This document shows, one piece after another, positions 1 through 64,000 of a stretch of 64,000 bases of DNA. How positions within the stretch are numbered: the first letter of the stretch is position 1; each line of letters begins with the position of its first letter. Source of the DNA: Natronomonas halophila (GTDB lineage: Archaea; Halobacteriota; Halobacteria; Halobacteriales; Haloarculaceae); NCBI RefSeq assembly GCF_013391085.1, contig NZ_CP058334.1, positions 682,001-746,000 on the forward strand, given 5' to 3'. The position numbers and the translations under genes were made by a program. Below the pieces are notes generated by a model. It searched no databases. It saw only the letters and a program-made list of their open reading frames with translations, and was not told where the DNA came from.

Positions 1-1
1 C

Positions 2-259
2 ACCTACAAGTCCGCCTGGTCGGTCGACCACTCCGACGGCCAGCTGACCAAGCTCGCCTCGATGGCCAAGGAGTTCGCCTCCCGCACCGCCGTCAGCAAC
101 GCCAACGAGGCCGTCCAGATTCACGGCGGCTCCGGCTACGTCGACGACTTCGACGTCGAACGCTTCTACCGCGACGCCAAGATTACCCAAATCTACGAGG
201 GCACCACCGAAATCCAGAAGATGATTATCGCCCGAGAGCTTCAGGGCAAAGGGTTCTAG
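2..259 (+). CDS. Acyl-CoA dehydrogenase, C-terminal fragment
   Basis: The window opens inside this gene; only the last 85 residues are visible, in a frame open from base 2 to the TAG at 257-259. They carry the conserved C-terminal acyl-CoA dehydrogenase helices: QIHGGSGY, followed by [16 protein letters not shown]. In medium-chain enzymes the Glu of IYEGT is the catalytic base that takes the alpha proton from the acyl-CoA while FAD accepts the hydride. The enzyme would act in cytosolic fatty-acid or branched-chain amino-acid oxidation. Substrate chain length cannot be told from this fragment. The beta-oxidation-type genes at 13-15 kb are not adjacent. Confidence 0.93.
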
Positions 260-593
260 GACCCACGTTTTACACCGAACTTTTTGCACGGCGCGCTTCG
301 CGCGCCGGCAAAAACTTCGATGAAAAAGACACGGCGGGCCTCCCTCAGGAAGACTCGCTTCGCTCGTCTTCCAACGCTCCCGCTCACTCCGTTCGCGGGA
401 CCTACGGTCGGCCCTTGGTCCCGCGCCTCGCTTCGCTCGGCGGATGCTCCCTCCTGTGGCCCGTCGGGCGACGCTGTATCCATGGCCTGACGGGCCTGCT
501 CGTCGCGTGCCTTCCCACGGTTTCCGTGGGCCTCGCTTCATCCATTTGCGTCGAAACGCACCGTTTACCCGACAGCGGCGCGTCTCTTGGGTA
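260..593. repeat. Intergenic hairpin-rich low-complexity island
   Basis: No supported gene. At 281-314 there is a near-perfect hairpin: TTTTTGC, then CGGCGCGC, loop TTC, GCGCGCCG, then GCAAAAA. It is followed by further short GC-rich palindromic words built from CGCTTCGCG, CTCACTCCGTTCGCGGG and TCGCTTCGCTCGG up to about 480. Similar islands occur elsewhere in the window (12.1, 26.4, 32.0 kb), so it is probably a dispersed repeat or terminator-like module rather than coding sequence. Confidence 0.6.
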
Positions 594-806
594 ATGCGTA
601 GTTTCGTAGAGGACGGGTTTATCAGGGCGACGACGTTCTTCGCGCTGGCGTTCGGCCTTATGCTGCTCGGCGGATATCTGCTCGGCGAACTGCGGGCCGG
701 CATCGAGTTCGGCCTCCCGCTGGCGGTCGCCATCGGCGTCTTCGCGTATCTGTTTGTCAAGCCGACGAGCGACGAGGACGCTGGCACGGCCGACGATGAG
801 AACTAG
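594..806 (+). CDS. Small two-helix membrane protein, unknown function
   Basis: A 70-residue protein with two hydrophobic segments (about residues 10-28 and 36-53) and an acidic C-terminal tail (SDEDAGTADDEN). The frame is open further upstream to 444, but that stretch lies in the repeat island, has arginine-rich non-haloarchaeal composition, and the hydrophobic protein begins at the ATG at 594, so that start was chosen. It sits 38 bases before the corrinoid adenosyltransferase gene on the same strand and could be co-transcribed, although a functional link is not evident. Family not recognised. Confidence 0.7.
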   Translation: MRSFVEDGFIRATTFFALAFGLMLLGGYLLGELRAGIEFGLPLAVAIGVFAYLFVKPTSDEDAGTADDEN

Positions 807-844
807 CCTCCGCCTATAAGCCCCCGCGGACCGAAGTCAGGGAC

Positions 845-1384
845 ATGAAAATCTACACCGGTCGCGGTGACGAGGGAATGACCGACCTCCGAGACATGTC
901 CCGAGTCTCGAAGGCGAGTCCCCGCATCGAATCCTACGGCACTGTCGACGAACTCAACAGCGTGGTCGGGCGGATTCGGCCCTCCGGCTACGACGACATC
1001 GACGAGAAACTGGCCGCCGTCCAGAACCACCTCCACATCATTCAGGCCGACTTCGCGAACCCGGACCGCGAGGACGAGGACGCGCCGCGGGTGACCGACG
1101 AGCACGTCGAGGACCTCGAAGACTGGATGGACGCCTACGACGACGAACTGGAGCCACTGGAGAGTTTCATCCTCCCGGGCGGCAGCGACGCCGGGTCGAA
1201 ACTCCACCACGCGCGGTCGGTCTGCCGCCGCGCCGAGCGCCGCGCCGTGGCGTTTTCGGCCGACACCGAGGACGTCAACGAGGACGCCATCGCGTACCTG
1301 AACCGCCTCTCGGACGCGCTGTTCGTGTGGGCCCGCGTGGTCAACCAGCGCGAGGGGATTCCGGAAGAATCCCCGGAGTACTGA
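845..1384 (+). CDS. Corrinoid (cob(I)alamin) adenosyltransferase, PduO type
   Basis: A 179-residue ATP:co(I)rrinoid adenosyltransferase that transfers the 5'-deoxyadenosyl group of ATP to cob(I)alamin, making adenosylcobalamin in the cytosol. Seen: the N-terminal ATP-binding motif YTGRGDEGMTDL (residues 4-15, the family's TKTGDxGxT), SYGTVDELNS near residue 31, and the C-terminal signature SVCRRAERRAV followed by YLNRLSDALFVWAR. Length is normal for the PduO family. It would complement the btuFCD uptake genes at the other end of the window by activating imported corrinoid; this link is an inference because the loci are 59 kb apart. Confidence 0.95.
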   Translation: MKIYTGRGDEGMTDLRDMSRVSKASPRIESYGTVDELNSVVGRIRPSGYDDIDEKLAAVQNHLHIIQADFANPDREDEDAPRVTDEHVEDLEDWMDAYDDELEPLESFILPGGSDAGSKLHHARSVCRRAERRAVAFSADTEDVNEDAIAYLNRLSDALFVWARVVNQREGIPEESPEY

Positions 1385-1462
1385 GGCGAGACGGCCGCCC
1401 ACCCGGGGACATCGCGGCGTCGGGTCAATCCTTTTAAGCCCCACGGGAACGCCGAGGCGTGT

Positions 1463-2818
1463 ATGCAACAGGTAGACGTCGCCATCGTCGGGGGCGGCCC
1501 CGCCGGCAGTTCCGCCGGCCACGCGGCCGCCAGCGAGGGTGCCGACGCCGTCGTCATCGAGAAGGGCGTCCCGCGGGCCGACCGCGAGACCCTCGGCCCC
1601 GACTCGACGGACGCCGCCGGTATCCTCGATTACTGGGTCGACATCATGAACCTCGGTGAGCCGATTCCCGAGCACGTCAAACACCAGGAACTCGACGCCG
1701 CGGAGTTCGTCGGCCCCAACGAATCCGTCGAGTTGACCTCGACGGGCATCGATTCGTCCTACCCCAATTTCGGCTTTACCGTCCACCGGGCCCGCTTCGA
1801 CGACTGGCTCCGCGAGCGCGCCGAAAACGCCGGCGCCGAATACCGCGTCGGCACCGCCGTCGCCGAGGTCGACAGCGACCTCAGCGGCGCGCCGACCCAC
1901 ACGCTGACGCTCCGGGACGGCACCGAGATTCAGGCCGACTACCTCATCCTCGCCGACGGCCCCCAGCGGACGATTACGGGGACCGTCCTCGAAGACTGGC
2001 TGGCCGACGACCAGATGGCGAAACTCGACTCCCGGAAGACCAACCACATCGCCTATCAAGAGTACCGCCGGATTCCGGAGGAACTCTTCGAGGACGACCG
2101 CATCAAGTTCTGGTGGGGCTACATGCCCGGCCACACCGCCTACCCGTGGGTCTTCCCGAACGACGAACCGGTCGCCCGCGTCGGCCTGACGATGCCCATC
2201 GGGATGGACATCGACGACGTGGCGAACCGCGAGGACTACTGCCTGCTCAATCCGGAGGACGAACGCATCCCCCAGGGCGGCACCTACATCCAGCGCCTCC
2301 TCCAGCGGGAGTATCCCGGCTACGACCTCGATGACTTCCCGCTCGTCGAGGACCGCGGCAAATCCGGCGGCACCGAGACCTATCCCATCTCCTCGACGCG
2401 GCCCATCGAGTCGCCGACCGATGCCAACGTCGCCATCGTCGGCGGCGCCATGGGCGCGACCTCGGAGTTCCACGAGGGCGGCGACCACGTCGCGATTCGG
2501 ACCGGCCAGATTGCCGGCACACAGGCCGCCCGCGGCCACCTCGACAGCTACAACGACCGCTGGCACAACGCCATCGGCGACGAGGTGCGGCGCAACTGCG
2601 TCTTCGCGGATATGGTCCGGGGTTACGAACCCGACGACTGGGACACTATGTTCGGCCTCATCAGCGACGTCAAGGGCGACGACGCCTTCTCGGCCCACGA
2701 AGCCGTCTACGCCGGCTGGACCGGCGCGAAGCTCTTCGCGGAGTACAAATGGAAGAAGTTCGGGTTCCGCGACGGCCGATACGCCCAGATTCGCGAAGAC
2801 GACTACGGGTCCCTGTAA
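1463..2818 (+). CDS. Geranylgeranyl reductase-family FAD oxidoreductase
   Basis: A 451-residue flavoprotein. The N-terminus has the dinucleotide-binding fold VDVAIVGGGPAGSSAG (GGGPAG at 10-15) and a later NVAIVGGAMGATSEFHEGG motif that closes the FAD site. Family members saturate geranylgeranyl chains of archaeal ether lipids or menaquinone side chains. The haloarchaeal genome usually has several paralogues, so the exact substrate is open. It ends with a basic-aromatic tail (EYKWKKFGFRDGRYAQI) often seen in this group. A TATA-like stretch (CTTTTAAG, about 1431-1438) lies 25-30 bases before the ATG, fitting a leaderless transcript. The 631-residue frame on the opposite strand is its shadow. 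Confidence 0.87.
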   Translation: MQQVDVAIVGGGPAGSSAGHAAASEGADAVVIEKGVPRADRETLGPDSTDAAGILDYWVDIMNLGEPIPEHVKHQELDAAEFVGPNESVELTSTGIDSSYPNFGFTVHRARFDDWLRERAENAGAEYRVGTAVAEVDSDLSGAPTHTLTLRDGTEIQADYLILADGPQRTITGTVLEDWLADDQMAKLDSRKTNHIAYQEYRRIPEELFEDDRIKFWWGYMPGHTAYPWVFPNDEPVARVGLTMPIGMDIDDVANREDYCLLNPEDERIPQGGTYIQRLLQREYPGYDLDDFPLVEDRGKSGGTETYPISSTRPIESPTDANVAIVGGAMGATSEFHEGGDHVAIRTGQIAGTQAARGHLDSYNDRWHNAIGDEVRRNCVFADMVRGYEPDDWDTMFGLISDVKGDDAFSAHEAVYAGWTGAKLFAEYKWKKFGFRDGRYAQIREDDYGSL

Positions 2819-3158
2819 CTTAAGCCCGCAAGCGACCTAGACTTTCTCGCGCACCTTTAGTCCCCGACAGAGCCGCCCCCACGGGCAGCGATGACGGACC
2901 GGAGAACCCGGGTGTGCGACATCATCGCTGGTCACGTTCGACCCACCGCGTCGGGTGTTACCGACGCCAATCTGCGAGGTGGCTGACGCCGCCTCGCGTA
3001 TCCGGTGGCGCTGACGCGTCACCCGCCGCGACGGTGACTCCGTCTCGGCAATTGGAGACGCTACGCGTCTCTCGCCCGCCACGAGGGTTAGCCGACCGAC
3101 CACGGCATGCCGCCTGGAGTGACGTCGGAAGTTAGTGTTGCGGGCGTACACTTTCGAA
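2819..3158. other. Intergenic region, no gene seen
   Basis: 340 bases between the flavoprotein and the toxin gene that reads toward it. It holds a few short palindromes (for example GAGACGC..GCGTCTC near 3056-3073) and no frame with haloarchaeal protein composition. Probably a shared termination zone for two convergent transcripts. Confidence 0.5.
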
Positions 3159-3488
3159 TTATCGTAGAAACGTCTCCAGCGAGTCGACAACGCGGTCCAC
3201 GAACTCGTCCGTGACCCGCCCCTGCCACGCGACGAGATCCTCACTCCGGGGCGAATGGACCGCCCACGGCGAGACGAACGATTCGCGGGGGACGCCGCCG
3301 ACCTCCCAGATAGACTCGTGGAGTGGCAGTGAGGCCTCGTATCTCTTCGTTGAGACGGCAACCGCGACGTATTGTTCGTCCCCGAACGGGTGGGTGTCGT
3401 TGTTCACGATGAGCCACGGTCGTTGTCGGTCAGCACCGAGTTTGAACGGGTCGGTACTGCGGACTACGTCACCGCGTTCGGGCTCCAT
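3159..3488 (-). CDS. PemK/MazF-family toxin (endoribonuclease)
   Basis: A 109-residue protein with the MazF layout: N-terminal GDVV (residues 6-9), RPWLIVNND near residues 23-31 and the VAVAVSTK strand, then a C-terminal alpha helix (TDEFVDRVVDSLETFL). Known MazF/PemK toxins cleave mRNA at short motifs and are neutralised by a partner encoded just upstream. Here the upstream partner is a winged-helix protein whose stop codon lies 3 bases before this ATG, so translation is coupled. No deletion or frameshift is visible, and the protein appears complete. Cleavage specificity is unknown. Confidence 0.85.
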   Translation of the reverse strand: MEPERGDVVRSTDPFKLGADRQRPWLIVNNDTHPFGDEQYVAVAVSTKRYEASLPLHESIWEVGGVPRESFVSPWAVHSPRSEDLVAWQGRVTDEFVDRVVDSLETFLR

Positions 3489-3491
3489 CGG

Positions 3492-3851
3492 TTATCCGTC
3501 CTCGCTCGGATGGGGGTTATCAGGAGCGACGGCATCCCAATCCTCCGAATCGATGCCGCCGTCGTCTTCGTCGAGTCGTTCGCTCACCCGATGCAGGTCG
3601 TAGGCGGCGGCGATTCGCTGCTCATCTTCCGCGATTGCCCAGTATTCTCCTCGATGGCGGACGAGGTCGCGCTCCTTCAACCGCGTAAGCGCGGTCCCAA
3701 CCGTGTTCGGGTCTTCGTCGATAGCCGTAGCAATCTCCGATCGGGTGAACGCTGCGTCCCGGTGCGTGTAGAGATACGTGATGACTTGCTCGGGCACGCT
3801 CGGACCGTCCGGCAGGTCCCCCGATTCGAACTCGTCGATGCTCACCGGCAT
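3492..3851 (-). CDS. Winged-helix antitoxin / autoregulator of the MazF pair
   Basis: A 119-residue MarR-like winged helix protein. Residues 18-70 form the HTH and wing: QVITYLYTHRDAAFTRSEIATAI, PNTVGTALTRLKERDLVRHRGEYWAI. The C-terminal third (about 80-119) is strongly acidic (RLDEDDGGIDSEDWDA) and could be the disordered part that blocks the toxin, by analogy with other MazF antitoxins; that role is inferred. It is the first gene of the operon, and a 22-base inverted repeat lies upstream at 3882-3903, consistent with autorepression. Wing-HTH/PemK pairs recur in haloarchaea. Confidence 0.8.
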   Translation of the reverse strand: MPVSIDEFESGDLPDGPSVPEQVITYLYTHRDAAFTRSEIATAIDEDPNTVGTALTRLKERDLVRHRGEYWAIAEDEQRIAAAYDLHRVSERLDEDDGGIDSEDWDAVAPDNPHPSEDG

Positions 3852-3881
3852 ACGACGAAATTAGAGTGCTGATGTAATGAA

Positions 3882-3903
3882 TGTACTGACGTACTTCAGT
3901 ACA
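3882..3903. promoter_or_regulatory. Palindromic operator upstream of the toxin-antitoxin operon
   Basis: TGTACTGA, 6-base spacer, TCAGTACA: a perfect 8-base inverted repeat centred about 42 bases before the antitoxin ATG, on the upstream side of where the TATA box of a leaderless transcript would lie. The position suggests that the winged-helix antitoxin, alone or with MazF, binds here. It could also influence the divergent FNT gene that starts at 4024. Confidence 0.6.
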
Positions 3904-4023
3904 GGTCCGCTAATGGAGCCTCCTCCGGTAGTATTCCACGCACATTCTCGCATACAGCGACAGCCTTCTCCCCATTTAGCAGCCGGATTTATTCGTCTCC
4001 CCGTCGAATACTGTGGCTTCCCC

Positions 4024-4866
4024 ATGTCCTCAGACGACGACCCGAGCGGTGCGACGCTGTCGTATCGGAACATCCTGGAACGCGAGATGGAAAACGCCCT
4101 CCAGGAGGTCGGCCGGCCGGGGAAGGGGTTGTTCCTCTCGGGGGTTTCGGCGGGACTGAACCTCAGTTTCGGCGTGCTGTTCATGGCGATGGCGCTGACC
4201 TACGCCGGGGGGTTCGGCTCCGACCTGACCAAACAGGCGGTGCTGGCCTTCGTCTCCGCCATCGCGTTCCTCTTCGTCGTCATCGGGCAGACCGAACTGT
4301 TCACCGCGCAGGCCACGATGGCCGTTCTGCCGGTTCTCGACGGCCGTATCGGCCTCGCGAAATTGGGACGGCTCTGGAGTATCATCTACGCAGGCAATAT
4401 GCTGGGCTGTGCAGGGTTCGCGCTGCTGATTGCGACCGTCGGGCCGCCGATGGGCATCGTCACCCCGAGCGCGGCGGGGGCGCTGGCGGACGCGCTGACG
4501 GGCCTTTCGTGGTGGGTCGTCCTCCTGAGTGCCGTCATCGCCGGGTGGCTGATGGGCCTCGCGACATGGCTGGCGGCCGCCAGCCGCGACACCATCGGCC
4601 GGGTCACCGTCGTGTTGCTGATAACCGCCACCATCGGCTTCGGGCCGTTCCACCACGTCATCCTCGGGACGACGGAGTTGCTGACGGCCATGCTGCTCGG
4701 ACAGGGCGTCGGTCTGCCGGTCTTCGGCGGGTTCCTGCTGGTGGCGACCGTCGGCAACGTTATCGGCGGGTCAGTCTTCGTCGGCCTGCTCAACTACGGC
4801 CACATCGCCCTGGCCGGCGATGACGCCGACGTGGATGTCGGCTCGGACGACGAGGACGCCGAATAG
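4024..4866 (+). CDS. Formate/nitrite transporter (FNT) family channel
   Basis: A 280-residue membrane protein with six predicted helices and the FNT fold's internal repeat; the N-terminal cytosolic segment SYRNILEREMENALQEVGRP leads into helix 1. Hallmark stretches include the glycine-rich GVSAGLNLSFG, FTAQATMAVLP and GNVIGGSVFVGLLNYGH near the C-terminus. FNT proteins are pentameric channels passing formate, nitrite or hydrosulfide. The ATG at 4024 was preferred over frames reaching back to 3877, because GATTTATTC (3985-3993) sits about 30 bases upstream as a TATA box and the extension lacks haloarchaeal composition. Substrate cannot be assigned; no nitrite or formate enzyme genes are nearby. 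Confidence 0.85.
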   Translation: MSSDDDPSGATLSYRNILEREMENALQEVGRPGKGLFLSGVSAGLNLSFGVLFMAMALTYAGGFGSDLTKQAVLAFVSAIAFLFVVIGQTELFTAQATMAVLPVLDGRIGLAKLGRLWSIIYAGNMLGCAGFALLIATVGPPMGIVTPSAAGALADALTGLSWWVVLLSAVIAGWLMGLATWLAAASRDTIGRVTVVLLITATIGFGPFHHVILGTTELLTAMLLGQGVGLPVFGGFLLVATVGNVIGGSVFVGLLNYGHIALAGDDADVDVGSDDEDAE

Positions 4867-4927
4867 CGGGGCATCCCCGACCGCGCTGTTCGCTGTCAGA
4901 AGAGGTGTCGCAAGCTCGCTCGGCCGT

Positions 4928-5236
4928 TCAGTCTTCCTGTACTTCTTCGATGGCTTCCCGCGGCGCATCACAGCCGGGGCAGGAGTCAGGGATGTCGTCC
5001 TCGAGTTCGCCCATCTCGCCGCACTCGGTGCAGCGCCACATCAGGTATCCCTCGCCGAACTCCTGACCGGGGAGTTCCTCCTGGTCGACGCCGTCGGAGT
5101 CGGTCGTCCCGATTTCCTCGACCTCGAAACCTGCTTCGTTGAGACTGCTGACCCGGCCCAGAAACGTCCCGTCGCCGCTGTATACTGGTTCTCCGGGCTT
5201 GACGACCTCGTCATCGGGTTTGTCTGTCGCTTCCAT
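4928..5236 (-). CDS. Rubredoxin/rubrerythrin-type zinc-ribbon protein
   Basis: A 102-residue protein. Residues 12-55 form a small beta-rich region (EPVYSGDGTFLGRVSSLNEAGFEV) resembling a PRC-barrel-like fold. Residues 67-93 form a rubredoxin-like metal knuckle with two CxxC pairs: C69-x2-C72 and C86-x2-C89 in WRCTECGEM and SCPGCDAP. Bound metal may be Zn or Fe. It is a conserved haloarchaeal type but without known function. It stands alone, convergent with the FNT gene, 61 bases apart. Confidence 0.8.
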   Translation of the reverse strand: MEATDKPDDEVVKPGEPVYSGDGTFLGRVSSLNEAGFEVEEIGTTDSDGVDQEELPGQEFGEGYLMWRCTECGEMGELEDDIPDSCPGCDAPREAIEEVQED

Positions 5237-5389
5237 CCTCGATTATTGGGCACAAATATACTTCAATCCGAGGAGCGGGTAACGAAGTTGGTACGTACCC
5301 GGCCACTATCCCACAGGAACCCGTCCGCATCCGGCCAGCATCGCCGAAACGTCGCGGTACCGGAGCGGAGTGTCGTGGTTTGCGCTACG

Positions 5390-5794
5390 TCACGTAATCC
5401 ACGTTACCCGAATCCAGAGGCCGAACGCGACGGCAAAGAGGAGATGGAAGACCAGCAGACGACGAACCCCGCCGAGTACGTGTTTCTCGCTGACGTACGA
5501 TGCGAGCGCCGAGACGGCGAGCATCACCGCCGCCCAGAGGCCGGCGGCCGCGAACGCCTCGACGAAGGTGGGCGGAACACCGAGCAACCCGACGACGTAT
5601 AACTCGATTACCATGAACCCGAGTCCAGCGATGGCGCCGTAGCCGAGCGTTGCCTGCAGGACCCGCCAACGAACCCTGGTGGCGTCCTCGCCCGGTACCT
5701 CGAAGGGACGTGGCCCGCCGAGCACGTGAATGGCGATGGCGGCCACCGCGCTCGCGATGAGACCGCCGAGGACGCCGTTTATCAGCGTCGTCAC
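5390..5794 (-). CDS. Four-helix membrane protein, unknown function
   Basis: A 134-residue hydrophobic protein with about four transmembrane segments (residues 6-26, 46-68, 82-103, 113-131) and short loops. It starts with GTG; no better in-frame ATG lies upstream. The pattern (glycine-rich first helix INGVLGGLIASAVAAIAIH, then charged loop RVRWRVLQATLGYGAIAG) is common in haloarchaeal small membrane proteins, but no defined family was recognised. The divergent DUF2391 gene begins 116 bases away. Confidence 0.7.
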   Translation of the reverse strand: MTTLINGVLGGLIASAVAAIAIHVLGGPRPFEVPGEDATRVRWRVLQATLGYGAIAGLGFMVIELYVVGLLGVPPTFVEAFAAAGLWAAVMLAVSALASYVSEKHVLGGVRRLLVFHLLFAVAFGLWIRVTWIT

Positions 5795-5910
5795 CGTTGC
5801 CTCCCGCAGTCGAGTGGAGATGGCATACCGGACGTGGATTCGGGGTAGTGATAAATCCCGACCGCTTCGGTGGGGCGCAGCTTTTAGTCGGCGATAGGTG
5901 ATTGTAGGCC

Positions 5911-6540
5911 ATGAGCAGCGACGGCCCGGACCCGCGAGGCGACGGCATCGACGTCGGCGACATCCTCGACCAACTCGAGGAACTGGAGGGGTCGATTACC
6001 ACCTCCGAAGGTCAGGAGGAACTGCGACACACGAAACGGATGCTGAAGCACCTGCCGGTCAGCGAGCGCATCTCGAAGTACACGAGTCGAGACCTGGGAG
6101 AGGCGTTCGTCGGCAGCATCATCTTCGGGTTGCCGCTTCTGGTCGAGGACGGCGTCTTCGTCATCGCTCAGTATCTCCTCGATTCGCTGGTCTCGGGCGT
6201 TCCCGTCTTCCTGGTCGCCAACGCCGTCTTCGTCGTCGCGCTGACGACGGGACTGCTCTATGCGGTCGACTTCCGGGAGATTCAGATCACGAACCCGATA
6301 TTCGGGCTGGTACCGCGACGACTCGTCGGCGTCCTCACCATCTCGTTTCTGACGGCGGCCGGCCTGATGGTCATGTGGGGCCGGATGTTCATCGGCGACC
6401 CGACCTCCGTGGAGATGGTCGCCCGAATAACGGTCATCTGGACGGCGGCGTCCATCGGCGCCTCGCTGGGCGACATTCTGCCCGGCGAGAGCAAGGGAAC
6501 CGACCTCACGCTGAGCAACATCGACGAACTGGTCAGTTAA
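5911..6540 (+). CDS. DUF2391-family integral membrane protein
   Basis: A 209-residue protein. Residues 1-65 are cytosolic and charged, with an acidic coiled segment (DILDQLEELEGSITTSEGQEELRH) and the conserved SERISKYTSRDLGEAFVGSIIFGLPLLVEDGVF. Four or five hydrophobic segments follow between residues 66 and 190. This layout matches the DUF2391 (putative integral membrane protein) family, which has no known function. It ends with a short polar tail and converges on the DUF2062 gene. Confidence 0.78.
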   Translation: MSSDGPDPRGDGIDVGDILDQLEELEGSITTSEGQEELRHTKRMLKHLPVSERISKYTSRDLGEAFVGSIIFGLPLLVEDGVFVIAQYLLDSLVSGVPVFLVANAVFVVALTTGLLYAVDFREIQITNPIFGLVPRRLVGVLTISFLTAAGLMVMWGRMFIGDPTSVEMVARITVIWTAASIGASLGDILPGESKGTDLTLSNIDELVS

Positions 6541-6558
6541 GCGGAGACAGCGAGCGGC

Positions 6559-7041
6559 TTATTCGCTGGAGACCAGTTCCGAGATACCGAGGTCGCGTTC
6601 GTGCATCTCCCGGATGACGCGGAAGGCGAAGGCGTAGCCGGCGATGGTGAGGACCACGGCGATGATGAGGTTGCCGAGCAGAAGCCGTGAGACGACGTCC
6701 GGAGCGGCACTGAAGGAGACGGTATAGCTGGCGACGGAGATACCCTCGGGCGGCCCGAGCAGTTGAATCCCGAGCCAGAAACTCGCGGCGTAGACGCCCC
6801 ACTTGGCGACGGGGTTGAGTACGACCACCGACGCCAGCAGCGCGATTTTGCTGACGCTCTCCGAGAGGGCGGCGATGACGCCGAAGGCGAGGACCCCGGT
6901 TCCGAAAGTCGGCAGTGCGGTGATGAAGACGCCGAGCGCGAAACTCCGGGCGACCTGCTGTGGCGAGTGCTCGCCCGCGAAGGCCGTCTCGAGTCGGGAA
7001 CGGACCCTCGACCGATACTCCGAGAGCCGTCGTCTCACCAT
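6559..7041 (-). CDS. DUF2062-domain membrane protein
   Basis: A 160-residue protein. An N-terminal basic amphipathic helix (VRRRLSEYRSRVRSRLETAF) is followed by SPQQVARSFALGVFITALPTFG, the glycine/proline-rich signature of DUF2062, and two or three further membrane helices. In bacteria DUF2062 is found alone or fused to glycosyltransferases, with unknown role. The frame extends to a GTG at 7053, but the ATG at 7041 is the more likely start. The gene is on the same strand as the two membrane genes upstream (7082, 7708) and may form an operon with them. Confidence 0.8.
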   Translation of the reverse strand: MVRRRLSEYRSRVRSRLETAFAGEHSPQQVARSFALGVFITALPTFGTGVLAFGVIAALSESVSKIALLASVVVLNPVAKWGVYAASFWLGIQLLGPPEGISVASYTVSFSAAPDVVSRLLLGNLIIAVVLTIAGYAFAFRVIREMHERDLGISELVSSE

Positions 7042-7081
7042 TATCGGATACACGCGAGCATTGACTATGAACGCTTTGACG

Positions 7082-7711
7082 CTATCGCTCCCCGAGCAGG
7101 TTCATCCGGACCGTATCAGCGAGCCCGGAGAGATGCGCCTGACCGAACGCGGCGACCAGTATCGCACCGAGGGAGTTGTACATCAGGTCCTTGACGGTGT
7201 CGTCGAGGCCGTGCTGGGCCAGCGGCATATCGACGCCCGTGGTGTTCGCAAGGATGTCAAGGCCGAACTCGAAGAGTTCCCAGACGACGCCGAACGCCAG
7301 GACGATAACGAGGACGTAGACGAAATAGAATCGTCGCGGCAGGCGAATTTCGTCGCTGTGGAGGTCCACGCCACGGGCGAAGGTGTAGCCGACGCCGGCG
7401 ACGAGCGTGGCCGACATCGCATGGGTGATGTGGTCCCACCAGGGAATCTGCTGATAGAGGCCCGCCGACCCCATCGTGTGCAGAAACACCGCCAGCGTAA
7501 TCCAGAGGCCGAGCCACGGGTCCAGCGGAATGTCGTAGTTCCGTTCCAGCAGCGACGGGACGAACGTGATACACAGCGCGATGACGCCGTTGGTGATGGC
7601 TTTCGGCGCGCCGACGAGAAGCCCGTAGACGACGATAGCGACCAACGCGAGTTGCATCCCGCGGGTGAGTCGCCGCTGGTTCGGCGGCGAGGGGCGCGGC
7701 AGCAGCGTCAC
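7082..7711 (-). CDS. DUF2238/YjdF-like membrane protein
   Basis: A 209-residue polytopic membrane protein. It starts at a GTG (7711-7709) that overlaps the TGA of the upstream gene as GTGA, so the pair is translationally coupled; the longer frame up to 7819 is arginine-rich shadow of the neighbour. Characteristic segments are LPWWDHxTH-like QIPWWDHITHAMSATLVAG and the acidic helix FGVVWELFEFGLD, as in YjdF/DUF2238 proteins of unknown function. About five or six helices. Its coupling with 7708 suggests that the two membrane proteins act together. Confidence 0.72.
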   Translation of the reverse strand: MTLLPRPSPPNQRRLTRGMQLALVAIVVYGLLVGAPKAITNGVIALCITFVPSLLERNYDIPLDPWLGLWITLAVFLHTMGSAGLYQQIPWWDHITHAMSATLVAGVGYTFARGVDLHSDEIRLPRRFYFVYVLVIVLAFGVVWELFEFGLDILANTTGVDMPLAQHGLDDTVKDLMYNSLGAILVAAFGQAHLSGLADTVRMNLLGER

Positions 7712-8394
7712 CGGCGAATCACGCTCCGGAGGCGGCGCCGGAGTTGATGTCCGCGGCGTTTGAAGTACGCGTCGAAGAGCACGCCCGCGGCCACGCCGGC
7801 GAGGGCGACGTAGACCCATTCGACCATCAGGCCGGCGTTGGCGGCCTCCTGTGCGGTGTGGCCGGGCGGCAGGAGGTCGGCGCCCCGTTCCTGCAGGTCA
7901 CCGAGCAGGTCGGTGCCGAAGGTGCGGTCCATGTTCCAGCGGACGACAGTCCAGGCGGCCGTCGAGGCCATCGTCGCCATGACGACGAAGAGGATGGCGA
8001 ACCAGTGGGTCATCTGCAGTCGCGTGAACATGTGGAGTTCGACGGTGATCAGCAGCGCGAGCGCGGCAATCGACAGGTAGTAGGCGAACAGGCCGAGTTC
8101 GCCGCCGGCGTTCGCGCGGGCGAGAATCGGCAGCAACGCCAACACGAGCAACTCCCACGGGAGCATGACCTGCCAGTCACGATGGGCGACGGGCGGCAGG
8201 AGGACGATGGCCGCCGTCGTGGCGACGAAGGCCATCCATAGCCGGTCGAAGTTCCAGACCGTCTCGACGAAAACGGCTGCGAGAACCGCGACCAGCAACC
8301 ACGCCAGTATCGCGTTCGTCCGGCTGCTCCGGAAGACTCGCGCGAGGACGTCCTCGGTGGACGTGGCGGTGTTCATCCCGTCGCTATCATCCAT
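7708..8394 (-). CDS. Polytopic membrane protein paired with a DUF2238-like gene
   Basis: A 228-residue protein with about six hydrophobic segments between residues 28 and 210, a long polar loop (NMDRTFGTDLLGDLQERGADLLPPGHTAQ, about 152-182, given here only as location) before the last helix, and a very basic C-terminus (KRRGHQLRRRLRS). The ATG at 8394 is used; a second ATG six codons in (8376) is equally possible. Its stop codon overlaps the start of the next gene. No family was recognised with confidence; the loop position and size resemble DUF2238 proteins. Confidence 0.68.
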   Translation of the reverse strand: MDDSDGMNTATSTEDVLARVFRSSRTNAILAWLLVAVLAAVFVETVWNFDRLWMAFVATTAAIVLLPPVAHRDWQVMLPWELLVLALLPILARANAGGELGLFAYYLSIAALALLITVELHMFTRLQMTHWFAILFVVMATMASTAAWTVVRWNMDRTFGTDLLGDLQERGADLLPPGHTAQEAANAGLMVEWVYVALAGVAAGVLFDAYFKRRGHQLRRRLRSVIRR

Positions 8395-8416
8395 ATCGAC
8401 ATAGCAGGGTGAAACA

Positions 8417-8450
8417 CACTAAAAGACGCCGGCCGACGGCCGGCCCCGAG
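8417..8450. terminator. GC-rich inverted repeat, possible terminator or promoter-distal element
   Basis: GACGCCGGCCGACGGCCGGCC contains CGGCCG/CGGCC(GG) arms that form a short GC hairpin between the divergent 8394 and 8575 genes. With no T-run it is not a strong terminator; listed as structural only. Confidence 0.3.
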
Positions 8451-8574
8451 CAGGGAGGGTTACTCCGAGAGCGGTTCCGTAGCGTCCGCCCCATCACCTA
8501 AATCTTACATAGTTAAATGGAGCGGCAATGCGCAGCACAACATTAAATGGGGTGTACGTTGACCTACGTATGCA

Positions 8575-8829
8575 ATGGTCGACAAAGACGATCTCCGTCA
8601 GCAGTTCATCGACGCGTTCGAAGGCGCAGACTACCCTGTCAACAGCCCCATGGACCTCGTGCCCGCCCTCCCGCAGGGCCCCGGCACGAAGTTCGAGTCC
8701 GGTGACTTCTCCATGACCGCCATGGAACTCAACACCAAGGGCGGGGACAGCCAGGAATTCCCGTACGATGACGTCGAGTCGCTCGTCGACGACATCATGG
8801 AAGGCCTCGAAGAGCAGGGCGAGATTTAA
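8575..8829 (+). CDS. MTH865-family small protein
   Basis: An 84-residue soluble protein similar to MTH865 of Methanothermobacter (an EF-hand-like helical fold of unknown function). Seen: KDDLRQQFIDAFEGADYPVNSPMDLVPALPQGPGTKF followed by MTAMELNTKGGDSQEFPYDDVESLVDDI (positions roughly 5-40 and 48-75). The family is conserved in archaea and some bacteria as a stand-alone protein. ATTAAATG at 8541-8548 is about 27-30 bases upstream and would be its TATA box. Confidence 0.85.
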   Translation: MVDKDDLRQQFIDAFEGADYPVNSPMDLVPALPQGPGTKFESGDFSMTAMELNTKGGDSQEFPYDDVESLVDDIMEGLEEQGEI

Positions 8830-8882
8830 CGCCACACAACCACCCTTTTATAGCCGTAGCACCGACCGAATAGCGACCGCTG

Positions 8883-9095
8883 ATGCGACAGAACACGTTC
8901 GTGAAGCTCTCGGCGCTGGCGCTCGGCCTCGTCCTTCTGAGTTTCATCGTCATGGGCCTCTCGCGGCTGGTCGTCTCCGCCCAGACGGCCAAACTCGTTT
9001 CGGCACCGACGATGCTGGCCGGCGGTGCGCTCATCGTCCTGTTGACCGTTCAGTCGGCGCTTGCCGTCGCCGGCATCCGCCCGCTCGAAGAGTGA
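8883..9095 (+). CDS. Small two-helix membrane protein
   Basis: A 70-residue protein with two hydrophobic helices (residues 7-30 and 40-62) separated by VVSAQTAKLVSAPT. CTTTTATAG at 8846-8854 lies about 30 bases before the ATG as a TATA box, so this gene has its own promoter 53 bases after the MTH865 gene. Function unknown. Confidence 0.72.
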   Translation: MRQNTFVKLSALALGLVLLSFIVMGLSRLVVSAQTAKLVSAPTMLAGGALIVLLTVQSALAVAGIRPLEE

Positions 9096-9150
9096 AACCA
9101 CGATTTGAACTACCGCAAGGGGTATTCTCCCCCGGGGGCAATCACCGTCA

Positions 9151-9780
9151 ATGAGTCTGTTGCCGAGTCGCCTCGAGGTGTCGTCGTCGCCCGACGAACC
9201 ACGAGTGCTCGATATCGACGGCGACGCGGCCGGCGAAACCTTCGACGCCCTCGGGTCCGAAACCGCCCGCCGGATACTCGCCCTGATTTACGACGAGCCG
9301 CGGACCCCCGCCGAACTCGAAGACCACGTCGGTACCTCCCTACAGAACGTCCACTACCACGTCGACCGGCTGGAAACCGCCGACCTCATCGAACCCGCCG
9401 GCACCGGCTACTCCGAGAAGGGCAACGAGATGACCGTCTACGGGCCCGCAAGCGAGGCCGTCGTCCTCTTTGCCGGCGAGGACGGCGACAGTTCCCGCCT
9501 CCGTGACGCCCTGACGCGGCTGTTCGGCCTCGTCGCGACGGTGGGTATCGCGACTATCGTCTTCGCCGTCGTCCACGATTGGCTGACCCGAGAACCGGAA
9601 CGAACCGACGTGACCTTCCAGACGGCGGACGCGCCGAGCGGGGCCGAAAGCGGGGCCGCGGCGCTGACCGCACTCGACCCCGTCGTCGCCTTCTTCCTCG
9701 GGGCCTGTGCGGTGGCGGTCGCCGTCGCCGCGTGGTGGTACTTTATGCCTCGGCTTCGGTCGTGGGCGCAGTCTCGATAA
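9151..9780 (+). CDS. Membrane-anchored ArsR-type winged-helix regulator
   Basis: A 209-residue protein. Residues 27-105 form a winged HTH: TFDALGSETARRILALIYDEP, TPAELEDHVGTSLQNVHYHVDRLETADLIEPAG, EKGNEMTVYGPA. Two hydrophobic segments follow (about 121-140 and 174-200), so the DNA-binding domain should face the cytoplasm from the membrane. HTH-plus-membrane-helix proteins of this type are frequent in haloarchaea and of unknown signal. The last 38 bases overlap the convergent DtxR gene end. No target site is evident. Confidence 0.82.
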   Translation: MSLLPSRLEVSSSPDEPRVLDIDGDAAGETFDALGSETARRILALIYDEPRTPAELEDHVGTSLQNVHYHVDRLETADLIEPAGTGYSEKGNEMTVYGPASEAVVLFAGEDGDSSRLRDALTRLFGLVATVGIATIVFAVVHDWLTREPERTDVTFQTADAPSGAESGAAALTALDPVVAFFLGACAVAVAVAAWWYFMPRLRSWAQSR

Positions 9781-10414
9781 GCCGGGCGATTTCTTCGGGC
9801 AAACTCTGTTCGCCCTCCGGGGTTCGCACCGTAACGAGTCCGAACGGTGCGATTTCCAGCACTTCGAGTTCGATTCCGGGTTCGATGCCCGCGTCGGCGA
9901 GATAGCGCAGTTCCTCGTCGCCCTGATGGCGGATGCGCCGGACGACGACCTCGTCGCCCTCCTCGGCGGTCGAGAGCCGACTGGTCTCCTCGGCGTCGGG
10001 CAATCGGAGGTCGGCGTCGGGAATCGGGTCGCCGTGGGGGTCGACGCCGGGGTTGCCGAGCACCTCGGCGATGCGCTCGGTCAACTCGTCGGAGACGTGG
10101 TGTTCGAGGCGGTCGGCCTCCTCGTGAACGTCGGCCCAGTCGTAATCGAGTTGCTCGGTGAGAAACGACTCCAGCAGGCGGTGGTGCCGCAGGATTTCGA
10201 GGGCGACGACCTCGCCCTCGTCGGTGAGCGTGACGCCGCGGTACTCCTCGCGGTCGATGAGACCACGGTCTTCCAGTTTGCCCAGCATACTGGAGACTGT
10301 CGGCGAGGTCACGTCCATGTAATCGGCCAACTCGGAGGTGCCCACCCGTTCGCCCGTCTCGTTCTGGATGGCGTAGATGGCCTTTATGTAGTCCTCCATC
10401 ACGGCGCTCAGCAT
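9743..10414 (-). CDS. DtxR-family metal-dependent regulator with FeoA/SH3 domain
   Basis: A 223-residue full-length DtxR/IdeR/MntR-type repressor. Residues 1-62: winged helix (MEDYIKAIYAIQNETGERV, TSELADYMDVTSPTVSSMLGKLEDRGLI). Residues 63-140: dimerisation and metal-binding domain with ALEILRHHRLLESFLTEQL and EEADRLEHHVSDELTERIAEVLGNP; the His/Glu cluster is as in other members. Residues 150-219: FeoA-like SH3 domain (PGIELEVLEIAPFGLVTVRTPEG). Expected to bind Fe(II) or Mn(II) and repress uptake genes. It is monocistronic here. The second, shorter DtxR at 16.7 kb is a separate type. Confidence 0.92.
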   Translation of the reverse strand: MLSAVMEDYIKAIYAIQNETGERVGTSELADYMDVTSPTVSSMLGKLEDRGLIDREEYRGVTLTDEGEVVALEILRHHRLLESFLTEQLDYDWADVHEEADRLEHHVSDELTERIAEVLGNPGVDPHGDPIPDADLRLPDAEETSRLSTAEEGDEVVVRRIRHQGDEELRYLADAGIEPGIELEVLEIAPFGLVTVRTPEGEQSLPEEIARLIETAPTTEAEA

Positions 10415-10474
10415 TATCCCACCCTTGGCGACTGGGAGGGATAGTGTTTTTCGTCGATAGGACCGGACGCCCGC

Positions 10475-10780
10475 TCAGATGGCGTCGTCGGGCTCGTTCC
10501 GCTCGGCGGTCCGCTGGGCGGCCTGAGCGAGGTATTCCTGTTCGTCCGCGGACGCCTCGCCGAGTTCGCTCGGAGCGACATCCAAGGCGGCTTTCGTCTC
10601 CCGTCCGGGCCCCGTGAAACTCGTCAGCGCGCGCTCCTTGCGGAGGTAGCGCTCGCCGTCCAGCGTCGCGTAGGTGAGGATGATGAGGTTCTGCTCGTCG
10701 TCGCCGTAGGTGCGTTCGGCGAGCCACACGCGCACCGTGTTTCCGTCGCCGTCAGCGTCGGCCGTCCTCGTTGCGTTCAT
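10475..10780 (-). CDS. Conserved haloarchaeal hypothetical protein
   Basis: A 101-residue protein: an N-terminal half with beta-strand pattern (NTVRVWLAERTYGDDEQNLIILTYATLDGERYL) followed by KERALTSFTGPGRETKAALDVAP and an Ala/Glu-rich helical tail. The strict alternation of hydrophobic and charged residues and the composition support a real soluble protein. The ATG at 10780 is taken because the longer frame upstream is the shadow of hisD. Divergent from hisD, 87 bases apart. Family not recognised. Confidence 0.7.
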   Translation of the reverse strand: MNATRTADADGDGNTVRVWLAERTYGDDEQNLIILTYATLDGERYLRKERALTSFTGPGRETKAALDVAPSELGEASADEQEYLAQAAQRTAERNEPDDAI

Positions 10781-10867
10781 ACCTAAACTACGGCCCGTGG
10801 CCGTATGAGTACATCGCCGAGTCCCACGATGGAAACCGCTTTCCGCTCCGCTACCCACGTATCGCAC

Positions 10868-12133
10868 ATGAACGTGAGAGCCGTAGCCGACCTCTCGCCC
10901 GGCGAGCGAGCGGCGCTGTTCGAACGCGATGCGGGCGTCGCCGAGGTGCGGGATTCGGTCCGCGACATCGTCGACCGGGTCAGCGAGGAAGGCGACGTCG
11001 CGCTTCGCTCCTATGCCAGCGAGTTCGACGACGTCGAGGTGGGCAACATCGACATCACCGACGAGGCGGAACGCGCCTACGAGGAAATCGACGACGAACT
11101 CCGCGAGGCTATCGAGACGGCCGCCGACAACATCGAGGCCTTCCACGAGCGACAGGCCCCCGAGGACTGGCGCAAGGAGTTCGACGGCCGGGAGTTGGGC
11201 CGCCGATACCGACCGCTGGAACGCGTCGGCGTCTACGCCCCCGGCGGCACCGCGGCCTACCCCTCCAGCGTGCTGATGGGCGTCATTCCCGCCAAGGTTG
11301 CGGGCGTCGACCACGTCGCCGTCGCCACCCCGCCGGCCGAGACCATCAACCCCGCGACGCTGGCCGCAATCCACGTCGCCGACGCCGACGCCGTCTATCA
11401 GGTCGGCGGCGCTCAGGCCATCGCCGCACTGGCCTACGGCACCGAAAGCGTCTCCGCGGTCCAGAAAATCGTCGGCCCGGGCAACAAGTGGGTCACCGCC
11501 GCCAAGGCCGAGGTTCGCGGCGACGTCGAAATCGACTTCCTCGCCGGCCCCTCGGAGTTGCTCGTCCTCTGTGACGAGACGGCCGACCCCGAACTCGTCG
11601 CCGCCGATATGGTCGCACAGGCCGAACACGACCCCAACGCCTCCGTGGTCTGTGTCACCGCCGACGAGGACACCGCCGAGGCCGTCGTCGAGGAGTGCGA
11701 TCGGCAGGCCGCCGAACGCGAACGCACGGAGGTCATCGAGGCCGCCCTCGACAACGACGCCTCCGGGGTCCTTCTCACGCGGTCAATGCCCGAGGCCGTC
11801 CTCTTCGCCGAGGAATACGCCGCCGAACACCTCTCTATCGTCACCGAGGACGACGAGGGCGTACTGGACCGCATCGATTCGGCGGGCAGTGTCTTTTTGG
11901 GCGGCTACTCCCCCGTCGCCGCTGGCGATTACGCCTCCGGGCCGAACCACGTGCTGCCGACGGGCGGCCTCGCGAAGGTCACCGGCGGCCTCTCGGTCGA
12001 CGATTTCGTCCGGTCAACGACGGTCCAGAAACTCGACGAGGACGCGCTTTCGGACCTCCGTGAGACCGTGACCACGCTCGCGCGAGCGGAAGGGTTGGAA
12101 GCCCACGCCGAAAGCGTCGAGAAGCGGTTCTAA
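10868..12133 (+). CDS. hisD: Histidinol dehydrogenase
   Basis: A 421-residue NAD+- and zinc-dependent enzyme oxidising L-histidinol to L-histidine through histidinal, the last steps of histidine synthesis. Seen: GRRYRPLERVGVYAPGGTAAYPSS, KIVGPGNKWVTAAKAEV, the catalytic Glu320-His321 pair in AAEHLSIV (E. coli Glu326-His327), and ASGPNHVLPTGG with His361. An in-frame ATG at 10805 would add 21 residues (MSTSPSPTMETAFRSATHVSH); MNVRAVADLSPGER at 10868 matches the family's N-terminus better. No other his gene is nearby, the scattered arrangement usual in haloarchaea. Confidence 0.96.
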   Translation: MNVRAVADLSPGERAALFERDAGVAEVRDSVRDIVDRVSEEGDVALRSYASEFDDVEVGNIDITDEAERAYEEIDDELREAIETAADNIEAFHERQAPEDWRKEFDGRELGRRYRPLERVGVYAPGGTAAYPSSVLMGVIPAKVAGVDHVAVATPPAETINPATLAAIHVADADAVYQVGGAQAIAALAYGTESVSAVQKIVGPGNKWVTAAKAEVRGDVEIDFLAGPSELLVLCDETADPELVAADMVAQAEHDPNASVVCVTADEDTAEAVVEECDRQAAERERTEVIEAALDNDASGVLLTRSMPEAVLFAEEYAAEHLSIVTEDDEGVLDRIDSAGSVFLGGYSPVAAGDYASGPNHVLPTGGLAKVTGGLSVDDFVRSTTVQKLDEDALSDLRETVTTLARAEGLEAHAESVEKRF

Positions 12134-12437
12134 GCCACTTTTTGCACGGGGCGCCTGCGGCGCTGCGGGCCGAAGGTCCTCTGGGCGCCAGTCCAGGGAC
12201 CTATCCAGAGATTATTGGTACCACAGCACACACACCTAGAGTGCAAGGTCAGAAAGGACGCGCGGCCCACCACAGGCACGGAGTTCGTCTAATGGCACAC
12301 AGCATTTGTACACCGAGAGCCGGCGGGGAGTTGCCCTACTTTCAGCGGCTGTCGCAATCGTTGTTAAACACTGATACCGATGCAACGACCAGACTCCAAC
12401 AACTGTTCGAACACGAAACCATCGAATTCGACCTAAA
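12134..12437. other. Intergenic region at the edge of an AT-richer island, no supported gene
   Basis: Begins with CACTTTTTGCACGGGGCGCC, the same TTTTTGCACGG word that opens the hairpin at 281, but lacking the matching right arm. Base composition drops from about 12,200 onward. Frames here (12142-12456 plus strand and 12236-12514 minus strand) have non-haloarchaeal composition and overlap real genes, so none is called. Confidence 0.5.
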
Positions 12438-12785
12438 TTACGCGTTTCTGTCGTAGATGTGGTACGCTTGCAAACTTTTTGCCAGTGTTGCAACAGTAAC
12501 AAGCAGAAGCGCAAGCGTCAGTGTCGCAAATCCGTACCAGAGATAGTACAAGCCCGCAAGGACGAGAGCAAGGGTGCCGATGACGGGGAGTACATAATAG
12601 AAGCATCGCTCACGACCGCTAAGCAGAAATACGCCACCGACACCGCAGACGGCGAAAAGGGCGATACATACCAGCCCAAACAATCCATCCGTACCTAAAA
12701 GGGTGAATGCGAAGGCCGACCCGACGATGCCGACCGCTACGGCACCCCAACCGCTAATCCGCAGACGCCACAGGCGAGTGTCCAT
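12438..12785 (-). CDS. Small membrane protein in an AT-richer island
   Basis: A 115-residue protein with four hydrophobic helices (about residues 11-30, 33-54, 62-82, 84-104) and a basic N-terminus (MDTRLWRLRISGWG). Start at the ATG at 12785; the upstream extension to 12809 adds eight residues from a GTG-like start and is less likely. Codon use is less GC-rich than in neighbouring genes, suggesting recent acquisition or relaxed selection. Function unknown; it is divergent from the HalOD1 gene. Confidence 0.62.
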   Translation of the reverse strand: MDTRLWRLRISGWGAVAVGIVGSAFAFTLLGTDGLFGLVCIALFAVCGVGGVFLLSGRERCFYYVLPVIGTLALVLAGLYYLWYGFATLTLALLLVTVATLAKSLQAYHIYDRNA

Positions 12786-12984
12786 ACTCCGGTTGAATAA
12801 GATGAACATGAAAATACTACTAGATTCGCAGTCGCGTTCTCACACCGACTTCGGTCGGGGCACGTAGAAGCAGTAACACCCTGAATCAGTCGGTAGAGGG
12901 TATCGATGAAACGGTCGGTGTAGGTAAACGGGAACTAACAGATATTCTATGGTAATAACCCTCTTTTTGATAGGTAGTGCAGAA

Positions 12985-13257
12985 ATGTCTATGGATGTTG
13001 AACAGTTTCGCTACGTAGCAGAAGAGGAGGAATCATTAAGCATGGCGGTTGTCAGCGCGGTTGCACAGGCGCATCATGAAGATATTATCGAACAGGATTG
13101 GATAATCAACAACGACATCAATACTGATGCGTTGGACGGCCTCTTCCAAGATGGACATTTGAATATGACGCTCCGCTTTGAGGCAGATACGACGACGGTC
13201 ACGATCGATGCGGACGAGCGGGGTAATCCGGTAATCGAGATCGAATCACACCGCTAA
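12985..13257 (+). CDS. Stand-alone HalOD1 domain protein
   Basis: A 90-residue protein consisting of a halobacterial output domain 1: SMAVVSAVAQAHHEDIIEQ, then DINTDALDGLF, then two strands (LRFEADTTTVTIDA, GNPVIEI). HalOD1 is normally the C-terminal output module of response regulators or a stand-alone partner of them; its biochemical role is unknown. The start ATG at 12985 (or 12991) was chosen over 12949, which adds an unrelated hydrophobic stretch. AT-richer codon use than neighbours. No sensor kinase is adjacent; the nearest signalling gene is the REC-PAS-PAS protein 17 kb away. Confidence 0.78.
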   Translation: MSMDVEQFRYVAEEEESLSMAVVSAVAQAHHEDIIEQDWIINNDINTDALDGLFQDGHLNMTLRFEADTTTVTIDADERGNPVIEIESHR

Positions 13258-13331
13258 GTTTGCACGCTCGTCCTATCGAGCATCCTTCCGCCGCCGGTAC
13301 GGCTTTGATGCCGCCGGCCGCACCCTCACCT

Positions 13332-14117
13332 ATGTCCTACGAGACACTCGCCGTCAGTCGCAGCGACGCCGTCGGCCACATTGCCTTCGACCGTCCCGAG
13401 GCCCACAACGCCCTGAACGAGCGGATGGGCGACGAGATGGTTGAGGCGGCCCACGACCTCGTCAGTGACGACGAGATTCGGGCCATCGCCCTGACCGGCA
13501 ACGGCCCCGTTTTCAACACCGGCGCCGACCTGACGATGCTCTCCGGCGACGGGAGCGACGAACCGACGATTCGCTCGCTTGCCAGTCAACTCCACGAGTT
13601 CCTCAACCAGATGGTTCACGCGCCCAAGCCCGTCGTGACCGGCGTCAACGGTGTCGCCGCGGGCGGCGGTCTCGGCCCCGCTATCTGTGGCGACATCGTC
13701 CTCGCCGGCGAGTCGGCCCGCTTCGAGTTCGCCTACCCCCGCATCGGCCTCTCGGCGGACGGTGGGTCGACCTACCTCCTGCCGCGATTGGTCGGGCTCC
13801 GGCGTGCACAGGAACTGATTTTCCGCGACGAACCCGTCGACGCCGCCGAAGCAGAGGAAATCGGCCTCGCGACCGAGGTCGTCCCCGACGACGAACTCGA
13901 CGAGCGCCTGACCGCGGAGGCCGAACGTCTGTCCGAGGGACCAACACAGGCCTATGCCGCGACCAAGGACCTGCTGGCGGAGAGTTTCGGTAACTCGCTG
14001 GAGGCCCAACTCGGCGCGGAAGCCGACAAAATCGCCGGCCTGACGAACACCGAGGACTTCTCGCGCGGCCACGCGGCCTTCGGCGGCGACGAGGATGCAG
14101 AGTTCACCGGCGAATAA
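13332..14117 (+). CDS. Enoyl-CoA hydratase/isomerase (crotonase) family protein
   Basis: A 261-residue crotonase-fold enzyme. Oxyanion-hole segments are present: NTGADLTML near residue 62 and NGVAAGGGLGPAICGDIVLAGESARFEFAYPRIGLSADGGSTYLLPRLVG (about 103-155). In this last stretch the second catalytic position reads Asp (SADGGS), as in PaaG/enoyl-CoA isomerase-like members, while the usual first Glu is Leu/Pro-flanked and not obvious, so isomerase or ring-degradation activity is as possible as hydration. Start at ATG 13332. The convergent neighbour is a thiolase, so both could serve beta-oxidation, but they are not one operon. Confidence 0.88.
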   Translation: MSYETLAVSRSDAVGHIAFDRPEAHNALNERMGDEMVEAAHDLVSDDEIRAIALTGNGPVFNTGADLTMLSGDGSDEPTIRSLASQLHEFLNQMVHAPKPVVTGVNGVAAGGGLGPAICGDIVLAGESARFEFAYPRIGLSADGGSTYLLPRLVGLRRAQELIFRDEPVDAAEAEEIGLATEVVPDDELDERLTAEAERLSEGPTQAYAATKDLLAESFGNSLEAQLGAEADKIAGLTNTEDFSRGHAAFGGDEDAEFTGE

Positions 14118-14159
14118 TCGCCCGGGATTCGTCGCGAAAAATCAGAGGTTGGAACCGAC

Positions 14160-15308
14160 TTAGAGCCGTTCGATAATCGTCGCGATGCCCTGCCCGAAGC
14201 CGATACACATCGCGCTGAGGCCGTACTGGCCGTCGCACTCCTCGAGCTGGTAGGGCAGTTTGCCGACCAGCGCGCTGCCGGTGGCGCCCAGCGGGTGGCC
14301 GTGGGCGATGGCGCCGCCCCAGACGTTCGTCTTCTCCCAGTCGGCACCCGTCTCTTCGAGCCACGCGGCGACGACGCTCGCGAAGGCCTCGTTGACCTCG
14401 AAGCGGTCGATGTCGTCGATGTCCATGTCGTTCTGGTCGAGGATTTCCTTCGTGGCCGGAATCGGCCCCGTCAGCATCGTCACCGGGTCGACGCCGACGA
14501 CGTGGGTGTCGACGATGCGGGCGATGGGGTCCCAGCCGTGTTCCTCGGCGGCTTCCTCGCTGGCGATGAGCAGGCCGCCGGCGCCGTCGACGATACCCGA
14601 GGAGTTGCCGGCGTGGTGGAAGCCGTTCTCCTGGCTGCGGAACGACGGCGGCAGGTTCGCGAGTTTCTCGGCGGTCGTACTCGGGCGCGGGTGCTCGTCT
14701 TCCTGCACGCGGACCGAATCGCCGTCGAGTTCCGTTTCGACGGGGACGACCTGGTCGTCGTACTTGCCGGCGTCGGCGGCCTCGCCCCAGCGGGACTGGG
14801 ATTCGGCGGCGAGTTCGTCGAGTTCGTCCCGGGTGAAGCCGTAGTTCTCGGCGATTCGCTCGGCGCCCTCACCCTGCGTTGTGAGTTCGTCGAAATACTC
14901 GAAGTAGGTGTCCGTGACGCTCTGGCCGTCCGAGCCCATCGGAACGCGGGTCATGTGCTCGACGCCGCCCGCGATGAGCACGTCGTGATAGCCCGCTGCA
15001 ATCTGGCCCGCGGCGAAGTTGATGGCCTGCTGGCCCGACCCGCACATCCGGTTGAGCTGGACGCCCGGGATCTTGTCGCCCCAACCGGCGACCATCGGCG
15101 CGAGGCGGCCGACGTTGAGACCCTGCTCGTCGACCGGCGTCACACAGCCGTAGATGACGTCCTCGATGGTTTCGGGGTCGAAGTCGTTGCGCTCGCGGAG
15201 CGCGGCCAGCGGTTCGGCCGCGAGGTCCTGCGGATGCGTGTCGCTGAACGAGCCGTCTCGCTTGCCGAACGGCGTCCGTACCGCGTCGACGATGACTGGC
15301 GTACTCAT
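14160..15308 (-). CDS. Thiolase (acetyl-CoA C-acyltransferase)
   Basis: A 382-residue thiolase-fold enzyme. The nucleophile is Cys89 in QLNRMCGSGQQAI, with His338 in AIAHGHPLGATGS and Cys368 in LSAMCIGFGQG, so the three catalytic positions are intact. It would cleave 3-ketoacyl-CoA with CoA in fatty-acid oxidation, or condense acetyl-CoA in the reverse direction. The start is the ATG at 15308 (MSTPVIVDAVRTPFGKRDG); five residues of upstream frame were dropped. Direction of the reaction and chain length cannot be read from sequence. Confidence 0.94.
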   Translation of the reverse strand: MSTPVIVDAVRTPFGKRDGSFSDTHPQDLAAEPLAALRERNDFDPETIEDVIYGCVTPVDEQGLNVGRLAPMVAGWGDKIPGVQLNRMCGSGQQAINFAAGQIAAGYHDVLIAGGVEHMTRVPMGSDGQSVTDTYFEYFDELTTQGEGAERIAENYGFTRDELDELAAESQSRWGEAADAGKYDDQVVPVETELDGDSVRVQEDEHPRPSTTAEKLANLPPSFRSQENGFHHAGNSSGIVDGAGGLLIASEEAAEEHGWDPIARIVDTHVVGVDPVTMLTGPIPATKEILDQNDMDIDDIDRFEVNEAFASVVAAWLEETGADWEKTNVWGGAIAHGHPLGATGSALVGKLPYQLEECDGQYGLSAMCIGFGQGIATIIERL

Positions 15309-15323
15309 GTGTCCTGTGAACAC

Positions 15324-15600
15324 ACGGTAAGGGGCCCCTTGTGCGTTATGGTGCTTATAAACGGCTCATTCTTATGGGACGTCGGCCGACTCCGCGACTG
15401 TGCCGCCGTGCCCGCGCCCGGGGAACAGGGCCCAACGTCGACTGAGCAGGTCAATAAATATACATACGTAGACAGATACGTTTTGAAATATCACCTGTAT
15501 AGGGGCTCGAAAATGCTCTCTTCGAGACTTTTAGGCGACACGAAAAATTGTTTGTTTGTTGAAAAGATTGAAGTGGGTCGCCGCCCAATGTAGAAACGAG
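15324..15600. promoter_or_regulatory. AT-rich promoter region of dpsA with a TTTTAGGC half-site
   Basis: 277 bases rich in A and T between the divergent thiolase and dpsA genes. Around 15526-15533 it has TTTTAGGC, identical to one half of the palindromic DtxR-type boxes at 18.5 kb, followed by GACACGAAAA without the matching half. It may be a weak metal-regulator site controlling dpsA, but the palindrome is not completed. Functional meaning is an inference. Confidence 0.35.
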
Positions 15601-16146
15601 ATGAGCACACAGAAGTCCACCCGCCAGCAGGCAGGCACCGTCGAGGAGAACGCGCTTCGACTCGACACCGAGAAGGCCGAACAGATCATCGAGGCGCTGA
15701 ACACGGACCTCGCGGACGCGTACGTCCTCTACCATCAGCTCCACAAGCACCACTGGAACGTCGAGGGCGCGGAGTTCCTCGAAATCCACGTCTTCCTGCA
15801 GGAAGTCTACGAGGACGTCGAGGACGCCGCGGACGAAGTCGCCGAGCGGCTGCAGGCCCTCGGCGGCGTCCCGCACGCCAGCATGACGACGCTGGCGGAG
15901 AACGCGACGGTCGAAGCCGAAGACGAGGACGTCTACGACATCCGCACGTCGCTGGAAAACGACCTCGAGATGATGGGCGACATCATCGAGAGCTACCGCG
16001 AGCACATCGCGCTGGCCGAGGGCCTCGGCGACTACGCGACCGAGGAGATGCTCCGCGAACAGCTCGAAACCATCGAGGAACACGCCCACCACATCGAACA
16101 CTACCTCGAGGACGACTCGCTGGTCCTCGAATCCGCGACGAAATAA
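15601..16146 (+). CDS. dpsA: DpsA ferritin-like DNA-protecting protein
   Basis: A 181-residue Dps-family protein, close to the haloarchaeal DpsA type. The four-helix bundle carries the inter-subunit ferroxidase residues: LHKHHWNVEGAEFLEIH (His50, His51, Trp52 and the Glu/His around 60-63), then EVYEDVEDAADEVAERLQAL. It forms 12-subunit shells that oxidise and store iron and limit oxidative damage. A Gln/Thr/Ser-rich N-terminal tail (STQKSTRQQAGTVEEN) precedes the bundle. Start is the ATG at 15601; the upstream in-frame M at 15556 gives an unrelated leader. Position next to the iron-response locus fits its role. Confidence 0.95.
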   Translation: MSTQKSTRQQAGTVEENALRLDTEKAEQIIEALNTDLADAYVLYHQLHKHHWNVEGAEFLEIHVFLQEVYEDVEDAADEVAERLQALGGVPHASMTTLAENATVEAEDEDVYDIRTSLENDLEMMGDIIESYREHIALAEGLGDYATEEMLREQLETIEEHAHHIEHYLEDDSLVLESATK

Positions 16147-16158
16147 ATCGGTTCTCTT

Positions 16159-16455
16159 CTATTCGACGTTCGGCGCTTTTTCGTCGGAACGGCCCGGCAG
16201 TTCGATTTCCAGTTCCAACTCCGGTTCGCCGACGCCGTCGAAATCCAGTTCCATCTCGACGGGTTCGCCGAAGGCAAAGGGGAGTTCCCACTCGTCGTCG
16301 ACGATGGTCAACTCATCGCCGTCGCGGAGTTGTTCGCCGAGTTCGATGAGAAACTCGCCGGCCTCGGCGGCGTCGAGGCGGTATTCCTGTTCGAACTCGC
16401 GGCCGGTGCGAATAGTCGTTCGGTCCTCGGTGTCGGATGGGTCGGCGTCTGACAT
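16159..16455 (-). CDS. Amphi-Trp domain-containing protein
   Basis: A 98-residue acidic protein of the amphi-Trp type, with a helix (QEYRLDAAEAGEFLIELGEQLRDG), a single conserved Trp in DEWELPFAFGEPVEMELDF, and a beta-rich end EPELELEIELPGR. The domain's function is unknown. It is the second gene behind a 55-residue micro-protein whose promoter has a perfect DtxR-type palindrome (16633-16650), so it is probably iron-responsive. It ends 12 bases from the convergent dpsA stop codon. Confidence 0.83.
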   Translation of the reverse strand: MSDADPSDTEDRTTIRTGREFEQEYRLDAAEAGEFLIELGEQLRDGDELTIVDDEWELPFAFGEPVEMELDFDGVGEPELELEIELPGRSDEKAPNVE

Positions 16456-16457
16456 GG

Positions 16458-16625
16458 TTACTCGGTGACTGTGACAGTCAGGTCACTCGCAATCCAGCCG
16501 TCGCTGTTGCCCGATTCGATGAGCACCGCCTTACCCGGACTGCTCTCACAGAGCGTGAGCGTTGGACGGCCCTCGGTGGCCGTATCCGGCACCTCGTCAG
16601 AGCGCGACCCGATACCGTCTGGCAT
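16458..16625 (-). CDS. 55-residue micro-protein, DUF7331-like, first gene of the amphi-Trp operon
   Basis: ATG at 16625-16623 to TAA at 16460-16458 encodes a 55-residue acidic protein: an N-terminal MPDGIGSRSDEVPD, then TLTLCESSPGKAVLIESGN and DGWIASDLTVTVTE. The VLIES..SDGWIASD pattern resembles the short haloarchaeal family DUF7331, though this match is from memory. The stop codon is two bases from the amphi-Trp ATG, so the two are co-transcribed. The ATG lies 7 bases after a perfect DtxR-type palindrome, consistent with a leaderless, repressed transcript. Shorter than typical gene-finding limits and thus easily missed. Confidence 0.68.
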   Translation of the reverse strand: MPDGIGSRSDEVPDTATEGRPTLTLCESSPGKAVLIESGNSDGWIASDLTVTVTE

Positions 16626-16632
16626 TACGTGT

Positions 16633-16650
16633 GTTTAGGTAGACCTAAAC
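16633..16650. promoter_or_regulatory. DtxR/Idr-type iron box A (perfect palindrome)
   Basis: GTTTAGGT-AG-ACCTAAAC: an 8-2-8 perfect palindrome seven bases before the ATG of the 55-residue gene, downstream of the TATA-like CTTTTTGG (reading the minus strand, 16658-16651). It is the TTAGG-type word of haloarchaeal iron-regulator sites. At this position a bound repressor would block start-site melting or polymerase entry. The DtxR gene lies immediately upstream on the same strand. Confidence 0.8.
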
Positions 16651-16687
16651 CAAAAAGCGTGCGGTTCGAGGCAACCGTCGACTCGGG

Positions 16688-17089
16688 TCAGTTGCCCTCG
16701 GCGGACAGCGCGTCGGGCGACGTCTGCGAGTCGGCGCCTTCGAGCAGAACGGCACCCAACCGCTCGGTAACCCGTGAACTGACGCTTCCCGCGAGTTCCA
16801 GCGCTTCGCCGTCCGGGTCTTCGAGGTCGAGCACCTCCCGGAAGAACCGCGCGAGCGTGCGATACGTCTCGTAGAGGTCGGCCGCTTCCTCGCGGCCCTC
16901 CGCGGTGAGTTCCGTACCCTCGTACGGTTCGTGGACCACGAGGCCGCGGTCGTCGAGTCGCTGGAGCATCTCCGTGGTGGCCGCGGGCGAGCGCCCGACC
17001 GCGTCGGCGACCCGTTTCGGCGACACGGGCACCTCGCCGTCCCGTTCGGCCATGTAGACGACCAGCAGGTACTGGGCAGCCTCGGTCAT
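16688..17089 (-). CDS. DtxR-family regulator, short (Idr/SirR-type, no SH3 domain)
   Basis: A 133-residue DtxR protein lacking the C-terminal FeoA/SH3 domain. Residues 1-60: winged helix (TEAAQYLLVVYMAERDGEV, PKRVADAVGRSPAATTEMLQRLDDRGLV). Residues 61-120: metal-binding/dimerisation helices (LTAEGREEAADLYETYRTLARFFREVLDL). The His cluster normal for iron-binding DtxR is sparse here. It stands between palindromic boxes A (16633-16650) and B/C (18499-18552), so it is the obvious candidate to bind them. It is transcribed with the binding protein and the 57-residue gene upstream (34 bases after the latter's stop). Confidence 0.85.
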   Translation of the reverse strand: MTEAAQYLLVVYMAERDGEVPVSPKRVADAVGRSPAATTEMLQRLDDRGLVVHEPYEGTELTAEGREEAADLYETYRTLARFFREVLDLEDPDGEALELAGSVSSRVTERLGAVLLEGADSQTSPDALSAEGN

Positions 17090-17123
17090 TCGTCGGCGGT
17101 CGGAGCCCCGGTCATGGATTCGG

Positions 17124-17297
17124 TTATCGGCGAGCTTTCATCGGGTTCTCGGCGGCGATGAACGCCTCGCCGTCGCCGTCGGCGAACGCGATGCCACCAC
17201 AGTCGAGTCGCCGGACCTCCAGATGTGGAAGGGTCGGCACTCCGTAATCCTCGGGGTCGCGATAGCAGCCGGCGATAGTCCACTCCCGCGCCCGCAT
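17124..17297 (-). CDS. 57-residue micro-protein between the binding-protein and DtxR genes
   Basis: ATG at 17297-17295 follows directly the TGA of the binding-protein gene (no intervening base), and the stop TAA is at 17126-17124. The 57 residues are REWTIAGCYRDPEDYGVPTLP, HLEVRRLDCGGIAFADGDGE and AFIAAENPMKARR. Two Cys (11, 33) and a beta-rich pattern are visible. The coding bias and zero spacing support it as a real, translationally coupled gene. I do not recognise a family. Its role in iron uptake or regulation is suggested only by context. Confidence 0.66.
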   Translation of the reverse strand: MRAREWTIAGCYRDPEDYGVPTLPHLEVRRLDCGGIAFADGDGEAFIAAENPMKARR

Positions 17298-18494
17298 TCA
17301 GAACTCCCCGTTGATGACGTCCGCGACGCGCTGGCGGTCGAACAGCTGTTCGTCCTCGGGGATTTCCGGATACGGCCCCTCCACGTAGTCGGGCCACTCG
17401 CCGAAGGCCTCGGGATACAGTTGCTTGGCGGTCATCTCCAACTGGAAGAGGTTGAGAACTGGCCCCTGATAGCGCGCCCCCTGCGGGAAGACGCGGTCGT
17501 TCTTGACGGCGTCGATTTCGGCGGTCACCGAATCCGACTCGAAGTTCTCACGCATCTTCGAGAGGTCCGTCGACGGCTCGAAGCCGCCGAGGAACAGGAT
17601 GACTTCGGGGTCGGCTTCGAGCAGCGTCTCGCTGTCGACGATAGTGCCGGATTCGATCTCGCCCTCGAAGGCGTCCTTGGGCTTCAGCGGCCGCGTGTGG
17701 GAGGTCAGGAACCCGGGATTGCTCAGGGTGTAGGCGTAGATGGTTTCGAGGTCCATCGCCGCAATCATGACCGTCCGCGGGCGGTCGGCGTCGGCCGGGA
17801 GGCCGGCCTCGATATCCGCCAGCAGGTCGTCGTGGACGGCCGCCAACTCGCGGTAGCGTTCGCGCTCGCGGAACGCCTCGGCGACGAGTTCGAACTGCTC
17901 CCAGAGCCCGTAGTACTCGTAGTCCGACACCCACTCCGGGGGTTCCTGATGGCGGTCACTCAGCGAGTTGCCGAACCACGGCCCGATGTTCTCCTCGACC
18001 TCCTGGATATCGCTTCGGCTCCAACTGTCGTGTTGGGTCACCCACGCCGGGTCCGCGAGATGGACGTCGCTGTCGAGTTCGTAGAGCGTCTCCTTGTCCG
18101 GTTCCCACGAGGAGTACAGTCCCGACCAGTCGAGCGAGACGCCGGGAAGCCGTTCGACGAACTGGTTCCACAGGCCGTCGTAGTAGTCCGGGGCGTGCAG
18201 GGCCGTAATGCCGTCACCGCGTCCGAGCGCGAAGGCCATGTCGGCGTGGTGGGTCAACCGGGTAAAGACCGTCTCCGGCGGCGACTCGAAACGCACGTCG
18301 CCGACGGGCGAGATGCCCACGGTGTAGCCGTCGTCGGTGTCACCGCCTTCCTGAGGCGTTTCCCCGCCGTCACCGCCGACGCTCGTACAGCCGGCCACCA
18401 GCCCCCCGCCGAGAGCGGCCGCCCCGTATCGCACGGTATCGCGTCTGCTTAGCGTCCGATTCGACGATTCATCGCGGTTCGCGTCGTCTCGCAT
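17298..18494 (-). CDS. Tat lipoprotein ABC substrate-binding protein (iron/siderophore type)
   Basis: A 398-residue periplasmic-binding-protein-type lipoprotein. Signal: twin arginines at 17-18 in SRRDTVRYGAAALGGGLVAGC, with lipid-attachment Cys36, so it is exported folded and anchored outside the membrane. The mature body has the FecB/BtuF fold pattern: GDGITALHAPDYYDG, ELDSDVHLADPAWVT, ADPEVILFLGG, AVKNDRVFPQGARYQGPVLN. The ATG is five bases from box B and about 25 bases from the TATA-like TTATAAG (minus strand, 18518-18525). No permease or ATPase gene is nearby; it probably works with one encoded elsewhere. Confidence 0.88.
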   Translation of the reverse strand: MRDDANRDESSNRTLSRRDTVRYGAAALGGGLVAGCTSVGGDGGETPQEGGDTDDGYTVGISPVGDVRFESPPETVFTRLTHHADMAFALGRGDGITALHAPDYYDGLWNQFVERLPGVSLDWSGLYSSWEPDKETLYELDSDVHLADPAWVTQHDSWSRSDIQEVEENIGPWFGNSLSDRHQEPPEWVSDYEYYGLWEQFELVAEAFRERERYRELAAVHDDLLADIEAGLPADADRPRTVMIAAMDLETIYAYTLSNPGFLTSHTRPLKPKDAFEGEIESGTIVDSETLLEADPEVILFLGGFEPSTDLSKMRENFESDSVTAEIDAVKNDRVFPQGARYQGPVLNLFQLEMTAKQLYPEAFGEWPDYVEGPYPEIPEDEQLFDRQRVADVINGEF

Positions 18495-18498
18495 TATA

Positions 18499-18516
18499 TT
18501 TTAGGCCCGCCTAAAA
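18499..18516. promoter_or_regulatory. DtxR/Idr-type iron box B (perfect palindrome)
   Basis: TTTTAGGC-CC-GCCTAAAA, perfect 8-2-8, ending 5 bases before the ATG of the binding-protein gene and next to its TATA element (18518-18525). This is the arrangement expected for repression of a leaderless promoter. Box C (18535-18552) lies upstream of the TATA element, centres 36 bases apart. Confidence 0.83.
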
Positions 18517-18517
18517 A

Positions 18518-18525
18518 CTTATAAC
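18518..18525 (-). promoter_or_regulatory. TATA-like promoter element of the binding-protein gene
   Basis: On the minus strand this reads GTTATAAG, 24-31 bases upstream of the ATG at 18494, flanked by boxes B and C. It is the expected spacing for a leaderless haloarchaeal transcript. Confidence 0.55.
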
Positions 18526-18534
18526 TCCATCGGT

Positions 18535-18552
18535 TTTTAGGCCCACCTAATT
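18535..18552. promoter_or_regulatory. DtxR/Idr-type iron box C (imperfect palindrome)
   Basis: TTTTAGGC-CC-ACCTAATT: TTAGGC opposite ACCTAA, one central mismatch pair. It lies between the FAD-oxidoreductase stop codon (18570) and the TATA box of the binding-protein gene. Together with box B it brackets the TATA box. Confidence 0.65.
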
Positions 18553-18569
18553 CATCGCAGTCGGTGCAG

Positions 18570-19526
18570 TTAGTCGTCGGACGTCGGCCGGAGTCCATCG
18601 CCGTCGACGTATTCCCGAATCGCGTCGTCGTCGATTGCCGCCAGTAGCTCCGCGTCGTCGACGGCCGAAACCATCGTCTCCACATCCAAGCGGTCGGCAA
18701 GCGTCTCGTGGCCCTTCGAGGCTCGGGCGTCGGCCTCCGAAGCCGAGATGTAGGCCGCCATCGACTCGTCGATAAAGGCGTCGCGAACTGCGCGATACCG
18801 TTCGGTATCGGCCCCGACCGGTGCGTCCGCACCGTAGTACTCGTCGAAATACTCGACCCAGCGGTCGCGGTCGGTCCACTCCTCGGTCCGTTCGGCCTCG
18901 CGGCGAACCCAGTCGACGTTCTCCTCGGTGACCGCCGGCCACCAGTCGCCGTCCAATTTGTCGTCGGCGATGACCCGATGGGCTACGCGTGCGCCACGGC
19001 CCGCCGCCATAATGGCCTGCTTGTCCTCTTCGGACGGCGAGACGACGTAGAGGCCCTCGACCGGCGTCGTTCCGTCGGTGTCGGCATAGCTCTTGTCGAA
19101 GGTCTCGTGGGTCTCACCGTCGCGTTCGTACGTTTCGAACATCGCCGCCTCGTCGTCGAGGCCGCGCAGGTACTCGCCGTCGTAGCGCGTCGCCGCGACG
19201 ACACGCCGTGCGCGCACCGACTCGCCTTCCTGTGGCTCGACGACGAACCCCCGCTCCGTCGGTTCGACGGATTCCACGAGGTCCGAAACCACCTCACAGC
19301 CAGCCGCCGCTACGTGGTCGTGCATCAGGTCGTAGAACGTCTCGATATCGATGCCCTCGGGGAAGCCGAGGTAGTTTTCGAGGTAGGCACACTGCCTGAT
19401 GGACGAGCGGCCGCGGTCGAAGATGACCGTATCGAGGCCCTCCCGCGCGGTGAAAACCCCTGCAGAACAGCCCGCTGGACCGCCCCCGACGATAGCCACG
19501 TCGTACTCGTTGGCGTCGCTACCCAT
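18570..19526 (-). CDS. FAD-dependent oxidoreductase (thioredoxin reductase-like, no CxxC), iron locus
   Basis: A 318-residue flavoprotein with Rossmann motif EYDVAIVGGGPAGCSAG (GGGPAG at 14-19) and the second dinucleotide-like segment QAIMAAGRGARVAHRVI. It resembles thioredoxin reductases but lacks their CxxC, so a low-potential ferric-siderophore or other reduction is more likely than thioredoxin reduction; this is inference. The 3' third is long and helical/acidic. The start is the ATG at 19526, with a Shine-Dalgarno GGAGGT at 19542-19537; the GTG at 19613 lies inside iron box D. The leader between is about 70 bases and contains a 23-codon ORF (19528-19599). It may share the iron regulon with the downstream binding protein. 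Confidence 0.78.
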   Translation of the reverse strand: MGSDANEYDVAIVGGGPAGCSAGVFTAREGLDTVIFDRGRSSIRQCAYLENYLGFPEGIDIETFYDLMHDHVAAAGCEVVSDLVESVEPTERGFVVEPQEGESVRARRVVAATRYDGEYLRGLDDEAAMFETYERDGETHETFDKSYADTDGTTPVEGLYVVSPSEEDKQAIMAAGRGARVAHRVIADDKLDGDWWPAVTEENVDWVRREAERTEEWTDRDRWVEYFDEYYGADAPVGADTERYRAVRDAFIDESMAAYISASEADARASKGHETLADRLDVETMVSAVDDAELLAAIDDDAIREYVDGDGLRPTSDD

Positions 19527-19527
19527 C

Positions 19528-19599
19528 CTACGCGTGACCTCCGGTTTCCCGCCCGTCGTTTCCGGCCGGAACCCACGGCCGGGACGATTCCGTCGCCAT
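19528..19599 (-). other. Possible 23-codon upstream ORF in the leader of the FAD oxidoreductase
   Basis: ATG at 19599-19597, immediately downstream of iron box D, reads MATESSRPWVPAGNDGRE then TGGHA and ends with TAG at 19530-19528, one base before the main ATG (19526). The main gene's GGAGGT lies inside its last codons. If real, termination-reinitiation would couple the two. Coding potential of so short a peptide cannot be judged, so this may be only a leader RNA. Confidence 0.35.
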
Positions 19600-19601
19600 G
19601 T

Positions 19602-19619
19602 GTTTAGGCCCACCTAAAA
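19602..19619. promoter_or_regulatory. DtxR/Idr-type iron box D
   Basis: GTTTAGGC-CC-ACCTAAAA, one mismatch pair. It lies directly upstream of the ATG at 19599 and downstream of the TATA-like TTTATT (minus strand 19626-19621), so it covers the start-site region of the FAD-oxidoreductase transcript. Confidence 0.75.
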
Positions 19620-19782
19620 CAATAAAGCGTTTTCGACGTCTCGTCGGCCGGGGAGTGAGGAAGAACTAGAACAATTTCGTATAGCGCCATATAGTTCATA
19701 TCGGCGTAAACGGCTCGATTTGGACGTTCAACACCCGGCCGAACCAGTAAACTACAACTGGCCTCCCTGCTAGGCCCCGTGT

Positions 19783-19947
19783 ATGAGCCTCTCGCTGGAA
19801 GACGACTGCCCGGAGTGTGGCACCGAGGAATTCTACAAGGCCGCAAGCACCCGCCTCCACCTCGGAGTCAAGCAGAAGTGGCACTGTCCCAACTGCGATT
19901 ACGGGTTCGTCACGATCAACGGCATCGACACCTCGGCGTCGGCCTGA
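19783..19947 (+). CDS. 54-residue zinc-ribbon micro-protein
   Basis: ATG at 19783 to TGA at 19945-19947 encodes 54 residues: EDDCPECGTEEFYKAASTRLHLGVKQ (first 30, given as pattern), KWHCPNCDYGFVTINGIDT. Two CxxC knuckles, C9-x2-C12 and C35-x2-C38, flank a basic linker, a treble/zinc-beta-ribbon layout common among haloarchaeal small proteins (a type close to DUF7838). The strong Cys pairing and starting ATG support a real gene. Function unknown. It is divergent from the iron locus but has no box in its own upstream. Confidence 0.75.
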   Translation: MSLSLEDDCPECGTEEFYKAASTRLHLGVKQKWHCPNCDYGFVTINGIDTSASA

Positions 19948-20482
19948 GTCCGCGACCGCACTCGTTTCTGCCTCACTGTATCCGGAGCCTCGGCCCACCA
20001 TTTCTACCCACCGCCTCCGTAACCACACCCAGTTTTTGCGCGCATAGCAAAACGACTGTGCGAGCAGCGGTTCGTCGAGTCCTCCCTCTCGCCCCCGCGG
20101 TTCAAAAAGGGACCAGTGGTGGGGGGGTAGAGCCCCGAACTCTGGAGTTTCCTTTACGGACGTCGAACCCCAGGTGTAGCTGCGGAGCTGGTGCCTGTCC
20201 AATCTCCGAGACCATCAGTGAGTCATGCTTGCTCCATTGGAGTGTTTGCCAATCACATTCTGGATCTCGCCAGCAATGAGTTTCGTCGACAGTCAAATCA
20301 CCCCCGATTGACCGTTCCGCAGCCGCAGACCCCCACCTAATGACAATTATATAACTAGTTTAGTCACGAATGCCAGTCTCCTCACCGATATATAAACCAC
20401 ATATTGAGATATTAAATACAGATTCGCGCTAAAACCTCAGACATAGATAGCGGCCTGGTAACGGCTGAAAACGGAGAGTGTG
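19948..20482. other. Non-coding region with a GC-rich patch and an AT-rich tail
   Basis: 535 bases without a supported gene. 20041-20300 carries a GC-rich patch (GGGACCAGTGGTGGGGGGGTAG, AGCCCCGAACTCTGG, GGACGTCGAACCCCAGG) whose six-frame translations give peptides of a kind seen when tRNA-like or structural RNA sequence is read as protein. I could not fold it into a cloverleaf. 20330-20460 is AT-rich and contains TATA-like words. It could hold a small RNA or an eroded element. Confidence 0.4.
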
Positions 20483-21970
20483 CTATTCGTCGTCCAGCGC
20501 CTGCCAGGAGAGCCGCGGGTTTCGGGCGGCCGACACCTGATCGATGCGAGCGGCGGCCGTCCGTTCGGGGGCAGCCCCGAGCGTCTCGTCGGTGTCCGCG
20601 CGGGCGGCGTTGAACGCCGCGGCGAGTTGGTCGAGCGTGCGCTTGTTCTCGATTTCGGTCGGTTCGGTCATCAGTGCCTCGCCGACGATTTCGGGCCACT
20701 TGGTCGTTGGTGGGTGGACGCCGTAGTCGAGCATCCGCTTTGCGACGTCGGCGGCGTCCTGCTCGCCGGCCGAGGCGACGAACTCGTGGTGGAACGGGCC
20801 GAACGGCACCTCGTAGTCGACCTCCTCGGCGAGGTAGTTGGCGTTGAGGACGGCCTTCGCGGAGGCGTCCGACAGCCCTTCGTCGCCGAGACGGGCGATG
20901 TAGGCGTAGGCCTTCACGAGCACGAGCCAGTTACCCTGGTAGCCGTGGACCTTGCCGATGGAGTGGTCGGGTTCGTAGAGTTCGTACCTTCCGCCGCTTC
21001 GCTCCGCTCGCGGCGACTCCCCGCTCGCATTGCTCGCGGGGACTCCATCGGATTTCCGAACGTGTGGGTCCGGCAGGAACTCGGCGAGTTCCTCGGTGAC
21101 GCCGACCGGGCCAGCGCCGGGGCCGCCGCCACCGTGCGGCGTCGCGAACGTCTTGTGGACGTTGTAGTGCATGATGTCGAAGCCCATGTCGCCGGGGCGG
21201 GCACGGCCGAGCAGGGCGTTGAGGTTCGCGCCGTCGTAGTAGAGCAGGCCGCCGACATCGTGGACCATGCCGGCGATTTCCTCGATATCGCGCTCGAAGA
21301 GGCCGAGCGTGTTCGGGTTGGTGAGCATGAGCGCGGCGGTATCATCCGAGAGGGCCGCTTCGAGGGCTTCGAGTTCCACGCGGCCGTCCTCCGAACTCGG
21401 AAGCGTCACCACGTCGTAGCCGGCCATCGCCGCGCTGGCGAAGTTGGTGCCGTGAGCCGAATCGGGAATGACGACCTCGCTGCGGTCGTCGCCGTTGGCC
21501 TCGTGGTAGGCCTTCGCGATGAGGATGCCGGCGAACTCCCCGGCGGCGCCCGCGGGCGGCTGGAGGGTGACGGCGTCCATGCCTCCGATACGCCCGAGGT
21601 AGTCCTGCAGTTCGTACTGGAGTTCGAGGGTCCCCTGCACGCTCCGCTCGGAGCGGCCCGGATGGACCGACGCGTCCGGCAGGGCCGCCACGTCCTCGGT
21701 GAACTTGGGGTTGTACTTCATCGTACAGGAGCCGAGCGGGAACGGCCCGGATTCGACCCCGTAGTTCATCTCCGAAAGGCGGGTGTAGTGGCGGGCCAGT
21801 TCCGGTTCGCTGAGGCTCGGCAGTTCGACGCTGTCGCGGGTGAGGTCGTCGGGCAGCGAGGAATCGACCTCGACTTCCTCGGTGTGCTTCTCCGAGAGCA
21901 GCGGTTCGTAGGTATCCTCGTCGTCGACCCAGCGCGCCTGGTCGTAGGTGAGGGGTTCGTCGTCGGTCAT
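20483..21970 (-). CDS. gcvPB: Glycine dehydrogenase (decarboxylating) subunit 2
   Basis: A 495-residue PLP protein, the C-terminal half of the glycine cleavage P-protein. The PLP lysine is Lys273 in [18 protein letters not shown]; further conserved segments are [12 protein letters not shown] (79-88) and [12 protein letters not shown] (137-148). With subunit 1 and the H-protein it decarboxylates glycine. Its ATG overlaps the stop codon of gcvPA by four bases (ATGA, 21970-21967). Residues 307-327 (20990-21052) are an in-frame extra segment ([21 protein letters not shown]) not found in typical members; its DNA is a hairpin-rich word set similar to the intergenic islands. The lipoyl-protein genes are not in the window. 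Confidence 0.95.
20990..21052. repeat. In-frame hairpin-rich insertion inside gcvPB
   Basis: 63 bases (21 codons) within gcvPB, including TCCCCGC (21018-21024) and its complement GCGGGGA (21036-21042), and CGCTTCGCTCCGCTCGCGG words near 20995-21012. The same kind of CGCTTCG/CTCGC words forms the intergenic islands at 260-490 and 26.4 kb. It lies between the PLP-lysine domain and the conserved [13 protein letters not shown] segment, in what should be a surface loop. Confidence 0.6.
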
Positions 21971-23295
21971 CGTGCAGCCTCCTCAAAGGCGGCGACGAAA
22001 CCGTCGATTGCGGCCTCGTTGGTCTCGGTTACACAGACCTGTACCTCGTGTTCGCCGACGGCGTGGACCGCATAGCCCGCGTCTTCGAGGTCCGAAACGA
22101 CGGCGGAAGCGGGCTGGTCGGTCCGGGCGACGAACTCCCGGAAGTGATGGCGGTCGTGGACTGGCGCGCGAACACCCTTGATGCCGTCCAAGCGGTCGGC
22201 GAGGTCACGTGCGCGGACGACACAATCCTCGGCGAGGTCGACGAGGCCGTCGGCGCCGAGCCATGCAACGTGCATCGCGGTCCGGAGGGCGACCCACGCC
22301 TGATTCGTACAGATATTGGAGGTCGCTCGCTCCCGGCGGATGTGCTGTTCGCGGGTCTGGAGCGTGAGCGTGTAGGCGCGGCGGCCGTCGTCGTCCTCGC
22401 TGGCGCCGACGAGGCGGCCGGGCACCTGCCGGAGGAACTCCTCGCGGCAGGCAAAGAGGCCGAGACCCATGCCGTAGGCCGTCGGCAGGCCGAGCGTCGC
22501 GGCGTCGCCGACCACGACGTCCGCGCCGACGCTTGCGGGTTCTTCCAGAAGGGCGAGGGCGACGGGGTCCGACCCGAGGACGAAGAGCGCGTCGTGATCG
22601 TCGGCGATGTCGCCGATTTCGTCGAGGTGCTCCTCGATAGTGCCGCGAACCGTCGGGTTCTCGGCGTAGACGACGAGCGTCTCGTCGTCGACGACATCGG
22701 CGAGGGCATCGGTATCGACGTTGCCGTCGTCCATCGGGTAGGCCTCGACGGCGATATCGTGGCCCGTGAGGTAGTTTTCGAGGGTGCCGCGGCGGCCCGC
22801 CTGTAGGGATTCGGGAACGAGCACGCGCGAACCGTCTGCCTCCCGAACCCGCGTCGCGAGCGTGGCGGCTTCGCCGAGTGCGGTCGCGGCGTCGTACATC
22901 GAGCAGTTGGCGACGCCGAGGCCGGTCAACTCCACGAGCATCGACTGGTATTCGAAGAGCGCCTGCAGGAAGCCCTGGGCGACTTCGGGTTGATACTGGG
23001 TGTAACTGGTCAGAAACTCCGAGCGGAGCGACAGGTGGTCGACCATCGAGGGGACGTAGTGGTCGTAGTGGCCACGGCCGAGGAACTCGACGAGGTCGTC
23101 GTTCTCGCCGAGCATGCGGCCGACGTGTGACCGAACCGCCTGTTCGCTTCGCGCGTCGATGCCGAAGGCACCGTCGAAGCGGACCTCCGCGGGGATGTCG
23201 AAGAGTGCCTCCTCGCTTTCCGCGCCGACCGCCGAGAGCATCGCCTCGGTTTCGGCGTCGGTATGCGGCGCGTAGGGGCTACCGTTGGCTGTCAT
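21967..23295 (-). CDS. gcvPA: Glycine dehydrogenase (decarboxylating) subunit 1
   Basis: A 442-residue protein, the N-terminal half of the P-protein. Conserved segments: [47 protein letters not shown] (roughly residues 68-114), the [20 protein letters not shown] stretch and [27 protein letters not shown]. Together with gcvPB it forms the active alpha2beta2-type P-protein. The genes overlap by four bases. Upstream of the ATG there is a long AT-rich leader up to 23,400. Confidence 0.95.
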
Positions 23296-23466
23296 AGGAA
23301 ACTGAGCGTGTCCGACCGTTACGTGGCATGGCTAATGATTGCCCCGGTTCAGGTCGCATCCTGTTGTATACCTGAGCGCAGTTTTATTCCTATATATACA
23401 CGAACGTGTGTGAGACAGTCGATTCGGCGACCGGTTTTAAGACACCTCCGGGCGAGGTATCACGTC

Positions 23467-23853
23467 ATGACGACGTTCCTTGCAGCGACGAACACCGAGG
23501 CGACGAGCAAGCGACTCCGACGCTATCTGAAGGACCGCGTTACCGAGGACGATACCGTCTACGTCGTCAACTCGAAACGCGGCGAGGACACGCCGGACGA
23601 AGAGATTTACGAGGGCCAAGACGCGATGAAAGCGCTCGCTGAAGGCCTCCCGAACGCCGAAACCCACCAGTTAGTACGGGGGAACGACCCCGAGACCGAC
23701 ATCGAACTGTTCGCCGACAAGCACAACGTCGACGAGGTCGTCATCGGCATCCGCCACCGGAGCAAGACCGGGAAGATGATTTTCGGCTCGACGGCACAAC
23801 AGGTCCTGCTTTCCTCCGATTTGCCCGTCGTCGCGATTCCGCTATCGAGTTAG
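23467..23853 (+). CDS. Universal stress protein (UspA family)
   Basis: A 128-residue UspA-type protein. The C-terminal signature is [38 protein letters not shown] (spread over about residues 87-125), where [15 protein letters not shown] supplies the ATP-binding loop. The N-terminus is [17 protein letters not shown]. UspA proteins act in the cytosol in stress adaptation, often binding ATP. The ATG at 23467 follows TTTTAAG (23434-23440), a TATA-like element at the right distance. Specific signal unknown; a second Usp lies at 32.2 kb. Confidence 0.9.
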
Positions 23854-23959
23854 ACGAAAGCGAGCAAACGCACTGGTTCGGCGGCCGCAGACTGCTGCCG
23901 AGAAAATTGAGACCCATCAGCAGCACCAGCAGCGCTGCCGCCACGGCCGCCGAACCGTA

Positions 23960-25210
23960 TCAGTCGTCGAGTTCGACGGCGCCATCCTCGAGCAGGTTCT
24001 CCGCGAGGATGGGAACGAAGGTTCCGATGTCGGTCACCATCCCGACCGCCTGCGCGGACCCGCGGTCCAGCAGTTGGGTGACCGTCGCGGGGTTGATGTC
24101 GACACAGACGACCCGCGCCGTCGACGGGAGACAGTTGCCCACCGCGACGCTGTGCAGCAGCGTCGAGAGCATCAGCACCATATCGGCATCGCGGGCCTGC
24201 TCGCGGATGGCGTTCTGGGCCTCGACCGCGTCGGTAATCGTGTCGGGAAGCGGCCCGTCGTCGCGAATGGACCCGGCGATGACGTACGGGACGTCCTTGT
24301 CGACACACTGGTACATGACGCCGGATTCGAGTTTGCCGCTCTCGACGGCCTCCTCGATGCCGCCCTCGCGGATGATTTCGCTGATGGCGTAGATGTGGTG
24401 TTTATGGCCGTGGCGAGCGTGGTCCAGCGTCTCGGTGTTGACCCCGAGCGAGGTGCCGTAGAGGTCCCGTTCGATGTCGTGAACGGCGAAGCCGTTACCG
24501 ATGGAGAGACCGTCGATATAGCCGTTCTCGACGAGGCGCGCGAGGTCCTCGCGGGCGCCCGAGTGGATGAGCGCGGGGCCGGCGACGACGAGAACGTTAC
24601 CGCCCTCGGATTTCGTCTCCTCGATGGCCTCGGCGATTTGCTGGATGGTCGATTCGGAGGGCCGCTCGCTGGAGATGCCGCCCTGCATGAAGCCGAAGGC
24701 CCCCTCCTGACCGCGGGGACGCTCGGGCGGTTGGACGCGGATGCCGGCGTCGCCAGTGACGATGCGGTCGCCCTCCTCGATGGCGTTGAGGACCTTCGTG
24801 TACGCGCGGACGCCGTCCTCGGCCTCTTCGACGATGACGGCACAGTCCATCTCGATGTCCTCGACTTCGACCCATTCGCCGTCGTAGCGAATCTGGGTGG
24901 GATGATTGGTCGTCGAGTAGAAGCCGTGCGGGACGACCTGGTCTTCCGGCGCCTCCTCCAGTTTTGCGTCGCTGGGGTCCGCCGGGTTCGCGCCGCGCTG
25001 GTGGAGGTCGTGGACGATACGCTGGAGGGTATCCTCGTCGTCCGCGGTGACGAGCATCTTGGCGTACGATTCCTGGTCCTTCTGGCGGCCGATGTCGAAC
25101 TCCTCGACGTCGAAGGAGCCGCCGTGGTCCATGACGATGCTGAAGGCGGCCTCCATCATCCCCGAATCGATGATGTGACCCTCGAGTTCGACGACACGAG
25201 AGACGCTCAT
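23960..25210 (-). CDS. Ornithine cyclodeaminase, TIGR00300 (LOR/ArgZ-like) family
   Basis: A 416-residue protein of the TIGR00300 archaeal family, some members of which are shown to convert ornithine to proline plus ammonia; related to LOR/SDH and ArgZ C-terminal domains. Seen: N-terminal regulatory-like region VELEGHIIDSGMMEAAFSIVMDHGGSF, DRIVTGDAGIRVQPPERPR, GPALIHSGAREDLARLVENGYIDGL, and a Rossmann-like end STARVVCVDINPATVTQLLDRGS. ATG at 25210. A second, unrelated ornithine cyclodeaminase (mu-crystallin family) is at 57.1 kb, so the two could have different roles. Confidence 0.88.
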   Translation of the reverse strand: MSVSRVVELEGHIIDSGMMEAAFSIVMDHGGSFDVEEFDIGRQKDQESYAKMLVTADDEDTLQRIVHDLHQRGANPADPSDAKLEEAPEDQVVPHGFYSTTNHPTQIRYDGEWVEVEDIEMDCAVIVEEAEDGVRAYTKVLNAIEEGDRIVTGDAGIRVQPPERPRGQEGAFGFMQGGISSERPSESTIQQIAEAIEETKSEGGNVLVVAGPALIHSGAREDLARLVENGYIDGLSIGNGFAVHDIERDLYGTSLGVNTETLDHARHGHKHHIYAISEIIREGGIEEAVESGKLESGVMYQCVDKDVPYVIAGSIRDDGPLPDTITDAVEAQNAIREQARDADMVLMLSTLLHSVAVGNCLPSTARVVCVDINPATVTQLLDRGSAQAVGMVTDIGTFVPILAENLLEDGAVELDD

Positions 25211-25416
25211 ACGAACCGAGAGGGAAGCCCCCGATAAGTCGGTTGTGGGTCCGAACTGACGCCGCAAGCGCCGACCCGACGGCGTCACTACGGGAAATCG
25301 GGTCGAAATTGGGAGAATACTCAAGGGGCGTCTTGGCTACCGTATAGATGGGTGCGACGTGGAGAAAGGGCCACCAGCACCCGACGAGAGGCACCCTGTT
25401 CCACCCTACCCCCGCT

Positions 25417-25800
25417 TTATTCGGCCCGACGGCGAACGTGCCACGCCGTCTCGCTCCGTGCGACCAACCGCTCGTAGAGCGCCCGCAGTCCCGCCGAATC
25501 GGTGTTTGGCAGGACGTGGAACTCGATGCGCCCGTCCCGAACCGCGACCCGAAACGTGTCGCCAGTCTCCTCGTCGTGGACCAGATACAGCGGCATCGGT
25601 AAATCGAACCAGTCGCCGTATCGATAGAGGTCGTCCTCCAGAACCGCCTCGACCAGCGACGCTAACTCCGGGTCCTCGTAGTCGTCCGCGGGCGTCAACA
25701 GGAACACGGTTTCGCCGTCGTATTCGACGCCCCCGCGCCGCGGGTAGCGACGTACCGGGCGCTCGGGGATGGCGAACGTCGGTGTGTCGTCGTCGGCCAC
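25417..25800 (-). CDS. Conserved haloarchaeal hypothetical protein
   Basis: A 127-residue soluble protein starting with GTG. Seen: TFAIPERPVRRYPRRGGVEYDGETVFLLTPADDYEDPELASLVEAVL, then LPMPLYLVHDEETGDTFRVAVRDGRIEFHVLP. Mixed alpha/beta pattern with an acidic middle. Not a family I recognise. It converges on the TIGR00300 gene only loosely (206 bases). Confidence 0.68.
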   Translation of the reverse strand: MADDDTPTFAIPERPVRRYPRRGGVEYDGETVFLLTPADDYEDPELASLVEAVLEDDLYRYGDWFDLPMPLYLVHDEETGDTFRVAVRDGRIEFHVLPNTDSAGLRALYERLVARSETAWHVRRRAE

Positions 25801-25920
25801 ACGGTTGATACGCCCCGATATCGTTTAAATTCGCTGGCGATACCGCCTATATATCGGTGGCATCCCCGAGTCCCCCCGGAGTGAGTGGCATTTATCTTCT
25901 CGCCGGATGCAGACACGCCC

Positions 25921-26373
25921 ATGGTCTCTCTCGAACGACCGCAACCTGAGCTGGGTACCGAAGGCGACGTCGTGTTCAAGCGAATCGCGGCGTTCCTGAT
26001 AGACGCGGTTTTGTTCGGCGTCGTGTTCGGTGTCTTCACTAATATCGTTGCAACGATTTCCGAGACGCTGGGGCTCCTCGTCGGTGGATTGGCTACCGTT
26101 CTCTTCTTCGCCTACTTCATCTACTTCGAGGCCGAATACGGCCAGACCGTCGGCAAGATGCTGATGGATATCATGGTCGTCACCGAGGACGGCAATCCCA
26201 TCGACTACCGTGAGTCGGCCATTCGGACGGTCCTCCGTATCGTCGACGCCCTGCCGTTCTTCTACCTCGTCGGCCTCGCCGCCATCTATTTCACCGACCG
26301 GAATCAGCGGCTCGGCGACCTGCTCGCAGACACCATCGTCGTCGAGACCAAAGAGAAGGTCGACAAGCTATAA
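25921..26373 (+). CDS. RDD-family membrane protein
   Basis: A 150-residue protein with the RDD pattern: first helix containing FKRIAAFLIDAVLFGVVFGVF (Arg and Asp give the family its name), TVGKMLMDIMVV, and RLGDLLADTIVV near the end. About three transmembrane helices. RDD proteins are of unknown or transport-related function. TTTATCTT at 25890-25897 is about 25-30 bases upstream of the ATG at 25921. Confidence 0.87.
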   Translation: MVSLERPQPELGTEGDVVFKRIAAFLIDAVLFGVVFGVFTNIVATISETLGLLVGGLATVLFFAYFIYFEAEYGQTVGKMLMDIMVVTEDGNPIDYRESAIRTVLRIVDALPFFYLVGLAAIYFTDRNQRLGDLLADTIVVETKEKVDKL

Positions 26374-26606
26374 TTTAAATACGAACACGCGGCCAGCCGC
26401 CCCGTGGTCTGACCACGGCCGACGGCTGGTCGAGGCGGGAGTGTGGAGCGCCGCCGTTGGATAGCGAGACGCGACCGAAGGGAGCGTCTCGGAAAGGCGA
26501 ACGGGCCGTAAAACGGCCCGTGAGCCACGAGGGTCTCGCTCCGCTCGGCCCTCGCATGCTCCGCCTGTTCGCCACCTATAACGCGACCCACCGCGTAGCC
26601 GTCGGT
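26374..26606. repeat. Intergenic hairpin-rich island
   Basis: 233 bases with successive GC-rich inverted repeats: GAGACGC..GCGTCTC (26463-26490), ACGGGCCG TAAAA CGGCCCGT (26504-26525), GAGGGT..GGCCCTC (26530-26556). It resembles the islands at 260 and 32,000 in style. No gene; it separates RDD from the SRAP gene and may act as terminator for the former. Confidence 0.6.
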
Positions 26607-27296
26607 ATGTGCGGCCGGTACAGTCTCTTTACGCCCCCGTCGGAACTCGAATCCCGGTTCGACGCCACCTTCGACGCCGATTTCGAACCGCGGTACAACG
26701 CTGCCCCGAGCCAGCAGTTGCCCGTCATCACCGACGAGGCGCCCGAGTCCTTCCAGCGCCTCGAATGGGGCCTGCTTCCTGGGTGGGCCGACGAAAGCGA
26801 CGAGGGCCACATCAACGCCCGTGCCGAGACTGCCGACGAGAAGCCGGCGTTCGCCGAGGCCTACGAACAGCGGAGATGCCTCGTCCCGGCCGACGGCTTC
26901 TACGAGTGGGCCGACCGCGGCGACGGGAAACGCCCCTATCGCGTCGCCTACGAGGACGACCGTCCCTTCGCGATGGCCGGCCTTTGGGAACGGTGGACCC
27001 CCGAAACCCAACAGACCGGCCTCGATGCCTTCGGCAGCGACGGCGCCGACCACGGCGAGGCCGACCCGGTCGAGACGTTCACCGTTCTGACGACGGAGCC
27101 GAACGCCGTCGTCGAGTCGCTGCACCACCGGATGGCCGTCATCCTCGACGCCGACGAGGAACGCGCGTGGCTCGACGGCGAGGACGTGTCGCTCGACCCC
27201 GCACCAGCGGACGAGTTCCGTTCCTATCCGGTGTCGACTGCCGTCAACAACCCCGCGAACGACAGCCCCGAACTGGTCCGGCCGGTCGACGGATAG
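26607..27296 (+). CDS. SRAP-domain protein (YedK/HMCES type), DNA abasic-site crosslinker
   Basis: A 229-residue SRAP (SOS response-associated peptidase) protein. Catalytic residues: Cys2 exposed after Met removal, Asn31 in RYNAAPSQQ, Glu100 in GFYEW, His173 in LHHRM. Members shield abasic sites in single-stranded DNA by forming a thiazolidine link through Cys2. The ATG at 26607 is required to place Cys2; the longer frame from 26457 crosses the repeat island. It precedes an MmgE/PrpD gene with no link known. Confidence 0.93.
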   Translation: MCGRYSLFTPPSELESRFDATFDADFEPRYNAAPSQQLPVITDEAPESFQRLEWGLLPGWADESDEGHINARAETADEKPAFAEAYEQRRCLVPADGFYEWADRGDGKRPYRVAYEDDRPFAMAGLWERWTPETQQTGLDAFGSDGADHGEADPVETFTVLTTEPNAVVESLHHRMAVILDADEERAWLDGEDVSLDPAPADEFRSYPVSTAVNNPANDSPELVRPVDG

Positions 27297-27344
27297 CCGT
27301 CGAGGACCGAACGCCTAAGCCGCCGGCAGTCGACGGCTTCGGCA

Positions 27345-28919
27345 ATGAACCTCAGAGACCGCATCCCGCTCGTCGGCACCGACGAGGAGATGCGTCCCTT
27401 CCTCGAACGGGCGTCGGCGTGGGCGACGGCCCTCGAATACGGCGATATCCCACGACAGGTCCGGGATGCGGCCAAATCCCAACTCGTGAGCACGGTCGGC
27501 GCGGCCGTCTGGACGACCACCCATCCACTCGGGCCGAAAATCGCCGAGGCAATCGATACGTCCGGGCGTGACGCGACCTTTCTCGGCGGCGGGACGGCCG
27601 CGCCGACGGCGGCAGCAGCCGGCAACGCCGCCCTGTCGATGGCACTGGATTTCGACGATACCGTTCTCGGCGGCCATACCGGCCACAGCAGCGTCTTCGT
27701 GCCACTGGCGTACGCGGAGGCGACGGCCGCCGACGGGAAGCGTGCCCTCGTCGCGCAAATAGCGGCCAACGAGGTCGCCGCACGGCTCGCCTCGGCCGCC
27801 GCCATCGGCCCGTTTCGCGGCCAACAGACCGCGTACATCCACGCCGTCGCCGCGGCGGTCGGCCGCGCAGTCATCGAGGGCGACGACGCCGATACCCTCG
27901 CTGACGCGCTCGGGACGGCGCTCCTTCAGCCGCCGTGGCCGCTCGACGGACCGTTTCTCGGCTCGGACGCGAAGGTCTGGACCGCGAACGACCCGATTCG
28001 AGCGGGCATCGCCGCCGTCGACTCCGCCCGAGCGGGGCTCTCCGGTCGCCGTGACCTCGTCGAGAGCGAGGGCGGCTTTCTCGAATCGTTTTCCGACCTC
28101 CCGCTTTCGGAGTTCCTCGGGGGCTTCGACGAGCGGTGGCACACCCGCGCGGTGACGGTCAAGGCGACGCCCGGCTGTGCCTACGTCACGGCACCAGTCG
28201 AGGCCGCACTGGAGGCGCGAGGTCGGCTCCCACGCGGTCGCTCGGAGATACGGCGCGTCGACGTCTACGGCTCGCTGTTCGCCACTGAGGTAAACGACCG
28301 CGCCTCGCCGTATCTCGACCGCACCGAGAGCCCGGTTTCGGCGCTTACCTTCACCGTCCCGTACAACGTCGCCGCGGCGCTGGCGGACGGCGAACACACG
28401 CCGCGACAACTCGGCGAGCGGGTCGGCGACGAGAGCGTCTGGGAACTCGCCGACAGAGTGACGCTCCACCACGACCCCTCGTTTACGATGGCCGCGCTGG
28501 AATCGGAGGTACCGGTCGGGGCGATGCTCCGCCGCGTCGGCCTGCCGGTGTTGCCATACGCCGCGAAGACTGTCGGCCTCGGGCAGACCCTGCGACACCT
28601 GCCGACGCTGGCCCGGTTCGTTCGCAAGCGTCCGCTGCCGACGGACCTCTCGGATGCCGACAAGCGCATGGGCGCCCGCGTTGAGGTGACGACGACCGAC
28701 GGCCGGACCGTCGAGGCGACGGTTGACCACCCGGCCGGGTTCGCGGGCAAGCCGCTGGCTGAAACCCGTGCCGTTGCCCGCAAGAAGTGTCGGACCGGAC
28801 TGGAGGCCGCGGGCGACGACGAACCGACCGCTCGCGGGAAGGCCGACGACCTGTTGGCGATTCAGTCGGCGAGCACGGTTTCCCTCGATGGATTGCTTCC
28901 CACGAAGGAGACACGATGA
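27345..28919 (+). CDS. MmgE/PrpD-family protein
   Basis: A 524-residue protein of the 2-methylcitrate dehydratase (MmgE/PrpD) fold: SMALDFDDTVLGGHTGHSSVFVPLAYAEA (about residues 98-126) and a helical body with a C-terminal alpha+beta domain. Members dehydrate 2-methylcitrate or cis-aconitate-like substrates; the PrpD signature residues after GHTGHS are only partly recognisable, and the length slightly exceeds typical 450-480. Substrate cannot be stated. Its stop overlaps the start of the lipid-kinase gene by ATGA (28916-28919). Confidence 0.82.
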   Translation: MNLRDRIPLVGTDEEMRPFLERASAWATALEYGDIPRQVRDAAKSQLVSTVGAAVWTTTHPLGPKIAEAIDTSGRDATFLGGGTAAPTAAAAGNAALSMALDFDDTVLGGHTGHSSVFVPLAYAEATAADGKRALVAQIAANEVAARLASAAAIGPFRGQQTAYIHAVAAAVGRAVIEGDDADTLADALGTALLQPPWPLDGPFLGSDAKVWTANDPIRAGIAAVDSARAGLSGRRDLVESEGGFLESFSDLPLSEFLGGFDERWHTRAVTVKATPGCAYVTAPVEAALEARGRLPRGRSEIRRVDVYGSLFATEVNDRASPYLDRTESPVSALTFTVPYNVAAALADGEHTPRQLGERVGDESVWELADRVTLHHDPSFTMAALESEVPVGAMLRRVGLPVLPYAAKTVGLGQTLRHLPTLARFVRKRPLPTDLSDADKRMGARVEVTTTDGRTVEATVDHPAGFAGKPLAETRAVARKKCRTGLEAAGDDEPTARGKADDLLAIQSASTVSLDGLLPTKETR

Positions 28920-29827
28920 CACCCGACCGCGTCGGTGCGGTCGTCAATCCGCATGCCGGGTCGGGAAACGCCGCCGAACTGTTTGCCGACCTCGCGGCGT
29001 GTTTCCCCGACGCGGAGGTCGACGCGCGTATCACGACTGGCCCGGATGACGTGCCGGTCGCCGCCAGCGAGCAGGCTGACTGGGCCGACCTCGTCGTCCC
29101 CATCGGCGGCGACGGCACGCTCCGAGAGGTCGCGGCGACGCTGGTCGACATCGAGTCAGAAACGCCGCTTTTCGTCGTACCGGCGGGACGCGGGAACTCC
29201 ACGTATCGGCACCTCTACGGCGACGAGGACTGGCGGGCGGTCGCTCGGCAACTTGCCGGCGGCATCGACCCACAACCGCTCGAAGTCGGCCGCGTCGAGG
29301 CCGACCCCGAAATCGAATCGACCTACTTCCTCCTGGGGTTCACCGCGGGGCTGTTCCGGAGCGCGCTGGACAACGCCGAACGCCTCCGGGCGCTTCCCGG
29401 CCCGCTGGCCTACGTCCTCGCAACGGCGGGCGCCGCCCTCGTCGACGACCCTGTCGAGGCGTCGGTCGATGTCGACGGCGAGCGCCTCCACGACGGGCCG
29501 GCCCGTCTCGTCGCCATCGGCGGCGGCCGCTACCGAGGGAGTGATTTCGCCCTGCTTCCGGATTCCCGTCCGGGCGACGGGACGCTTCACGCGCTCGTCG
29601 TCGAACCCGCCGGAGTTCGTGGGTCGCTGCGACTCGGTATGCTGGCTCGAACGGGACGGCTCCGGGAACATCCGGCCGTCAGTTATGCGACCGGCGAGCG
29701 GGCGACCGTCCGGTCGGCCGCCGGCCTGCCGGTGGAGATGGACGGGACGCCGATACCGACGCCGCTCTCGCGGGCAGCGATATCGGTCGTTCCGGCGGCC
29801 CTCTCGGTCGCGTACCCGTCGGGATGA
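28916..29827 (+). CDS. Diacylglycerol kinase-like lipid kinase
   Basis: A 303-residue DAGK-catalytic-domain protein: NPHAGSGNAAELFADL (residues 11-26) and VPIGGDGTLREVAATL (GGDG 64-67), the phosphate-binding motif shared with YegS and sphingosine kinases. A C-terminal beta-sandwich contains EPAGVRGSLRLGMLARTG. It probably phosphorylates a lipid, possibly in the ether-lipid pathway. It overlaps the MmgE/PrpD stop by four bases. No membrane helix. Confidence 0.88.
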   Translation: MTPDRVGAVVNPHAGSGNAAELFADLAACFPDAEVDARITTGPDDVPVAASEQADWADLVVPIGGDGTLREVAATLVDIESETPLFVVPAGRGNSTYRHLYGDEDWRAVARQLAGGIDPQPLEVGRVEADPEIESTYFLLGFTAGLFRSALDNAERLRALPGPLAYVLATAGAALVDDPVEASVDVDGERLHDGPARLVAIGGGRYRGSDFALLPDSRPGDGTLHALVVEPAGVRGSLRLGMLARTGRLREHPAVSYATGERATVRSAAGLPVEMDGTPIPTPLSRAAISVVPAALSVAYPSG

Positions 29828-29913
29828 GGTTCGAGCCGTGGGCGGCCCCACCGGCAGTTTCTGACAGGGATAATCGACGTGCGCTTTTTATAATTCGGGC
29901 AAAAGGGTAGGCT

Positions 29914-31167
29914 ATGGCCGCCGAACGTGACGGAAGCGACGAGGAGGTGGACACCGGATCGGACGATGGAAACGTGATTTCGGTCGTTTATATCGACGAT
30001 TACGAGGAGCTCTGCGAACTCACGGCGGTGGGACTCGAAGAGGCAAGCGACCGCCTGTCGGTGACGAAGGTGACCGACCCCACCGTCGCCACGGAATCGT
30101 TGCTCGACTACGACTGCATCGTCTCGGATTACGAGATGCCCGAACGGGACGGCCTCGAACTGCTTCGGCAGGTCCGGGTGCTCGACGACGAGATCCCTTT
30201 CATCCTCTATACCGGCGAGGGCTCGGAGGACGTCGCCAGCGACGCCATCGAACTCGACGTGACCGATTACCTGACCAAAAGCGGTGGCTCGGAGCGGTTC
30301 ACGCGCTTGGCCCACCGCGTCGAAAGCGTGGTCGACGCACGGCGGGCCACCGAAGCGGCCCAGCAGACCCGCGAGCAGGCCGCCGATGCCATCGAACGCG
30401 AGCGCGCCCGGTTCCGCGCGCTCATCGAACACTCGCCGGCCGCGACGGGCGTTCTCGATGAATCCGGCACCTTCGAATACGTCAGCCCCTCCATCGAGCG
30501 AATCACCGGCCACGCACCTCGCGAACTCGTCGACGAATCCGCCTTCGACTACGTCCACGAGGAGGACCGCGAACGGCTCATCACGGAGTTTCAGCGGTGT
30601 CTCGAAAACCCGTCGTACCGCCCGACCGTCGAATACCAGTTCGAACACGAAAACGGCGATTGGCGCTACCTCGAGACGACGGGCGTCAATCGGCTCGACG
30701 ACCCGGCCGTCGAGGGGTTCATCGTCAACACGCGCGATATCACCCAGCGCAAGCGGACGGAAAAGCGCCTGCGTCGGGAGCGTGACTTGACCGAGCGCGT
30801 CCTAGAGGTTACGCCGACGCCGGTGCTGGTGTTCGACAGCGATGGCGTCATCCGCCGGGCGAACGACCGGGCGGCGGAGGTCTTCGATACCCGCAAGTCG
30901 GACATCGTGGGGCTTTCGCCGTCGGCGGAAGATATCGAGTTCCGGGATTCGGACGGCGAGACTATCGGCGACGGGGAGTACCTCTGGGAACTCGTCACCA
31001 ACGCCAAGCGGGCCATCCGTGACGTCGACTGTGAGGTGTCGTTTTCGACCGGCGATTATCGGCTGACCGTCAGCGCCGCGCCGCTGCAGCAATCGACCAA
31101 ACCGCTCATCGTCGTCTCCGTCGACGAAATCGAGCCCATCGAGGTCATCGGCGATAACAACACGTAA
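29914..31167 (+). CDS. REC-PAS-PAS signalling protein without kinase domain
   Basis: A 417-residue protein. Residues 21-125: receiver domain with acidic pair Asp28-Asp29, phospho-acceptor Asp72 in IVSDYEMP, Thr100 and Lys122 in LTKSGG. Residues 165-280: PAS domain with RITGHAPRELVDESAFDYVHEEDRE and PAC-like VNTRDITQRK. Residues 290-400: second, divergent PAS (ERVLEVTPTPVLVFDSDGVI). A coiled-coil linker (ARRATEAAQQTREQAADAIERERARF) joins REC to PAS. No histidine kinase, DNA-binding or cyclase domain follows, so it may modulate a separate kinase. TATA box TTTTTATAATT (29884-29894) 20-30 bases upstream. Confidence 0.9.
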   Translation: MAAERDGSDEEVDTGSDDGNVISVVYIDDYEELCELTAVGLEEASDRLSVTKVTDPTVATESLLDYDCIVSDYEMPERDGLELLRQVRVLDDEIPFILYTGEGSEDVASDAIELDVTDYLTKSGGSERFTRLAHRVESVVDARRATEAAQQTREQAADAIERERARFRALIEHSPAATGVLDESGTFEYVSPSIERITGHAPRELVDESAFDYVHEEDRERLITEFQRCLENPSYRPTVEYQFEHENGDWRYLETTGVNRLDDPAVEGFIVNTRDITQRKRTEKRLRRERDLTERVLEVTPTPVLVFDSDGVIRRANDRAAEVFDTRKSDIVGLSPSAEDIEFRDSDGETIGDGEYLWELVTNAKRAIRDVDCEVSFSTGDYRLTVSAAPLQQSTKPLIVVSVDEIEPIEVIGDNNT

Positions 31168-31192
31168 GGGACCGGCGCTCCCCGCCCCGCGT

Positions 31193-31897
31193 ATGAAGTT
31201 CGCACGCATTGAGACGCCCGACGGGGTGCTCGAAGGCGAGTACGACGACGGGACCGTCCACACCGACGACGGAACCTACGAACCCGACGAATACGACCTG
31301 CTGGCGCCGTGTGAGCCGTCCGTCTTCTACTGTGTCGGCCGCAACTTCGGCGAGAAGGTCGACCAGATGGACTACGAGATTCCCGAGGAACCCGACTTCT
31401 TCATCAAACCGCCCGTCTCCCTGCACCCGCCGGAGACGCCGATTCCGTACCCGAGTTTCTCCTCGGAACTCACCTACGCCGGCGAGTTGGCTGCCGTCAT
31501 CGACACCGAATGCAAGAACGTCAGCGAGGACGAGGTCGACGACGTCGTCAAGGGCTACACCATCCTCAACGACCTCGACTGTCTGGACCAGGAACGCCGA
31601 ACCGCCCGCAAGGCGTTCGACTCCTCGGGGCCGCTCGGCCCGGTCATCGCCGATATCGACCCCGTCGGGCTGGACATGACCACCCATATCAACGGCGAAC
31701 TCCGCCAGGAAGACAACACCGAGAACATGTTCATCAAGCCGCGCGAGGTCATCTCGTTCCTCTCGGAGCGCTTCACGTTCAAGCCGGGCGACGTCATCTC
31801 CTTCGGTAGCCCCGCCAACCCCGGTCTCGTCGAACCGGGCGACGAAATCGAGATTTACTACGAGGGTATCGGTACCCTCCGGAACACGGTCGAATAA
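31193..31897 (+). CDS. Fumarylacetoacetate hydrolase-family protein
   Basis: A 234-residue FAH-domain enzyme: FYCVGRNFGEKVDQ (about 45-58), LTYAGELAAVID (acidic metal ligand Glu in YAGELA, family xxEVE), GYTILNDLDCLDQERR, FDSSGPLGPVI, INGELRQEDNTENMFIKPREVISFLSERFTFKPGDVISFGSP. The metal-binding site and catalytic cap motifs are preserved, so hydrolysis or decarboxylation of a beta-diketo or oxaloacetate-like acid is expected; the substrate is undetermined. It ends before a repeat-rich gap. Confidence 0.92.
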   Translation: MKFARIETPDGVLEGEYDDGTVHTDDGTYEPDEYDLLAPCEPSVFYCVGRNFGEKVDQMDYEIPEEPDFFIKPPVSLHPPETPIPYPSFSSELTYAGELAAVIDTECKNVSEDEVDDVVKGYTILNDLDCLDQERRTARKAFDSSGPLGPVIADIDPVGLDMTTHINGELRQEDNTENMFIKPREVISFLSERFTFKPGDVISFGSPANPGLVEPGDEIEIYYEGIGTLRNTVE

Positions 31898-32202
31898 GAA
31901 GAGGCTGCAGTATCGCTTAGACACGCTACTTCATTCTGCGAACTCGGCTGAGACACCGATGGAACCAGCCTGCGAACCAGTCACCTCTGAGTAGCATCCG
32001 CCGAGCGGGGCCTTCGAAGAAGGCCCCCGAGGCGGTTCTCGGCGCCGACCGCAGGGAGGCGCCGTAGCGCCCGACGACTACCGCGGGCCGAAGGCCCGCG
32101 ACTGGAGGAGGGCGCGCATATTTTCACCACGTTTTTGCCGAGAACCGGGGTCGCGCCCCGAAGCGGGCGCGACCCGCGTTCTCGTGCAAAAAGTGGGTGG
32201 CT
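31898..32202. repeat. Intergenic region ending in a 70-base inverted repeat
   Basis: No gene. 32040-32110 has CGCCGTAGCGCCC and CGCGGGCCGAAGGCCCGCG hairpins. 32127-32196 is a near-perfect long hairpin: CCACGTTTTTGC, GAGAAC, GGGTCGCGCCC on the left against GGGCGCGACCC, GTTCTC, GCAAAAAGTGG on the right, loop about CGAAG. It lies just past two convergent stops (31897 plus, 32203 minus) and would terminate both. Confidence 0.65.
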
Positions 32203-32634
32203 TTAGCTAATATCAACGACCAACAGCGGCCGGTCGGTCGCCTTGACGACACGCTCGGTCGTGCTGCCGAGGTTGAGGCGTTTCTCGCGGCCGGTGCGGC
32301 CGTGGGTACCGAGCACGAGCAGGTCGATGCCCGCCGACTCGGCGTAGGTTTGAATTTCGCGGTGGGGGACGCCCTCGGGCGTCGCGGTCGTGACGTCGAT
32401 ACCGGCGTCTTCGGCCCGTTCGGCGAGTTCGGAAACGGCCTCCTCGGCTTCCTCGGCCAGTTCGGCCTGAACCTCGTCTTTGTCGTCCGTTTCGGCCGCC
32501 AGCACGACGCGTCGGTCGATGATGGAGGCGATATGCAGCTCGGCATCGTAGGCCTCGGCGGCGCCGATAGCGTGTTCGAGTGCCTCGGAGGCGTTGTCGC
32601 TGCCGTCGGTCGGCAGCAGTACTGAATCGTACAT
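32203..32634 (-). CDS. Universal stress protein (ATP-binding UspA type)
   Basis: A 143-residue UspA protein with N-terminal MYDSVLLPTDGSDNASEALEHAI and the nucleotide motif LVLGTHGRTGREKRLNLGSTTERVVKATDRPLLVV (G-2X-G-9X-G-S/T). ATP binding is therefore likely. The ATG at 32634 is used; the extended frame to 32916 would cross into the next divergent gene. It has a Glu/Ala-rich helix in the middle (EVQAELAEEAEEAVSELAE). Confidence 0.92.
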   Translation of the reverse strand: MYDSVLLPTDGSDNASEALEHAIGAAEAYDAELHIASIIDRRVVLAAETDDKDEVQAELAEEAEEAVSELAERAEDAGIDVTTATPEGVPHREIQTYAESAGIDLLVLGTHGRTGREKRLNLGSTTERVVKATDRPLLVVDIS

Positions 32635-32776
32635 ACGGTCACCTCGGTGGCCCACCCACTTGTAACGCGAGGAGTCCGGAAGTATCGCCGGAACACGCTG
32701 GGAGTGACCCGCCGACGGCGACAGTATGGCATGCGTCGGCAGTAACGTTTTTGTGCCATCGTACCCGCTTCCGTGT

Positions 32777-33127
32777 GTGGGCGAGGACCGCAGTATCGAA
32801 GACGTTCTGGACACCATCGGCGACCAGCACGCACGGACCGTGCTCGCCGCGATTAGCCGTGAGCCTCGGTCGGCCAAGGAACTCGCGGAGTCGTGTGACC
32901 TCTCGCTGCCGACCATCTACCGGCGGCTGGAACTCCTGCAGGACCACGACCTCGTGACCGAGCAGACGGCCGTCGCCGAGGACGGCAACCACTACAACGT
33001 CTACAAATGCAACTTCGACAGCACCGTCATTCAACTGGAAGACGACGAGTACAAGGTCCGCATCTATCGAAAGGAGAACCTTCCGGACCGCTTTACCCAA
33101 CTGTGGGACGACCTCGGCGGCGAGTGA
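32777..33127 (+). CDS. ArsR-family winged-helix DNA-binding protein
   Basis: A 116-residue winged helix protein: DRSIEDVLDTIGDQHARTVLAAISREPRSAKELAESCDLSLPTIYRRLELLQDHDLVTEQ (about residues 4-63), then a wing. The GTG at 32777 is preferred: the TATA-like GTTTTTGT lies 23-30 bases before it (32747-32754), and the family's N-terminus begins with GEDRSIEDVL. The ATG at 32726 would add 17 residues including MACVGSNVFVPSYPLPC. It is followed 54 bases later by a membrane-protein gene often found beside such regulators. Confidence 0.82.
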   Translation: MGEDRSIEDVLDTIGDQHARTVLAAISREPRSAKELAESCDLSLPTIYRRLELLQDHDLVTEQTAVAEDGNHYNVYKCNFDSTVIQLEDDEYKVRIYRKENLPDRFTQLWDDLGGE

Positions 33128-33181
33128 GGCGGCGCGCGAGACGCCGAATACTTTTAATAGGGCGCGCGGATTCCCCCGCAC

Positions 33182-33472
33182 ATGGTCGATGTTCTACAGG
33201 GCGTCCTCATCCTGATGCGGCTGGTCCTTTTCGGTCTCTCGCTCGGACTGACCCTCATCAGTTTTCAGGCGTACTCGAAACGCGGGAGTGACCGCCTCCA
33301 GTACGCCTTTATCGGGTTCGCGTTCGTCAGCATGGGCGTGGCGGTGACGAACCTGACGACACAGGTCGGCGTCAGCGGCGACCTCGGACGGGAACTGCTC
33401 TATCTTCAGATCGCCGAGACGGTTCCGTTCATCGTCGGCTTCACGATGATTTATATATCCCTCTATCGCTGA
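33182..33472 (+). CDS. Three-helix membrane protein (DUF7521-like)
   Basis: A 96-residue hydrophobic protein with three helices (residues 5-27, 38-60, 74-94) and a conserved YSKRGSDRLQYAFIGFAFV loop. It stands downstream of an ArsR-type regulator, an arrangement typical of haloarchaeal DUF7521 genes. TACTTTTAATAG (33148-33159) upstream suggests its own promoter. Function unknown. Confidence 0.75.
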   Translation: MVDVLQGVLILMRLVLFGLSLGLTLISFQAYSKRGSDRLQYAFIGFAFVSMGVAVTNLTTQVGVSGDLGRELLYLQIAETVPFIVGFTMIYISLYR

Positions 33473-33475
33473 CGC

Positions 33476-33679
33476 TCAGTCCCATTCCTCGATGACGACG
33501 GCCTCCGAACTACAGTAGAGACACGACCCGCCGTGGGCCAGCGCCGCGAGCTGTCGACCACAGTTCAGACAGTGGAGTAACTCGCGGGCGCTGGCGTCGA
33601 GTTCCGCACGAATAGCAGCCGACTGTGGCGGAATCGCTCGGTTCGGTCGTCGGAGGTCCCGCTCGCGGTCCTCGGGCAT
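33476..33679 (-). CDS. Small zinc-finger protein
   Basis: A 67-residue protein with N-terminal basic region (PEDRERDLRRPNRAIPPQSAAIRAELD) and a C-terminal metal knuckle: C37-x2-C40 in LHCLNCGRQLAAL and C53-x2-C56 in GSCLYCSSEAVVIEEW. Zinc binding is likely. No family recognised beyond zinc-ribbon. It lies 4 bases from the convergent membrane gene and upstream of the hairpin element at 33718. Confidence 0.74.
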   Translation of the reverse strand: MPEDRERDLRRPNRAIPPQSAAIRAELDASARELLHCLNCGRQLAALAHGGSCLYCSSEAVVIEEWD

Positions 33680-33717
33680 GGGCCTAATAAGGCCGCCTGC
33701 CCCAAAAGCCTCCGCTC

Positions 33718-33798
33718 ATACGGATTGTTGTAGTCTTTTACCAGCGAGCGCCGAACTGTACCGAGCGCTCGCCGGTAATTTGTTACAACAATCCGTAT
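33718..33798. mobile_element. 81-base hairpin element (MITE-like) at the ychF stop codon
   Basis: 15-base perfect terminal inverted repeats ATACGGATTGTTGTA (33718-33732) and TACAACAATCCGTAT (33784-33798), with inner arms TTACCAGCGAGCGC and GCGCTCGCCGGTAA. The whole forms one long hairpin. The final T of the right arm is the first base (as read on the minus strand, last) of the TGA stop codon of the YchF gene, so the element sits exactly at the gene end. No transposase is encoded; it is probably a non-autonomous element or a natural 3' hairpin. Confidence 0.65.
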
Positions 33799-34991
33799 CA
33801 GTTCGTCGTGACGAGTTCGACGACGTCCCGGTGGGAGAGTTCGTGGTCGCTACCGATCTGCCGGTTCGCGCGGCAGTCGACACCGTGCAGCAGGCCGTCA
33901 CCGAGGTCCGAGTGGATGTGGTAGGCGAAATCCGAGGTGGTCGAGCCCTCGGGCAGGAGGAAGCAGTCGGGGAGGACCTTGCCGTCGGCGGTGCCGAGGC
34001 CGCCCGACGAACCGGGGAAGACCGCGACCATCCCGAGGACGTCAAAGAAGGCGTCTTCGAGGGCGCCCTGAACGCCGGTGCCGCCGTACTCCTCGACGAA
34101 CTCGGCAATCTGGTCGAGGCCGGCCTGCTGGTCGTCGGAGATATCGCCGACGATATCGAAGCTATCGTCGCCGGGCGTGTACTCGACGACGCCGTTCTCG
34201 TCGGCACTTTTGAGGGCCTTCTCGGCGTGGGCGCTGGCGGGGACGATAGTGAGGTGGTCGTAGTCGGGGTCCTCGACGATTTCCTCGTAGTTTGCCTGTG
34301 CGTCGGGTGTATCCATCTTGTTAGCCGCGATGACGATGGGTTTGGTTTCCTTGCGGATTTCGCGGGCCAGTTCCTCGCGGTCGGACTCGTCCCACGCTTC
34401 GGGTTCGAAGCCGAGCCCGACGCGGCGGATGAGGCGTTTGATTTCGTCCTCGTTGGTCCGGAAGGCCGTCATCTGCTCGGCGAGTTCGGTCTCGATGTCG
34501 GTCTCCTCGACGTTGTAGGCGCCCTCGTAGCGCTCGATACCGCGTTCGAGGATGTCGAGATACCACATGTCGAGTTCGTGTTCGAGGAAGTCGATGTCGT
34601 CGCGGGGGTCGTGGCCCTCAGTGGGTTCGCCCTCGGCGTCGGTCTGCCCGGAGAAGTCGACGACGTGGACGAGCACGTCGGCCTCGTTGAGGTCGGTCAG
34701 GAACTGGTTGCCGAGACCCGCGCCCTCGTGGGCGCCGGGAATCAGGCCGGCAACGTCCACGAGTTTGATGGGGACGAACCGCTCGTCGTCGCGGCAGAAG
34801 CCGGTATCCGGCGTGCAGGTCTCGTCGAAATCGGGGGCCGCACAGGGGACGCGAACGTAGGCCTCGCCGACCGAGGGGTCGATGGTCGTAAAGGGGTAGG
34901 CGCCCTCCGGCACGTCGTTCATCGTCGCCGCATTGAAAAAGGTGGACTTGCCGACAGAGGGCTTGCCGACGAGTCCGACGGTGTAGCTCAT
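33798..34991 (-). CDS. ychF: YchF/OLA1-type GTPase/ATPase with TGS domain
   Basis: A 397-residue Obg-superfamily protein. P-loop [10 protein letters not shown] (9-18), switch G3 [21 protein letters not shown]4-like NKMD, and the C-terminal TGS domain ([36 protein letters not shown]) typical for the family. It binds GTP or ATP and associates with ribosomes; the archaeal orthologue is essential-looking but of unresolved function. The stop codon coincides with the right end of the hairpin element at 33718-33798. Confidence 0.92.
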
Positions 34992-35075
34992 ACGCCCGGT
35001 ATCCCGCTGAGACTCAAGAGGGCTTCCATCGGGCCCGCCTCTGCGAATCGGTGACAGGCATCGTGTTTCGGTGGC

Positions 35076-35618
35076 CTACGCGCAGTCCCACTCGCTTCTG
35101 AGCAGGCCGTAGAGGACCATATCGCGATGGGCGCCGTCGACGAACATGTACTTGCGACGGCGGCCTTCCTCGCTGAATCCGAGCGACTCCAGCAGACCAC
35201 GGGAGGCGTCGTTGAAAGCGAACGCCTCCGCACCGACGGCGGGGGTGTCGTACTCACGGAAGACGTAGTCGATGGCCAGCGAGACGGCCGTCGTGCCGTA
35301 GCCCTCGCCGTGGACCGAGGGGACGAGCCAGTAGCCGAGTTCCGGCCGCTTGTAGTCGGCATCCATGACGCTCACCTGACCGATTTTCCTGAGTTCGTCG
35401 TCGGCCGGCTGGCCGGATGCCGCGGGGTCGTCTTCGAGGCAGACGACGAAGGTATCGCCGTCGCCGGGAACGTCGATTTCCTCGCGGCTTCGGACCGGAT
35501 TGCCGAGCGGGTACCGGATGTCGGGGTCGGCGCTCGCCCGCTGCAAAAAGGGAATGTCCTCGGATTCGGCGAGACGGAGGGAGACGCGGTCGTCGCTGGC
35601 GACGCGTGGACCGGGCAT
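35076..35618 (-). CDS. GNAT-family N-acetyltransferase (RimJ-like)
   Basis: A 180-residue GNAT protein: VSLRLAESEDIPFLQRASADPDIRYPLGNP near the N-terminus, GYWLVPSVHGEGYGTTAVSLAIDYVF (acetyl-CoA loop, Q/RxxGxG/A variant HGEGYGT), and EAFAFNDASRGLLESLGFSEEGRRRKYMFVDG, with the conserved Asn and aromatic end of RimJ/RimL proteins. It acetylates an unknown amine or peptide N-terminus. Immediately upstream of the ychF promoter; no operon evident. Confidence 0.88.
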   Translation of the reverse strand: MPGPRVASDDRVSLRLAESEDIPFLQRASADPDIRYPLGNPVRSREEIDVPGDGDTFVVCLEDDPAASGQPADDELRKIGQVSVMDADYKRPELGYWLVPSVHGEGYGTTAVSLAIDYVFREYDTPAVGAEAFAFNDASRGLLESLGFSEEGRRRKYMFVDGAHRDMVLYGLLRSEWDCA

Positions 35619-35679
35619 ATCACCGCGGTCCGTGGGGTCCGTAATGGGTCTTCGGGAGGGCAGCGAGACGGTCGGCGTC

Positions 35680-35802
35680 TCAGAGGACGAGACTGGCGAG
35701 TTGATACAGGAGGCCGATGCCGAAAATCGCGACCATGAGCGCGGTCGTCACGACGACGACCGGCGAGAGGTGTTCTTCTTCCTCGATGATGTAATCCTTC
35801 AT
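35680..35802 (-). CDS. 40-residue single-helix membrane micro-protein
   Basis: ATG at 35802-35800 to TGA at 35682-35680: MKDYIIEEEEHLSP, then a hydrophobic helix VVVVTTALMVAIFGIG and LLYQLASLVL. The acidic N-terminal tail and one transmembrane helix resemble small haloarchaeal membrane proteins. Only 41 codons, but the composition and clean start make it more than random. Function unknown. Confidence 0.6.
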   Translation of the reverse strand: MKDYIIEEEEHLSPVVVVTTALMVAIFGIGLLYQLASLVL

Positions 35803-35898
35803 ACCCGGGTCGACGCTGGCGCCACGAAAAAGCGTTGTGTCACCGTCCAGCGACCAGAAGGAAACGCTCTTGGTTTCGACACCAGTTCGGTCACGTGG

Positions 35899-36429
35899 AT
35901 GTCACGAACAGGTCAGTCGACAGGGGATTCGGGGGAAAGACGACCAGAACTGGTCGTCGTCTGTGGGCTTCCCGGCGTCGGTAAATCCACCGTCGCCCGC
36001 GCCGTTGCGGACCGACTGGACGCGGCCGTCCTGCGGACGGACGTGGTGCGGAAGGAACTCTTCGACGACCCGAAGTACACCAGCGAGGAGAGTACGACGG
36101 TCTACAACGAACTCCTCGCCCGCGCTCGCGACCGTCTCGCAGATGGGGAGTCGGTCGTTCTCGATGCGACGTTCAAGACCCGCAGTCGGCGGCGCGAGGC
36201 CCGCGATATCGCTGCGGAGGTCGACGCCGACTTCCGCCTCGTGCACGTCGACTGCGATACCGAGGTGGTCGAACGCCGTATCGCCGCCCGCGACGACGTC
36301 AGCGACGCCGACTTCGAGGTTCACCTCCAGTTCAAGGACCGCTTCGAGCCGATCGAGATGGACCACGAGCGCATCGACAACTCGGGCGCGGAATCCGAAA
36401 CCGTCCAGCAGGTCGAAGCGACGTTCTGA
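35899..36429 (+). CDS. AAA/P-loop kinase-like ATPase
   Basis: A 176-residue P-loop protein: VVVCGLPGVGKSTVARAVADRLDAAVLRTDVVRKELFDD (Walker A residues about 24-31), and SVVLDATFKTRSRRREARDIA with an acidic-Walker-B-like DAT. The C-terminal half has helices of the gluconate-kinase/shikimate-kinase-like group. Probably phosphorylates a small molecule or a sugar; substrate unknown. The longer frame starting 35500 is a shadow of the GNAT gene. Confidence 0.82.
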   Translation: MSRTGQSTGDSGERRPELVVVCGLPGVGKSTVARAVADRLDAAVLRTDVVRKELFDDPKYTSEESTTVYNELLARARDRLADGESVVLDATFKTRSRRREARDIAAEVDADFRLVHVDCDTEVVERRIAARDDVSDADFEVHLQFKDRFEPIEMDHERIDNSGAESETVQQVEATF

Positions 36430-36456
36430 GGCGGCCGGGCGAAACCCGTCAGGGGC

Positions 36457-36804
36457 TCAGAGGAACGCGGCAAACGACAGCAGGAAAGTCAGCAGCATGA
36501 CGAGGACGCCGAGAACGCCCAGCGCCGCCACCACTGCGCCGGCGACCGTATTCTCGCTTTCGTGGAGTTTGTAGCCACAGAAGATGGCGACCGGAGCGAA
36601 CACGACCGGGAGGGCAATAAGGGAAAGAACGCCGGACAGTAGTCCGAACACCAGATACGCGGTGGTGTTGTCGTCCTCGGCCGGCGCCGGGGTCTGTCGG
36701 ACGCCGCAGTTCGGGCAGATTTCGGTTTCTTCCTTGATGATGTCGCCACAGCTCGTACAGTAACACTCGTCGGAGGCGGGCGTTCGTTCCGCTGACTGCG
36801 CCAT
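36457..36804 (-). CDS. Zinc-ribbon membrane protein
   Basis: A 115-residue protein: N-terminal zinc ribbon CYCTSCGDIIKEETEICPNCGV (C14/C16-x2-C19 and C30-x2-C33), then two or three hydrophobic segments (about residues 47-72, 76-93, 95-115). The GYKLHESENTVAGAVVAALG stretch is typical for the DUF4190-like zinc-ribbon family of haloarchaea. Function unknown. Start at ATG 36804. Confidence 0.78.
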   Translation of the reverse strand: MAQSAERTPASDECYCTSCGDIIKEETEICPNCGVRQTPAPAEDDNTTAYLVFGLLSGVLSLIALPVVFAPVAIFCGYKLHESENTVAGAVVAALGVLGVLVMLLTFLLSFAAFL

Positions 36805-36860
36805 TGGGCCTACGTCCTGGAGCAGCCGCTTAAGTGTTACAGTACGCCATACCGTCGCGG

Positions 36861-38195
36861 TCAGTCGATGGGTCGGACCGTCGCCGTCACGCCGTCGGTC
36901 GGTCGGAGCGTCGGCGTCACTCGCAGGGAGTCCAACTCCGTTTCGGCGACCTCGATATCGAAGTCCCGCACCAGTCGTGCGAGCGTGAGCGTGGCACCAG
37001 CGAGGGCAAAGCCCTGCCCGATACAGGCGTGTGGCCCCGTCGAGAAGGGGAAGTAGGCCTCGACGTCGTTCGGATTGCGCCGCGCCCAGCGGTCGGGGTC
37101 GAACCGCTCGGGGTCGTCGAAATATCGGTCGTCGCGATGGATGGACCACAGCGGGACGATGACGCCCGAATCGCCCGGGATACGGTACTCGCCGAAGTCG
37201 ACCGGCTCTTCGGTCTGTCGGAAGACGGCCCACGCAGGCGGGTAGAGCCGGAGGGCCTCCCGATACGCGCGCTTGGTGTATTGCAGGTTCGCGAGGTCCT
37301 CGTGTGTCGGCGGCCCATCGCCGAGTGCGGCTTGGGCCTCCTCGCGGACGCGCTCGCGGGTTTCGGGGTTCCACGACAGCAACGCCAGCGTGTAGGTGAG
37401 ACTCAGCGCCGTCGTCTCGTGGCCGGCGATGAGGAACGTCGACACCTCGTCGCGAATCTGATGTTCGGGGTAGTCGACCTCGGGGTCGTCCTCGGCCTCA
37501 AGCAGGAGCGTCAGCATGTCCATCCCCTCGTCGCCCGCCGCGAGGTCCGCGCGCCGTCGTTCGATGAGGTCCTCCGCGAGGCCGCGAATCCCCTCGGCGG
37601 CCTCACGGAACTCCGGGGACGTCCGGGTCGGCACCCAGTCGGGCATGGCGATTTCGGGGCCGAACTCGAATTCCTCGCCGGCGGCGCGCATCCACTCGTG
37701 GAAGGTGTCGGCCCGCTGCTTGCCGATGTCCTCGCCGAGCAGGATTTCGGAGGCGACCCGAACGGTCAGCGAGGTGGCAGCCCGATGGAGGTTCAGGGTC
37801 TGCGGGCCGGCCTCGGCCCACCGCTCGGCGAGCGCCTCGACGCGTTCGCCGGTGGTGTCCGCGTAGGCGTTGACCTGCTGGCCGCCGAACGCCGGCCCCA
37901 TCACGGAGCGTTGCTGTCGCCACAGCGCGCCCTCGCTCTGGACGAGGCCGTTTTCGGCTATCATGGCCGCCGAATCAAGCGCTTCGAGGCGTGGGAAGTC
38001 CTCGGGCCGTTCGAGGGCCTCACGGGCGAGTTTCGGGTTCGTCAGGAGGACGAGCGGGCCCTTCCCGGGCACCGGAATCGAGGTGCCGTCCTCGAAGCGG
38101 GACTGGATACCCTCCAGAAAACGGAACGTCTCGGTGCCGAACCGCAGGGCGTTCAGAACGCCGGCGTCCGGCGGTGACGGCAGACTCCGTGACAT
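36861..38195 (-). CDS. Cytochrome P450
   Basis: A 444-residue cytosolic P450. I-helix oxygen-activation motif AGHETT (257-262), ExxR Glu313-Arg316 in EALR, and heme loop FPFSTGPHACIGQGFA with axial Cys391. Length is close to bacterial-type, soluble P450s, so a separate ferredoxin and reductase must supply electrons; none is beside it. The substrate is unknown. It is a single-gene unit between the zinc-ribbon and CNNM genes. Confidence 0.94.
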   Translation of the reverse strand: MSRSLPSPPDAGVLNALRFGTETFRFLEGIQSRFEDGTSIPVPGKGPLVLLTNPKLAREALERPEDFPRLEALDSAAMIAENGLVQSEGALWRQQRSVMGPAFGGQQVNAYADTTGERVEALAERWAEAGPQTLNLHRAATSLTVRVASEILLGEDIGKQRADTFHEWMRAAGEEFEFGPEIAMPDWVPTRTSPEFREAAEGIRGLAEDLIERRRADLAAGDEGMDMLTLLLEAEDDPEVDYPEHQIRDEVSTFLIAGHETTALSLTYTLALLSWNPETRERVREEAQAALGDGPPTHEDLANLQYTKRAYREALRLYPPAWAVFRQTEEPVDFGEYRIPGDSGVIVPLWSIHRDDRYFDDPERFDPDRWARRNPNDVEAYFPFSTGPHACIGQGFALAGATLTLARLVRDFDIEVAETELDSLRVTPTLRPTDGVTATVRPID

Positions 38196-38288
38196 GCGTT
38201 ACACTATGGCTCTGGGTGTTTGGTGGTTTCGCCACCCCACGTCGCTGGCCGGGATGTATGACCGGCTCAGTTCGACCGGGCGCCTTCG
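38196..38288. terminator. Short gap with a GGTGG hairpin behind the CNNM gene
   Basis: Contains GGTGGTTTCGCCACC (38221-38235), a 6-base-arm hairpin downstream of the CNNM stop codon on the minus strand and upstream of the P450 ATG. It may be a weak terminator; the flanking T-run is missing. Confidence 0.35.
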
Positions 38289-39653
38289 TTACGTCTGCGA
38301 GTCGTCGGTAGCTTCGGAATCGCCATCGGCAGCCTCGGCCGCGTCTTCCCCGTCGGCTTCCCGAACCAGCAGCGTCGCGATGCGTGACCCCTCGATGCTC
38401 TCGACTTCGATGACGTGGCCGGCGATTTCGATGCTGTCGCCGGGTTCGGGGGCGCGGTCGAGCCGTTCGAGCACCAGTCCGCCGACGGTATCGTAGTCGG
38501 CGCTTTCGAGGTCGACGCCCAGCGCGTCGCTGGCGGCCCACAGGGAGACGCCGCCGTCCATCTCGTAGTCGCCGTCAGACTGGCGGCGTATCGACGGCTC
38601 GCCCGTCTCGGTGTCGAACTCGTCGCGGAGGTCGCCGACCACGATTTCGACGACGTCCTCGACGGTCGCGATGCCCTCGAAGCCGCCCCATTCGTCGATG
38701 ACGGCAGCCATCTGCTGGTGCTCGCTTCGGAACTGCAAGAGGAGTTGGTCGATGCTGACCGTCTCCGGGACGACGAGCACCTCGCGGGCGAGGTCGCCCG
38801 CGGTCGTGTCCCGGTCTTCCTCGCTTGCCTGCAGGACGTCCTTGACGTCGACGAAGCCGACGACCTGATCTTCCTCGCCGACGACCGGATACCGCGTGTG
38901 GCCGGATTCCAGGACGGTCGCTCGAATCTCCGCCAGCGAGGCGTCGGCCGGCAGACTCGTCACGTCCGGCCGGGGGACCATAACCTCCCGAACGGTGGTG
39001 TCGTCGAGCGCGAAGACGCGGTCTATCATCTCGACTTCGGCGGTGTCGACGTTGCCCGCCTCGCCGGCCCGTGCCAGCACGCGCCGTATCTCGCGTTCTT
39101 CGAGCGTCTCGTCGGTCTCGGAGGCCGGCGGCACGCCGAGCATTCGCGTGAAGGCGTTGGCCGTCCCGTTGAAGACGATGAGTGCCGGATAGAAGAGGAG
39201 ATAGCAGAACCGCATCGGCGGCGCGACGAAAAGCGAGACGCGTTCGGCATCGGCGATGGCGATGGTCTTCGGCGCGAGTTCGCCGAAGACGACGTGGAGG
39301 AACGTGATAAAGGAAAAGGCGATGGCGAAGGCGACCAGATGGAGGAGCGACGGCGGCAGGAGCGTGCCCAGCACGGGTTCGATGAGTGTCGCGACGGCGG
39401 GTTCGCCGGCCCACCCCAGTCCGAGCGATGCGAGCGTGATGCCGAGTTGGGTGACGGCCAGATAGTCGTCGAGGTTCTTCATCACCGCATCGAGCGTGTC
39501 GGCACCGGCCTTCCCCTCGGCGACGAGTTGCTCGACCGACGTCGAGCGAACCCGGACGAAGGCGAACTCCGAGGCGACGAAGAAGCCGTTCAGCGCCACG
39601 AGAAACAGCGCTATGAAGAGCCGACCCGCCGAGAACGCGAGGTCTACCGCCAT
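38289..39653 (-). CDS. CNNM/CorC-type transporter (DUF21-CBS-CorC_HlyC)
   Basis: A 454-residue protein. N-terminal DUF21 (about 1-190) with three hydrophobic helices and NGFFVASEFAFVRVRSTSVEQL, then LPADASLAEIRATVLESGHTRYPVVGEEDQVVGFVDVKDVLQ (CBS pair, about 215-340), and a C-terminal CorC_HlyC domain. Family members transport Mg2+/Co2+ or regulate their export. The Ser/Asp/Glu-rich tail after residue 430 (EDAAEAADGDSEATDDSQT) is an acidic extension common in haloarchaea. Specific metal unknown. Confidence 0.9.
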   Translation of the reverse strand: MAVDLAFSAGRLFIALFLVALNGFFVASEFAFVRVRSTSVEQLVAEGKAGADTLDAVMKNLDDYLAVTQLGITLASLGLGWAGEPAVATLIEPVLGTLLPPSLLHLVAFAIAFSFITFLHVVFGELAPKTIAIADAERVSLFVAPPMRFCYLLFYPALIVFNGTANAFTRMLGVPPASETDETLEEREIRRVLARAGEAGNVDTAEVEMIDRVFALDDTTVREVMVPRPDVTSLPADASLAEIRATVLESGHTRYPVVGEEDQVVGFVDVKDVLQASEEDRDTTAGDLAREVLVVPETVSIDQLLLQFRSEHQQMAAVIDEWGGFEGIATVEDVVEIVVGDLRDEFDTETGEPSIRRQSDGDYEMDGGVSLWAASDALGVDLESADYDTVGGLVLERLDRAPEPGDSIEIAGHVIEVESIEGSRIATLLVREADGEDAAEAADGDSEATDDSQT

Positions 39654-39768
39654 CTTGCCCCCGCACCGTCAGCACGCCATCGAATCGTTGTCATACCGAC
39701 CCTTCTCGCCCCGGCGTCAAAACGTTGGCCGAAGCGGTGTCTGCGTCACACGGCTACGGACGGTAGCC

Positions 39769-41337
39769 TCAATCGGCGGCCGTCGCGTTGTCCGGCACCT
39801 GTTTGACGACGTATCGCTGGCCGACCATCGGGTCCAGCAACGTATCGACCGGCGCGTGGTCGTCCCGGAGTATCGGCGCGTCGTCGCCCGGGGTCTCCCG
39901 CTCGTAGTTCTCGATTTCGGCCGCGAGGTCGATGCCGATGTCGCGCCGTTCGTTCCGCGCTCGGAGTTCCGACTGGGATATCGACTCGTCGTTTTTCGTC
40001 GCGACGACCTCGATGTTCTGGACGACGCCCGCACCGGCCGTCGGGAAGCCGTAGACCTGCGGATACACCTGCTGCATCGTCCGGTATTCGGCCTGATAGA
40101 ACTTCGAAGCGGGGCCGTTCGGCGCCGAGATGATGTTCGCAAAGAGGACGCCGTCCTCCGAGAGGCGGTCCTTCGTCAGTTGCATGAACTCGACGGTGGT
40201 CAACTGGAACGGCACCTTGTCCTTCTTGTAGGCGTCGAGCACGATGAGGTCGTAGGTGTGGTCGGTCTCCCGGAGGAACTGCCGGCCGTCGGCATTGTGG
40301 ATGTTGAGTTGCTCGGATTCCTCGACTCGGAAGTACTCCTTTGCGGTGTCGATGACGACGGGGTCGATTTCGACCACGTCGACGGTGGCGTTGTACTCGG
40401 AGACGAACCGTTTGGGGCCGCTAAACCCCCCGCCGCCGACGAAGAGCACGCGGTCGATTTCGTCGGGGTCCTCGACGAAAAGATACGGCATGTGGAAGTA
40501 CCGGGTGTACTCGAAGACGTAGCGGTCGGGGTCGTCGAGGTCCATCGCGCTGTGGCGCTGGCCGTCGAGATACAGCGTCCGCGTGTCGCCCATGTCGGCG
40601 ACTTCGAGTTCCTGATACGGCGTCTGGGTCTGGTAGACGACGTTGCCGCCGGTCGAGAAACCGATGGCGCCGCTGCTGACGGCCGTCACGAGCATGATGG
40701 TCACGCAGATGGTGGCGAACAGCGGGTCACGGTCGATGGAGGGCAGCGTCATCGACAGTGCCGTCACGACGAGCAGGACGCCGAAGATGAAGCCGATGAC
40801 CTCGACGCCGAAGGAGGGAATCAGGAAGAACGTGGTCCCGAAGGCGCCCAGAATGCTGCCGACCGTCCCGAGGGCATACACCCGACCGGAGGCCTCGCCG
40901 ACGGCCTCGGTTCCCGACAGTTCGGCCGCATACGGACTGACGAACCCGAGCAGGTACGTCGGCGGGCCGAAAAGCAGGATGACGGCGGGCAGCGAGGCAA
41001 ACCGACTCGGCAGCGGGAACGCCGTCGTCGAGGCCACGAGCAAATCGCTCGCGAAGACCAACACTGCGACGTAGCCCGCCGTCCAGATGAACAGCCACGA
41101 GAGGCGCTTCGGACTAGCGCGGTTGGCGGCGCGCTTGCCGCCGTAGTGGTAGCCGAGACTCAGCGCCGCGAGGAACACCCCGATGATGCTGCCCCATGTG
41201 TAGATGCTGCTGCCGAACTGCGGGGCGACGATACGACCCGCGAGTATCTCCAGCCCCATGCTCGCCACCCCGGAGACGAACACCGCGAGTTCGGGCGCCG
41301 TCAGGTTGCCCGCTCGCAGGCGTCGAAACGCGTCCAT
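39769..41337 (-). CDS. Membrane-fused spermidine synthase-like protein
   Basis: A 522-residue protein combining about eight N-terminal membrane helices (1-250; FVSGVASMGLEILAGRIVAPQFGSSIYTWGSIIGVFLAALSLGY) with a C-terminal aminopropyltransferase-type Rossmann domain (VLFVGGGGFSGPKRFVSEYNATVDVVEIDPVVIDTA, then FLRETDHTYDLIVLDAYKKDKVPFQL). The SAM-type GGGG loop and DAY motif are conserved. Substrate, and whether it makes a polyamine or another product, is unknown; family proteins are termed fused MFS/spermidine synthases. Confidence 0.88.
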   Translation of the reverse strand: MDAFRRLRAGNLTAPELAVFVSGVASMGLEILAGRIVAPQFGSSIYTWGSIIGVFLAALSLGYHYGGKRAANRASPKRLSWLFIWTAGYVAVLVFASDLLVASTTAFPLPSRFASLPAVILLFGPPTYLLGFVSPYAAELSGTEAVGEASGRVYALGTVGSILGAFGTTFFLIPSFGVEVIGFIFGVLLVVTALSMTLPSIDRDPLFATICVTIMLVTAVSSGAIGFSTGGNVVYQTQTPYQELEVADMGDTRTLYLDGQRHSAMDLDDPDRYVFEYTRYFHMPYLFVEDPDEIDRVLFVGGGGFSGPKRFVSEYNATVDVVEIDPVVIDTAKEYFRVEESEQLNIHNADGRQFLRETDHTYDLIVLDAYKKDKVPFQLTTVEFMQLTKDRLSEDGVLFANIISAPNGPASKFYQAEYRTMQQVYPQVYGFPTAGAGVVQNIEVVATKNDESISQSELRARNERRDIGIDLAAEIENYERETPGDDAPILRDDHAPVDTLLDPMVGQRYVVKQVPDNATAAD

Positions 41338-41487
41338 GTGTTAATGGGTACCACTTTTCGGAGATAAACCTTGGCGAGGCGGTATCCTTCGGGCCACCCG
41401 GACGGGCGAGGGTGCCAGCGACACCAGCAGGTATCGACCGGTGCCGAACGGAGATGGAGGACCGATTCAGGCCGGCGGCCCGGACGA

Positions 41488-41976
41488 CTACGGCAGCAGC
41501 ACGCCGTCGATAGCGTGAATGATGCCGTTCGAGGCCCCGATATCCGTTGTCACGATACTCGCCTGGTCGCCGTTCAATGCCGTCCCGTCCACGTCGATTC
41601 GTGCGCCGTTGAGTGTCGGCACCGAAGACGCGTTCACGACCGACTGCGCGCTCCGTCGACCCGGAACGACGTGATACGTGAGAACCTCCGCCAGCGAATC
41701 GACGTTTCCGACGTTGGCTTCGGTCACGCCGATACCGTTGAACGCGGCGTCCGTCGGCGCGAAGACCGTCAGTTGGCGGTTGCCGTCGAGCGCCTCGACG
41801 AGACCGGCTTCCTGAACCGCGGCGACAAGCACGTCGAACCCGTCAGCGGCGACCGCGACGTCGACGATAGTATCACCATCGCTCGGTGGTGTGGCGGTTA
41901 CTGCGCCGACCCCGCCCGCGAGGAGTGTTGTTCCCGCACCGATGCGCCGGAGTACCGACCGTCTGTTTACCTCCAT
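41488..41976 (-). CDS. Secreted fasciclin (FAS1) domain protein
   Basis: A 162-residue protein with a Tat signal (NRRSVLRRIGAGTTLLAGGVGAVTA, about 3-27) and one FAS1 domain: TIVDVAVAADGFDVLVAAVQEAGLVEAL, QLTVFAPTDAAFN (conserved H1 box), LTYHVVPG and the end VTTDIGASNGIIHAIDGVLLP (H2 box). FAS1 domains mediate adhesion or protein association outside the cell. No lipobox, so a secreted form is likely. The ATG at 41976 was chosen over 42015. Confidence 0.92.
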   Translation of the reverse strand: MEVNRRSVLRRIGAGTTLLAGGVGAVTATPPSDGDTIVDVAVAADGFDVLVAAVQEAGLVEALDGNRQLTVFAPTDAAFNGIGVTEANVGNVDSLAEVLTYHVVPGRRSAQSVVNASSVPTLNGARIDVDGTALNGDQASIVTTDIGASNGIIHAIDGVLLP

Positions 41977-42246
41977 CTGAACCACCAGCGAGGGGGAGGG
42001 CTGAATCGTCATCAAGCATTTTCAAAATTAGACCCAATTTCCTCCCAAACTGCCTCACGGTGCGATTTGCGTCGGTTTCGGAGGACACAGTCCGAACTCG
42101 CCGAACCGAGGCAACCGAGACGGCAGGAATACCACCCGTATACTTCGGTTGCACTACGATACCGTGGAAGTCGCCACCAGATAACATGCCCATAGATAAT
42201 AAATTCATGTAGTTTAATATCCTCTAGTTATTACAATGGACTACAC
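41977..42246. other. Intergenic region, AT-rich, no gene
   Basis: 270 bases between the divergent fasciclin and NhaC genes. The NhaC-proximal part (42180-42240) is AT-rich: AGATAATAAATTC and TTTAATATCC, giving several TATA-like options for NhaC. No palindromic operator was recognised. Confidence 0.4.
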
Positions 42247-43704
42247 GTGCCTTCGCTGAACCTCGAACCGCTGACCTACGATGACATCCCGTCGGCGCGG
42301 CGTCCGAGCCTTCGACAGGCGCTGGTCCCCGTACTCGGGGTCGTCCTGTTTCTCGGCGTCGGTTCCGGGTATCTGAAACTGGCACCCCATGGGCCACTCC
42401 TCTGGAGTATCGTGTTAACCGGTGCGGTCGGCAAGTACTGGCTCGGCTACTCGTGGGAGGACCTCTACGAGGGCCTCGCCGATAGCCTGCTGATGGGCTT
42501 GCAGGCCATCCTCATCCTGTTCGTCATCTACGCGCTTATCGCGACCTGGATCAGCGCCGGGACCATTCCCGGACTGATGTACTACGGGCTCGCGATATTG
42601 ACGCCGGACGTCTTCCTGCCGGCAACGGCGCTACTGGCGATGGTCGTCGCCTTCTCCATCGGTTCGTCGTGGACCACTGCCGGGACCCTCGGCGTGGCCT
42701 TCATCGGCATCGGGGCGGGCCTCGGCGTCCCCACCCCGATGACCGCTGGGGCCATCCTTTCCGGCGCCTACGCGGGTGACAAGCAGTCGCCGCTGTCGGA
42801 CACGACGAACCTCGCGGCCGCGGTGACCAACACCGACCTCTACGACCACATTCGCGCGATGCGCAACGGAACGGTTCTTGCCTTCGGCCTCTCGCTCGTA
42901 CTCTATGCGGCCCTCGGCCTGTATGCCGGCGACGCGATTCCCGCCGGCCGCGTCGCCGAGATTCAGGGCGCACTCGCCGGGACTTACGACCTCTCGGCGC
43001 TGGTCTTCCTGCCGCTCGTGGTCACGTTCGGACTGGCGCTCTACGGCGTCTCCGCGCTCCCGGCGCTCGTCGCCGGCGTCTTCGCCGGCACCTTCACGAC
43101 GGTCCTCGTTCAGGGGCGGTCCTTTATCGCCTCCTGGGAGGTCTTCCTCGAAGGGACGGCACCCGAGACGGGCGTCACGCTCGTCAACGACCTGCTGGCC
43201 AGCGGCGGCCTCTCGGGGTCGGCCTGGACCATCTCGGTCGTCGTCGCCGCCCTCGCACTCGGCGGCCTCCTCGAACGGACCGGCGTCCTCGCCGTGCTCG
43301 CACACGAACTCGCGTCGGCCGTCTTCGGCCCGCGCAGCCTCGTTATCGGAACCGGCATCTCCGCCATCCTCGTCAACGCCTTTTCAGCCCAGCAGTACAT
43401 GAGCATCGTCGTCCCGGGGCTCACCCTTCGGAACCTCTACGACGAGTACGGGCTGGCGGGCGAGGACCTCTCGCGGGCCATCGAGTCCGCGGGGACCCCG
43501 ACCGGCGCGCTCATCCCGTGGCACGCCGGCGCCGTCTACATGTCCACCGCCCTCGGTGTGGGAACGCTCGCGTACTTCCCGTACTACTTCTTCGCGTTCC
43601 TATCACCGCTGGTCCTGTTCGCGACGACGCTCCTCGGCGGACGCTACGACGAGACGGCGGACACCAACCCCGTCGAGTCGCCGTCCGCAGCGGCCGACGA
43701 CTGA
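42247..43704 (+). CDS. nhaC: NhaC-family Na+/H+ antiporter
   Basis: A 485-residue polytopic membrane protein with about 11 helices; it starts with GTG at 42247. Characteristic of NhaC: repeated glycine-rich helices, FSIGSSWTTAGTLGVAFIGIGAGLG, SGAYAGDKQSPLSDTTNLAA (about 180-199), and the C-terminal copy FSAQQYMSIVVPGLTLR with NxxxSxxxxGTPTGALIPWHAGAVYM. Members exchange Na+ for H+, or malate/lactate in close relatives, maintaining ion homeostasis in salt. An ATG at 42237 is out of frame. It is followed by a small cassette bounded by direct repeats. Confidence 0.9.
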   Translation: MPSLNLEPLTYDDIPSARRPSLRQALVPVLGVVLFLGVGSGYLKLAPHGPLLWSIVLTGAVGKYWLGYSWEDLYEGLADSLLMGLQAILILFVIYALIATWISAGTIPGLMYYGLAILTPDVFLPATALLAMVVAFSIGSSWTTAGTLGVAFIGIGAGLGVPTPMTAGAILSGAYAGDKQSPLSDTTNLAAAVTNTDLYDHIRAMRNGTVLAFGLSLVLYAALGLYAGDAIPAGRVAEIQGALAGTYDLSALVFLPLVVTFGLALYGVSALPALVAGVFAGTFTTVLVQGRSFIASWEVFLEGTAPETGVTLVNDLLASGGLSGSAWTISVVVAALALGGLLERTGVLAVLAHELASAVFGPRSLVIGTGISAILVNAFSAQQYMSIVVPGLTLRNLYDEYGLAGEDLSRAIESAGTPTGALIPWHAGAVYMSTALGVGTLAYFPYYFFAFLSPLVLFATTLLGGRYDETADTNPVESPSAAADD

Positions 43705-43739
43705 CGACGTGGGTTCCGGTTTCGTCTTTACAGAAGGTC

Positions 43740-43754
43740 GGCCTCGGCACTCAT
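43740..43754. repeat. Left copy of 15-bp direct repeat
   Basis: GGCCTCGGCACTCAT, identical to 44618-44632. The pair bounds the AT-richer gene at 43961 and 206 bases of AT-rich upstream DNA. Confidence 0.75.
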
Positions 43755-43960
43755 TGGATTTTGGTCTACCGGTAGAAATTTGACTCAAAATCCTCTGTAC
43801 TCCCAATTTATCTTAGAATAGCGTCCAAACGTTAGTCGGTCTGGCTTCCAAATAGAGTTCGTAGTCGGGGAAGTTGGTTTATGATATCTTCGGGGGGAGT
43901 AGTTTGCTTAACCAGTAACACCATTATTCCGCCGGATGAACGACTTGCTATCCGAATCAG

Positions 43961-44611
43961 ATGTCTGTTCCATTGACCACATTACGACAACTAAGGGAGC
44001 AGTTTCCAGGTTCAAGCTGGGCGCTATGGAGCGAGGAATATCCAGATGAAGGTTGTATCGAGGAGCAGCCGGACCAGTTAGTTGAATTCATAGAGTCAAA
44101 CAGGAGCCAGTTGAATCCTGAAGTAGTATTCGTCTCACTAAATCCCTCAAGCGACCTTCCGACTGATTATGCCAACTTCCACTCGCCGTCGTGGAAGCAC
44201 TACGATGAACGTATCAAGGAATTCGTCCAAGAGAACGAATTAGAGAACCTAACGGGGGGATATATGACCGACATTGTGCCTGACGTGGCAGACCCAAACT
44301 CCGCAAATGTGACACCCGATACAGCTGATATTGACAGATTTAGCACCCAACTATCCATCTTAGATAAATCCGAGTATCACGTTATCTGTTTCACTGGAAA
44401 GACCTTCGAAGCGCTAAAATCCAATTTCGGAGCGGAGGTTCAGCAGCACCAGCACAATATCGAATCATTCACCGAATCGCTAGAGGAGAAAACGCTACAC
44501 GTCTACCGAGTCTGGTTTTATGGACTCTACGGAGTACATCAACAGAAGGTAGGGGAACTTGAGAAACAGCTCAAGTATCTCAATGATGAAGTCATAGAAT
44601 CTGCTGAGTGA
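43961..44611 (+). CDS. Uracil-DNA glycosylase-like protein in a low-GC, repeat-bounded cassette
   Basis: A 216-residue protein of low GC content and non-haloarchaeal codon use. It resembles the uracil-DNA glycosylase superfamily fold: VVFVSLNPSSD (motif-A-like, about 57-67), FHSPSWKHYDERIKEF, GGYMTDIVPDV (about 104-114), YHVICFTGKTFEAL, and the C-terminal VWFYGLYGVHQQKVGELEKQL. The motif-1 catalytic Asp/Asn and the usual HPS tail are not certain, so function is only suggestive. Flanked by 15-bp direct repeats, it was probably inserted as a unit. No transposase seen. Confidence 0.66.
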   Translation: MSVPLTTLRQLREQFPGSSWALWSEEYPDEGCIEEQPDQLVEFIESNRSQLNPEVVFVSLNPSSDLPTDYANFHSPSWKHYDERIKEFVQENELENLTGGYMTDIVPDVADPNSANVTPDTADIDRFSTQLSILDKSEYHVICFTGKTFEALKSNFGAEVQQHQHNIESFTESLEEKTLHVYRVWFYGLYGVHQQKVGELEKQLKYLNDEVIESAE

Positions 44612-44617
44612 TTTTGT

Positions 44618-44632
44618 GGCCTCGGCACTCAT
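44618..44632. repeat. Right copy of 15-bp direct repeat
   Basis: GGCCTCGGCACTCAT, beginning six bases after the cassette gene's TGA. Distance between copies is 878 bases, so the inserted unit plus one repeat is 878 bases long. Confidence 0.75.
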
Positions 44633-44733
44633 AGGGCTCGTCACCGTCGGCTGCCTACACCGACTCGGCCCGGTTGCTCGTCATCGGCCGGTCGAGGCTA
44701 CGGGCAGGAGGAAAAAGACGCTTTTCGTCCGTA

Positions 44734-46107
44734 TCAGTCGTCGTCGACGGCGGGCGCGGGCGCGTCTCGGGGGCCCTCGGGCGGTGCGTCGAATAGCGGG
44801 CTCTGGTCGCCGGGGACGAACGTGTTGAGGATGAGCGCCGACAGCGCGGTCATGATGACGGGTTCGCCGAAGAACGTCTGGGCGGCCTGCGGGAGGCCGC
44901 TGATGGCGTCGGGGCGGGTCGTGACACCGAGACCGAGGCCGAGCGCGACGGCCATGATGACCATGTTCCGGCGGTTGAGGTCGGTGTGCAAAGCGATGAG
45001 TCGGGCGCCGCTGGCGGCGACCATCCCAGCCATCAGGACGACCGCGCCGCCGAAGACGGCGCTGGGGATAGTGGTGACGACGGCGCCGACCTTCGGGCTG
45101 AGGCCGAGAATCGCGAGCATGACGCCGCTGATGCCGACGACGTGACGGCTCATGACGCCCGTGAAGTTGACGATGCCGACGTTCTGGGAGAAGGACGTGA
45201 CGGGGAAGGCCGCGAAAATCGAGCCGAGCGAGGACAGCAGGCCGTCGGTAAAGAGGCCGCCGCGGAACTCCTCGTCGTCGGGGTTGCGGCCCTCGGCGGC
45301 GGTGATACCGGACATGTCACCGACGGTTTCCATCGCGGAGACGAGGAAGAGGAACGCGAAGGTGATGATGGCGACGGGGTCGAACTCGAAGCCGAAGCGG
45401 CCGGGCGCCGGGATGGCAACCCATGCAGCATCGAAGACGGGCGAGAAGTCGACGAGACCGAAGGCGACGGCGACGGCGTAGCCGACGCTGATGCCCACGA
45501 GAATGCTGAGGAGGCGCGCGACGCCGCGGGTGAACATGTTGAGGACGACGGCGATGCCGAGCACGAGGGCGGCGAGGCCGATGTTATGCAGGGCGCCGTA
45601 GTCGGAGGCGCCGACGCCGCCAGCGGAGTAATCCATCGCGACGGGGATGAGATAGAGGCCGATGATGACGACGACGAGGCCGGTCACAAGCGGTGGGAAG
45701 AAGGGTTTGATGCGTTTGAACTGCCAGCCGATGAGTCCCTCGACGGCGAAGCCGGTGACGAGGATGGCGCCGAAGACGGCCGCGAGGCCCTGATTCGCGC
45801 CGATAGTCGTCGCCGCGCCGACGAAGGTGAAACTCGTCCCCATAACGATGGGGAGTTTCGCGCCGATTGGCCCGACCGTGTAGGCCTGCACGATGGTCGC
45901 CAGCCCCGAGAACAGCAGGACCATCTGGACGATGTAGGCGGTGTCGGCGGGATTGAGGCCGACCGCGCCGGCGACGATGAACGCGACCGCCGTCGCCGGG
46001 ACGATCATCACCGCGACGTGCTGGAGGCCGAGCAGTATCGATTTCGGCAACGGGGGCTTCTCGTCTCGCCCGTATTCGAGGTGTATCTCACCGTCAGTTT
46101 CCGACAT
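44734..46107 (-). CDS. NCS2-family uracil/xanthine permease
   Basis: A 457-residue nucleobase:cation symporter. About 12-14 helices; family features are LGLQHVAVMIVPATAVAFIV near the N-terminus, ITAAEGRNPDDEEFRGGLFTDGLLSSLGSIFAAFPVTSFSQNVGIVNFTGVMSRHV (the conserved NCS2 region, about residues 270-325) and a C-terminal end near GEPVIMTALSALILN. The Gln/Asn signature in SFSQNVGIV identifies the purine-xanthine branch rather than plain uracil. Upstream are two operator-like repeats and a phosphoribosyltransferase gene, so the set may serve salvage. Confidence 0.9.
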   Translation of the reverse strand: MSETDGEIHLEYGRDEKPPLPKSILLGLQHVAVMIVPATAVAFIVAGAVGLNPADTAYIVQMVLLFSGLATIVQAYTVGPIGAKLPIVMGTSFTFVGAATTIGANQGLAAVFGAILVTGFAVEGLIGWQFKRIKPFFPPLVTGLVVVIIGLYLIPVAMDYSAGGVGASDYGALHNIGLAALVLGIAVVLNMFTRGVARLLSILVGISVGYAVAVAFGLVDFSPVFDAAWVAIPAPGRFGFEFDPVAIITFAFLFLVSAMETVGDMSGITAAEGRNPDDEEFRGGLFTDGLLSSLGSIFAAFPVTSFSQNVGIVNFTGVMSRHVVGISGVMLAILGLSPKVGAVVTTIPSAVFGGAVVLMAGMVAASGARLIALHTDLNRRNMVIMAVALGLGLGVTTRPDAISGLPQAAQTFFGEPVIMTALSALILNTFVPGDQSPLFDAPPEGPRDAPAPAVDDD

Positions 46108-46149
46108 GTATGGCCGGCAGGTGCATACCCACCCTCATAATATTATGGT

Positions 46150-46198
46150 GTTTACGCGCAAATGTGCTTCTCAGAACAAGCGTTTACACAAGAATGTG
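46150..46198. promoter_or_regulatory. Two 17-bp operator-like direct repeats upstream of the permease
   Basis: GTTTACGCGCAAATGTG (46150-46166) and GTTTACACAAGAATGTG (46182-46198) agree in 13 of 17 positions and start 32 bases apart (three helical turns). They lie 43-91 bases upstream of the permease ATG, between it and the phosphoribosyltransferase stop, so a regulator of purine uptake could bind here. The protein is unknown. Confidence 0.5.
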
Positions 46199-46204
46199 TA
46201 TACT

Positions 46205-46750
46205 TTAATGAATCGTGACGCCGTCCTCGTCGACGGAGATATCGAGGAGGCTGGTAACCTCGTGGTCGACGTCGTCCATCGCGTTGTCGCCGGCCTTCCG
46301 GAAGACGACGACGATGTCGGCGATGTCGGCGCCGATTTCGTCGAGCGCGCCGCAGATGGCCGCCAGCGTGCCGCCGGTCGACAGCAGGTCGTCGACGATG
46401 AGGACGCGGTCGCCCTCCTCGATGTCGTTGATGTACATCTCGGATTCGGAGTAGCCCGTCGCCTTGTGGAGCGACACCTCGTTGGGCAGGCCATACGAGC
46501 GCTTGCGAATGACGACGAGCGGGATGTCGGTCTGCAAGGAGAGGGCGGTCGCCAGATGGATACCCATCGCTTCGGGGGCGACGATTTTGTCGACGTCGAG
46601 GTCTGCGCGGCGGATGACGCCGCTGACGGCCTCCCGGAGGAGGGCGGGGTCGAGCATCGGGACCCCGTTGCTGATGGGATGGACCAGATACTGGTAGCCG
46701 TCCTTGTCGATAATCGGTGCCTCGTGTAGGGACTCGCGGAGGCGTTCCAT
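46205..46750 (-). CDS. Hypoxanthine/guanine or related phosphoribosyltransferase
   Basis: A 181-residue type I PRTase: PRPP motif [22 protein letters not shown] (about 115-136), flexible loop [12 protein letters not shown] (81-92) and the base-specific hood at the N-terminus. This matches the haloarchaeal HGPRTase-like/APT-like proteins. It would recycle a purine base to its nucleotide using PRPP. It lies upstream of the permease gene, so salvage and uptake may be linked. Base specificity not certain. Confidence 0.85.
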
Positions 46751-46801
46751 GCCGTCGGTTCGGCCATCCCCCGCAAAAGCCGTTCGTTCTCGGCGTGCGG
46801 C

Positions 46802-47188
46802 CTATTCGTCCTCGGAGGGGATGAAGCCGAGGCTCTCACCGATGCCGAAGATATCGAGGTCCCGAAGCAGTTGTTCGAACTCCTGTTCCGTCGGGTCGAC
46901 GAGCAGGATGTCCTCGTCGAGGTCGAGCGTGAAGTCCTCCTCGCCGAGGTCGACGAAGAGGTTGCCGTCGGTGAGTGTCCCCGAGACGGCGTCGCTCTCC
47001 TGGACGAAGTCCTGCAGGAGTTCGCCGACCGACTGGCTTCGACTGGCCGCCTCCTCAAGCAGTTCGACCGCGACGTTCGGCGCCGAGGAGGGGTCCTCGG
47101 CGGCCTCTCTGAGAATATCGCCCAGGTTCCGGGAACTGTCTTCGAGTTCGGCGCGCAACTCCTCGAACAGGTCGGCGGCGTCGGACAT
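46802..47188 (-). CDS. Conserved haloarchaeal hypothetical protein, Glu/Asp-rich
   Basis: A 128-residue acidic protein: helix-rich N-terminus (MSDAADLFEELRAELEDSSRNLGDILREAAED), VELLEEAASRSQSVGELLQDFVQESD, then a strand pair TDGNLFVDLGEEDFTLDLDEDILLVDP and a helical tail. No membrane helix or metal motif. The ATG at 47188 is preferred. Family not identified. It is between the phosphoribosyltransferase and the glycosyltransferase genes, with no link. Confidence 0.68.
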   Translation of the reverse strand: MSDAADLFEELRAELEDSSRNLGDILREAAEDPSSAPNVAVELLEEAASRSQSVGELLQDFVQESDAVSGTLTDGNLFVDLGEEDFTLDLDEDILLVDPTEQEFEQLLRDLDIFGIGESLGFIPSEDE

Positions 47189-47277
47189 ATCGGCCGTATC
47201 GTGGCGTTCCTCCCGCAAATGCGTGGTGGTTCGATGGCCTGAACGCTTTTATTCCAGCACGTCGACAGGTTCGTTCG

Positions 47278-47952
47278 ATGACGCGTGTGAGTTTCGTCGT
47301 GCCGGCGCGCAACGAATCCGAGTATATCGGCGACACGCTATCGAGTATCGACGGCCAGCGGACCGACGAATCCTACGAGGTCATCGTCGCCGACGGCGGC
47401 AGCGTCGACGGCACCACGGATATCGCCCGCGAACACGGTGCCGATGTCGTTCAGGAGGGCGGCCAGAGCATCGCCGGTGGGCGTAACGCCGGCGCCGAGG
47501 CCGCCGAGGGCGAGTGGCTGGCGTTCATCGACGCCGATACGCGAATCGACCCCGCGTATCTCGAGACGATGCTGTCGTTCGTCGACAGGGAGGGACTGGT
47601 CGCGGCCTCCTCGAAGTGTCGGATGACCGGCCCCGCACGCGCGAGACTCGTCGAGTGGACCATCAACCACGTTTTCCCACGACTCGCTGCGCCCGTCCTC
47701 CCCGGATTCAACACGTTCGTCCGGCGGGACATCTTCGAGGCCGTCGGCGGCTATCCCGACGTACCCAACGAAGATACGGCCTTCAGCCGTACACTCGGCC
47801 AGCGGTATCCGACCGGCTACCATCCCGACGGCCTCGTCGAGAGTTCCGGCCGCCGCGTCGCGGATTCGGGACTGACCGGGACGCTGTATCACTACCTCCG
47901 GCTTGACTGGGGGCGACTCCGTTCGGACCGGGGACGAGATATCGTTAAGTGA
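47278..47952 (+). CDS. Glycosyltransferase family 2
   Basis: A 224-residue GT-A fold protein: VSFVVPARNESEYIGDTLSSIDGQ, VIVADGGSVDGTTDIA (nucleotide-sugar site, DxG), GGRNAGAEAAEGEWLAFIDADTRIDP (DAD metal site), and LPGFNTFVRRDIFEAVGGYP with an ED-like active Glu NEDTAF. No C-terminal membrane helix is obvious. It would transfer a sugar from a nucleotide-sugar or dolichol donor to an unknown acceptor. A single gene here. Confidence 0.9.
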   Translation: MTRVSFVVPARNESEYIGDTLSSIDGQRTDESYEVIVADGGSVDGTTDIAREHGADVVQEGGQSIAGGRNAGAEAAEGEWLAFIDADTRIDPAYLETMLSFVDREGLVAASSKCRMTGPARARLVEWTINHVFPRLAAPVLPGFNTFVRRDIFEAVGGYPDVPNEDTAFSRTLGQRYPTGYHPDGLVESSGRRVADSGLTGTLYHYLRLDWGRLRSDRGRDIVK

Positions 47953-47973
47953 TACCGCGACACACGTTCGGAT

Positions 47974-48120
47974 ATGTCCGCGACAACCACACAGCGCTGT
48001 CTCGAATGTGGATTCGAAGCACCGGCCAGCGACGACGCGTGGGGGCGCGTCGAACACCCGCCGCTGGGCGAGTTGGCGCAGTGTCCCGAATGCGGAAGCA
48101 CGAACACGGCGGGCATCTGA
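47974..48120 (+). CDS. 48-residue zinc-ribbon micro-protein
   Basis: ATG at 47974 to TGA at 48118-48120 encodes 48 residues with two CxxC knuckles: C9-x2-C12 in QRCLECGFEAPASDD and C37-x2-C40 in LAQCPECGSTNTAGI. It is a typical haloarchaeal zinc-ribbon micro-protein. It follows the glycosyltransferase by 21 bases and precedes the convergent dys gene. Function unknown. Confidence 0.72.
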   Translation: MSATTTQRCLECGFEAPASDDAWGRVEHPPLGELAQCPECGSTNTAGI

Positions 48121-48135
48121 CCCGCGAAACAGTCC

Positions 48136-49155
48136 CTATTCCACCCTGTCGAGGGCGCCGGCGACGACGAGCGGGAGCGTAATCGTCGCGTCGGCGTATA
48201 CCGAGACGTTCCGGGCGTCCTTCTTGAGTTTGCCCCACGAGCGGGCTTCGTCCAGCGTCGCCCCCGAGAGGCCGCCGGTCTGGGGCGGGTCCATCGTCAA
48301 CTGCACCGCGTAGTCGTAGGCATCGGGCGTCACGAGCATCGTCTGGAGGACGTAGTTCTTGGGGACGCCGCCGCCGACAACGATGGCGCCCGTCGAATCG
48401 GCCTCGTAGGCGAGGTCGTTGAGCGGCGACATATCTTTTAAGGCGTCCAGCGAGAAGCCGGTTACCTGCGAGCGGAGCCACGCCTGCAGGCCAAGCACGG
48501 AGTCCTGAATCGCAGGGACGTAGACGGGGACGTCGTTCTCGTAGGCCGCCGCCGCGATACCGGAGTCCTCGTCGATGTCCTCGCGGTCGTTGACTGCGGC
48601 GTTGGCCCGGCCGAGTTCGCTGGTGAACTCCGCGATGGAGACGACCTCTTCGCCGATTTCGTCGAAGACTTCCTCGCGGAGATGGTGCTCGAAGAGCGCG
48701 AAATGCTCCTGCGGCAGGTAGACGTTATAAATGCGGTCGACCTCCTCGTCGCGCAGTTGTTCGTCGAACTCGCGTTCGGACATCTCGTCGTGTTCGGCCT
48801 GCCCGTGGTGATGCTTGCCACCGATGGCCTCGATGGAGTCGTGGGTGAGGTTCGCGCCGGTCGTGACGAGGGCGTCGACGTGGCCCTCACGGATGAGGTC
48901 CGCGACAATCTGCCGCATCCCGGCGGGAACCATCGCGCCCGCGAGGCCGAGGAAGACGGTCGTGTCCTCGCTATCGAACATCTCGCCGGTGACGTCGATG
49001 GCCTCGCTGAGGTCGGCGGCACCGATACCGGCCTTCCCGTACTCCTCGGCGAGGTCCGCGACGGACATGCCCGCCGAGACGTTAGCGTGTTCGACCGGGT
49101 CGTGGTGGAACTCCTCCCGGTCCGGTTCGGGGTGGTCGTGGTCGTCGTCGCTCAT
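48136..49155 (-). CDS. dys: Deoxyhypusine synthase
   Basis: A 339-residue enzyme that moves the butylamine part of spermidine (or, in haloarchaea lacking spermidine, a related diamine such as agmatine in a variant route) onto a lysine of aIF5A. Seen: GLAGAMVPAGMRQIVADLIREGHVDALVTTGANLTHDSIEAIGG, GGGVPKNYVLQT, and active-site Lys308 in RSWGKLKKDA (human Lys329). Length and motifs fit the family. The N-terminus is His/Asp-rich. ATG at 49155. It is on the opposite strand to the glycosyltransferase/zinc-ribbon pair. Confidence 0.95.
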   Translation of the reverse strand: MSDDDHDHPEPDREEFHHDPVEHANVSAGMSVADLAEEYGKAGIGAADLSEAIDVTGEMFDSEDTTVFLGLAGAMVPAGMRQIVADLIREGHVDALVTTGANLTHDSIEAIGGKHHHGQAEHDEMSEREFDEQLRDEEVDRIYNVYLPQEHFALFEHHLREEVFDEIGEEVVSIAEFTSELGRANAAVNDREDIDEDSGIAAAAYENDVPVYVPAIQDSVLGLQAWLRSQVTGFSLDALKDMSPLNDLAYEADSTGAIVVGGGVPKNYVLQTMLVTPDAYDYAVQLTMDPPQTGGLSGATLDEARSWGKLKKDARNVSVYADATITLPLVVAGALDRVE

Positions 49156-49224
49156 TACCGAAGAATCGGGGCGGCGGCTTTTCAAGCAAGCGATAGCACG
49201 GAAGTCGAAAAAAGGGAACGTCGG

Positions 49225-50640
49225 TTAGTCGTCGCCGAGGATGACCCGCTCGGTCATCGCGGCGGGGTCGAGCACCTCGTCGGCTTCCTCCTCGGTGAGG
49301 TAGCCCTGACTGACGGCGACCTCGCGGACCGATTTGCCCTCCTTGAGGGCCTGCTTTGCGACCTTCGAAGCCTTGTCGTAGCCGATGGCGGGGTTGAGCG
49401 CCGTCGCCAACGCCATGGACTGGTCGACCTGCTTCTTGCAGTGGTCCTCGTTGGCTTCCAGTTTGGCGACGAAGCGCTCGCCGAACAGTTCCGCGCTGTT
49501 GGCGATGATGTTCGCGCTCTGGAGGAAGTTGTACGCCAGGACGGGCTTGTAGAGGTTGAGGTCGATTTCACCGCGAGCGGCGCCGGCCGAAACCGCGGCG
49601 TCGTTGCCGACCACCTGCTTGTGGACCTGATTAACCGACTCGGCGACGACCGGATTGATTTTGCCGGGCATAATCGAGGACCCGGGCTGGTTCTCGGGCT
49701 GTTCGATTTCGCCGAGGCCGTTCCGCGGGCCGGAGGCCAGCAGGCGGAGGTCGTTGGCGATCTTGTTCATCGACCCGGCGACGGTACGGAGCGCGCCGTG
49801 GGCTTCACTCATGGCGTCGTGAGCGGCCTGGGCCTCGAAGTGGTTGCTGGCTTCCTGGAACTCCAGGCCGGTCTCCGAAGAGATGTGCTGGGCGGCACGC
49901 GAGGGGAACTCCGGATGGGTGTTGAGACCCGTCCCGACGGCGGTACCGCCGAGGGCGAGCTCGCCGAGGCTGTCGCGGACGCCGGCGACGCGCTGGATGC
50001 CCTTTTCAATCTGGGCGCGGTAGCCGCCGAACTCCTGGCCCAGACGGACCGGCGTGGCGTCCTGCAGGTGGGTGCGGCCGGTCTTGACGACGTCGTCGAA
50101 TTCCTTTTCTTTCGCTTCGAGGGCGTCGGCGAGCGTCTGGAGACCGGGGATGACGTCACGCTCGACTGCTTCGAGGGAGGCGACGTGCATCGCCGTCGGG
50201 ATGACGTCGTTGGAGGACTGCCCGTAGTTGACGTGGTCGTTGGGGTGGATTTCACGCGTGCCGATTTCGCCGCCGTAAATCTCGGTGGCGCGGTTGGCGA
50301 TGACCTCGTTTGCGTTCATGTTCGAGGACGTACCCGACCCCGTCTGGAAGATGTCGACCGGGAAGTGCTCGTCGTGCTGGCCGGCGATGACCTCGTCGGC
50401 GGCCTCGATGATGGCCTCGGCCTTGTCCTCCTCCAGCAGGTCGAGTTCACGGTTGGCCTTCGCCGCGGATTTCTTGACGATGCCGAGCGCGCGGATGAAC
50501 CGGCGCTGGAACGTCAACCCCGAGACGGGGAAGTTGCCGATGGCGCGTTGGGTCTGGGCGCCCCAGTAGGCATCCGCCGGGACCTGCATCTCGCCGAGAC
50601 TGTCCTCTTCGGTACGGTATTCCTGCTCGTCGTCAGCCAT
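49225..50640 (-). CDS. fumC: Class II fumarate hydratase
   Basis: A 471-residue iron-sulfur-independent fumarase of the fumarase/aspartase superfamily, converting fumarate to L-malate in the TCA cycle. Motifs: QTGSGTSSNMNANEV (about 98-112), GRTHLQDATPV (about 185-195), the superfamily signature GSSIMPGKINPV (about 320-331) and EGKSVREVAVSQGYLTEEEADEVLDP. ATG at 50640 (MADDEQEYRTEEDSLGEMQVP); upstream in-frame region to 50700 is unlikely coding. No truncation. Confidence 0.96.
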   Translation of the reverse strand: MADDEQEYRTEEDSLGEMQVPADAYWGAQTQRAIGNFPVSGLTFQRRFIRALGIVKKSAAKANRELDLLEEDKAEAIIEAADEVIAGQHDEHFPVDIFQTGSGTSSNMNANEVIANRATEIYGGEIGTREIHPNDHVNYGQSSNDVIPTAMHVASLEAVERDVIPGLQTLADALEAKEKEFDDVVKTGRTHLQDATPVRLGQEFGGYRAQIEKGIQRVAGVRDSLGELALGGTAVGTGLNTHPEFPSRAAQHISSETGLEFQEASNHFEAQAAHDAMSEAHGALRTVAGSMNKIANDLRLLASGPRNGLGEIEQPENQPGSSIMPGKINPVVAESVNQVHKQVVGNDAAVSAGAARGEIDLNLYKPVLAYNFLQSANIIANSAELFGERFVAKLEANEDHCKKQVDQSMALATALNPAIGYDKASKVAKQALKEGKSVREVAVSQGYLTEEEADEVLDPAAMTERVILGDD

Positions 50641-50736
50641 ACGCGGAGCGTCGGACCAAGGTAGGTAAAAATCATCGAAACACGCATCGAACCGCCGCAA
50701 CCGACAAGCGTCGTTCCACTCGGTTTGCCGCCTGCC

Positions 50737-50970
50737 TCACTCGGGCGTCCGCGTCGTCAACTCCAGAGCGTGAATCTCGGTGGTCATCGCCTCGCCGAGG
50801 GCGTCATAGACCATGTCGTGCTGGTCGAGGAGCGACTCCCCCTCGAAGGCCGGCGAGACCACCGTCGCCCGCAGATGGTCGTCGTCGTGGTCACCGCGCG
50901 TACGTTCGACCGTCGCCTCGCAGTCCTCGATTGCCGACTCGATGCGTTCCTTGACCTCTTCGGGAGTCAT
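50737..50970 (-). CDS. BolA-family protein
   Basis: A 77-residue BolA-like protein: EEVKERIESAIEDCEATVERTRGDHDDDHLRATVVSPAFEGESLLDQHDMVYDAL (motif FEGxSLxxxHxMVYxAL, near residues 41-58). The conserved His in LLDQHDMVY is a likely Fe-S ligand in complexes with monothiol glutaredoxins. Archaeal BolA proteins are of unclear role. ATG at 50970 adopted. It is divergent from thiI by 100 bases. Confidence 0.9.
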   Translation of the reverse strand: MTPEEVKERIESAIEDCEATVERTRGDHDDDHLRATVVSPAFEGESLLDQHDMVYDALGEAMTTEIHALELTTRTPE

Positions 50971-51070
50971 ACCCGTTGGTGGGCGCCGGGGAAGGAAAAA
51001 CACCCCGTCCCGAACGCGGACGGCGTCCCCACAGCGGCACGCATTTATCCGCCGACCGTCGAGTTTCGGT

Positions 51071-52216
51071 ATGGATTGTGTCGTCGTTCGCTACGGCGAA
51101 CTCAGCACGAAGGGCCGGCCCGTCCGCCGCAACATGGAGGAGCAACTGCGCTCGAACCTTGCGGCCGCCCTCGATGCCCGCGACATCAACGGCGACGTCG
51201 ACCGGACCGCGGGCCGCCTCATCATCGACACCGAAGCGACCGAGGCCGCCGTCGACGCTGCCAGCGACCTTCCGGGCGTCGTTTCCGCCAGCCCTGCCCG
51301 GACCGTTGACCCGGACGCCGAGGTCATCTACGAGGCGCTTGCTGACCTCGCCCGTGAGCGCGAAGGCGAGTTCGAAACATACGCCGTCCGCGCCTCACGC
51401 GCGGGCGACCACCCGTTCACCAGCCCACAACTCGAACGCGAGGGGGGCGCCGCCGTCGGCGAGGCCGTCGATGCCGCTGTGGATTTGGACAACCCCGACG
51501 TGACCTTCGAGGCCGACGTGCGCCATCAGGTCGCCTACGTCTTCGCCGAGCGTCGGAAGGGGCCCGGCGGCCTCCCCGTCGGCACTCAAGAACCGCTCGT
51601 CGCGCTCGTCTCCGGCGGTATCGACTCACCCGTCGCTGCCTTTGAGGCCATGCGCCACGGTTCGCCGGTCATCCCCGTCTACGTCGACTTAGGCGATTAC
51701 GGCGGCGTCGACCACCGCGCCCGCGCCATCGCGGCCTGCGAGCATCTCGCCGCCCGCGCGCCGAACCACGACATCACGCCCTACGTCGTCGACGGCGGGG
51801 AGTCGGTCGACCACATCGCGGGCCACGTCGACCGCGGGCGGATGCTCTCGCTGCGGCGCTACTTCTTCGCCGTCGCTGAAGCTATCGCCGAACAGGAGGA
51901 CGCCGCCGGCATCGTCACCGGCGAGGCGCTCGGGCAGAAATCAAGCCAGACCGCGCGGAACCTGCAGGTGACCAGCGCCGCCGTCGATATGCCGGTTCAC
52001 CGGCCACTCTTTTCGGTCGACAAACCCGAAATCGTCGAGCGGGCGAAGGTGCTGGGGACCTTCGAGGACGCCGGGATTTCGGCCGGCTGTAATCGGCTTG
52101 CGCCCGACAAGCCCGAAACGAAGGGCCGACTGGAGGGCCTACTGAAGGTCGAACCGGACGATATCTTCGAGCGGGCGCGTGCGGACGCGGCCGACGCCGA
52201 ACGGGTCGATATTTAA
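51071..52216 (+). CDS. thiI: tRNA 4-thiouridine synthase
   Basis: A 381-residue ThiI enzyme inserting sulfur at U8 of tRNA. N-terminal ferredoxin-like/NFLD region and THUMP domain (residues 60-160; FEADVRHQVAYVFAERR), P-loop pyrophosphatase motif SGGIDSP (181-187), and the catalytic Cys in GISAGCNRLAPDKPETK. It lacks the C-terminal rhodanese domain, as in archaeal ThiI, so sulfur comes from another donor. The ATG at 51071 is well supported by upstream TTTATCC (51044-51050) as TATA-like element. The same protein can function in thiazole synthesis in bacteria. Confidence 0.95.
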   Translation: MDCVVVRYGELSTKGRPVRRNMEEQLRSNLAAALDARDINGDVDRTAGRLIIDTEATEAAVDAASDLPGVVSASPARTVDPDAEVIYEALADLAREREGEFETYAVRASRAGDHPFTSPQLEREGGAAVGEAVDAAVDLDNPDVTFEADVRHQVAYVFAERRKGPGGLPVGTQEPLVALVSGGIDSPVAAFEAMRHGSPVIPVYVDLGDYGGVDHRARAIAACEHLAARAPNHDITPYVVDGGESVDHIAGHVDRGRMLSLRRYFFAVAEAIAEQEDAAGIVTGEALGQKSSQTARNLQVTSAAVDMPVHRPLFSVDKPEIVERAKVLGTFEDAGISAGCNRLAPDKPETKGRLEGLLKVEPDDIFERARADAADAERVDI

Positions 52217-52219
52217 AAG

Positions 52220-53203
52220 CTAGCTCCAGCGGTCGAGCCCCGTCTGGACGACGGATTCCTCGATGCGCTCGAAGCCGCGTTCGACCTCGTCGGCCGGGAC
52301 TCCCCACTCGTCGGTGACGTAGGATTTCGCGGCGTCGAGGTCGGGGTTGATGTCGGTGTCGTACTCGTAGTCGTCGGTCACGTCGGGGTCGAGGAACATA
52401 TGCTGGATGCGCTCGGCGTTGGGGATGTCATCATCACGTGATTCAAGCACCCCCCAGAGGTCGCCGTGTTCGTTGATGAGTTTAATCGCGGTTTTCGGGC
52501 CGACGCCGGAGAGGCCCTCGTTGAAGTCCGTACCCATGAGGATGGCGGCGTCGACCAGTTGTTCCCACGTCAGGTCGTGCTTTTCGAGGGTTCGGTCGAA
52601 GTACATGCACTCGGGGTCACCCTTACTGGTGAGTTGCCGGAGGGTCTTGGGCGCGCCCAAAAGCAGGCTGTCGTAGTCCTCGGAGCCGGCGTAGTCGACG
52701 TCGCCGTTGCGGGCCATGTGGGCGGTCTGTGCCTCGCCTTCTGCGGGCGCTTCGAGATAGGGCACGTCGAGCAAATCGAGTAACTCCCGTGTCGTCTCCT
52801 GAATCGTGTCGGTGAGCCGCTGGGTACGGGATTCGAGGGCGGCGATATCGGCGGCTTCGGCGCCCTCCTCGCGGGCGGTTTCGAGTTGGTCTTCGTACTC
52901 TTCACGCTGTTCGCGCCGCTCGGCAATCTCGTCGTCTTTGAGTTCGGTGACGCCGCCGTCGAAGACGAAGACGGGCGTGATGTCGTGTTCGAAGAACTTC
53001 GGCAGCCCCTGGACGACGCCGATGAGGTTGGCGACTTCCTCGCCGTCGTCGGTGGTGTAGGCCTCGCTTCGAGTGAACTTGACCGTCGTCGTCAGATAGC
53101 GGTACAGCCAATTGTGGGCGTCGATGGCGACCACTGCGCCCGTCAGTTCCTCGAAGGGTTTGGGCTCGAGGACCGCCAGTTGTCGGATATCCGCGTTTCC
53201 CAT
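52220..53203 (-). CDS. fen: Flap endonuclease FEN-1
   Basis: A 327-residue structure-specific nuclease of DNA replication and repair. N-domain ([16 protein letters not shown], about 22-37) and I-domain ([29 protein letters not shown], about 157-185) supply the metal-binding acidic residues; helix-hairpin-helix [11 protein letters not shown] follows. The C-terminus QTGLDRWS fits a PCNA-interacting peptide (Q-x-x-L-x-x-W-S). Start at ATG 53203; 18 residues of upstream frame are not needed. Converges with thiI by 4 bases. Confidence 0.95.
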
Positions 53204-53269
53204 TGGCGGGCGTTCGCCGGCCGGCGGCTTGAAACCGTCGGGGTTGCGGCCGCTCAATCGGCCCGCTGG

Positions 53270-53848
53270 TCACTCGTCAGACGGCGGTTCCGCACCGTGT
53301 TTTCGTTCCAGAAAATCCGTCTCGGCTGCTGACAGCTTTCGTCGTCGGTAGACGTCGAAGCCCGCCTGATACTGCTCCGTCGGTTGCTCGGCCCGCTCGC
53401 GCGCCGGCCGTTCGAGGACGAGTTCGGCGACGCCCGTCTCCTCGCCAGTGAAGGCGAACCCAGCCTTGTAGAGCGCCTCGTAGGCGAACGGGTTGTTAAC
53501 CGCGATGCGTACGCGCTCGTAGCCACGGGGGCCCGCACGCTCGGCGACGAACGCACAGAGGCGCGGACCGAGTCCCTCTCCCCGGCAGTCCTCGCGGACC
53601 GTCACGTACCGGAGCCACAACGTCTCGGAATCGGTCCGGTCTTCGTTGAACGCCACGGCCGCGAGTATGTCTTCGTCCCACTTGCCGTCCGTAGCGGCGT
53701 CTCGGGCGTCCGCCCGTCGAATCACCGCCTTGCCCGTATTCGACATGACGAACTTCCCGGCGTAGCTGAACTCGCGGTAATCCAACCGGAGCGTCGGCCC
53801 GTCCTCGGGCCAGCCGAGAAGTACGGGAGCGGCGGTATCGGGCGCCAT
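53270..53848 (-). CDS. GNAT-family N-acetyltransferase
   Basis: A 192-residue GNAT protein: AAVAFNEDRTDSETLWLRYVTVREDCRGEGLGPRLCAFVAERA with acetyl-CoA loop RGEGLGP (a R/QxxGxG/A variant), then ERVRIAVNNPFAYEALYKAGFAFTGEET with the Asn/Tyr motif of motif B. A divergent N-terminal half (GWPEDGPTLRLDYREFSYAGK) precedes. Acceptor unknown. A second GNAT is at 35.1 kb. Divergent from the methyltransferase gene by 51 bases. Confidence 0.87.
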   Translation of the reverse strand: MAPDTAAPVLLGWPEDGPTLRLDYREFSYAGKFVMSNTGKAVIRRADARDAATDGKWDEDILAAVAFNEDRTDSETLWLRYVTVREDCRGEGLGPRLCAFVAERAGPRGYERVRIAVNNPFAYEALYKAGFAFTGEETGVAELVLERPARERAEQPTEQYQAGFDVYRRRKLSAAETDFLERKHGAEPPSDE

Positions 53849-53899
53849 AGCTTGATTACGGGGGCAACGGAGTTATGCTCGGCGCTTGATGAAGCAGGT

Positions 53900-54460
53900 A
53901 TGAACCGCTGGGACGTGACTGCCTTCGACGCGTTCGCCCCGCTCTACGACCTCGTGATGCCAGCGGCCGATTCCGTCTCCCTGAGAAAGGGTCTGGCCTG
54001 CGCGGACCGCGAGGTCGAGCGCATCGTCGAGGTCGGCGGCGGGTCCGGCCGAGCCGCGAGGGAGGTCGGCGCTGCGGTGCTCGACCCCGCTCGCGGGATG
54101 CTCGAACGGGCGCAAGCGAAAGGTCTGGAGACGGTACAGGCCAGCGCGACGGACCTGCCGCTGGCGACGGAATCGGTCGATGCGGTCCTCGTCGTGGACG
54201 CGCTCCATCACTTCCCGAATCATGACCGTTGTCTGTCGGAAATCGCTCGCGTCCTCGCGCCGGGCGGCGTCCTCGTAGTTCGGGAGTTCGACCGCTCGAC
54301 ACGACGGGGGTATCTGCTCGAACTCGCCGAGCGAGCGGTCGCCTTCGATTCGACGTTCTATTCGGCAGCGGAGTTAGGCGAGCGTATCGACGCCGCGGGG
54401 TTGGACGCACGGCCCGTCGAATACGGCTTCGGGATGACCGTCGTCGGCGTCAAGGACTAA
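53900..54460 (+). CDS. Class I SAM-dependent methyltransferase
   Basis: A 186-residue Rossmann-fold methyltransferase of the UbiE/Methyltransf_11 kind: VEVGGGSGRAAREVGA (motif I, about 42-57), ATDLPLATESVDAVLVVDALHHFPN, ARVLAPGGVLVVREFD. The Asp in VLDPARG and the acidic EVGGG loop hold SAM. The ATG at 53900 (MNRWDVTAFDAFAPLYDLVMP) gives the usual start. Substrate unknown. It overlaps the next minus-strand gene by four bases. Confidence 0.9.
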   Translation: MNRWDVTAFDAFAPLYDLVMPAADSVSLRKGLACADREVERIVEVGGGSGRAAREVGAAVLDPARGMLERAQAKGLETVQASATDLPLATESVDAVLVVDALHHFPNHDRCLSEIARVLAPGGVLVVREFDRSTRRGYLLELAERAVAFDSTFYSAAELGERIDAAGLDARPVEYGFGMTVVGVKD

Positions 54461-54648
54461 TCCGAGTCGCTCGCGGACTCGAACTCGACATCGAGCCCAT
54501 CGACGTCGATTCCCTCCGCACGGCGGTGGTTGAGCACTCTGGTCGAATGGACCACCGGGTGGTTCAACAGTGTGAGCGCACCTGCGGTCACGTCCGACCC
54601 GGCGTAATACTCGATTTCGCTCCCGGGCTCCCCCCGTGGTTTGTGCAT
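54457..54648 (-). CDS. Small conserved hypothetical protein
   Basis: A 63-residue protein (MHKPRGEPGSEIEYYAGSD, VTAGALTLLNHPVVHSTRV, LNHRRAEGIDVDGLDVEFES) with an alternating strand pattern and acidic C-terminus. It ends 4 bases inside the convergent methyltransferase gene. The start at 54648 is an ATG. Looks like a small soluble domain; no known family. Confidence 0.6.
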   Translation of the reverse strand: MHKPRGEPGSEIEYYAGSDVTAGALTLLNHPVVHSTRVLNHRRAEGIDVDGLDVEFESASDSD

Positions 54649-54750
54649 TGGTAACCCTCGTTCCTACGAACTGAGAGCACACCACGAAAAGACCTTATCC
54701 CGGACATGCACCGTCCTTTGAGTACCCGGGCGAAAAGCGTCGAAGCGAAG

Positions 54751-55176
54751 TTATCGCACTTTGAAGTAGATGAACCGCCAGACTGCGAGGACGACGGCCC
54801 CACCGGCAGTGATGACGGCGATGAAGGTGAGTTGGACGTTTCCTTCGACGAACGGCGTCGCACGGATTGCGAACCCGATAACTGCGGCAGGTATCCACGA
54901 GCGAATCGCGAGCGGAATCGAGGAGTTGGGTGCGGAACCGGCGCCCGGCGAATACGCGCCGATGAGAGGTGCGGCGATGAGCCAGCCGACGATGAAGGGC
55001 GCGGCGGCGTTGACGAAGGCGAGCGGTTCGGTCATGAGGACGTCGATAGGCGAGAGGCCCGGTCGGTGTTGGGCCGTGCCGACCAGCAGGAACGCCAGCA
55101 GGACGACGATGTCGCCGACCGCGATGGGCCAGGTGCCGGCGTCGAGTCGCTGTTCAAGGAACGATTGGTCTGCCAT
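54751..55176 (-). CDS. DUF3054-family membrane protein
   Basis: A 141-residue protein with four hydrophobic helices (about 16-34, 49-70, 92-108, 118-138). The PIAVGDIVVLLAFLLVGTAQH and PFIVGWLIAAPLIGAY segments are the DUF3054 hallmark, an uncharacterised transmembrane family. ATG at 55176. Upstream on the same strand is an MFS gene separated by 40 bases, so a common transcript is possible. Confidence 0.85.
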   Translation of the reverse strand: MADQSFLEQRLDAGTWPIAVGDIVVLLAFLLVGTAQHRPGLSPIDVLMTEPLAFVNAAAPFIVGWLIAAPLIGAYSPGAGSAPNSSIPLAIRSWIPAAVIGFAIRATPFVEGNVQLTFIAVITAGGAVVLAVWRFIYFKVR

Positions 55177-55216
55177 GTCCGGCCGTTCGGTGTCACCCTT
55201 ACAAGTCCTTGCGGAT

Positions 55217-56545
55217 TCACGCGAGGAGGCCGGACCCGGAGGGCGGCCGGAGAAGGAAGGCCGCGAGGCCGGCGGCGATAGCGAGGCCACCGCCGAGAGC
55301 GACCGTCGGGACCCACCCGTAGGCAGCCACGAGGTAGCCCGCGACGGTGCCGGCGAAGATTCCGCCGCCGACCTTGGCGGTGTAGAGGACCGCGTAGTTC
55401 GACGAGGAGTGTTCGGCCCCGTAATACTCCGAGAGGATGGACGGGAAGAACACATACAGCGGCGAGGAGAAGAACATCGCCAGCAGGACCATCCCGACGA
55501 AGGCGATGCCGATATCGGCCGTTCCCGCGCCGACGAGGCCGAGTCTGAAGAGGCCGGCCAGAAGGAAGGACCCGGCCATGACGTACTTCCGCTCGAAGCG
55601 GTCCGAGACCTCGCCCAAAATCATCCGGGAGATGCCCGCCGAGATGGGCAGAAGCGTCGCGGCGATAGTGGCGACGAGCGCCGTGAAGCCGAAGTGCTGG
55701 GCGACGCTGACGACGTTGGCGATGACGACGAGGTCGGCGCCGGCCATCGCGACGAACATCGCAAAGAGCAGCCAGAACTGCCAGGTTCGGAGCATTTCGG
55801 TCGGTGAGTAGGCATCGCCCCGAAGCGAGGCGGCGAGGTCCGAGTCGTCGGTCTCGTCGTCGCCGAACCAGTCCTCGGGCGGGTCCCGGAGGACGGCGGC
55901 CCCCACGAGCAGAACGACGAGAATCGCGAGGCCGACGTTCCGAAGCACGTCGGCGTAGGCCGCGACCGTCGCGTTCGCGCGGACGTAGGGCACGACGAGG
56001 GCGCTCCCGCCAGCGAATGCCATCGTCCCGATGCCGGTCGTCAGGCCAGTCCGGTCGGGGAACCACTTGACTGCGGTGTTGACCGCAACGGTGTAGATGA
56101 TGCCGACGCCGACGGCGCCGAGCGAGTAGAGGACGTAGAGTTGCCACAGCGAGGTGGCGTAGGCGAGGCCGACGTAGCCGCCGCCCGCCAGAATCGCCGC
56201 GAAGAAGGTCAACGCGCCGGGACCGCGGCGGTCCCGCCACCAGCCGGCCGGGAACTGCGAGAGCGACTGGAAGACGACGTAAAACGAGAACACCGCGCCG
56301 AGGGCGGGCAACGCGAGGTCGAGACTCTCGGCGAGCGGCCCCTCGATGGACGACCAGACGTACTGGTAGGGGCTGACTGCCGCCATCATCCCGGCGGCCG
56401 CGACGATTTGCCACCAGCGCGAGAAACCGAGCACGTCGCGGGCCCGCCCGTCGTAATCGATGCCCGCCGTCGCATCGACGTCCGTTTCGGACGGATCGCC
56501 GCCCGAGTCATCAGCCGGGGGATCTCCCGGCGAATCGTCACTCAT
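55217..56545 (-). CDS. MFS transporter, OFA (oxalate/formate antiporter)-like
   Basis: A 442-residue major-facilitator protein with 12 predicted helices. N-half: YQYVWSSIEGPLAESLDLALPALGAVFSFYVVFQSLSQFPAGWWRDRRGPGALTFF (about 77-132), with the loop 2-3 motif WWRDRRGPG; C-half: GEVSDRFERKYVMAGSF. It resembles the OFA clade. The N-terminal 60 residues are acidic and cytosolic. Substrate is unassigned. Start at 56545. It is adjacent to DUF3054 on the same strand. Confidence 0.87.
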   Translation of the reverse strand: MSDDSPGDPPADDSGGDPSETDVDATAGIDYDGRARDVLGFSRWWQIVAAAGMMAAVSPYQYVWSSIEGPLAESLDLALPALGAVFSFYVVFQSLSQFPAGWWRDRRGPGALTFFAAILAGGGYVGLAYATSLWQLYVLYSLGAVGVGIIYTVAVNTAVKWFPDRTGLTTGIGTMAFAGGSALVVPYVRANATVAAYADVLRNVGLAILVVLLVGAAVLRDPPEDWFGDDETDDSDLAASLRGDAYSPTEMLRTWQFWLLFAMFVAMAGADLVVIANVVSVAQHFGFTALVATIAATLLPISAGISRMILGEVSDRFERKYVMAGSFLLAGLFRLGLVGAGTADIGIAFVGMVLLAMFFSSPLYVFFPSILSEYYGAEHSSSNYAVLYTAKVGGGIFAGTVAGYLVAAYGWVPTVALGGGLAIAAGLAAFLLRPPSGSGLLA

Positions 56546-56850
56546 CGTCCGGCGATTGCGGGCCCCTCGGAATAAACGAACGGACTCGTCGACGACCGGT
56601 TCGGCTCCCGCAAACGCCGGCAAAACCGTATTCGCGACGCGTATATCACCGGCACCTCGACGGGCGATATCGGGGTATCTGTAATTCCGACGTATATCGC
56701 CTGACTACGAGATTTAGGGCCAAAACCATTTCATAAGTTATGGAGATTTAATCCAACACATACACAGAGCCGACACGTCGCTACTCCGTTTCGTATCAGA
56801 CTGTTTTAGGAAACACTTATACCAATATTCCTCATAGTTGTGCATGTATT
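56546..56850. other. Intergenic region with an AT-rich stretch, no gene
   Basis: 305 bases. 56710-56850 is AT-rich (GCCAAAACCATTTCATAAG, GGAGATTTAATCC, AGGAAACACTTATACC), giving a TATA-like TTATACC at 56816-56822 about 30 bases before the ATG at 56851. No other feature seen. Confidence 0.45.
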
Positions 56851-57087
56851 ATGACGGGTTATTACGACATCGTGCTGGGGCTGATTCCCCTTTCGCTCGC
56901 CGGCCTGACCGCGATCCTCCTCGCTGCCGGGATGTCGTTATCCGCCTCCGTTCCCATCGCCTCCGTCGTCGCCTTCGGGCTGATGGGCCATGCGATGTTC
57001 GTCAACGCGCCGGTGGCTACGCCGGCCTCCAACGGCGGACAGACGGCCCCCGATACCTCGGCCTCCGGGAACGGCTCCCTCGAATAG
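56851..57087 (+). CDS. Small two-helix membrane protein
   Basis: A 78-residue protein with two hydrophobic helices (7-28 and 33-52) and a polar Thr/Ser/Asn-rich tail (VATPASNGGQTAPDTSASGN). TTATACC (56816-56822) supplies a promoter. It precedes the ornithine cyclodeaminase gene by 38 bases. Function unknown. Confidence 0.7.
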   Translation: MTGYYDIVLGLIPLSLAGLTAILLAAGMSLSASVPIASVVAFGLMGHAMFVNAPVATPASNGGQTAPDTSASGNGSLE

Positions 57088-57125
57088 TCGCAGTCACTAA
57101 ACGCACCGCGCTCGAAGCGCTTTCT

Positions 57126-58124
57126 ATGACCGACGTCCTGTTCCTGCGAAGTGACGAACTCGCCGACCTCGGAACGGCAGCCGAATACGTCGACTGGGTC
57201 CGCGAAGGCTATGCCAGCCACGGCAACTCCGGGTCCGCCGAACCGCGAACCAAACTCGTCAGCGGCGACCCGCCGGGAATGTGTACCGGCTACCTCGCCA
57301 TCCTCCCCGAGGTCGGCGGCATGGGCGGCTACACCTACGCCGCCGGCTTCGGCGACGAGGACGTCCACCTCGCGCTGCCGCTTTTCGACGCCGAATCCGG
57401 CCGCATGGTCGCGATGCTCGACGGCGCCTCGATGAACCCCTTCAAGACCGGCGCAGTCGGTGCCCTCGGCGTCGACGAACTCGCCCGCGAGGACGCCTCG
57501 ACCTGTGCAGTCATCGGCTCCGGCACGCAGGCCCGCGGCCAGCTGAGAGCTGCCGCGACCGTCCGGGACTTCGAGACGGTGCGGGTCTACTCGCCGACCG
57601 AGGAGAACCGTGAAGCCTTCGCCGAGACGTTCGACGAGCGCCTCGATGCGGACGTCTCGGCCGCCGACTCCTCGGGCGACGCTATCGCCGACGCCGACGT
57701 CGTCATCACCGCGACGAAGGCCTCTGACCCGGTCTTCCACGACCACGAACTCCCGGACGGTGCCCACGTCACCGCGGTGGGCCAGTACGACCGGGGTAAA
57801 CAGGAGATCCCGCCCGAAACCGTCGCCCGCGCGACCTACGTCCCCGACCTCCGAGAGCGGGCCCTTCAGGACGCTGGGGCCTTCCTCCACGCGCTGGACG
57901 GCGGCCTTATCGACGAGGACCACGTCCACGCGGAACTGGGCGAAGTCGTCGCCGGCCACGAACCCGGCCGGACCAGCGACGACGAGATTACGGTCTTCGA
58001 CAGCGGCGGGACCGGCATCGAAACCGTCGCCGCCGCGTGGTATCTCTACCAGCGCGCCGACGAGCAGGGCCTCGGCGAACCCATCGAGTTCACGCCGGGC
58101 AGCCAGGCCTGGACGGACGAGTAA
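57126..58124 (+). CDS. Ornithine cyclodeaminase / mu-crystallin family protein
   Basis: A 332-residue NAD(P)-binding protein: YTYAAGFGDEDVHLALPLFDAESGRMVAMLDGASMNPFKTGAVGALGVDELAREDASTCAVIGSGTQARGQL (about 68-140; GSGTQA dinucleotide loop), and DADVVITATKASDPVF with SGGTGIETVAAAW near the end. Members deaminate ornithine to proline, or act as ketimine reductases or alanine dehydrogenases. The typical ornithine-contact residues could not be confirmed. It is a different family from the TIGR00300 enzyme at 24 kb. ATG at 57126. Confidence 0.85.
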   Translation: MTDVLFLRSDELADLGTAAEYVDWVREGYASHGNSGSAEPRTKLVSGDPPGMCTGYLAILPEVGGMGGYTYAAGFGDEDVHLALPLFDAESGRMVAMLDGASMNPFKTGAVGALGVDELAREDASTCAVIGSGTQARGQLRAAATVRDFETVRVYSPTEENREAFAETFDERLDADVSAADSSGDAIADADVVITATKASDPVFHDHELPDGAHVTAVGQYDRGKQEIPPETVARATYVPDLRERALQDAGAFLHALDGGLIDEDHVHAELGEVVAGHEPGRTSDDEITVFDSGGTGIETVAAAWYLYQRADEQGLGEPIEFTPGSQAWTDE

Positions 58125-58190
58125 TCGGGAACGTTACCCTCGATTGACGGCCGCCACAGGTTTATACAGCAGAAAGGCAGAATGATAGGT

Positions 58191-58490
58191 ATGGTGGACA
58201 TCGTCCAGGAACCCTCGATTCGGTCCGGTCAGCCCCGCGTTGACGGGACGAGAATCACGGTCCTCGACGTCAAGCGGCGAGTCATCGACGAAGACGAGGA
58301 CCCACACGTCGTCGCCGGTGAGTTCGATATCTCGATGGCGACGCTCTTCGACGCGCTCGCCTACTACTACGAGAACCGCGAGGAATTCACCGACCGGGAG
58401 CGAGCGTACGCGGCCGACCGAGCCGAGGGCGAACACCGGACTCGGGAACTGTTGGCCAGCGAGACGGATCTCTCCGAGCGGGCTGATTGA
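58191..58490 (+). CDS. DUF433-domain antitoxin
   Basis: A 99-residue protein: VDIVQEPSIRSGQPRVDGTRITVLDVKRRVIDEDEDPHVVAGEFDISMATLFDALAYYYENREEF, the DUF433 pattern (a winged HTH) with a basic linker and an acidic tail. It is a probable antitoxin and autoregulator for the DUF5615 partner whose ATG is 6 bases after its stop. TTTATACAGC (58161-58170) lies 25-30 bases before the ATG at 58191. The ATG at 58182 would add three residues. Confidence 0.85.
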   Translation: MVDIVQEPSIRSGQPRVDGTRITVLDVKRRVIDEDEDPHVVAGEFDISMATLFDALAYYYENREEFTDRERAYAADRAEGEHRTRELLASETDLSERAD

Positions 58491-58496
58491 CCTTCG

Positions 58497-58820
58497 ATGG
58501 AGGTTCTTGCCGACGTGAACGTCCCTGAGGAGTACGTATCCGCACTTCGTGGTGACGGTCACGAAGTCGTCTACAGTCGAGAAGTATCCGAGCTCGGCCC
58601 TGAAGCGACCGACGAGCGCCTCGTTCGATACGCCGAAACAGAAGGACACGCACTCCTTTCGACCGACGTTTCCGACTTCGCCGATCAGGATGCGGACGTT
58701 CCGATTCTGGTCGCGCCACAGGACATGGCTGGTGGCGAAGTCCGTGCCGCCGTCGCTCGTTTAGAAACACTCCCGCTGGACCCCAGCAAGACGGACCCGA
58801 TCTGGTTAACCGCGCTATGA
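58497..58820 (+). CDS. DUF5615 PIN-like toxin
   Basis: A 107-residue PIN-like protein: VLADVNVPEEYVSALRGDGHEVVYSREV (Asp5 as first acidic residue), then EGHALLSTDVSDFADQDADVPILVAP (Asp in STDVSDF as catalytic acidic pair). Probably an RNase partner of the DUF433 antitoxin. It begins six bases after the antitoxin gene, so both are co-translated. Second toxin-antitoxin pair of the window, after HTH/MazF at 3.2-3.9 kb. Confidence 0.85.
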   Translation: MEVLADVNVPEEYVSALRGDGHEVVYSREVSELGPEATDERLVRYAETEGHALLSTDVSDFADQDADVPILVAPQDMAGGEVRAAVARLETLPLDPSKTDPIWLTAL

Positions 58821-58830
58821 ATAGGTCCAT

Positions 58831-59868
58831 TCAAACATACGACGCCACGCCCAGCGCGTCGACCAGCGCGACGCCCGCCAGCAGCGCGCCGACGAGATAG
58901 CCCGCAATCGCACCGCCGTTGAGCAACGGGAGTCCGGCGTGGGCCCGTCCTTTCATCACCATCCACATGAGCGCCAGCAGACCGACCAAGGTGCCGACCA
59001 TCGCGCCGAGCGCCGGCAGCGTGATAGCGATACCCGGAACGTCCAGTAGCGCGGCTCCGCCGGGGCGGAAGAAGGCCGCCGACGCGACGAGAATCGTCGG
59101 GATGACCGCGTCACCGAGGCCGATGAAGAAGGCATCGCGGGCGAAGGGGTCTTCGGGGGGTTCCTCGCCATCAGGTTCCTCCTCGGCTGCTTCGCCGGCC
59201 TCCGTTTCTTCCGGCTTCGATGCTGATTCCTCGTCGGTGTCTTCCCCCTCGGTAATCGTCTCGGGGCCTTCCTCCTCGAGGAACGAGTAGGACAGCGTCA
59301 GCGGAATCACGAGGACGACGGGCAGGCGGAGTTCCATGACACCCGAAGCCAGCGTGAGCATGTGTTCGGTGCCGTACACCGAGATAGCGTCGTAAACCGC
59401 CAGAACGACCAGCAGGAGGATAGCCGGCAGGAGGCCGAAACTGATGCCGAACAGCCCTGCGGCGCCCGCGCCCATGACGATGCCCGCGGCGTCGATGACG
59501 TACCACTCCGGATAGACCAGCAGGCCGGCCCCGAGCGCCAGCGCCGCGAGGACGGCAAGGACGTTCAGGCCCGCGACGGTGAGGACCGAGGGGACGACCA
59601 CCGAGAAGACGTAAAACGAGAGGGAGACCGACGCGAAGACGATGAGCCCCTGAATCAGGCGGTCGACGTCGAGTTTGATGGCCGCGAGCATGAACAGCGT
59701 CGCGACGAGAATCGCGCCGACGTACAGCAAGCTGTTGGTCGGGTCGCTGGGGTCCTCGACGGTCTGATAACCGGCGTCCATGAAGGGCTGGACCAACGCG
59801 AGCGAACCGAGCTGGACGAGCAGGAAGATACCGACAGTGGCGGCAACGGCGGCGTAAGCCCGCTTCAT
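58831..59868 (-). CDS. Presenilin-family intramembrane aspartyl protease (PSH type)
   Basis: A 345-residue polytopic protein with nine predicted helices. The two catalytic aspartates are Asp160 in AVYDAISV and Asp253 in IGLGDAVIP, and PAL (285-287) occurs in TLPALGAM. A long acidic loop (about 198-241; SFLEEEGPETITEGEDTDEE) lies between helices 6 and 7, where the exosite loop of presenilin is. Cleaves membrane-protein stubs. Substrate unknown. Convergent with the DUF5615 toxin. Confidence 0.92.
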   Translation of the reverse strand: MKRAYAAVAATVGIFLLVQLGSLALVQPFMDAGYQTVEDPSDPTNSLLYVGAILVATLFMLAAIKLDVDRLIQGLIVFASVSLSFYVFSVVVPSVLTVAGLNVLAVLAALALGAGLLVYPEWYVIDAAGIVMGAGAAGLFGISFGLLPAILLLVVLAVYDAISVYGTEHMLTLASGVMELRLPVVLVIPLTLSYSFLEEEGPETITEGEDTDEESASKPEETEAGEAAEEEPDGEEPPEDPFARDAFFIGLGDAVIPTILVASAAFFRPGGAALLDVPGIAITLPALGAMVGTLVGLLALMWMVMKGRAHAGLPLLNGGAIAGYLVGALLAGVALVDALGVASYV

Positions 59869-59945
59869 ACCCTACACTCCGGCGGCCGGCGTTTGGGCGT
59901 TGCGGTTAGGCGTCACGAACCGCGAGAACAGAGGACGAAACGGTG

Positions 59946-60173
59946 CTACCTGACGTAGAGTTTCTTGCCGAGGAGGTTGGGTAGCGACACCGAGTCCCGC
60001 GGCGAGACGGCGACGTACGGACGCTCGACGGGGCCGAATACGTCGACGACGCGGCCGATATCGTCGAGGTTCTGGTCGACGACGGGCGCGCCGAGGCCGG
60101 GATGGTCGTCGTCCGAACACCAGACGACGGCCAGTCCCTGTGCGGTTCGGACGACTTCGCCGATGCGTTTCAT
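59946..60173 (-). CDS. gar1: H/ACA RNA-protein complex component Gar1
   Basis: A 75-residue Gar1: [60 protein letters not shown], the archaeal form of the six-stranded barrel, with no glycine/arginine-rich tails. It binds Cbf5 in pseudouridylating H/ACA particles. Its ATG overlaps the srp19 stop by ATGA (60170-60173), so srp19 and gar1 are coupled. Confidence 0.92.
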
Positions 60174-60448
60174 TCCCGGAGGGCGGAGACGTAGGCGGCG
60201 ACGGCTCCGAGGAGGTCGGATTTGCTCGCGTCCTCCGCGCCCTTGACGACGACGCGGCCGCGGGGTTCGTACTCCTTGGGGTAGGTCTTGTCGCGTTCGA
60301 TGACCGCGTCGTAGCCGACCTGCTGGACGGCGCTGGCGATTTCGTCGACGGTGGGTTCGGGGACGGCGAGGTCCTCAGAGACGCGTCGCCCCTCGTTTCG
60401 GGAGCAGTTCGCGTCGAGATAGGCGGGCCAGATGACGTTCTCGACCAT
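60170..60448 (-). CDS. srp19: Signal recognition particle protein SRP19
   Basis: A 92-residue SRP19: [66 protein letters not shown] (about 4-70) with the GRRVS and [11 protein letters not shown] motifs that bind SRP RNA helix 6. It assembles 7S RNA with SRP54 for co-translational membrane targeting. Upstream of gar1 in the same operon. The C-terminus is short. Confidence 0.93.
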
Positions 60449-60525
60449 ACCCGAGGGTGAGCGTCGGCGTCGTAAAAAGAGGGCGGTTGGCGGGCGAAAC
60501 GGTGTGTTGGTGGTTGGCGGGCGAG

Positions 60526-61593
60526 CTATCGACGGCGGGCGAGGAAGGACGCACCGAGCAGTGCGCCAATAGCGACGGCGACGCCGAAGCCGGCGCCGTC
60601 ACCCTCGGAGTCGGTTTCCGTTGCGGTGGCGGTTTCGGACCCAGTCGCCGTTTCGGTCTCGGTCCCCTCGGCGAAGGCCTCGGGGTGGAACGCCTCGGCC
60701 ATCACGCGGAGCGGTTCGACGACGCGTGGAGCGGCCTGACTGACGAGGTCGGCGTCGACCCGGAGCACCTGGTCGTTCTGGACCGCGGTCGTGGTCTGGA
60801 AGGGCTCTCTGCTCGTGTTGATGGCACCAGTGTCGTCCGTCGAGACGATCCAATCGGGGTTCTGCTCGACGATGGTCTCGTCGGATATCTGCTGGAAACT
60901 GGTGATGCCCGCCTCGGCGGCAAGGTTGGTTCCGCCTGCGGTCTCGACCATGTCTCCGATGAACGTCCCCTCCCCGGCGACGGTGCCGTAGAAGTAGTAG
61001 AGAACGCGGGGGCTGTCCTCGCCCGAGACGGCCTCGCGGATGGATTCGACCTCATTGCGGGTCTCGTCAGCGGTCCGAGCGCCCGCTTCGCAGTTGCCGA
61101 CGAAGTGGCCGTAGAGTTCGGTCTTGGCGTAGATGGCCTCGAACGAGGATTCGAACGGCGCGCGGTAGACCGTCTGGTTCGCATCCCGGAGTTGCTGGAT
61201 GGTCGCGTTCTGGACGTAGTTCGGCGCGACGACGAGGTCGGCGTCGAGTTCGACGACCGTCTCGACGTTGACGCTTCCGTCGTCGTTCAGCACGGCGGTT
61301 CGGTTCCGACTGCCGTTGAGATACTCGGTGTAGGAACGGACCGGCATCCCGACGACGCGGTCGGAGGCGTTGACCTCCCAGAAGGTCTGTGCGGAGGCCG
61401 CATCGAGTGCGACCACGGTTTCGGCCGGTTCATCGAGCGTGACGCCGGTTCCCGTATCGTCGGTGACGGTCAGTGGGAATTCACAGTCCGCGGTGTCACC
61501 GCCATGGCTCGCGGCCGCGGGCGCGGCGGCGAAGCCGACGAGGGAAACGACGAGGAGCGCTGACAACGCCAGCGCGCGGTACGTTGCTGTCAT
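60526..61593 (-). CDS. btuF: ABC substrate-binding protein, cobalamin type, with PGF-CTERM-like anchor
   Basis: A 355-residue secreted protein. Sec-type signal (residues 1-29: [25 protein letters not shown]...), a BtuF/FecB-type body ([78 protein letters not shown]), a Thr/Glu-rich linker ([18 protein letters not shown]) and a C-terminal helix [22 protein letters not shown], the archaeosortase-type (PGF-CTERM) sorting signal with G-F-G. Divergent from btuC. Ligand (cobalamin, cobamide or siderophore) is inferred from context. Confidence 0.85.
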
Positions 61594-61604
61594 CGTTGGA
61601 GGCA

Positions 61605-61648
61605 ACAAACGAACGCAATAAGTATTTGGCTAAAGCAACTACGTTTGT
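61605..61648. promoter_or_regulatory. Inverted repeat in the divergent btuF / btuC promoter
   Basis: ACAAACG (61605-61611) and CGTTTGT (61642-61648) face each other across the 57-base gap between the two start codons (61593 and 61651). Each arm is within 11 and 2 bases of one start codon. A single regulator could repress both. The sequence differs from the TTTAGG iron boxes. Confidence 0.45.
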
Positions 61649-61650
61649 AC

Positions 61651-62697
61651 ATGGTTCTCCGCCGGACGCTCGCGTGGTCTGCCGGCCTGACGGCGCTTCT
61701 GGGCTGTGTCGTCGTCACCAGCGCCACCATCGGGTCCGCGGATATCGGCCCACAGGCGGCGCTTCTCGCCGCGCTCAACGGCCTCGCCGTCCCGGTCCCG
61801 ACCCTCGACGGCATCGCGTGGGTCCGTCCGTTCGCCTTCGACCTCCCGGAGACGACCGAATACATCGTCCGTGGGCTTCGACTGCCGCGCATCGTGCTGG
61901 GCGCCATCGTGGGGTTCGCCCTCGCGCTCGCGGGGACGGTCATGCAGGGGTTCTTCCGAAACCCGATGGCCGACCCCTCGATTATCGGCGTCTCGACGGG
62001 CGCTGCCGTCGGCGCCGTCGCCTTCATCGTCCTGCCCGTCTCGGTGTCCTACGGCCTGCCCGCCTTCGCATTCGTGAGCGCGCTCGTCGCCGCCTTCGGC
62101 GTCTACCTCATCGCCAGCGAGGACGGCCGCACGCCGGTCGCAACGCTCCTTTTGGCCGGTGTCGCCGTCCAGACGTTTCTCGGCGCGGTCATCTCGTATA
62201 TGCTCCTGTATGCCGGCGACAGCCTCGAAACCGCGGTCTACTGGCTGATGGGCCACCTCCAGCACAGCACGTGGGGGCGGGTCCGCATCGCCGCACCCGT
62301 CGTCGCCGTCCTGTTTCTCGTTTTGCTGGCCTACGCGCGGGACCTGAACGTCCTCCTGCTCGGCGAGGAGGACGCCCACACGCTCGGCATCAACGTCGAA
62401 CGGACCAAGCGGATTCTGCTTGCGGGGTCGACGACGGTCACCGCCGCCGCCGTCGCCGTCTCCGGCGTCATCGGCTTCGTCGGCCTCATCGTTCCCCACA
62501 TGATGCGGCTGCTGGTCGGCCCCGACCACCGCATCCTCATTCCGACGAGCGCGCTGGCAGGCGCGGTCTTCCTCGTCGTGACCGACACCATCGCCCGCAT
62601 GGGCCCCGGCGAGATGCCGGTCGGCATCGTCACGGCGGCGCTGGGTGCGCCCTTCTTCCTGTATCTCCTCCGACAGCGGGAGGTGCATTCGCTGTGA
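61651..62697 (+). CDS. btuC: ABC transporter permease, FecCD/BtuC family
   Basis: A 348-residue permease with about ten helices. Family segments: [44 protein letters not shown] (about 76-119; the LxRxxxAxxxGxxLAxxGxxxQxxxxNPLxxPxxLG signature) and [24 protein letters not shown] (about 272-295). It forms the channel for corrinoid or siderophore. The ATG at 61651 is better than the TTG at 61645. Its stop overlaps the btuD start. Confidence 0.9.
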
Positions 62698-63875
62698 TTT
62701 CCCTCGACGGTGTCGGCATCTCCTTCGGGGCGACCACGGTCCTCGACGGCGTCTCGCTGGAGGTCCCCGAGGGGCAGTTCCTCGCGCTGGTCGGCCCGAA
62801 CGGCGCCGGCAAGACGACGCTGCTGCGGACGATAAACGGCCTGCTCACGCCGGACCGCGGCCGCGTCACCGTCGACGGCGAGGACGTAACGAACCTGTCG
62901 ACCAAGGAGGTCGGTCGACGGGTCGCGACGGTGCCACAGGAAACCTCGGTCGCCTTCGAGTTCGACGTCGAGGACGTGGTGTCGATGGGCCGGACGCCGC
63001 ATCGCTCCCGCTTTACGCCGGCCGATACCGCCGACCGCGAGGCCGTCGAGGCAGCCCTAGAGCGAACCGATACGACCCGATTTGCCGACCGGTCGGTCGA
63101 CGACCTGAGCGGCGGCGAACGGCAGCGCGTCCTGCTTGCGCGGGCGCTAGCCCAGGAGACGCCCGTCCTCCTGCTTGACGAACCGACCGCTAGCCTCGAC
63201 ATCAACCATCAGGTCCGAACGCTCTCGCTGGCCCGTGAGTTGGTCGACGAAGGGAAGACAGTCGTCGCAGCCATCCACGACCTGGAGTTAGCAGCGCGGT
63301 TCTGTGACGCGATGGCCCTTTTAGCCGACGGGGAAATCGTCGCCGTCGGGCCGCCGGAGGAGGTTCTCAGCGCCGAACGCCTCGAAACCGCCTTCGGCGT
63401 CCGGACGGCGGTGGCGACGAACCCGGTGACCGGGACGCGGTCGGTGACGCCGCTGTCGGACGCCCCACCCGGTGACCGCCGGGTCCACGTCATCGGCGGC
63501 GGGGAACGGACCGCCCGCGTCGTCGGCCGCCTCGTCGATAGCGGCATCGACGTGACCGTCGGCATCCTCCCGGAGGGAGACGCTGCCGTGGCGACCGCAC
63601 GAAGCGTGGCAAGCGACGTGGTTACGGCGCCGCCGTTCGAATCGGTTCCGAAGGACCGGACGGATGCCACGAGAGACCTCGTGAGCGCGGCCGACGTGAC
63701 CGTCCTCGCGGCGCCCGTCGACGGCGCGAACGCGACGGTGGCGCGGGTTGCCGACCCGCTCGTCGCGCTTCCCGGGACCGACCCGCCGGAACACGCGCGG
63801 ATGGTCGACGAACGGGACCTGATGACGTCGGTTCGCGACCCGCCGAAATCCCGCTCGTCGCGGACACAGCAGTGA
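62694..63875 (+). CDS. btuD: ABC transporter ATPase BtuD with extra C-terminal domain
   Basis: A 393-residue protein starting with GTG overlapping the btuC TGA (GTGA). Residues 1-245: ATPase with Walker [10 protein letters not shown] (34-42), signature DLSGGERQR (137-145), Walker [13 protein letters not shown] (158-169) and His195. Residues 260-393: an additional alpha/beta region ([54 protein letters not shown]), seen in haloarchaeal vitamin-B12 ATPases and of unknown role. It powers the btuCF system. The frame open back to 61473 is not coding. Confidence 0.9.
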
Positions 63876-63970
63876 GGTCCCCGTCGTGAGAGAACGGCGT
63901 AGCAATACCTTCCGGAGCACCAATAATGTTATGTGGTACCAGTGCACACACAAGGTCGGAGGGAGTTCGA

Positions 63971-64000
63971 ATGGCCACCAGCCCGGAATGGACCCATCCA
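63971..64000 (+). CDS. Start of a gene cut by the window end
   Basis: ATG at 63971 reads MATSPEWTHP and stays open to the last base. GGAGGG (63958-63963) is a Shine-Dalgarno sequence 7 bases before it. Only ten codons are visible, so the product is not known. The upstream stretch TGGTACCAGTGCACACACAAGG (63933-63954) is similar to the 12,216-12,250 region. Confidence 0.4.
   Translation, partial: MATSPEWTHP

Follow-up and report, generated by a model that had tools for sequence, protein, structure and literature searches.

A probable integrase-less mobile cassette at the 3' end of the sR-tMet guide-RNA gene of Natronomonas halophila

Our analysis makes it very likely that an 878-bp unit in the genome of Natronomonas halophila is a mobile cassette without an integrase of its own, put at the 3' end of the sR-tMet gene by a tyrosine integrase specific for that gene. 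More widely, the 3' end of sR-tMet serves in salt-loving archaea as the point of entry of a dedicated integrase and of small cassettes that bear toxin-antitoxin (TA) and defence-type genes. The unit lies within a stretch of 64,000 nucleotides that was analysed as a whole (hereafter the window), and the features of the locus are collected in Table 1.

Table 1. Features at the sR-tMet locus of Natronomonas halophila, with positions counted from the first base of the window.
Feature	Position	Strand	Basis
Outer neighbour, Na+/H+ antiporter of NhaC type (nhaC)	42247..43704	+	Pfam PF03553
Second att core copy, outer end of the insert	43740..43754	-	Exact 15-bp repeat; two genome copies only
Inserted cassette, GC 0.455, without integrase gene	43755..44617	.	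Composition, ORF list
Palindromic arm motif CTACCGGTAG beside the outer att core, where an integrase probably binds	43766..43775	.	Distribution of CTACCGGTAGNNNNNNATCCANTGAG
Cargo gene, 216 aa, predicted uracil-DNA-glycosylase fold, unnamed family	43961..44611	+	AlphaFold2, Foldseek, homologues
Att core copy ATGAGTGCCGAGGCC, within the sR-tMet 3' end	44618..44632	-	Exact 15-bp repeat
sR-tMet, box C/D guide RNA gene, intact target	44618..44689	-	Rfam RF02163
Inner neighbour beyond sR-tMet, xanthine/uracil permease	44734..46107	-	Pfam PF00860

The unit is bounded by an exact 15-bp direct repeat, GGCCTCGGCACTCAT, whose two copies lie 878 bp apart and are the only ones in the whole 3.21-Mb genome. 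Both repeat and unit are thus exactly as the original prediction described them, and its concern that the 15-mer might be common in the genome is removed. The AT-rich character that it ascribed to the 216-aa gene in GC-rich surroundings is equally evident: the GC content of the insert is 0.455 and that of the cargo ORF 0.464, against 0.647 for the window, and the GC3 of the ORF is 0.51 against approximately 0.88 in neighbouring genes. No integrase is encoded within the 878-bp cassette, in which only one ORF reaches 90 aa or more, and that ORF lacks an integrase domain. A 15-bp repeat is by itself weak evidence; it acquires its weight here from the identity of the right copy with the 3' end of sR-tMet and from other genomes in which the 15-mer is likewise duplicated at this position. 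The target-site duplication of a transposon is an unlikely source, as the 15 bp coincide exactly with an RNA gene's 3' end and recur there across genera.

The right-hand repeat copy belongs to an RNA gene, which did not figure in the original prediction. Rfam model RF02163 (sR-tMet) aligns with positions 44689-44618 over its entire length (model positions 1-72 of 72) at 77.2 bits, against a gathering threshold of 50, with an E-value of 7.4e-15. Read on the minus strand, the repeat (ATGAGTGCCGAGGCC) forms the last 15 nt of the gene, comprising the terminal stem, box D and the greater part of the guide for tRNA-Met. Haloarchaeal sR-tMet is a box C/D RNA that guides Cm34 formation in tRNA-Met (PMC4033218). 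By reading of the sequence, boxes C, D', C' and D are AUGACGA, CCGA, GUGACGA and CCGA, and the guide, UAUGAGUG, would set a G against C34 five positions away from box D (considered against the CAU anticodon loop, the genome's own tRNA-Met being unaligned); an RNAalifold consensus did not draw the C/D fold. Flank searches showed that almost every member of the genus conserves, at 80-97%, the 72 bp from the right repeat onward, and in these relatives they mostly do not stand beside the permease, unlike in the window. The permease adjoins sR-tMet in two further genomes (G004 and G018). The insert is placed at the 3' end and leaves the gene intact, a geometry familiar from elements that occupy tRNA genes. 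ARAGORN detected no tRNA gene in the window, and such a gene was therefore rejected as the target itself. As a separate observation, an sR-tMet-like gene (54.6 bits; L075, G125:C1:650264-650337) is carried on a mobile element at sR-tMet in another genome; its 3' end is altered (ATGAGTACTGCCAGGCC) such that the guide is kept and the att core is lost, and this copy might provide the RNA without being open to attack by the integrase.

Recurrence of the site across the order is extensive. The 15-mer GGCCTCGGCACTCAT is present in 304 of 392 Halobacteriales genomes, single in most, and occurs twice on one strand in approximately 20 of the genomes searched. In the pairs whose sequences were retrieved, an intact sR-tMet precedes a second, exact copy of the core at a distance of 0.88, 0.98, 2.4, 4.8, 7.2, 9.1, 11.2, 13.1, 20.3, 23.7, 39.7, 41.4, 94.8, 97 or 104 kb. 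Overall, many Halobacteriales have elements, 0.8-104 kb in size, that are delimited by the same core of 13-15 bp, with the variant outer cores GTGAGTGCCGAGGCC or CAGAGTGCCGAGGCC in other elements. Extra att-like copies downstream of sR-tMet are strongly biased in orientation, with 34 sharing the strand of the gene against 3 on the opposite one.

The site is, moreover, associated with its own recombinase. Eight element proteins form one family with the tyrosine-recombinase residues (R..K..HxxR..Y), and the integrases scanned carry PF00589 (Phage_integrase) together with SAM-like domains (PF13495, SAM4). At E <= 1e-60 the family has 47 copies in 46 of the 392 genomes, nearly all full-length copies being at least 51% identical, and sR-tMet was located in 45 of these 46. 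Where integrase and sR-tMet share a contig, the integrase lies on the 3' side of the gene and within 102 kb in 38 of 41 cases; by a rough binomial estimate, uniform placement would essentially never yield such a bias, the counts resting on contigs of unequal length. The exceptions are G355, where the position is consistent with an element spanning the contig end; G318, where the integrase lies 276 kb from sR-tMet; and G093, where the integrase is far from sR-tMet and the element is bounded by two cores, with sR-tMet elsewhere. No member of the family was detected at E <= 1e-60 in the genome from which the window derives, and a profile built from the family found no integrase in the small elements of G014, G272, G100, G244, G227 and G374. 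The remote copies in G318 and G093 and the lack of a family member in the window's own genome count against the proposed insertion by this family, as does the 113.8-kb circular plasmid NZ_CP084471.1 of Natrinema salinisoli (L139-L142): the integrase that it encodes shares 62% identity with the sR-tMet family, and no att core (attP) could be recognised on it. No pleolipovirus was among the matches listed for the integrase.

Comparison of sister loci with and without an element provides direct evidence for insertion. G285 has no counterpart of the 13.1-kb element of G374, and the sequence that immediately follows its sR-tMet matches the outer flank of that element with 87% identity over 1,436 bp, beginning at the third base. 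In G014, a 975-bp one-gene cassette encoding a metallophosphatase separates sR-tMet from a VapBC-type TA cassette, which in G004, of the same genus, touches sR-tMet directly (81% over 925 bp). On these sequence comparisons, insertion can be regarded as proved for the G374 and G014 elements. The original prediction had looked to empty sites in relatives as the decisive check, and such sites are at hand for the two sister elements only. For the window's copy, none was revealed by searches with the flanks, by comparison of gene order with G004 and G018 or by a search of the window's own genome for the TA flank. The comparison fails there because the outer neighbour, nhaC, is not beside sR-tMet in relatives, the outer flank not being conserved; G018, for example, has other genes in its place. 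The flank GCCATTTTTGACGGTAGA was considered as the native empty site of the genus and rejected, as several genomes have it as the terminus of TA cassettes. In G004 an RHH/PIN pair abuts sR-tMet; in the window's genome this pair is found 298 kb away and inverted (L102, G000:C1:427436-428186), without a recognisable att core; either rearrangement or separate acquisition can account for this displacement.

The outer end of the window cassette has a defined structure, in which the palindrome CTACCGGTAG is followed by six bases and ATCCA beside the core. This complete arm, CTACCGGTAGNNNNNNATCCANTGAG (CTACCGGTAGn6ATCCA), occurs at only two places in the 392 genomes: in the window and at the outer end of a 23.7-kb element in G054 that carries a family integrase and a PifA-like gene. 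Other element types have paired arms of their own, for example TCTATCCATA and TATGGATAGA. Taken together, the sR-tMet 3' end, the recurrent site, the integrase family, the empty sites of sister elements and the shared arm lend strong support to the earlier suggestion of an att-like, site-specific cassette. We envisage that a tyrosine integrase would recognise the last 13-15 bp of sR-tMet and insert the cassette at the 3' end of the gene. The incoming core would restore the sRNA, including guide, D box and terminal stem, and the displaced core copy would remain as the outer repeat. Since the cassette has no integrase, its genome has no member of the family at the threshold used and the outer arm is held in common with G054, the most likely route is recombination in trans, with the integrase provided by a G054-type element resident in the same host; this mobilisation in trans is inferred, as is any present mobility of the cassette. 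The cargo would travel as a single promoter-plus-gene unit, its promoter being likewise inferred.

A mirrored arm could not be recognised at the sR-tMet-side end of the window cassette, and this end may be truncated. Hence it remains possible that the unit is a decayed element, now immobile: a larger, integrase-bearing element of G054 type would have inserted at sR-tMet and then been reduced by internal deletion to its outer arm and a single cargo gene. The match of the outer arm to the G054 element, the absence of the expected inverted arm at the sRNA-side end and the termination of the cargo gene 6 bp before the core are all compatible with such a history. We nevertheless consider it unlikely, because small integrase-less units are common at the sR-tMet site. 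They include DUF433/DUF5615 TA pairs of 802-806 bp and RHH/PIN-like pairs of 920-922 bp, with larger integrase-less units represented by a 4.8-kb LmuB-type cassette and a 7.2-kb unit with HSDR_N. Intact-looking units of 0.8-1 kb recur in tandem in several genomes with conserved ends and different genes, which for these units argues that small size is design and not accident, and the 975-bp unit of G014 is a clean insertion.

Although their genes differ, the TA cassettes have both ends in common, and they are arranged in tandem with other units (G021, G010, G302 and G014). Six loci (L103, L112, L119, L128, L130 and L135) were seen to contain tandem TA cassettes of 0.8-0.92 kb, of the DUF433/DUF5615 and RHH/PIN types, with near-identical ends, different genes and a single orientation after sR-tMet. 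Tandem cassettes in the same orientation, with common ends and different TA genes, invite the view that sR-tMet founds an integron-like cassette array, in which one integrase family loads and shuffles cassettes with exchange of single-cassette cargo. The arrays are short, however, with one to three units, and most elements are ordinary integrase-bearing islands; in this form the idea appears doubtful to us. Less improbable, and put forward only tentatively, is an integron-like platform on the single-copy sR-tMet gene of Halobacteriales, onto which one sR-tMet-specific tyrosine-integrase family would load integrase-free cassettes in trans and in tandem, the window showing one of them. The cassettes of such a platform, of about 0.8-1 kb and up, would comprise TA pairs, Lamassu-type genes and glycosylase-fold genes, an inventory that we offer with the same reserve, since movement of a single cassette has not been shown. 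Finally, the view that two unrelated 15-bp matches merely happen to flank an AT-rich gene acquired horizontally by homologous recombination can draw on the eight exact direct repeats of at least 15 bp found at 0.3-3 kb spacing in the GC-rich window, but is in practice refuted by the right copy ending exactly at the 3' end of sR-tMet and by duplication of the 15-mer at the same place in many genomes with dedicated integrases.

Turning to the cargo carried by the proposed cassette, the AlphaFold2 model of the 216-aa protein (mean pLDDT 86.8, pTM 0.88) upholds the suggestion of a uracil-DNA-glycosylase-like fold. Foldseek matched the model to the family 4 uracil-DNA glycosylase 4zbx with an E-value of 1.4e-4, and a second structure comparison aligned it with 4zby at a Z-score of 13.5 and 3.8 A over 174 residues; the best 50 PDB entries listed all belong to the UDG superfamily, with Z-scores from 13.5 to 9.9. 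The predicted protein thus has the fold of a uracil-DNA glycosylase over most of its chain, in common with family 4 UDG, TDG/MUG, UdgX and SMUG; base excision and a role in defence remain unshown. Identity to the superfamily is only 10-15%, and searches of Pfam, NCBIfam and PADLOC gave no match of weight and no family name. Among homologues, N61 within the motif 1-like VSLNPS is invariant, and the second motif is altered, with HY or FY in place of HPS/NPSG. N61 would stand where MUG and TDG have their catalytic Asn (GINPG), an inference from the order of motifs and not from superposition. Relatives at 39-46% identity are sporadic in haloarchaea, elsewhere in genomes and on plasmids, and those at 22-29% are found in both bacteria and archaea, one of them in a thaumarchaeote of Marine Group I. 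A phage origin found no support, there being no match in viral contigs or phage records. Most likely, the cargo is a base-recognising enzyme acting in repair or against invading DNA; its activity is inferred, without an assay. Brig1 is a known DNA-glycosylase defence protein, and this makes the idea of a defence role reasonable without constituting evidence for the cargo of the window.

Two further features were observed elsewhere in the window. A second stretch of low GC content (down to 0.45) extends over 12142-13257 and contains a small ORF at 12949-13257 that is HalOD1-like, a name given by eye. Four palindromes of the type TTTAGGCnnRCCTAA lie at 16634-16649, 18500-18550 and 19603-19618 (7 strand matches, 0 expected), which we take to resemble haloarchaeal iron-regulator sites of the DtxR/IdeR type.

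That mobile elements can integrate into tRNA and tmRNA genes is textbook knowledge. The archaeal elements of tRNA genes (SNJ2, SSV, pTN3 and pT26-2 types; PMC8371274) likewise combine a tyrosine integrase with a short direct repeat, and the 3' end of the RNA gene is restored by the incoming core, as at sR-tMet. SNJ2-type integrases also possess PF13495 (Phage_int_SAM) and PF00589 and are limited to Halobacteria; SNJ2 itself has been reported in tRNA-Met, a gene distinct from sR-tMet (PMC5867852). The sR-tMet elements differ in targeting a box C/D sRNA gene. A review of archaeal tyrosine recombinases considers tRNA, protein-coding and intergenic sites only and leaves sRNA genes unmentioned (PMC8371274), and we found no published report of sR-tMet as an attachment site, subscription literature not being covered. 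CIMEs and integrase-less islets at tRNA genes are similarly att-bounded, lack integrase and transfer genes and accrete in tandem at one site, and their movement is presumed to depend on a related element, as at sR-tMet. Set against the criteria for a CIME, the window cassette has the att copies, no integrase and one shared arm, with the sRNA-side arm unrecognisable. The sR-tMet cassettes are, however, much smaller (0.8-1 kb, one gene or TA pair), archaeal and located at an sRNA gene. Integron cassettes resemble them in comprising small gene or TA cassettes in the same orientation and in tandem, with a tyrosine recombinase, but the core at sR-tMet consists of 13-15 bp from an sRNA gene of the host.

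In the literature searched we found no precedent for a box C/D guide-RNA gene serving as a shared attachment site with an integrase family of its own. The site accounts for a number of orphan genes of TA and defence types, and our findings bring forward an unnamed, widely spread family of glycosylase-fold proteins. The sR-tMet gene provides a precise, single-copy and deeply conserved marker for finding the mobile cassettes of haloarchaea, and a natural landing site for haloarchaeal genetic tools.
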